A stretch of 21,830 nt of DNA, taken from positions 1-21,830 of the IMG/VR virus record IMGVR_UViG_3300046532_004634. One strand, 5' to 3'. The stretch is from a virus. Position numbers and translations under genes: made by a program. The notes below the pieces were generated by a model. The model saw nothing but the letters and a program-made list of their open reading frames with translations, searched no databases and was not told the DNA's origin. Positions 1 through 21,830 of this stretch are shown piece by piece; position 1 is the first letter of the stretch, and every line of letters begins with the position of its first letter.

Positions 1-2244
1 AGCGCCTTGATTACCTTGAGCTCCTGCGGCTGCGGTGGCCCCCTGGGCTCCTTGGTTTCCAGTATCTCCTTTATCGCCAGTGCGAGCGAAAGTTATAATT
101 ATGTCTTCGTCATTGGAAAAAGGCGACGCGGCTGAGCCATCGACATTAGAAATGGTAACATCGAAATAGCCCGTCTCTTCGGATAAAGCGGAGATAGTGA
201 AAAGTAAAAATTGTGAACTGTCAGCTTTATTGGAAATTTTAAAGTGGCCCTTTATAGTAGACGTGGAATCGTCAATGGTCCGCATATAAGCCTGAATATC
301 TGTACCATTAACATCGGTATCATCAATGTACAATTTAGTGGCAGTATTCTGCGTGGCGTTATTTAGTTTTAATTTCCCTGCTCCAGGATCGGACGCCGAA
401 GTGTCGGTGTTGAAATCGTACTCAAATGCTACTCCGCCGAAATTCCCGTCAGTACCTTGGTTACCTTGGTTACCTTGATTGCCTTGAGCGCCCCCTAATC
501 CTCCCGCGCCTTGGTCTCCTTGGTTGCCCGCTCCTGTCACGCCTTGGTCTCCTTGGCTGCCCGCTCCTGTCACGCCTTGATTACCTTGAGCACCTGCTGA
601 TCCACCAGTTCCCGCCGCACCTTGATTACCTTGATTACCCGTTCCCGTCGCGCCTTGAGCACCGCCTGATCCTCCAGCGCCTTGATTGCCTTGAGCTCCT
701 GCGGCTGCCGTAGCTCCCTGATCGCCTTGGTTGCCCGCTCCTGTTATGCCTTGATTGCCTTGATTACCTTGAGCTCCTGCGGCTGCCGTAGCTCCCTGAT
801 CGCCTTGATTACCCGTTCCCGTAGCGCCTTGATTACCCGTTCCCGTAGCGCCTTGATTACCTTGAGCACCGCCTGATCCTCCAGCACCTTGATTGCCTTG
901 AGTTCCTACATTGCCTTGAGCTCCTGCGGCTGCCGTAGCTCCCTGATCGCCTTGGTTGCCCGCCCCTGTTGTGCCTTGATTACCTTGAGCACCGCCTGAT
1001 CCTCCAGTACCTTGATAGCCTTGGTAGCCTTGGTAGCCTTGGTAGCCTTGGAAGCCTTGAGTACCTTGATTGCCTTGAGCTCCTGCGGCTGCCGTAGCTC
1101 CTTGATTCCCCTGATCACCTGCCCCTGTCGTGCCTTGGTTACCTTGATTGCCCTGGTTTCCTGCCGTCCCTTGATTACCTTGATTTCCGTTCGCTCCTTG
1201 ATTGCCTTGATCGCCTGTCCCCGCCGCACCTTGATTTCCTTGAGCGCCCGCTGACCCCCCCGCCCCCTGACTCCCTTGGTAGCCTTGGTAGCCTTGGTAA
1301 CCCTGCGCTGCCGTCAAGCCTTGATTTCCTTGATTACCAGTAGTGCCTTGATCCCCCGTATCCCCTTTGTCTCCTGTCCGAGCAAATGTAATTATTACAT
1401 CCTCATCACTAGAAAAGGGCGACGCAACGGATGAGTCTATATTTGAAATTACTATAGTAAAGTAACCAGTTTGTTCTGTGAGGCTAGAGATAGTGAAGAG
1501 CAGAAATTGAGAACTATCAAGCTTATTGGAAATTTTAAAATGACCCTTTATAGTAGAGGTCGAGTCATCAATGGTACGCATGTATGACTGAATATCATTT
1601 CCGTTAATGTCTGTATCATCAATATAAAGTTCGGTAGAAGTATTTTGCGTGGCATTATTTAATTTTAATTTCCCTGCTCCAGGATCTGAGTCAGAAGTAT
1701 CGGTATTAAAATCGTAGGCAAAAGTAACGCCGCCAAAATTTCCTTCATCGCCTTGAGTCCCTTGAACGCCTTGGACTCCTTGACGGCCCTGAGCGCCCGC
1801 TCCGCCTTGTTGGCCTGTCTGACCTTGATTGCCTTGATTACCTTGATAGCCTTGATAGCCTTGAGCACCAATTGACCCCGCTGTGCCCGCCGTCCCTTGA
1901 TTTCCGCCGTCCCCTTGGTTTCCTTGGTTTCCTTGAGCACCATTGTTCCCTTGATTCCCCTGTGCTCCAGCTCCTCCTTGATTGCCTTGATCGCCTTGGG
2001 CTCCTCCAGTGCCTTGATTGCCTTGATTGCCTTGGGCTCCAGCGGCTCCGTCCGAAGGCCCTTGAACTCCTTGCTCTCCCTGATTGCCCTGTTGTCCAGC
2101 ACCGCCTTGGCTTCCTTGGTCGCCATCTGAAGGCCCTTGCACGCCTTGGACCCCCTGCGGTCCTTGGGCCCCCTGAGAGCCAGCGGTTACAGTTACGGGC
2201 CCAGCGCCACATCCATCACTTGTTATTACTTCTACGGTAGCCAT
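1..2244 (-). CDS. Collagen-like phage fibre protein (C-terminus outside window)
   Basis: The frame is open from ATG at 2244 to the window edge (748 codons read, no stop). Residues 1-20 are a short non-repetitive head. Long Gly-X-Y collagen-like tracts follow, in which Y is overwhelmingly Gln (GNQ, GYQ, GDQ, GAQ). Two copies of a 130-residue non-collagenous domain interrupt them, at residues 168-297 and 600-729; both begin GNFGGV and end [11 protein letters not shown]. An AGGA Shine-Dalgarno site sits 7 bases before ATG. Collagen-like triple helices with embedded beta domains are known in phage tail and head fibres, so a fibre or other virion appendage that contacts the host is the likely role. 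The repeats contain almost no proline and little lysine, so stability probably does not come from hydroxyproline. Opposite-strand frames through this region are products of the repeats. The class is well supported; the exact virion location is unknown. Confidence 0.88.
58..447 (-). repeat. Non-collagenous fibre domain, copy 2
   Basis: This encodes residues 600-729 of the fibre. It aligns without gaps to the copy at 1354-1743; by hand I count about 20 differences in 130 residues. Shared blocks include [35 protein letters not shown] and [11 protein letters not shown]. The DNA copies differ at many third positions, so the duplication is not recent, or has diverged under protein-level selection. 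Confidence 0.9.
691..1104 (-). repeat. Dispersed 30-base repeats inside the fibre gene
   Basis: A 30-base unit, reading ttgagctcctgcgg... on the plus strand, occurs at 691-720, 769-798, 916-945 and 1075-1104. The first three copies are identical and the last differs by one base. A variant lies near position 16. It encodes a GAT-AAA-GAQ type segment with an Ala-rich break in the Gly-X-Gln pattern. Such copies are substrates for recombination that can lengthen or shorten the fibre. Confidence 0.85.
1012..1056 (-). repeat. Five tandem 9-base units (GYQ array)
   Basis: Five consecutive 9-base units (ttgatagcc, three ttggtagcc, ttggaagcc on the plus strand) encode Gly-Phe/Tyr-Gln triplets. A shorter run of the same units lies near 1275-1302. 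This is a likely slippage-prone tract within the fibre gene. Confidence 0.85.
1354..1743 (-). repeat. Non-collagenous fibre domain, copy 1
   Basis: This encodes residues 168-297 of the fibre and is the partner of the copy at 58-447. Similar beta-rich domains with an SDPGAGKL motif occur in other collagen-like phage fibres, from my recollection of the family. They probably act as trimerisation or receptor-contact knobs between triple-helical rods. Confidence 0.9.
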
Positions 2245-2256
2245 TTTAAAATCCTG

Positions 2257-2634
2257 TTAAGGTAAACTTACACCCGCGCTGGTGACCTCTGGGCAAACGT
2301 TAAATTTTCCATTTACGACTTTTTCTACAAATTGATCCACGCCCGATCCGCTGTATATTTCTATCCCGTAGACGCCCTGACATACAGGTAAATTTTGAGT
2401 TTGAGAAGCGTAAAGCGTGACTTTGAATCTACCGCTATCAAGAAAACCGTCCACTCCTGACGGACTTAAGTTTATCAAGGCGTCAGAGTCACCGTATCTG
2501 ACTTTAGCTACGCCACTTAGCTTATAGCCATTGTCGCCGCTTAGATTATAGGGCGTGCCACCAGAGTTTTTTACTTCAAACGTGGTACAGGATTCCGCCC
2601 CTTGCGTAACATCAAAATCATAAGTGGTCGCCAT
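2257..2634 (-). CDS. Small beta-rich virion protein, hypothetical
   Basis: This is a 125-residue protein beginning MATTYDFDVTQGAESCTTFEVKNSGG. The pattern of an ATTYDF opening, a 'tTFeVkNsGGTPYNLSG' strand and a late strand ending near VNGKFNVCPEVT resembles small Ig-like proteins encoded beside fibre and baseplate genes in many phages. That assignment rests on recollection of the pattern, not on a search. It has no signal peptide or membrane segment. It ends 12 bases before the fibre start, so the two genes are probably co-expressed and this one may be an adaptor or tail/neck accessory protein. There is no Shine-Dalgarno site; instead AGTGTAATA lies 8 bases before ATG. Confidence 0.75.
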   Translation of the reverse strand: MATTYDFDVTQGAESCTTFEVKNSGGTPYNLSGDNGYKLSGVAKVRYGDSDALINLSPSGVDGFLDSGRFKVTLYASQTQNLPVCQGVYGIEIYSGSGVDQFVEKVVNGKFNVCPEVTSAGVSLP

Positions 2635-2642
2635 ACACCAGT

Positions 2643-2651
2643 TATTACACT
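2643..2651 (-). promoter_or_regulatory. AGTGTAATA start motif before the 2634 gene
   Basis: AGTGTAATA on the minus strand ends 8 bases before ATG, and no Shine-Dalgarno site is present. The same motif precedes several other genes here, so I read it as a candidate promoter -10-like element giving a very short leader. Confidence 0.5.
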
Positions 2652-2673
2652 TTTTCTAAGATTAAACAGAAAT

Positions 2674-3069
2674 TTATTTTCCTTCACTGAGGATTTTTCT
2701 TACTTCAGCGCTTAGGTTAGAAGTGATGTTATTTATCTGAATGTCGGCAGGAATAGTAGAATATCTGCTTTTATGATAAACAAATTCTTTTAGTAATCTT
2801 TTAACTAATTCTCTTCGGTTATCAATAGGGACGAGACCCAATCTATTAGCATGAGCCTGAATATCTGCTTTCGTCATATCCTCCAGTTCTTTCAGATAGT
2901 TGTCTTCGTCGAAAGTGCCATATCTAGAGAGTCCTGTGTCGCCCCAAATCTGCTCCAGAGTACTATAAAGCGGCCTCTCCTCTTTCCCGTGAGTCTGAGA
3001 CATTTCCTCTACCTTCTTAGGTTTCTTGACCGAAGTTTTTTTGGATGTAGTTTTATTTTTTCTTGGCAT
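2674..3069 (-). CDS. Basic protein with a HeH/SAP-like C-terminal half
   Basis: This is a 131-residue protein. Residues 1-22 are Lys-rich and probably disordered (PRKNKTTSKKTSVKKPKK). Residues 45-95 contain YGTFDEDNYLKELEDMTKAD followed by IQAHANRLGLVPIDNRREL, the helix-extended loop-helix pattern of HeH/SAP/LEM-type modules, which often bind DNA or protein. Similar short proteins lie between capsid and tail genes in T4-like marine phages, as I recall. A head-completion or neck role fits its place just downstream of the capsid gene, but is inference. The start has no clear Shine-Dalgarno site; a weak CATGTATTA version of the start motif lies 8 bases upstream of ATG at 3078-3086. It follows the terminator at 3108-3139 and so probably begins its own transcript. 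Confidence 0.75.
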   Translation of the reverse strand: MPRKNKTTSKKTSVKKPKKVEEMSQTHGKEERPLYSTLEQIWGDTGLSRYGTFDEDNYLKELEDMTKADIQAHANRLGLVPIDNRRELVKRLLKEFVYHKSRYSTIPADIQINNITSNLSAEVRKILSEGK

Positions 3070-3107
3070 ATATTTAATAATACATGATTATTTAATGGAT
3101 AGCAAAC

Positions 3108-3139
3108 AAAAAAAACCCCCCACCCGAAGGTGAGGGGTT
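3108..3139 (-). terminator. Intrinsic terminator with UUCG loop after the capsid gene
   Basis: On the minus strand an 11-bp stem (AACCCCTCACC / GGTGGGGGGTT, one G-U pair) closes a UUCG tetraloop and is followed by eight T. It sits 22 bases past the capsid stop. UUCG loops are very stable in RNA, so this should end capsid transcripts efficiently. Confidence 0.93.
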
Positions 3140-3161
3140 GAATTAATTCTGTATAAGAATT

Positions 3162-4301
3162 TTAGTCGTCGTCTCTCATGTTGATACCCACAATAGCGCG
3201 AGAATCCAAGCAAACGCGACCCTCTTCCAAGAAGCCGTAGAAGCCAAGTTTCTCCATGCGAGCAGCGTAGAACTGATCGTCAGGAACTGCGGTGAAGGTT
3301 TCGCCACCTTCGCCACGAGCCACAGGACGAACAAACGCACCCTTGCTGTTGTCAATACCAACAATCGTTGAATCATCAGCATCCACTGGGAGAGCGCCGC
3401 CACCGTCAATATTGGTGTAGGTAGTAGCACCAGTGAAGGTGTTCAGAAGAACCTGATACTTCTCGCTAGGACCGAGTTCTAACAGCTGATGGATGTTAAC
3501 TCCAAAGATGGAGCCAGCACCAGCAGCGCGATAGATGTCGCTACGAATGGAATCAGGAAGGTCAGTAGCAGCTTGTCCAGCGGAAGAACCGCCAAGGGCT
3601 GTGTACGAGAACGCACGGATGTCTGACATCACCTTCGGGGAAACGTAAAGGTCAGTAATGCCCTTACTGTAAGCTTCCGCAGGAGTACCGCCAGCATACG
3701 ATTCGTTAATACGAGCCATGCGCTGCATACAGTCATTCAAGTCTTCAAGAGTGAACTGGGAGACAGAAGGGCTAGTACCAGCCGTACTTTGAGACTGCAA
3801 AAGGTGTTGATTTCCGCCAGTGCTCGCTTCAGCGAGTGCCTTAAGAATAACAGCCCAAGCGTTACGATCCTGTTTAACGAGAATCTCGTTAGCCATTCTC
3901 TCCACGCCTTTGCTCACGACATCTAAACGAGCCTTACGAGCGTAACGCTTGTTCATGCTAACAGCACTGTCCAAGCGATAAGTCGCAATTTTCATTTCTT
4001 CTAAGCCAGAAATATGAGAAGTGGGAAGACCACCTGCCATGCTTTGGCTCCACACTTGTACCATATTAGCGCCTTCATTGTAGTAAAGGTCTAAGGGGTA
4101 ACTAGGATTGTCATCCTCGTCATACGGTGCGTCCGTGTAAATACCTGCTGAAGTGTTAGCTTGCATCAAAACTTGACGGACCACTGGTCCAAGAAAAGCT
4201 GCAAAAGCTTCAGAGGCTTCACGAGCAACCGCAGGGTCTTTAGAACCCATCGCTTTGATGAGCTCTACTTGTTCTGGGGTGTTTTTTAATTTTAATCTCA
4301 T
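3162..4301 (-). CDS. Major capsid protein (putative, HK97-fold expected)
   Basis: This is a 379-residue soluble protein with an acidic end (INMRDDD). I see no diagnostic catalytic motif. The assignment comes from its place after the protease-scaffold and putative decoration genes, its length, the strong AAGGA Shine-Dalgarno site 10 bases before ATG, a powerful terminator directly behind it, and GC-richer, more regular codon choice than its neighbours, all expected of the most abundant virion protein. The helical N-terminus (residues 1-40) could be a delta-like region cut by the protease. The stretch around residues 95-150 (GLEEMKIATYRLDSAVSMNK, then repeated Arg/Lys and a long helix) fits the E-loop and spine helix of HK97-type capsids, but this is inference. 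Structure prediction would be decisive. Confidence 0.82.
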   Translation of the reverse strand: MRLKLKNTPEQVELIKAMGSKDPAVAREASEAFAAFLGPVVRQVLMQANTSAGIYTDAPYDEDDNPSYPLDLYYNEGANMVQVWSQSMAGGLPTSHISGLEEMKIATYRLDSAVSMNKRYARKARLDVVSKGVERMANEILVKQDRNAWAVILKALAEASTGGNQHLLQSQSTAGTSPSVSQFTLEDLNDCMQRMARINESYAGGTPAEAYSKGITDLYVSPKVMSDIRAFSYTALGGSSAGQAATDLPDSIRSDIYRAAGAGSIFGVNIHQLLELGPSEKYQVLLNTFTGATTYTNIDGGGALPVDADDSTIVGIDNSKGAFVRPVARGEGGETFTAVPDDQFYAARMEKLGFYGFLEEGRVCLDSRAIVGINMRDDD

Positions 4302-4310
4302 GATAATTTA

Positions 4311-4316
4311 TTCCTT
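4311..4316 (-). promoter_or_regulatory. Ribosome binding site of the capsid gene
   Basis: AAGGAA lies on the minus strand, with 10 bases between AAGGA and ATG. Nearly the same leader (AAGGA, an A/T-rich spacer, then ATG) precedes the 4896 gene and the internal start at 5695, marking a shared high-expression signal for head proteins. Confidence 0.75.
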
Positions 4317-4335
4317 ATATATAATATTTAATTGC

Positions 4336-4896
4336 TTAGAGTCGCAGTTTGATAAGGATCGATTTATACGTTGCGTCAACAGGCCCAAGAGCTTGTGCGA
4401 CGTTAGCGTGATCAGTTCCAGCTGTGCCAGTAGTCAATAGACCATTAGCATCACTACGCAGGAAGTTTCCTGGAGTGACGGTTTGGTCGGTGACAACAGA
4501 ACCGCTGTACAAGAAGATACCTCTCGAAACGATAGGAACCGCTTGACCGCTCAATACGACTCCCATCTCCGCTTGCTTGCGGGGATTATAGAGTAGCTTT
4601 TCGCCGTTCTCGTCTTCTTCCTTAACCGCTGCAAGCAACATCCCGACAGGATATGCATCGCCAGTGGCGGCAGTTCTCACTTGAGCGTAAACGCCGTAGC
4701 GATCACTCACAGTATTGGCGTATGATTTACCCGCGCCACCCAAAAGTTGAGTGTCCGAGTTGCTTTGCGACCAGCCAGCACCCGCGCAGATGGTAACAAT
4801 AGTTCCCTCGTCTACGGGCACACTGCCGCTGTATTTGAATAGGTTGGATACTTCGTGTTCGTCGTAATCCCTAAATGGTAATAGTTTGCATCCCAT
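4336..4896 (-). CDS. Putative capsid decoration or stabilisation protein
   Basis: This is a 186-residue, glycine- and valine-rich, predicted all-beta protein that begins MGCKLLPFRDYDEHEV. It lies between the protease-scaffold and the major capsid gene, the usual place of head decoration (cement) proteins in many phages. Segments such as VDEGTIVTIC, GVVLSGQAVPIVSRGIFLYSG and TPGNFLRSDANGLLTTGTAG suggest a beta-barrel or tandem beta domains. No signal peptide or transmembrane helix is present. An AAGGA site 11 bases before ATG matches that of the capsid gene, and the 34-base gap between the two genes implies co-transcription. I do not recognise a named family; the decoration role is inferred from position and composition. 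Confidence 0.65.
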   Translation of the reverse strand: MGCKLLPFRDYDEHEVSNLFKYSGSVPVDEGTIVTICAGAGWSQSNSDTQLLGGAGKSYANTVSDRYGVYAQVRTAATGDAYPVGMLLAAVKEEDENGEKLLYNPRKQAEMGVVLSGQAVPIVSRGIFLYSGSVVTDQTVTPGNFLRSDANGLLTTGTAGTDHANVAQALGPVDATYKSILIKLRL

Positions 4897-4906
4897 GATA
4901 TTTTAT

Positions 4907-4912
4907 TTCCTT
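4907..4912 (-). promoter_or_regulatory. Ribosome binding site of the 4896 gene
   Basis: AAGGAA on the minus strand, with 11 A/T-rich bases between AAGGA and ATG, matches the leader of the capsid gene. Confidence 0.65.
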
Positions 4913-4939
4913 AATTAAGTTTTTTTATTTTTATAGGTA

Positions 4940-5695
4940 TTAATAATCAATTTCGAATTTATCTAAATTGAAAGCTTGTTGGTATTTTTCAGCCAGAGTC
5001 GCTTCGGAGGCCTCGCTCGTCGCGGGCATCTGACTCGAGTCTACTTGAGCGTTTTTTAAGGCTTCATCCAAAACGCTTGCAGCCTCTTGGGTTTCTTCTA
5101 CAGAAGCGGAGACTTCCTCTACTTCTTCCGAAGCTTTGGCGGCCTTTTCTTTCTTTTTCCGATTTATGAAAGTTTTGAAGTCCTCTTCACCTTCTTCGTC
5201 GGCGGTTTCTTTCTTTTTCTGACCAGGACCGTAATGGCCTTTCTTCTTCCGATCAGCATCAGGAGTATCGCCTTCGTTGCCGCCATATTTTTGGCGACTC
5301 AAAAGAACCTCCATTTTATCAGCGTAAGCCTCAAAATCTTCTTCAGTCATTTCTACAATGTCAGAAGCGATGATTGCACGATGTTGGTCGTCCAGTTCGT
5401 ACTCTTCATCAAAAGCGGACATGCGCTGATTGAATAAGTCTTCGGCAGCCTTAATAGCCTGAGCTTCTTTGACTTCGTTTAACTCTTTTCTAACCGCTTC
5501 AAATTCAGTGGTCATTTCAGAGTGGGAGTCTTGGGCAGCTTTAAGCTTGTCGGACACTTCATTCTTTTCGGTTACAAATTGCTCCGAAGCTTCATGAAGC
5601 TTGTTCTCGATGAAATCCGTGATAACAGAAGCTTGAACCTCTCCTGCTTTCAGGGACTCATCCGTGATCTGTTTAATGTCGGTGATTTTCTCCAT
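4940..5695 (-). CDS. Scaffold protein from the internal in-frame start
   Basis: Codon 283 of the protease-scaffold gene is an ATG preceded by AAGGA with a 10-base A/T-rich spacer, the same layout as the major capsid gene. Translation from it gives a 251-residue acidic protein starting MEKITDIKQITDESLKAGEV. It has helical, coiled-coil-like segments through residue 380 of the long form, a low-complexity Lys/Glu region (DRKKKGHYGPGQKKKETADE) and a C-terminal tail. This is how phages such as lambda make an excess of scaffold over protease from one gene. The start signal is seen directly; that it is used in the cell is inference. Confidence 0.68.
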   Translation of the reverse strand: MEKITDIKQITDESLKAGEVQASVITDFIENKLHEASEQFVTEKNEVSDKLKAAQDSHSEMTTEFEAVRKELNEVKEAQAIKAAEDLFNQRMSAFDEEYELDDQHRAIIASDIVEMTEEDFEAYADKMEVLLSRQKYGGNEGDTPDADRKKKGHYGPGQKKKETADEEGEEDFKTFINRKKKEKAAKASEEVEEVSASVEETQEAASVLDEALKNAQVDSSQMPATSEASEATLAEKYQQAFNLDKFEIDY

Positions 5696-6541
5696 AACTA
5701 TTAATTCCTTATGATCTGTTACATTTTTTTCTTCTAATTGAGAACTATTTTCTTCAATTTTTGTTGATTTATTCTGATTCTTAATGTCATCACTCTTTTG
5801 AGCAAGCCTAATAGCGACCCCCGAAACTTCCGCAGCAGGATTCTCTGTTAAACCTATGCCCAAAGGCACGACGTCATTAATGACTTGTCTGTAAACTCCA
5901 GAACCGTCGTCCAGTACTCCAGTTCCGCCGAACCCCTTGAGAGAAGTCTTTAATTCTTCGAGTTTTTCAACGTCCGCAATGATTTCCGCGTTTTCTATAT
6001 TTTTCTCGCCATTAGAAGAAACCATGATATTGTATTCGCTAAATCCTAGTTCCCAGCTTGCAGAAATCTTCAGATAGTCTTCGCTAGTGGGATCACTAGC
6101 ATTTTCGATAATAGCAGACAGGCGGCTGTTAACGACTTTCCAAATAACGCCTCCCAAAGTAATATTAAATGGAGATTTCGAATCTTTAACTTGATCTTCA
6201 GTTAGCGCTTTATCAGTGCCGAACTCGCTAAACCCCGCCGCCAAGATTACGCCCACTACTCTATCGCGATTGTGTTCTATGTTAATCGGTTTGTTGATGA
6301 AATCTTTATACATCGCTAATGATGTCGCTGTATCTACCACATCGCCATTTTTATTTGCCCTATTGATAACACACGCATTAAAAGCGACGGGTAAAAGATC
6401 AACATTTTTGCCTGTGTCAATTTCAGGAACAAAGTCCCCTATTTCCACTAAGCTAGCCATAGCCAAATATTTATCTTTCTCTTCCGAAACCAAGGGCTTA
6501 ATCTCAGAACTAAAAATAGTGGTATATTTATGATCTTTCAT
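4940..6541 (-). CDS. Prohead protease fused to scaffold
   Basis: This is a 533-residue protein in two halves. Residues 45-180 carry the prohead-protease pattern: FNACVINRANKNGDVVD, then MYKDFINKPINIEHNRDRVVG with candidate catalytic His90, and LKISASWELGFSEY with Ser160 or Ser162 as candidate nucleophile. Residues from about 283 to the end are acidic, Glu/Lys-rich and coiled-coil-like, typical of a scaffold; the last residues are NLDKFEIDY. Protease-plus-scaffold fusions with a second start occur in phages (for example lambda C/Nu3), and here an internal ATG at 5695 has its own AAGGA site. The product should mature the prohead by cutting scaffold and capsid. The first ATG lacks a clear Shine-Dalgarno site, so full-length protein may be made at a lower level. 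The protease call comes from motif recognition. Confidence 0.83.
   Translation of the reverse strand: MKDHKYTTIFSSEIKPLVSEEKDKYLAMASLVEIGDFVPEIDTGKNVDLLPVAFNACVINRANKNGDVVDTATSLAMYKDFINKPINIEHNRDRVVGVILAAGFSEFGTDKALTEDQVKDSKSPFNITLGGVIWKVVNSRLSAIIENASDPTSEDYLKISASWELGFSEYNIMVSSNGEKNIENAEIIADVEKLEELKTSLKGFGGTGVLDDGSGVYRQVINDVVPLGIGLTENPAAEVSGVAIRLAQKSDDIKNQNKSTKIEENSSQLEEKNVTDHKELIVMEKITDIKQITDESLKAGEVQASVITDFIENKLHEASEQFVTEKNEVSDKLKAAQDSHSEMTTEFEAVRKELNEVKEAQAIKAAEDLFNQRMSAFDEEYELDDQHRAIIASDIVEMTEEDFEAYADKMEVLLSRQKYGGNEGDTPDADRKKKGHYGPGQKKKETADEEGEEDFKTFINRKKKEKAAKASEEVEEVSASVEETQEAASVLDEALKNAQVDSSQMPATSEASEATLAEKYQQAFNLDKFEIDY
5705..5710 (-). promoter_or_regulatory. Internal ribosome binding site for the scaffold
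   Basis: AAGGAA on the minus strand inside the protease-scaffold gene has a spacing to the in-frame ATG at 5695 equal to that of the capsid gene (10 bases from AAGGA). Confidence 0.65.
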
Positions 6542-6553
6542 AACTAATGAATT

Positions 6554-6922
6554 TTATCGATTATTAGAAATATAGTAGTTGACTAAAACAGAATAATCGG
6601 TGTTCGTGCTATCCAGCTTTACATAAACTCCGCTCGCATTATTGAGCTTTAGAGCCGAAGTAAAATTGATCGACTCAATGGAGTCTCCATTATCGTTTGC
6701 TTTTATATAAGCGGTAAAGAACAACTGACTAGCGTCCCCAGTCCCATTATAAAAAGAAAAGTCGCCATCAGTATTTTTACTGAGGACAATATCCGTAATA
6801 TTAACTGCACCATTAGCGCCATCAACCAACTTCGTGGGGGTGCTAATCGCTTGACCCGTTAATACAGCGTAGTTAGTACTATTCGGTAAGCCGTCGTCTC
6901 TAAATGATCCCATCGCTGACAT
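6554..6922 (-). CDS. Hypothetical beta-rich protein, likely virion-associated
   Basis: This 122-residue protein starts MSAMGSFRDDGLPNSTNYAVLTGQ and alternates short hydrophobic strands with Asn/Asp/Gly turns. It has no cysteine, signal peptide or membrane segment. I do not recognise a family. It lies immediately upstream of the protease-scaffold gene (12-base gap) and has a good Shine-Dalgarno site (AGGAG, 11 bases before ATG), so it probably belongs to the head-gene transcript. A capsid accessory or decoration role is possible but unproven. Confidence 0.65.
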   Translation of the reverse strand: MSAMGSFRDDGLPNSTNYAVLTGQAISTPTKLVDGANGAVNITDIVLSKNTDGDFSFYNGTGDASQLFFTAYIKANDNGDSIESINFTSALKLNNASGVYVKLDSTNTDYSVLVNYYISNNR

Positions 6923-6949
6923 ATTTCTATAATCTCCTATATATTAGAA

Positions 6950-7087
6950 TTAATCGTCGTGACACGCGCACTCGCAAGGAGTTTCTGCGATATCATTTTC
7001 GTCGCAATTACATTCGCCGCACTTAGCTTGAATTTCTAAAGATGACTCAGCGATTTTGCCGTTACATTCGTGCAGGAAGTTTTTCAT
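6950..7087 (-). CDS. Cysteine-rich 45-residue protein
   Basis: ATG at 7087 opens a 45-residue frame ending HDD. Seven cysteines occur at residues 8, 23, 26, 28, 38, 40 and 42, in a KCGECNCDE cluster and a CECACHDD tail. The spacing suggests a small metal-binding (zinc or metallothionein-like) protein; no named family is recognised. It starts 3 bases after the stop of the 7612 gene and so is probably translated with it. No good Shine-Dalgarno site is visible. The clustering of cysteines in a tight gene slot between two genes on the same strand supports a real gene. Confidence 0.65.
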   Translation of the reverse strand: MKNFLHECNGKIAESSLEIQAKCGECNCDENDIAETPCECACHDD

Positions 7088-7090
7088 AAT

Positions 7091-7612
7091 TTAATCTAAA
7101 AAATAATATCCTTGATTTTTATCTTCGTCTTCTAAATAAAGACTATCGACGGTAGTAAATTTATAAAATAAATCGTGAGCGACAATACACTTTTCCGCTT
7201 CAGTAAAATCCTCTTCGCTAGGAATAACTGAATCAAATAAATCGATTCCTTCATCGGAATTAAACGGAATTGAAGCGTGTGTTTCTCGTGGCATTGGCTC
7301 GCCTTTAAGAATGCGTAAATACATATGTACTCTTGCTAGGGCCCATTTGCCTCTATCTTGCTCTACATCGGGCACTTCAGCGAAAACATTTCCTGCGGCT
7401 CTTCGGTAAACTTTTTTTAGCTGTTTCAACGAAACTTTATTATCACACGAAGAGTTATGATCTTGCACTTTTTGCTCTAGCGCTTCTACGACTTTCACGG
7501 AAAAACTTACAGCATCGTCGTGCTTTAATTTCTCCAAGGATTGACGCCATTGAGAATTATTATTATTGAAATTTTCCCCCGACGACTCTATTTCATATTC
7601 AATCCCCTTCAT
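7091..7612 (-). CDS. Hypothetical protein with a DUF5824-like segment
   Basis: I place the start at ATG 7612 (MKGIEYEIESSGENF, 173 residues). A GTG at 7630 would add six residues but lies inside the AGTGTATAA motif that precedes other genes here. The middle of the protein reads KVSLKQLKKVYRRAAG followed by WALARVHMYLRILKG. This resembles the short 'LKKVYRRGxG...WAxARVNxFL' module (DUF5824-like) attached to various phage proteins; the match is from memory. The C-terminus is acidic and aromatic (LYLEDEDKNQGYYFLD). No catalytic residues are evident. It is the first gene after the terminator at 7672-7705 and leads the transcript into the cysteine-rich gene and the head genes. Confidence 0.7.
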   Translation of the reverse strand: MKGIEYEIESSGENFNNNNSQWRQSLEKLKHDDAVSFSVKVVEALEQKVQDHNSSCDNKVSLKQLKKVYRRAAGNVFAEVPDVEQDRGKWALARVHMYLRILKGEPMPRETHASIPFNSDEGIDLFDSVIPSEEDFTEAEKCIVAHDLFYKFTTVDSLYLEDEDKNQGYYFLD

Positions 7613-7622
7613 AGGTAATAAA

Positions 7623-7631
7623 TTATACACT
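7623..7631 (-). promoter_or_regulatory. AGTGTATAA start motif before the 7612 gene
   Basis: AGTGTATAA on the minus strand contains a perfect TATAAT hexamer with its next base and ends 10 bases before ATG. No Shine-Dalgarno site is present. As a -10 element it would start transcription almost at the ATG. Confidence 0.55.
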
Positions 7632-7671
7632 AAAATTACTAATTATTATAATAAAAATTAAATATTTTTTC

Positions 7672-7705
7672 AAAAAAAAACCCGCACCCTTTTCGGGGCA
7701 CGGTT
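7672..7705 (-). terminator. Intrinsic terminator after the 7967 lipoprotein gene
   Basis: On the minus strand an 8-bp G/C-rich stem (CCGTGCCC / GGGTGCGG, two G-U pairs) closes an A-rich loop and is followed by nine T. It lies 25-60 bases past the lipoprotein stop at 7731. Confidence 0.9.
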
Positions 7706-7730
7706 GTGGTGGATGGTTAGACGTATTAGT

Positions 7731-7967
7731 CTACTTCTTCTTGTCGCCCGTAGCCTTTAGCTTGGGGAACGGGACCGAGACATTTACGAGCGGAGCCGTA
7801 ACTGAAATGCCGCTTTTATCGACGCTAGCGTCGAGGACGGCATTTTTATTAGCTGCGCCACCCACTGTAACAGAGGGGAGCTTTTCGGTCAACGCGCAAC
7901 CCATACCCAAAAAGGTAGCGGTAACGCCCATTAGTAATACTTTTTTCATATTAATATTAGTTTTCAT
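7731..7967 (-). CDS. Small putative lipoprotein
   Basis: This is a 78-residue protein with a Lys-rich N-terminus (MKTNINMKK), a hydrophobic core (VLLMGVTATFLGMG) and Cys24, which together look like a lipoprotein signal peptide. The -3 residue is Gly instead of the usual Leu/Val/Ala, so processing by signal peptidase II is likely but not certain. The mature part is short, Val/Ser/Ala-rich and ends KATGDKKK. No family is recognised. Its position just after the lysis genes could make it part of host envelope disruption or superinfection exclusion. ATG 7967 is chosen over ATG 7949 because an AGGT site lies 8 bases upstream, within a hairpin. Confidence 0.68.
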   Translation of the reverse strand: MKTNINMKKVLLMGVTATFLGMGCALTEKLPSVTVGGAANKNAVLDASVDKSGISVTAPLVNVSVPFPKLKATGDKKK

Positions 7968-7975
7968 AACTTATG

Positions 7976-7992
7976 ACCTGATTTTATCAGGT
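7976..7992 (-). promoter_or_regulatory. Hairpin over the start region of the 7967 gene
   Basis: ACCTGAT-AAA-ATCAGGT on the minus strand is a perfect 7-bp stem with a 3-base loop, ending 8 bases before ATG. The AGGT that would bind the ribosome is in the 3' arm, so folding would hide it. The spot could be an RNA switch, a protein operator or an mRNA-stabilising 5' hairpin. Confidence 0.5.
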
Positions 7993-8007
7993 GTATTTAT
8001 ATTATAC
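7993..8007 (-). promoter_or_regulatory. Candidate promoter with TATAAT and TATAAATA
   Basis: GTATAATATAAATAC on the minus strand contains both a perfect -10 hexamer and an exact TATAAATA, the T4 late-promoter consensus. Initiation 6-8 bases downstream would put the hairpin at 7976-7992 at the very 5' end of the mRNA. Confidence 0.45.
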
Positions 8008-8041
8008 TTCTTTTGTTCAAAAGAGAAGTAAAAAAATGTTT

Positions 8042-8203
8042 TTATTTACAAGCTTTTTCTAAATCTTTTCTTAGAGAAGAAATTATCTGTAAACCGTATA
8101 AACCCACTTTATGATCGTGATGCGACCCCTTCAAAAGCCCCTTGTAGTATGATTCTTTTCTTTTCAAAACACTATTTATATCATAAAAAGAAATTTCCTT
8201 CAT
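8042..8203 (-). CDS. Small basic hypothetical protein, 53 residues
   Basis: The ATG at 8203 opens a 53-residue frame beginning MKEISFYDINSVLKRKESYY and ending LRKDLEKACK. It is mostly helical and basic, with a His/Asp cluster (GSHHDHK) in the middle that could bind a metal. I recognise no family. It fills the space between the terminator at 8222-8251 and the 7967 lipoprotein gene. No Shine-Dalgarno site is visible; a diverged start motif, TGTGTATCA, ends 10 bases before ATG. Amphipathic helices and position support a real gene, but function is unknown. Confidence 0.6.
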   Translation of the reverse strand: MKEISFYDINSVLKRKESYYKGLLKGSHHDHKVGLYGLQIISSLRKDLEKACK

Positions 8204-8221
8204 TTCATTAAAATGATACAC

Positions 8222-8251
8222 AAAAAAAAAGAGAAACCCGAAGGTTCCTCT
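8222..8251 (-). terminator. Intrinsic terminator with UUCG loop after the lysis cassette
   Basis: On the minus strand the stem AGAGGAACC / GGTTTCTCT (9 bp, one G-U pair) closes a UUCG loop and is followed by nine T. It ends the transcript that contains the holin and the 8494 lipoprotein. Confidence 0.93.
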
Positions 8252-8275
8252 GCTTTATTTATATATTATAATTGA

Positions 8276-8494
8276 TTAATCGTCGGTAGGAATTCCTCCC
8301 GCATACCAACCTTCAGGTAGCTTTACTTTATTCTTGGAAAGAGTCCATTCGCCATCTTTTTTGACGTAAACTCTCCCCGAAACATCGGGCCCGATACGAA
8401 CTAGGTTAGACTGAGTGTCAACAAATACTACGCGAGTCGATCCGCATCCCGCGAGGAATAAGCTAACTAGGATCAGAATCGCTATCTTTTTCAT
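8276..8494 (-). CDS. Small lipoprotein, outer-spanin (Rz1-like) candidate
   Basis: I start this 72-residue protein at ATG 8494, which has a GAGGAG Shine-Dalgarno site 7 bases upstream; a start 96 bases earlier would bury the signal peptide. MKKIAILILVSLFLAGC is a textbook lipoprotein signal with lipobox LAGC and Cys17. The mature part holds VRIGPDVSGRVYVKKDGEW and KVKLPEGWYAGG, a pattern I recall in small phage lipoproteins encoded next to holins. It lies in a holin cassette and begins inside the preceding small gene, as Rz1 genes do. An outer-membrane spanin subunit or lysis lipoprotein is likely; a typical proline-rich Rz1 body is absent. Confidence 0.78.
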   Translation of the reverse strand: MKKIAILILVSLFLAGCGSTRVVFVDTQSNLVRIGPDVSGRVYVKKDGEWTLSKNKVKLPEGWYAGGIPTDD

Positions 8495-8636
8495 TTTTTG
8501 ACTCCTCTTCCCGTATGCGATTGCGCCACTTGTCTTTAAGGTTTTGGGGCGTAGCGTCAGCGTCTCCCGCTTTCGTATCTTCACGAGCAAGCCCTGTTAA
8601 CCAATCTAAGACGGCCTTGAGTAAGCTCGCCCACAT
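8463..8636 (-). CDS. Small lysis-cassette protein overlapping the lipoprotein gene
   Basis: ATG at 8636 opens a 57-residue frame. Residues 1-17 form a hydrophobic, Trp-containing segment (MWASLLKAVLDWLTGLA) that could sit on or in the membrane. The rest is charged (KDKWRNRIREEESKNEKDSD). It begins 7 bases after the holin stop and overlaps the start of the lipoprotein gene by 32 bases in another frame. The nested layout resembles Rz/Rz1 pairs, but the protein is much shorter than a normal inner spanin and lacks a long coiled coil. It may be an unusual spanin partner, a holin regulator (antiholin) or a membrane-associated accessory. An AAGG lies about 12 bases before ATG. Confidence 0.65.
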   Translation of the reverse strand: MWASLLKAVLDWLTGLAREDTKAGDADATPQNLKDKWRNRIREEESKNEKDSDSDPS

Positions 8637-8643
8637 TAGTGTT

Positions 8644-8859
8644 TTATGCCTTTTTCTTGGCTAAACCTCTGGAAACCGTATATCCAAGAGCACTAAGTGC
8701 GGAACATACGAAACCAAAGGCCTTGTCGGCTCCTGACTCTCCGCCAGCTTCGACGAGACCCGCGCCCCAAGCCAAAGAGGCTAAAGCGACTACGACGGTT
8801 ACCCAAAACTCGGTACTTTTCCAACCAGGTTTTACTTCAGTATTTTTATTAGCTGCCAT
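8644..8859 (-). CDS. Holin-like membrane protein
   Basis: This is a 71-residue protein with a polar N-terminus (MAANKNTEVKPGWKSTEF), two hydrophobic segments at about residues 18-36 (FWVTVVVALASLAWGAGLV) and 47-65, and a basic tail (GLAKKKA). This is the layout of small class II holins, and 'KPGWKSTEFW...LGYTVSRGLAKK' matches holin-like proteins I recall from marine phages. It would form membrane lesions at the end of infection. It leads the lysis cassette and lies between the tubulin-like gene and the two small lysis genes. No endolysin is seen in the window. The start lacks a Shine-Dalgarno site and carries the AGTGTATAA motif 9 bases upstream. Confidence 0.82.
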   Translation of the reverse strand: MAANKNTEVKPGWKSTEFWVTVVVALASLAWGAGLVEAGGESGADKAFGFVCSALSALGYTVSRGLAKKKA

Positions 8860-8868
8860 ACGGTTTTA

Positions 8869-8877
8869 TTATACACT
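8869..8877 (-). promoter_or_regulatory. AGTGTATAA start motif before the holin
   Basis: AGTGTATAA, followed by T to give TATAAT, ends 9 bases before the holin ATG on the minus strand. It lies in the 20-base gap after the tubulin-like gene, so lysis genes can be transcribed on their own. Confidence 0.55.
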
Positions 8878-8879
8878 AT

Positions 8880-10052
8880 TTATTCTGGTAAGTCGCCTAA
8901 TTTCTTAAGCTGGCTTATTTTTTCTTGAGGTCTTGCTAATCCACCAATTGAAGAGAAGACGTTTAATGTAGGTTTATCTCCGCTGTAAATTCCTCGATGG
9001 ACTACGCTGTTGGGTCTCATCATTTTGGAGAGCTGATCGAATGCTTGATCTAAGTAGCTCTGAGGAATAGTGTTGAGCTGCTCTGTGCCGCCAATAATTA
9101 TAGCAGCGGCAGAATTTCCAGTGCTTAAGTCAATTCCTCCCGAAAGTAAATTATTCCTTAGATTTTCTCGGACCGCGCGAGCAATGCTGATGGAATCTTT
9201 CCATTCGGAAACGGGTGAAGCCCCGAAAACGATCAGTCCAGAATCTAAAACCTGTCTGTAATCATTAGAATCGAAAGAAGAATAAGTGCTATCTTTAGCA
9301 GCGGTGTGATTGAAGAGATGGAAAAGTCCAGCCATGCTTTGATTGGCGACGTTCCAAAATTCTGACACTACTAAATTTGGATAAAGTTCTCCGATCTTTT
9401 CATTATCGATTAAGATTAACGGAGAAACAATTCCTTGGTCTACTAAATCATAGACCTGATCTAAAGTATTCGCGGCGTTAGCATTTACTTTTTTACCCTC
9501 TGAAGCCTTTGGCAACGCTAATATAACTCCTACTTTTTTTGAGGAACCTCCAGAAGCTTGAGTTTCTATGGCTGATCTCACAGCGGGAACGACGGAGCCC
9601 GCTCCCGTCCCTCCTCCAGCTCCAGCACAAATAAAAATTTTATCTACATCGTCTCCGAAAGACCTTTTCATAAAGTCAGATATATCTTCGCTTTTTTCTT
9701 GATAAACTTGGGCGGCGACTTCTGGGGCTTTTCCCGCTCCTCCGTCCCCAAAACATAATTTATTTTCTAAATCTATAGAATTTAAATCCTGTTGCGCGGT
9801 GTTGATAACCGCGATTCTTCTGTACCCTAACTTATGAAAATTTTCAGCGATGCGAGAACCCCCTTGACCTGCTCCAAGGAATGCGAACTTAAACGCTACA
9901 TCCACCTCGTCTTTTACTACTTTTTTCGTTTTGTCTTTTTGTACGGGGGGAATCAAGATGTCGGGCATTATTAGATCGGTGGGCATTTCGCCGTAAGTCA
10001 CAGATTTAATGTGATTTTCTTCCATGCTGTCTGGTTTGTTTTCTTCGCTCAT
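8880..10052 (-). CDS. FtsZ/tubulin-like GTPase
   Basis: This is a 390-residue protein. After a 50-residue acidic leader, residues 53-70 (AFKFAFLGAGQGGSRIAE) form the first beta strand and the GAGQGG T1 loop. ICAGAGGGTGAGS (141-153) is the tubulin/FtsZ signature GTP loop. INTAQQDL (84-90) matches the T3-side 'NTD' strand of FtsZ. The segment FDSNDYRQVLD (260-270) sits where the T7 loop supplies catalytic acids to the next subunit. The C-terminal domain continues to residue 360 with an IIIGG strand. Phage tubulins (PhuZ, TubZ) build filaments that centre or move DNA or capsids. Unusually, the gene follows the portal directly (1-base gap, GGAA before ATG), which suggests coupling to head assembly or DNA packaging. 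Fold assignment is strong; role is inference. Confidence 0.88.
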   Translation of the reverse strand: MSEENKPDSMEENHIKSVTYGEMPTDLIMPDILIPPVQKDKTKKVVKDEVDVAFKFAFLGAGQGGSRIAENFHKLGYRRIAVINTAQQDLNSIDLENKLCFGDGGAGKAPEVAAQVYQEKSEDISDFMKRSFGDDVDKIFICAGAGGGTGAGSVVPAVRSAIETQASGGSSKKVGVILALPKASEGKKVNANAANTLDQVYDLVDQGIVSPLILIDNEKIGELYPNLVVSEFWNVANQSMAGLFHLFNHTAAKDSTYSSFDSNDYRQVLDSGLIVFGASPVSEWKDSISIARAVRENLRNNLLSGGIDLSTGNSAAAIIIGGTEQLNTIPQSYLDQAFDQLSKMMRPNSVVHRGIYSGDKPTLNVFSSIGGLARPQEKISQLKKLGDLPE

Positions 10053-10053
10053 A

Positions 10054-12081
10054 TTATTTTTCCGCTTTTAAACTTGACGCTAATATACTAGCTAAATAAA
10101 AATCTAGTTGATGCTTGGTCGCTATTTCTCTGACTAATTCTACTCGTTCAGAATTATGATCTATCGGCTGTTCGCAATATTTCTTAACATTTTTTTCCCA
10201 TCGACTAGGACTTTCGTTAGCTATTATAGTCTCAGATATTTGAATAGCAACTTCTTTCTGGGATTTATTTAATCTTTTTACTTTGTGGATTTTTCTAAGC
10301 TGCGTAGCCACAGACCCTTCTAGCTTTTGGGCTAAAATCATATTATCCTTAACTTTATCCAGACTATAGGCTCCAGCTTGCCCAAGCGGGGAAATTTCCC
10401 TGTTCTCTTGAGGGATTCCAGTAGTTCCTTCGGGTCTGCCAGCGTCCTTGGGTAAGCTCTTAGGTTTTTCCTTATCCCCCGATTCTTCCACTTTTATGGT
10501 CTGAGCCAAGGGGCTTCCTCCCACCAACGGAGTATATAAGCCGTCGTTCCTTTGCTTCATGTACTCTTTTTGATTTTCTAACGAAGTCTCCTTATCGGGA
10601 AGCCTTCCTGTGTCAATAGCAGTTAAGGTTTCTTCGGGGGTGAGTACTCCTAGCTCCAGCAGACGAGAGTAAACTCTATCCTTCAACACGCTGTCTTGTA
10701 GAGACATCTCATCGAAGTAAGGGATAGGGTAATTCTTAAATCCTAAATTTTTAGAAATCCTTTTTATCTCAGGAATTAAGAAGTTGTTTAAGAAGGCTTG
10801 ACGCCCTTGTTCTAATCTAGAAACAAATACTTTAACCTTGCTCTCCTGATTAGAAAACTTCTCGCCCCCCACTAAAATGTTATTAAGCCCGTTGTTGATA
10901 TCTCTATCAAAAATTTCATATTTTTTAGGGTCCATTAGCTCCGCTATCTTAGGAACCACAAACTCTGCTTTAGTCGTGTAGTCCGCGATAAGAACCCTTC
11001 CCACTGATTCGTTTCGGAAGAGGTCTTGCATCGCTTGTAAGTTGCGCTGATTAATACCCCCCTTTTCGGGATCAGTACCCATTGTCACGAGCAATATAGC
11101 TTGCTGCATACAACGGCCAATGGCCATATCCATTTTTTTAAGCTCGTCTTTAAAGCTTATATCCGCTAATACGGGATAGCCCATTGGAACTGCAAAGGGC
11201 TCGTAATCTTGCTTTTTATAAAAAACCGCCATAATTCTATCTACGTCCAAGGGAATCTGAACGGCGGCGCTTCTGGATGTGTCAATTTGCTTCTGCACGT
11301 TTTTAGGAAGCGAATTGAACATTTCTTTGTCTTCTTCGGTTTTGCGGGTTTTTAATCTCTCCAGCTCGTAATTAGTTACTAGCTTATAATATATGGGGTT
11401 ATTAAAAGCTAACGTACCTGTCATCCTAATATCGGCAGGATTAACAAGCATATAAGAGCTAGGAATTTTATTGTCGCTTTCCAAAGCTAAAGATAAAGTA
11501 TTTCCAAATGTTTGGGTTATCTTGGATAATTCTTCATTAGTTAACTTAGCGTCGAACCTATATATGAAAACGTTTCCTGATCTGTAATATTCCCTAAAAA
11601 ATTGATCCTGAAAATCCCAAATATTTAATTTATTGAACAAGGCTTCGAAAAATGTTCTAGCTTTCTTGCTCGCTCCTCGAAAGTATATATTTCCTAAAGA
11701 AAATTCCGTCATTAAATCAATGACATTTCTAAATTGAGAAAAATTATAATAAGCTTTTTGACATAAAATTACAGCATCTCTGACATCTAAGCTTCTGGAA
11801 CCGCTATTTCCATATTCGTAAGAATACTTAAAAGGCACTAGTCCGTTGGAGATATTTATGTATTTATCCGTTCTTTCTATAACCGCTGCTTTATTTCGAC
11901 GAGTAGAAGTGACTCCCGTGTTGATGTTCGCTGCGGATTCATAAGCCATGAACGGGGTCGTGTCCTCGCTTGCCGAAGCCTTGCTCGTCATCTTTTTAGC
12001 TGCTTTTTTGGGAGCTTTCCGAGGAGAGCTTGAAGCTTTTGCTCCCTGCGTGGATTTACTTTTCTTGGGTTGCTGGCTCAT
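10054..12081 (-). CDS. Portal protein
   Basis: This is a 675-residue protein immediately downstream of the terminase. Residues 1-40 are a Lys/Ser/Ala-rich disordered tail (for example SSSPRKAPKKAAKK). The body has portal-like features as in T4 gp20-type proteins: FREYYRSGNVFIYRFDAKL, YMLVNPADIRMTGTLAF, DRIMAVFYKK, then a long helical part including GINQRNLQAMQDLFR. The extra C-terminal region from about residue 560 is helical and charged and may be a clip or crown extension. A dodecameric portal forms the DNA entry channel and binds TerL. Assignment rests on size, order beside terL, and segment patterns. The start lacks a Shine-Dalgarno site; AGTGTAATA ends 11 bases before ATG. Confidence 0.87.
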   Translation of the reverse strand: MSQQPKKSKSTQGAKASSSPRKAPKKAAKKMTSKASASEDTTPFMAYESAANINTGVTSTRRNKAAVIERTDKYINISNGLVPFKYSYEYGNSGSRSLDVRDAVILCQKAYYNFSQFRNVIDLMTEFSLGNIYFRGASKKARTFFEALFNKLNIWDFQDQFFREYYRSGNVFIYRFDAKLTNEELSKITQTFGNTLSLALESDNKIPSSYMLVNPADIRMTGTLAFNNPIYYKLVTNYELERLKTRKTEEDKEMFNSLPKNVQKQIDTSRSAAVQIPLDVDRIMAVFYKKQDYEPFAVPMGYPVLADISFKDELKKMDMAIGRCMQQAILLVTMGTDPEKGGINQRNLQAMQDLFRNESVGRVLIADYTTKAEFVVPKIAELMDPKKYEIFDRDINNGLNNILVGGEKFSNQESKVKVFVSRLEQGRQAFLNNFLIPEIKRISKNLGFKNYPIPYFDEMSLQDSVLKDRVYSRLLELGVLTPEETLTAIDTGRLPDKETSLENQKEYMKQRNDGLYTPLVGGSPLAQTIKVEESGDKEKPKSLPKDAGRPEGTTGIPQENREISPLGQAGAYSLDKVKDNMILAQKLEGSVATQLRKIHKVKRLNKSQKEVAIQISETIIANESPSRWEKNVKKYCEQPIDHNSERVELVREIATKHQLDFYLASILASSLKAEK

Positions 12082-12092
12082 GATTAATAAAT

Positions 12093-12101
12093 TATTACAC
12101 T
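12093..12101 (-). promoter_or_regulatory. AGTGTAATA start motif before the portal gene
   Basis: AGTGTAATA on the minus strand, followed by an AT-only palindrome (TAATAATTTATTA), ends 11 bases before the portal ATG. It occupies nearly all of the 21-base gap after terL. Confidence 0.5.
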
Positions 12102-12102
12102 T

Positions 12103-13935
12103 CTAACGGAACATTTGCGGCAAAAACGTAGAATTTATTTCGTTTTCATTCGTAGCCTTGTTATCATTGTAGCATTTAAGTCCCCAATTAGCTAACATTA
12201 AAGTAGTGTAATTATCTTTTCTAGCTCGATGGGGAGAGGTGCTTCTTTTTAAGTGCTGCGGTAAATCAAATGTTTGAGTGCCTTTAGCCGTAGTTTTTAC
12301 CTCTACTAAGGCACATTGCTTTTTGGTGGAATATATTAAAGTGTCTTGAGCTTCGATAAATTCGCCTATATTATTTTCTTCTACTAATTTTAAATTTATA
12401 TTGTAATTAGATTGCTTGTCGAATACAGAACCATTCGCTGTAGTTCTAGAGGCAAACCATAGTTTTTTATGGTCAATAGCTGCCTGAAGGTGCTCGTTAG
12501 CTTTTCTTAAGAAATCGCTAGTAAAGTTTTGTTTAAAGCAAATTCTATGGTCAGACTTATTCAGGTCTCTTTTTAAGCGTCTGATCTCCTTATTGTAATC
12601 TTCCCCCTCTTTGGCAGCCTCAAAGTCTAAAAATTTTAAATTTATTCCCGCATTAACAAAATTCTCAGATTCATTGCAGCTATCTAAAAATTGATACCCC
12701 GCGTTATCGATAACAATTAATCCAATATTAAAATTAGTGTAAAGATAATATAAATAATTTATGTGCTGTTTTAAGTCTCCCCCCGCTACCGCATAGCTAT
12801 GGACCAAAGTTCCCTGTCCAGTGTCCTCATCCACTTCCAATAGCGACATAGCGAAAAAGTCAGAACTTGGACTATTGGAGAAAGAGGGATCGATTCCCAA
12901 GATGTAGCTCCCCTTACTCTTCCCCCTTATCAAGGTAGTGGGGGTTTCGCCGTCAGGGATGGTGCATAAATGCATTTTTTGGGCGCTAAAATAAGAATCT
13001 GATCCATCGGTAAATTGAGCGCAGTACTCCCTTAAAAAAGAGGAGTGGGATGCTCCCCCATCTTGAGCTTCTTCTATGACGGTTTTATCTATCATTTCTT
13101 CAGGTAAGGCTTCGTACCCCATCTGCGAAATAAAATAATTAGCATCGCTTACATCCTCGGAATAAATCTTATTGGTCCATTCCCTGTAAGTTTTATACAA
13201 GTTCTCAAAAGTATAAGAAGCGGAGGATAGTGCTATCATCTTAGAGTTATTTCCGAACACCATTCTATCGTCCTCTTTCATTTTGCCCTTTTTAATTAAG
13301 TCGTCTTCCATGCCTCTAATTTCTAATCTCTCCTTCATATCCTGCGGAGCAACTAAGAAAGGCATGAGAACAGTATTGATTAGCTCCTCTGGCAGCAAAA
13401 GAAACTCATCCAATAAAAGAATGTTTGCTCTGAAGCCGCGAATTTTTTCGCCATTAAGAGGAATCGCCGTAATCGTGCCCCCATTAATAGACCATTCGAA
13501 TTGATCATTTCTCTTCGAGGGCTTCGTCGAGAAAGCTTGTTGTAATAATTCAGCACCTTTAGAGGTAACGAGTTTTTCTAAATTAGTAAAAATGAATCTT
13601 GCTGTACGAAAAGTAGGTCCAGCTATAAGAATTTTAGTTCCAGGATTAAAAATACATTGAAGGAAACAGAACACTGAAGCTATGAAAGTCTTTCCGCAGC
13701 CACGACCCCAAACACACATAGAAAAATTTCTATTCATCATTCCCTTCAGCGTAATTTCTTGATAGGGGGCGAGTTTGATGCCTGAGAGTAATTCCGTAGT
13801 AATGCCTATATTGGAAGACAGGAACTGAGCTAAAGAAATCCTAGCCTCTTTATCTTCCAGGGTTCCCTTCAACTTTAAAAGCCCTAAATTAGTATCAGGA
13901 ACCTCTTTTTTGTATTTATCTGGGCAATACCACAT
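12103..13935 (-). CDS. terL: Terminase large subunit
   Basis: This is a 610-residue packaging motor. The Q-like motif is LAPYQE (residue 59). Walker A is WGRGCGKT (76-83), Walker B is ILLLDEF (172-178) with catalytic Glu177, and the coupling motif is SSAS (237-240). The C-terminal RNase H-like nuclease has acids at Asp349 (ILGIDPSFSNS), Asp410 (GLIVIDNAG) and Asp574 (RARKDNYTT). The arrangement is that of T4 gp17-type terminases. It would cut concatemers and pump DNA through the adjacent portal. The start has neither a Shine-Dalgarno site nor the AGTGTAATA motif; 44 bases separate it from the ERCC4 nuclease gene upstream. No small terminase is obvious, but the 361-residue protein at 15641-16726 could fill that role. 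Confidence 0.95.
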   Translation of the reverse strand: MWYCPDKYKKEVPDTNLGLLKLKGTLEDKEARISLAQFLSSNIGITTELLSGIKLAPYQEITLKGMMNRNFSMCVWGRGCGKTFIASVFCFLQCIFNPGTKILIAGPTFRTARFIFTNLEKLVTSKGAELLQQAFSTKPSKRNDQFEWSINGGTITAIPLNGEKIRGFRANILLLDEFLLLPEELINTVLMPFLVAPQDMKERLEIRGMEDDLIKKGKMKEDDRMVFGNNSKMIALSSASYTFENLYKTYREWTNKIYSEDVSDANYFISQMGYEALPEEMIDKTVIEEAQDGGASHSSFLREYCAQFTDGSDSYFSAQKMHLCTIPDGETPTTLIRGKSKGSYILGIDPSFSNSPSSDFFAMSLLEVDEDTGQGTLVHSYAVAGGDLKQHINYLYYLYTNFNIGLIVIDNAGYQFLDSCNESENFVNAGINLKFLDFEAAKEGEDYNKEIRRLKRDLNKSDHRICFKQNFTSDFLRKANEHLQAAIDHKKLWFASRTTANGSVFDKQSNYNINLKLVEENNIGEFIEAQDTLIYSTKKQCALVEVKTTAKGTQTFDLPQHLKRSTSPHRARKDNYTTLMLANWGLKCYNDNKATNENEINSTFLPQMFR

Positions 13936-13979
13936 TTTAAATTTTAATTAATCTTGATTTTGGGTAATCCGCCCGCCGT

Positions 13980-14912
13980 TTAAAGGATTTTCTTGTCGTA
14001 ACTTAATTGTAAATCAATTTTTTTGTAAATGCACTTAGAAAAAAATATCTTTTCTATAACCCTCACTGACTCCTTTCTCCCCTTGACGAAGAGAAACTGT
14101 ATATGATCATACTTTTGGATCATCCCTCGGACTTTATGAAATATAAATTCAGGAGTCACTCTTATTTTTTTGGAGATATAGGGAAGGAAGGGGAAAGATA
14201 AGGCGTTGGTAAGGGTATCGTCTATTACTATGATTAAATTAGCATCATTTTCTGCCGCCCTTTCAATTTCGCGGCAAAACCTATCGTAATTTAAGACACT
14301 GATAGTCGAAATAAAATCCGCTAAAGACTTCCTCTCTATATAGCAATTACAGGTTAAAGATTTTTCGCTTAAAGCGTAATCTCCGAACTTTAAGCCTTTG
14401 ACTTCTGTAGGCAAATTAAATTTTAAAGGCAATTGTTCGCGACTGTCTATGTAGACTTTGCAGTCCTTATCGAAGCTCCCAGTTGTTATATTTTGAATTT
14501 TCTGATATTTATTTTTAAACCCTAGCGATTTACAAAGATCATAATAATCATTAAATTTTTTTTCAAAAGATATTATAGACGGGCAAGCTAAACTACGAAG
14601 CTCTACTTGACAGGGGGAGTAAACTAGGCCTTTCTTCTCTTTTCTCTCGGTTAATATTTTTTTTAAATAATCCTTTGCTTCTTTTTCGGGCAATTTATCT
14701 AACCACTTCAATTGGTTAGTCTTCGTATTGAATTGAGTATTTAAATAATACTCTTTGGATTTGAACTTAATTATTTTCCCATCATGCAAATCATAGCGAG
14801 GGCAGTACTTCTGGTAATACGCAGCTATTCTGAGGTCATGTTTCTTGAGATGAGAATGGAGTTTCCTCTCCGTCTCAAATTCCTGATCACACGCTTTGCA
14901 CTTAAAAGTCAT
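13980..14912 (-). CDS. C2H2 zinc finger fused to an ERCC4-type nuclease
   Basis: This is a 310-residue protein. Residues 5-25 form a classic C2H2 finger: Cys5-x2-Cys8-x12-His21-x3-His25. A linker with basic segments follows. Residues 150-300 are an ERCC4-family nuclease: YIDSREQLP (Asp156, Arg158, Glu159), FGDYAL (Asp178) and YIERKSLADF, giving the GDx(n)ERKx3D signature (Glu193, Arg194, Lys195, Asp199), then YDRFCREIERA and a hydrophobic strand LIIVI. ERCC4 nucleases cut branched or flap DNA, as in XPF/Mus81. Its place directly upstream of terL suggests a role in resolving branched replication concatemers before packaging, like T4 gp49, but by a different nuclease family. It overlaps the sulfotransferase gene by 11 bases. 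Confidence 0.85.
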   Translation of the reverse strand: MTFKCKACDQEFETERKLHSHLKKHDLRIAAYYQKYCPRYDLHDGKIIKFKSKEYYLNTQFNTKTNQLKWLDKLPEKEAKDYLKKILTERKEKKGLVYSPCQVELRSLACPSIISFEKKFNDYYDLCKSLGFKNKYQKIQNITTGSFDKDCKVYIDSREQLPLKFNLPTEVKGLKFGDYALSEKSLTCNCYIERKSLADFISTISVLNYDRFCREIERAAENDANLIIVIDDTLTNALSFPFLPYISKKIRVTPEFIFHKVRGMIQKYDHIQFLFVKGRKESVRVIEKIFFSKCIYKKIDLQLSYDKKIL

Positions 14913-15639
14913 ATTTAAATCTTTTAATATCTTCCTCGTAAAGTCTATTTATTATTTCTTGGTTTCTTTTGGTATAAAATTTTCTATAGTCGGGTTTGTG
15001 GTAAATTTTCCCCGTTTGCTCCAAAGGTTTAGCTTCTATCCCGTGCTTTCTTAAGATAATATTAAAATCAATTTTTAATTTTTCGAATTTGCAAATATAA
15101 TCCATTTCTATTTTTCCGCTTGATTCGATCCACATACTTTGAGGCATTATCCATCTTCCGTACAAGCGGTTTTCTAAAGCTCCAATACTATCATAGCGCG
15201 GGTCCGCATTTAAATTCGACTGGCCTTCTAGTCTCTCGATGAAACTGGAAAAAGATGTTTTAAATTTCAAAAAGAGCTTTTGATCAACAAATCTATTTTT
15301 TTTGTCATTTAATAATTTGCGCCCCTTGGCCCATGCTCGGGCCCTTCCTTTCTTCCCGTCCTGCGGATGTTCGCCCCTTTCAGAAATATATTGGTAATAA
15401 ATCACTTCGGCGTAAGACCACAAAAACCACGACAGTAATCTATCCCAAGGGTTTCTTACTATGGTAAATTTGAAATAATTTTCAATTTTACAATATTCTT
15501 TTGACTCTTCTAATGTGGAGTATTGAGACTCTTTCTTGTTCATCGGGGCGCAAGGGCAAAAATTAAAAAAATTTTCTATACTAGACCCCCCCGTCCTGGG
15601 GATGTGAATGAATAGCAATTTTGGTTTTTCTAAGATCAT
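14902..15639 (-). CDS. PAPS-dependent sulfotransferase-like protein
   Basis: This is a 245-residue protein with the two PAPS-binding motifs of the carbohydrate sulfotransferase-2 family. The 5'-phosphosulfate loop is FIHIPRTGGSS (10-20), and the 3'-phosphate motif is TIVRNPWDRLLSW (59-71) with Arg62 and Ser70. The C-terminal half is Lys/Tyr-rich and holds IGALENRLYGRWIMPQSMW. No signal peptide or transmembrane helix is present, so it acts in the cytoplasm of the infected cell. Likely substrates are a glycan or another phage or host surface molecule; none is visible. It lies 1 base after the preceding gene and overlaps the nuclease gene, so it is embedded in the late/packaging transcript and not in the sugar block. 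Confidence 0.82.
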   Translation of the reverse strand: MILEKPKLLFIHIPRTGGSSIENFFNFCPCAPMNKKESQYSTLEESKEYCKIENYFKFTIVRNPWDRLLSWFLWSYAEVIYYQYISERGEHPQDGKKGRARAWAKGRKLLNDKKNRFVDQKLFLKFKTSFSSFIERLEGQSNLNADPRYDSIGALENRLYGRWIMPQSMWIESSGKIEMDYICKFEKLKIDFNIILRKHGIEAKPLEQTGKIYHKPDYRKFYTKRNQEIINRLYEEDIKRFKYDF

Positions 15640-15640
15640 C

Positions 15641-16726
15641 TTAATTTAAGATTTCGCCTTCCGATATTCCCATTATTCTTGCTTTAAGTTCCTCCATCGT
15701 GGTTAATTTTTCGATTTCCTCTTCCACGGCTTCCCTGCGAAGGTTAGCGAGCCTAATCATTTTATGCCGCGATTCCTCCGACTTCCATATCTCTACTAAA
15801 TTTAGGATGCTGGCGTTTTCTTTTAATTGATTTTTTAACCTGTCGCTCCTTTTCTCCTTTAAGCTTTCTAATAATTTTTGTTGCCTATTTACTGATTGAT
15901 GATATTCGTTTTGAGCCGTGTTAATTGCTTCAACTAACGACATTGCGATTCTTCTTCCGTCGCTATCATTAGCCGCGTCATCTAATAAGTTCTGCAAATG
16001 TTCTACCCTCTGTTGAATGTTTGAGGCGATTACCACCTCGGAAGAAAGGACAATGTATTGATCTACTTCTTCTTGAGTCAAATCATTCTTATCGCACGTA
16101 TACCTTACGAAGCTCGATTCGAAAAGGTCTCGTGCTCCTATAGAGTTATAACTATTAATTTGATGAATGAATCTATAGGTATTCATATAACCCAATAGAG
16201 AGTCTATGTTTTTCTTCTCTTTAGCGACGAGCTTATCTTTATCCCACTTCTTGTAAATATATTTATTAATTTTCGATAACGCTAAACTAAATGTCGAAGG
16301 AGGTTTATATTCATCGTGGGTAATATTAATTTCCTCTGAAGAGTCGTGAGAGGGGTCTATCTGTTTTATATAAGCCTCTGCGACTTTAGCCTCTTTATTT
16401 AAATTAGTTATTTTTTCGTTTGCAAAAATTACTCTAGCTATTTCAACGAAAGTCATCAGTTTATAGTTATTATCTATAAACTCTTTATGCTCTGGAGTTA
16501 ATTCTATTTCTTTGGCTTGGTATTCTTGAGAAGCTCTAGCTTTAATGCTCTGGCTCGCGAGAAAAGCTTTGACCGCTTTCCCCTCCTTGCTTCTACCGTC
16601 TACATTTTTATCGGGGAAAGTTACATTTATCAAGTCTAATAGAGAGGGAGGGTTATCGGGTCTAGAATTCCACTCTTCGAGAATAGCAGCTTTTTGGTCT
16701 TCAAGTAAAATTATTTTATCGCTCAT
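15641..16726 (-). CDS. Coiled-coil protein with duplicated N-terminal module, possible small terminase
   Basis: This is a 361-residue protein of unknown family. Residues 8-56 and 76-120 look like two copies of one helical module: 'FPDKNVDGRSKEGKAVKAFL' aligns with 'FANEKITNLNKEAKVAEAYI', each after a helix and a DLI/EIA segment. This suggests two helix-turn-helix-like units. Residues 145-361 are highly charged helices, probably coiled coil. The gene starts with the ATGA overlap of the sigma-factor gene and has a good Shine-Dalgarno site (GGAGAGG, about 10 bases upstream). N-terminal DNA-binding modules plus a coiled coil, close to terL, fit a small terminase or a transcription co-factor, but neither is proven. 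Confidence 0.6.
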   Translation of the reverse strand: MSDKIILLEDQKAAILEEWNSRPDNPPSLLDLINVTFPDKNVDGRSKEGKAVKAFLASQSIKARASQEYQAKEIELTPEHKEFIDNNYKLMTFVEIARVIFANEKITNLNKEAKVAEAYIKQIDPSHDSSEEINITHDEYKPPSTFSLALSKINKYIYKKWDKDKLVAKEKKNIDSLLGYMNTYRFIHQINSYNSIGARDLFESSFVRYTCDKNDLTQEEVDQYIVLSSEVVIASNIQQRVEHLQNLLDDAANDSDGRRIAMSLVEAINTAQNEYHQSVNRQQKLLESLKEKRSDRLKNQLKENASILNLVEIWKSEESRHKMIRLANLRREAVEEEIEKLTTMEELKARIMGISEGEILN

Positions 16727-17406
16727 ATAATATCTACCTCTCCTTTTTCTAAAGTTTTTTTAACTTTTTCTATAATGGACTTTTTTATATTTTTAATGTG
16801 TTTGTAACCAGGAGGTCTCCCCTCTTCAGAGGTCGTGTAATTCATTATTTTAGCCACCTCTTCATCTGATTTATTTTCGATATAAATTAATTGATAAACA
16901 TTTCTTTCAAGCGGTTTAAGCTTAGATAACATGACTTTGTGAAGTTTATCCTTGTTGGACTCAAAGCTGTCGGAACTATAAGACAAGTTTTTGACCTCTA
17001 TGGAGTGATGATCCAAAGAAACGGGTATCTTTAAATTCTGGGCATCTTTTTTATTTTTACTCCAATACTCGTAAAGGGGGCACGAATTACACTGTTTCTC
17101 AAATAATTTACATTTATCCGTCTCTTCTGCCGCCGCGCACTTTAAACATGGCCTAGTAAAGTTTCCGTAATTATTTCTTATTAAATTTTTAAGCTGATTA
17201 GAGATTATTCTGTTCAGCCAAGGTCTCAAGGGCTGCCTAGGGTCATAAAGGCCCCATTTTTTAAATACATGTATTTTAATGATCTGGGAAACGTCATCGA
17301 AATCCATCCACGCCAGAGACTGCAAGTTCCACTTACCTCTTCTCTTCCGTACTTCTTCATCGATAATGGGGATGCACTCTTCAAATGTTCTCGGCGTATC
17401 ACTCAA
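16723..17406 (-). CDS. Sigma-70-like factor with a cysteine-rich insertion
   Basis: This is a 227-residue protein. Residues 34-80 look like sigma region 2 (MDFDDVSQIIKIHVFKKWGL, then RPWLNRIISNQLKNLIRNN). Residues 162-220 form a region-4-like helix-turn-helix (LKPLERNVYQLIYIENKSDEEVAKIM). Between them lie Cys87, Cys90, Cys99, Cys106 and Cys109 (PCLKC...CKLF...CNSC), a probable zinc site that ordinary ECF factors lack. It should direct host RNA polymerase to phage promoters, as T4 gp55 does for late genes. The start is TTG: the frame is open back to a TAG about 54 bases upstream, and TTG is the only plausible initiator there. It lies 1 base after the stop of the zinc-ribbon gene, suggesting coupled translation. 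Confidence 0.8.
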   Translation of the reverse strand: MSDTPRTFEECIPIIDEEVRKRRGKWNLQSLAWMDFDDVSQIIKIHVFKKWGLYDPRQPLRPWLNRIISNQLKNLIRNNYGNFTRPCLKCAAAEETDKCKLFEKQCNSCPLYEYWSKNKKDAQNLKIPVSLDHHSIEVKNLSYSSDSFESNKDKLHKVMLSKLKPLERNVYQLIYIENKSDEEVAKIMNYTTSEEGRPPGYKHIKNIKKSIIEKVKKTLEKGEVDII

Positions 17407-17407
17407 T

Positions 17408-17785
17408 TTATTTAGAGGTTTTGGGTCTAATAGCGGAACTCTCTTTTTTGAGCTGCTCTAGGATTTCCTCTGTAGAGAACGGATTTTTAGGTTTTCTTTG
17501 GCTGGAGTGTTGAGAGGGGGGAGGGGAGGCTGAGTACTGTTGCATGATACTTCCTAGGGTTTGAGAGTCAGGAGAATAGACTTCGCTGTCAAATTCTAAT
17601 CCTTCCAAATCGCTGAAAGATCCTGGTATCGCTGACTCTTCTTCTATCTCCAGCCCAAGAGCATTACGGGAATCTTTCTTGGCGGAGCCAAGGGAGATGC
17701 CGCAACTTTGACAAAAATTGGGCTTACGTAAAGTATAGCTGTGGGCAGAGCCACAACTTTGACAGTAGTCCTTTAGGTTACTCAT
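17408..17785 (-). CDS. Zinc-ribbon protein preceding the sigma factor
   Basis: This is a 125-residue protein. Residues 8-28 are a short zinc ribbon, Cys8-x2-Cys11 and Cys25-x2-Cys28 (YCQSCGS...FCQSCGI). The rest is low-complexity and acidic, then Ser/Pro/Gln-rich (QQYSASPPPSQHSSQRK), with a helical segment near FSTEEILEQLKKE. No enzyme motif is present. It is the first gene of the transcript and is followed by the sigma factor with a 1-base gap, so a transcription role (co-activator or polymerase adaptor) is a reasonable guess. The start has no Shine-Dalgarno site; GCTGTAATA ends 6 bases before ATG. Confidence 0.72.
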   Translation of the reverse strand: MSNLKDYCQSCGSAHSYTLRKPNFCQSCGISLGSAKKDSRNALGLEIEEESAIPGSFSDLEGLEFDSEVYSPDSQTLGSIMQQYSASPPPSQHSSQRKPKNPFSTEEILEQLKKESSAIRPKTSK

Positions 17786-17791
17786 GTCATA

Positions 17792-17800
17792 TATTACAGC
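17792..17800 (-). promoter_or_regulatory. GCTGTAATA start motif before the zinc-ribbon gene
   Basis: This is the minus-strand copy of the start motif, ending 6 bases before ATG at 17785. It differs from AGTGTAATA at the first two positions. Confidence 0.5.
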
Positions 17801-17866
17801 AAAAAAGTAAAAAAAACAAAATAAAAATTAATATTTTTATAAAAAGAGTGTAACGAGCCTCCTTTT

Positions 17867-17875
17867 AGTGTAATA
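17867..17875 (+). promoter_or_regulatory. AGTGTAATA start motif before the plus-strand gene
   Basis: An exact AGTGTAATA ends 6 bases before ATG 17882, with no Shine-Dalgarno site. A second AGTGTAA lies 20 bases upstream. Confidence 0.55.
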
Positions 17876-17881
17876 TATGAT

Positions 17882-18052
17882 ATGGAAAAATCCCCTTCGG
17901 AAAGAGAAACTCTACTTAAGAAGTTGAAAGAAATCGGAGATTTAAGTATTAAATATTGTTCTCACCCTGACGATGACATTAAAGAAAACGCAATAGCTAT
18001 TAACCGCTTAGCTCAGGATTCTTATAGATTAACTAGGCAAGAGAAAGGTTAA
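17882..18052 (+). CDS. Small charged helical protein on the plus strand
   Basis: ATG at 17882 opens a 56-residue frame: MEKSPSERETLLKKLKEIGD, then an Asp-rich turn (HPDDDIKENAI) and a helix AINRLAQDSYRLTRQEKG. It is the only convincing plus-strand gene in the window. Its 3' end overlaps the 3' end of the PhoH gene by 4 bases. The codons, amphipathic helices and a start motif identical to that of minus-strand genes support it as real. No family is recognised. A small protein facing two transcripts at a divergent promoter could be a regulator, but this is only a guess. Confidence 0.68.
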   Translation: MEKSPSERETLLKKLKEIGDLSIKYCSHPDDDIKENAIAINRLAQDSYRLTRQEKG

Positions 18053-18825
18053 CAAATTAATTTTAGTTTCTTCGTTAAGAATTTGACAAGCTGAGACCTC
18101 ATGACATCTTCTTCCCCGAATTCGAAAGTCCTGATCCCTTCCTCTATGCTCTCTTGATCAGAAAAAAGTTTAAACATTTTCTCAAAACCATGCTGCTTTT
18201 CCCCCTGCTTGATATCTGTCTGCATGGGGTCGGCTAGTATGAAGCATTTACTTCCCTCTGCGAGTCTGGTTATGACTGTCGTGATTTCTTTTATCGTAGA
18301 ATTTTGAGATTCATCTAAGATAATACACTTAGCTTTCCAGTTCATTCCTCTCGCGAAGTTTACTGGGAACATTGTTATTCTCCCCTCTGCCTCTAGTTTC
18401 TCTACGCGAGTGTTTTCAAGGAGCTCTTCCAGCTTATCTAAAAACGGCAGGTTAAAAAAGCGCAGCTTTTCCTCGGCAGAACCAGGGAGAAATCCGAGAC
18501 TTCTATCTGAGGATTCTACGGCGGAGCGAAGATACATGATATCGCTTATAGTCTTCATGTTGAGCAACTGAAGCGCACAATAAGTAGATAATAAGGTTTT
18601 AGAGGTTCCCGCTGGCCCATTAACTAAGACTACTTTAGTGTCGGGATGTAAGGCTATTTTAAAAAACTCTTTTTGTTTTTGAGTCCAAGGGAATTGCTTT
18701 AATTTGATTTGCCTCTTAATCGGGTTATCGTGAAAGCAGTCACTTGTTAAGGACTCCGTAATCTCTTGAGCGATCTCTTTTTTTATGCTAGCCCGCGAAT
18801 GATTAGCCTTTTTTTTGTTTGCCAT
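18049..18825 (-). CDS. phoH: PhoH-like ATPase
   Basis: This is a 258-residue protein. After a basic N-terminus, residues 45-260 form the PhoH domain: FPWTQKQKEFFKIAL, Walker A VNGPAGTSKTLLS (70-77 core, Ser in place of the usual Gly before Lys), YLRSAVESSDRSLGFLPGSAEEK, Walker B CIILDESQN (167-175), and ADPMQTDIKQ. PhoH-type ATPases are widespread in marine phages and are linked to RNA metabolism; their exact role in phages is unsettled. The start carries AGTGTAACT 8 bases upstream within a TTTAAGT-GTA-ACTTAAA palindrome and has no Shine-Dalgarno site. It converges with the plus-strand 56-residue gene. Confidence 0.92.
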   Translation of the reverse strand: MANKKKANHSRASIKKEIAQEITESLTSDCFHDNPIKRQIKLKQFPWTQKQKEFFKIALHPDTKVVLVNGPAGTSKTLLSTYCALQLLNMKTISDIMYLRSAVESSDRSLGFLPGSAEEKLRFFNLPFLDKLEELLENTRVEKLEAEGRITMFPVNFARGMNWKAKCIILDESQNSTIKEITTVITRLAEGSKCFILADPMQTDIKQGEKQHGFEKMFKLFSDQESIEEGIRTFEFGEEDVMRSQLVKFLTKKLKLIC

Positions 18826-18833
18826 CTGTTTTA

Positions 18834-18842
18834 AGTTACACT
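18834..18842 (-). promoter_or_regulatory. AGTGTAACT start motif before phoH
   Basis: AGTGTAACT on the minus strand ends 8 bases before ATG and lies inside the perfect inverted repeat TTTAAGT-GTA-ACTTAAA. It is a weaker match to the motif seen at other starts. Confidence 0.4.
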
Positions 18843-18848
18843 TAAAAA

Positions 18849-19799
18849 CTATTCAGCGTCAAAGAAAAACATATGAAATAATCGAGAGTTTTCTTTATTA
18901 TCACCAAAATATTGAGAAGCGGCATGTACAAGCTTGGCATCCCATATCGCCATCCTGTTATACACGTTTCCCACTACGTCCACTAAGTCCCAAGGAGATT
19001 TATCGTAAAAATTACCCCTAAACATATCCCAGTAAAGCTCATCGCTAGATTTGTTTAAACTAGCGCAATCTTCTTCCGTGGGAAAATTTCTCAGGCCATT
19101 TCCCCTGTGCTTAAAAAAACTTGTGCCGCCTTCTGGTGGCGCATTTGGAGTGAGGAAAACTACAGCGGCATATTTTTGACCATCGGTATGATAGACTAAT
19201 TGGTCTTCGGCGGTGCAAAATTGAAATACCCCGTTGTGAGGTTGATTACCCCAACTAGTTATTTTCTTTTTTAAAATATCTTCGAAAAACTCATAAGTAC
19301 CATCGAAAAGGGTTTGTCGCGGGGTGCGTTGTCCTTTATGATGTGCTTTGTTGTGCTGAAACTCTAAGGAAAGGGCGTATTCCCTGACCTCATCAGGATT
19401 TTTATAAAAATTATCTATGGCAATGATACTGGGGCAAGCATTTCCTATTTCGCCTTGGGGCTGATTAGGGGCATGGTGGGGGTTGTCAACTCTTATCACT
19501 GGCAACAGCGTATCACGCTCGTCACCAATGCTACAGAAAAATTCGCCCTCTTTTACTTCTTCTGCGCTTTCAAAAGAGATTATAAATCCCACAGATTTAG
19601 TGGCATTCGGGTATACATTAAATACGTCCTCCCTGTCATGGAAAGTATGTTCGGTGATTTCTTTGTCGCCCCATCGGAGAGTTATCTCATTAACATTTTT
19701 ATTAAAATGTAGAATCCAACCCTTTAATGTGAAAACGTCTCTCTTTTTTTCAAAAGCGTCTAAATGAAATTTTATCTCAGGATGTGATGTATCATGCAT
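18849..19799 (-). CDS. 2-oxoglutarate/Fe(II) oxygenase-like protein
   Basis: This is a 316-residue protein with two parts. Residues 1-105 form a beta domain with GWILHFNKNVNEITLRWGD and DVFNVYPNATKSVGFIISFE, a pattern I recall in modules attached to glycan-modifying enzymes. Residues 122-316 look like a 2OG/Fe(II) oxygenase: His204-x-Asp206 (VYHTDGQKYAAVVFLTP), GGTSFFKHR, and His292 (MAIWDAKLVHAASQ) with Arg306 as a possible 2OG-binding residue. Such enzymes hydroxylate proteins, nucleotides, lipids or sugars. It overlaps the dehydratase gene by 8 bases and ends the sugar block, which points to a surface-glycan or cell-envelope substrate. The metal triad is visible; the substrate is unknown. 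Confidence 0.75.
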   Translation of the reverse strand: MHDTSHPEIKFHLDAFEKKRDVFTLKGWILHFNKNVNEITLRWGDKEITEHTFHDREDVFNVYPNATKSVGFIISFESAEEVKEGEFFCSIGDERDTLLPVIRVDNPHHAPNQPQGEIGNACPSIIAIDNFYKNPDEVREYALSLEFQHNKAHHKGQRTPRQTLFDGTYEFFEDILKKKITSWGNQPHNGVFQFCTAEDQLVYHTDGQKYAAVVFLTPNAPPEGGTSFFKHRGNGLRNFPTEEDCASLNKSSDELYWDMFRGNFYDKSPWDLVDVVGNVYNRMAIWDAKLVHAASQYFGDNKENSRLFHMFFFDAE

Positions 19800-20736
19800 A
19801 ATGTGCGATAGTCTTTAGTAATCCGCGCTTAAAGGTATGAGAAGGCTTCCAAGAGAGCTTAGAACGCATTTTAGAAGCGTCAATGGCATATCTGAAATCA
19901 TGCCCCAGTCTATCTTTTACGAATTCTATTGACGTAGAAAAATCAATATTCAATGCATTGCACACGGCTTCTATTACTTCTAGATTTGTTTTTTCACAAG
20001 TAGCTCCGACATTATAAGTTTCGCCTACCGTACCCTTAGTCAAGATTTTCCATATACCATCGCAATGGTCTTCTACGTAAATCCAATCTCTCACGTTGGA
20101 GCCTTGCCCGTATACAGGGATTTTTTTTCCTTTGAGCAGACTGGTTAGAATGGTGGGGATAAATTTTTCCTTATGTTGATTAGGTCCGTAATTGTTAGAG
20201 CAATTAGAGATAGTGATGGGAAGTCCAAAGGTATGATAAGAAGCTCTCACCAAGTGATCTGAAGCAGCCTTAGAAGCGGAATAGGGATTGCGGGGATCAT
20301 ATGGTGTAGTCTCTTTAAACTTTCCCTTATCGCCCAGACTCCCGTAAACTTCGTCCGTCGATATATGATGGAACCTCTCCACCTTATTACGCGTAGCTGC
20401 TCTTAACAAATTGTTGGTTCCAGTAATATTTGTGTCGATGAAAGGGGAGGAATTTTTTATAGAATTGTCCACATGAGTTTCAGCAGCGAAGTGAACTACG
20501 TGAGTGGGCTGATACCTTCGGAAAACATCGGTGACTTGAGGCATACTAGTGATGTCTAAGTGTCTGAAGCAGTATTTAGGGTATAATTTAAAGCTTGAGC
20601 AATTTTTTTCATTAGAGGCGTAAGACAGGCAGTCTACATTTAATAGGCTTGTCACTTGCTCGCCGCAAGTATCTAAAACATATTTTATAAAGTTGGAGCC
20701 AATAAAACCTGCTCCCCCTGTGACTAAAACCCTCAT
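19792..20736 (-). CDS. rfbB: NDP-glucose 4,6-dehydratase (RmlB-like)
   Basis: This is a 314-residue extended short-chain dehydrogenase. The NAD-binding loop is TGGAGFIGSNF (6-16). AAETHVDNSI (84-93), ISTDEVYGSLG (125-135; Thr127, Asp128, Glu129) and YSASK (152-156) are the RmlB active-site motifs. NCSNNYGPNQ, EKFIP and NVRDWIYVEDHC complete the substrate pocket, and RLGHDFRYAID follows near the C-terminus. It turns an NDP-glucose (dTDP or UDP) into the 4-keto-6-deoxy sugar, the first step to rhamnose. The partner acting next is probably the bifunctional enzyme at 21140. The start is preceded by AAAGAG, 5 bases after the stop of the nucleotidyltransferase gene, so the three genes form one unit. 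Length and motifs are normal. Confidence 0.94.
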   Translation of the reverse strand: MRVLVTGGAGFIGSNFIKYVLDTCGEQVTSLLNVDCLSYASNEKNCSSFKLYPKYCFRHLDITSMPQVTDVFRRYQPTHVVHFAAETHVDNSIKNSSPFIDTNITGTNNLLRAATRNKVERFHHISTDEVYGSLGDKGKFKETTPYDPRNPYSASKAASDHLVRASYHTFGLPITISNCSNNYGPNQHKEKFIPTILTSLLKGKKIPVYGQGSNVRDWIYVEDHCDGIWKILTKGTVGETYNVGATCEKTNLEVIEAVCNALNIDFSTSIEFVKDRLGHDFRYAIDASKMRSKLSWKPSHTFKRGLLKTIAHYA

Positions 20737-20741
20737 ACTCT

Positions 20742-21143
20742 TTAGAGGATAATATCTTTTTGCAAACTACTCAAGGTGTTAGTCGTGGAATATTTTTCTA
20801 TATAATTAAATAGGACGACTTTGGCAATATCATTGCCCACCACCTCGTTCTCCTCGTAGTCTCCCCCTTTTACAATCTCGTCTGGTTTTAATTCTTTTAT
20901 TAATTCGTAAGGGGTGTCTTCGTCGAAAATTATCACTTCGCCCACGCTTTCGAAAGCCTCTAACACAAATTTTCTATCTTCTTGATTAAATATAGGCCGC
21001 GTATCACCCTTTAGTCTTTTAACGCTTGAATCGCTATTTAAGCCTACCACCACTTTATCTCCCCTCGACTTGCAAAATCGTAGGAGCTCTACATGCATCC
21101 TGTGAATCATGTCGAAACATCCATTGGTGAAGATAACTTTCAT
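20742..21143 (-). CDS. Cytidylyltransferase-like (HldE C-domain) protein with HRMH
   Basis: This is a 133-residue protein of the nucleotidyltransferase fold. It opens VIFTNGCFDMIHRMHVELL, continues VVVGLNSDSSVKRLKGDTRP and EDRKFVLEAFESVGEVIIFDEDTPYELI, and has IVKGGDY and YSTTNT, all typical of the adenylyltransferase half of HldE/RfaE, which makes ADP-heptose. The usual HxGH nucleotide-binding motif is His14-Arg-Met-His17; the glycine is Met. Catalysis may be impaired or altered. The gene overlaps the reductase gene by 4 bases (ATGA) and precedes the dehydratase, so it should activate a sugar phosphate, or have a related role, in the same pathway. Confidence 0.85.
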   Translation of the reverse strand: MKVIFTNGCFDMIHRMHVELLRFCKSRGDKVVVGLNSDSSVKRLKGDTRPIFNQEDRKFVLEAFESVGEVIIFDEDTPYELIKELKPDEIVKGGDYEENEVVGNDIAKVVLFNYIEKYSTTNTLSSLQKDIIL

Positions 21144-21830
21144 TCTTTAACTGGGCTTTCTTTTTGTTGTTTGAGTTCGTCTATAGCTGACCTTAAAGCC
21201 TCCTGAGAGGTTCTCATATTAAAACCGCTATTTATTAATTTACTATTATCTAAAATACAATTTGAACGAGGAGCATCAGCTTTAACTTGTTTGTAGAATT
21301 CCTCTTCGCTAATCATTTCGTAAGAGCCTAACAGATTCGCTTCCTTTAAAAGCTCCACCACTTGTGAGGTTAGGATTGCCCCAGAATTGACTATGTTATA
21401 AATGCCAAACTCGGCTTTATTTTTTAATAAGTGTATACAAGCTTCTACGAAGTCGCCTCTGTGACTAATGGAATTTTCGGCTTCTAGTAGTTTTTCATAT
21501 TTTTGCAGTTTGGTTAAATAATTGCGAGGACTATCCACTCCGTCGAAGGGAATTCTTAGTCTGGCTATGTAAGACTTTTCCCACGCTGAATGGATAATTG
21601 ATTCGGCTAGAGTTTTTGTATCGCTGTAGAAGCTCCCCTTTCTCTCTGAACGCGAATGAAAATTAGGCTCATGCTCCTCCGTGAAGCCTTTGCCGTCGTT
21701 GTCCCCAGTGTAAATGCACCCTGAAGAAATATGCAGCAGCGTAACGTCTGCTAGGGCGCAAGCCGTAGTGATGACTCTTACTAGTTCTACATTAGCTTGG
21801 TAACAGGCATTTTTATTACGCTCGCAAGCA
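21140..21830 (-). CDS. NDP-4-keto-rhamnose epimerase/reductase, NRS/ER-like (5' part outside window)
   Basis: The frame is open from the window edge, and 229 residues are visible; a GTG at 21538 is only an internal codon. HISSGCIYTGDN followed by GKGFTEEHEPNF, then GSFYSDTKTLAE (the Tyr-x3-Lys pair) and LRIPFDGVDSPRNYLTKLQK, closely match the plant NRS/ER and mimivirus L780-type enzymes that carry out both 3,5-epimerisation and 4-reduction on 4-keto-6-deoxyglucose. Further down, GIYNIVNSGAILTSQ and DAPRSNCILDNSKL are also family-typical. With the RmlB-like gene at 19792 this gives a two-enzyme route to NDP-L-rhamnose. The similarity is from motif recall. The upstream NAD-binding region is not in the window. 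Confidence 0.82.
   Translation of the reverse strand, partial: ACERNKNACYQANVELVRVITTACALADVTLLHISSGCIYTGDNDGKGFTEEHEPNFHSRSERKGSFYSDTKTLAESIIHSAWEKSYIARLRIPFDGVDSPRNYLTKLQKYEKLLEAENSISHRGDFVEACIHLLKNKAEFGIYNIVNSGAILTSQVVELLKEANLLGSYEMISEEEFYKQVKADAPRSNCILDNSKLINSGFNMRTSQEALRSAIDELKQQKESPVKE

Follow-up and report, generated by a model that had tools for sequence, protein, structure and literature searches.

Tubulin-like proteins of phages are known mainly from nucleus-forming jumbo phages. PhuZ, the tubulin of 201phi2-1, phiKZ and other Chimalliviridae, forms treadmilling filaments on which empty capsids move to the packaging site (PMC7950403), and such work is thus possible for a phage tubulin. 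Outside the nucleus-forming phages, a 2025 survey recorded tubulins only in 'a handful of large phages' (PMC11835377). TubZ, found on Bacillus plasmids (structures 4ei7 and 2xka) and in phage c-st (3v3t and 4xcq), forms DNA-partition filaments; in the Bacillus and Clostridium proteins a cofactor is recruited by the C-terminal tail, and in Pseudomonas phage tubulins the C-terminal tail serves polymerisation (PMC3678025). A search of the literature returned no paper describing a phage tubulin encoded next to the portal gene. Here we describe a predicted family of TubZ-like tubulins which is widespread in uncultivated phages, is encoded in the packaging operon and carries a conserved motif in an N-terminal tail.

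Results

A GTPase gene among head and packaging genes

The window (the whole stretch of DNA analysed) is a 21,830-base IMG/VR virus record, IMGVR_UViG_3300046532_004634. It is a linear fragment with nearly all of its genes on the minus strand, as are all of the features described here. Carbohydrate, PhoH and ERCC4 nuclease genes accompany that for the terminase large subunit (12103–13935; Pfam Terminase_6N, E = 7e-10; phrog_2, E = 2.5e-22), which is only 22–30% identical to its counterparts in SPbeta-like and Bacillus phages. The next gene (10054–12081) encodes a protein of 675 residues that has no Pfam or PHROG match on its own. It is called the portal protein because its relatives in the portal alignment match three PHROG portal families (best E = 1.2e-11), because it lies 3' of the terminase, and because YonE of SPbeta is a weak match to the portal profile (12 chains, E = 0.065). 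Its stop codon (TAA) is followed by a single base (T) and then by the ATG of the GTPase gene (8880–10052; 390 residues), which confirms the one-base spacing given in the initial annotation.

Downstream lie genes for a small hydrophobic, holin-like membrane protein of 71 residues (8644–8859; phrog_297 holin, E = 0.16 only) and a spanin-like lipoprotein (8276–8590; phrog_456 Rz-like spanin, E = 0.006). The annotated position of the GTPase ahead of lysis genes is weakly supported by these matches, and no endolysin was identified within the window. Also present are a gene in the position normally taken by the prohead protease or scaffold and a presumed capsid gene. A terminator-like hairpin with a T-run, picked up by a consensus scan (8230–8251), may mark the end of a terminase–portal–GTPase–holin unit; it is a weak candidate because promoter and terminator scans around the GTPase locus return site numbers near those expected from shuffled sequence.

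Several other genes of the window deserve mention. Genes for a sulfotransferase (14902–15639), a DUF6445 protein (18849–19799), an NDP-sugar epimerase (19792–20736) and a cytidylyltransferase (20742–21143) adjoin the packaging genes, and a 162-kb relative encodes several glycosyltransferases as well (contig G015). A sigma-70-family factor (16723–17406; TIGR02937, E = 2.6e-12) is a possible switch for late-gene transcription. At the window's edge, a collagen-like GNQG-repeat protein (1–2244), interrupted at two points by copies of a non-repeat domain and running off the window, is probably a fibre or appendage.

The GTPase is a predicted tubulin closest to TubZ

The initial annotation had read this gene as a tubulin/FtsZ-like GTPase. 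By sequence and predicted structure its product is indeed a member of the tubulin/FtsZ superfamily, with profiles of that superfamily matching it and the modelled fold being of the same type. The Pfam Tubulin profile PF00091 matches with E = 2e-12 (48.2 bits against a cut-off of 33) and the FtsZ model TIGR00065 with E = 5e-19, while phmmer finds TubZ (4ei7, E = 1.3e-18) and FtsZ (about 1e-12), both of which are matched more strongly by a profile of 33 relatives. The T1 nucleotide-binding loop (GAGQGG, residues 60–65; 9858–9875) and the T4 tubulin signature (AGAGGGTGAGS, residues 143–153; 9594–9626) are present as first quoted. In the former, G60, G62, Q63 and G65 are invariant among relatives; the latter contains the G-box signature GGGTG(T/A)G and was placed by alignment with FtsZ and TubZ. 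The segment FDSNDYRQVLD (residues 260–270) had been suspected of being a divergent T7 loop, which proves not to be so. The catalytic loop FDSNDY (residues 260–265; 9258–9275) is aligned by phmmer with VDFADV of FtsZ such that D261 and D264 match the FtsZ catalytic aspartates, and both are kept in all 57 relatives that reach the T7 region. In FtsZ and tubulin the acidic T7 residues act only across the subunit interface, completing the active site of the neighbouring molecule, and the retention of D261 and D264 therefore argues for polymers. Close relatives for which dS is computable give dN values of 0.05–0.08 against dS >1, indicating purifying selection on the GTPase.

A confident AlphaFold model made with the alignment of these 33 relatives as input (mean pLDDT 83.7, pTM 0.83) has a two-domain fold with a central helix H7 (residues 229–251). 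The closest fold (Foldseek, VIA-align 2) is that of TubZ (Z = 36.3, 2.5 Å over 331 residues, 23% identity), tied with CetZ2 (Z = 35.7); FtsZ, which also shares the fold, scores about 31 at about 22% identity. In a library of viral structures the best match is A0A6J5RW92, an FtsZ cell division GTPase from an uncultured Caudovirales phage (30% identity).

TubZ, the closest relative in both fold and sequence, has the same GTPase and T7 elements. A TubZ–TubR partition cassette was nevertheless rejected: beside the GTPase there is no gene for a TubR-like helix-turn-helix protein, its neighbours being the portal and membrane protein genes, the locus has no tubC-type iterated repeats or repeat array, and the long TubR-recruiting C-terminal tail is absent from the model. 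Assignment as FtsZ was likewise rejected, since the protein misses the NCBIfam ftsZ equivalog cut-off by far (68.8 against 295.2 bits) and the FtsZ-type C-terminal peptide that binds FtsA/ZipA is absent from it and from the 32 relatives listed. PhuZ appears to be much more distant. A comparison of the GTPase family with a single PhuZ sequence aligned 95 columns only (hhalign probability 32), the PhuZ match to the model in BFVD has 14% identity, and the acidic C-terminal knuckle of PhuZ is absent, the C-termini being KLGDL-like among the relatives listed. PhuZ chains are missing from the structure matches listed, an absence that carries no weight as a test.

The nearest named phage relative is gp138 of Bacillus phage G, a 'putative FtsZ-like cell division protein' found with a diverged member of the family (25% identity over 85%; hhalign probability 98.9). 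The gp138 gene lies at L172:14989–16119, where the record names the product only 'xxxxx'; it is a clear distant relative of the GTPase.

A conserved motif in a disordered N-terminal tail

Residues 1–50 (9903–10052) form a tail that is predicted to be disordered. Residues 1–41 are the only disordered stretch of the model (pLDDT <50), and the first aligned residue in most structural alignments with FtsZ or TubZ is 49–54. Within this tail lies a conserved motif, Y20..D26-[IVL]-x-[MLIV]-P30-[DE]31-x-x-x-P35 (residues 20–35; 9948–9995), whose anchoring positions hardly vary in dereplicated sequences (Y20 and P35 in 59/59, D26 in 58/59 and P30 in 57/59). The pattern has 139 matches in GTPase open reading frames, redundant loci included, and none in the other reading frames of the fetched loci (1.9 million residues scanned). 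We consider this motif the clearest sign of a putative docking peptide. At the other end, the chain stops with KLGDLPE directly after the last helix (residues 376–385 and five more in the model). Thus, where TubZ has a long C-terminal tail, this GTPase has a motif-bearing N-terminal one, together with its location in a head operon. Bacillus phage G gp138 is without this N-terminal tail, its similarity to the family starting at gp138 residue 5.

A tail of this kind could instead serve a weapon against host division, with the GTPase co-polymerising with host FtsZ, capping it or competing for its partners so that a longer cell has more space for new phage. FtsZ itself binds its partners in this way, through a short motif within a disordered tail, and the similarity to FtsZ (TIGR00065) is clear. 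We regard this explanation as quite unlikely: the motif is acidic and has none of the basic residues found in the C-terminal peptide of FtsZ, identity to FtsZ of about 22% makes co-polymerisation doubtful, and genes for host takeover are as a rule early ones located away from the head operon.

The portal–GTPase pair is inherited together

The order seen in the window is kept in 46 of 58 dereplicated loci, where the GTPase lies directly behind a portal gene with portal identity down to 46%, so that the adjacency first noted here is conserved in relatives. One gene intervenes in 8/58 loci and more than one in 4/58. Among the adjacent pairs collected first, the spacing ranges from -4 (an ATGA overlap) to about 11 bases. 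The gene downstream of the GTPase differs by clade, being holin-like in many relatives and something else in others. Distances between GTPases and between portals are correlated (Mantel r = 0.77, reached by 0/999 permutations), which indicates joint vertical inheritance of the two genes; median identity is 62% for the GTPase and 54% for the portal. The supposition that known phage tubulins sit away from packaging genes held in the two cases checked, the PhuZ gene of 201phi2-1 having neighbours of unknown function, none of them annotated for packaging, and the gp138 gene lying among nucleotide-metabolism genes and not behind a portal.

In one clade a 1.3-kb insert separates portal from GTPase. 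A second tubulin was considered for this place and rejected, the insert being a hypothetical gene of another kind. In other clades too, a hypothetical gene without a family match immediately follows the portal (L054:8398–9708 and L034:3903–5633), in L054 lying between portal and GTPase.

Phage operons keep their gene order by descent, and adjacency therefore need not mean interaction. Taken from the gene arrangement, the conserved neighbourhood and one-base spacing show presumptive co-expression and not shared function. It is accordingly worth considering that the filament positions the phage genome or its replication site, in the manner of PhuZ or TubZ, and is expressed from the head operon for convenience, its portal neighbour being meaningless. 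The closest folds belong to DNA-partition filaments, some relatives have other genes between portal and GTPase, and PhuZ centres phage DNA besides moving capsids (PMC7950403). Nonetheless we think this unlikely, if still a serious contender, given that the locus has neither a TubR-like neighbour nor iterated repeats and that the GTPase stays beside the portal while the gene on its other side is exchanged.

The family is widespread and absent from some relatives

IMG/VR scans with a deepening query profile found 17, 18, at least 120 and finally at least 225 stretches encoding relatives of the GTPase. Among named phages (50,697 records, tblastn) there is no relative of the window's GTPase, portal or capsid. 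Two pattern scans of 84,980 bacterial genomes, which are weak because they cover one genome per species and need matching patterns, also returned no relative of the GTPase, and ten long contigs contain no second copy.

Loci fetched by the portal alone show that the GTPase is not universal. Of 93 such loci, 16 encode it; from 35 it is missing over a stretch of at least 4 kb, and the other 42 are truncated too early to judge. In 19 longer records without the GTPase (up to 133 kb; none known to be complete) no tubulin was found anywhere, and such relatives have homologous portal and capsid proteins. Some five changes on the portal tree account for the presence or absence of the GTPase, which is strongly clustered there. 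Because some relatives, including the 133-kb contig, are without it, the GTPase appears to be conserved but dispensable for head building. Entire clades of nucleus-forming phages have likewise lost PhuZ (PMC11724907).

A linker in the portal protein (residues about 525–543; compared with relatives such as L027, L031 and L200) is long in most GTPase-bearing phages and has 15–18 residues in 22/24 GTPase-less relatives. A tie between linker length and GTPase presence, though striking to the eye, was rejected, as it amounts to only ~3 independent contrasts and is not significant after allowing for ancestry.

Two further explanations were weighed. The first is a GTP-driven assembly chaperone for the portal or scaffold that forms no long filaments, which would fit both the closeness of the portal gene and a disordered tail for binding partners. 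It is very unlikely in our judgement, since relatives build portals without the GTPase and the T7 catalytic pair, whose known role is only between subunits, is strictly kept. The second is a segregation protein that maintains the phage genome as a plasmid in lysogeny or pseudolysogeny, as TubZ-type proteins of some phages are described to do with the phage chromosome during pseudolysogeny (PMC7824862). The window shows neither an integrase nor a partition partner, the GTPase is co-directional with head and packaging genes, and the two pattern scans of bacterial genomes gave no relative; we hold this explanation to be highly improbable.

Discussion

We tentatively favour, at a little short of even confidence, a polymerising phage tubulin that is made with the head proteins and uses its tail to dock a cargo or adaptor, which may be the procapsids or their portal. 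The GTPase probably shares one transcript with the terminase and portal genes; both this co-transcription and a late timing of expression are inferred. As a protein of the TubZ/FtsZ type it would bind and hydrolyse GTP to form a dynamic filament late in infection, polymerisation itself being inferred from the kept T7 pair. GTP would sit between neighbouring subunits, the T7 aspartates of one triggering hydrolysis in the next, and hydrolysis across subunits would let the filament pull or treadmill. A docking motif for cargo or adaptor would be provided by the disordered N-terminal tail. The likeliest cargo, at a guess, would be the procapsid (via the portal or another head protein), or else the membrane or DNA site at which heads are filled.

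A place beside the terminase and portal genes suggests a function while heads are being assembled, and the initial annotation had gone as far as proposing a filament for capsid placement or DNA packaging. The tubulin fold and conserved portal adjacency agree with that proposal, while the 12/58 loci with intervening genes and the relatives without the GTPase speak against it; a role in packaging or capsid placement is a reasonable hypothesis rather than a finding. It would resemble the capsid trafficking of PhuZ, though nothing here points to a phage nucleus. Chimallin has no match in six long contigs, by an insensitive search with no positive control. More specifically, the family might be a class of phage tubulin in its own right, found beyond the nucleus-forming jumbo phages and devoted to assembling heads or packaging genomes. 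Its filament would capture procapsids or the portal via the tail motif and carry them to where packaging takes place, so that a cytoskeleton would serve assembly in the absence of a phage nucleus, a proposal which we consider doubtful though well worth entertaining.

What emerges is a distinct and deeply conserved putative tubulin that travels with the portal gene in an uncultivated and diverse lineage, represented by at least 225 IMG/VR loci, with GTPase-less relatives offering a natural comparison. If the GTPase does move or place heads, tubulin-based capsid trafficking would be older and broader than the phage nucleus. The family hints that uncultivated bacterial viruses may build a cytoskeleton of their own while they assemble and fill their heads.
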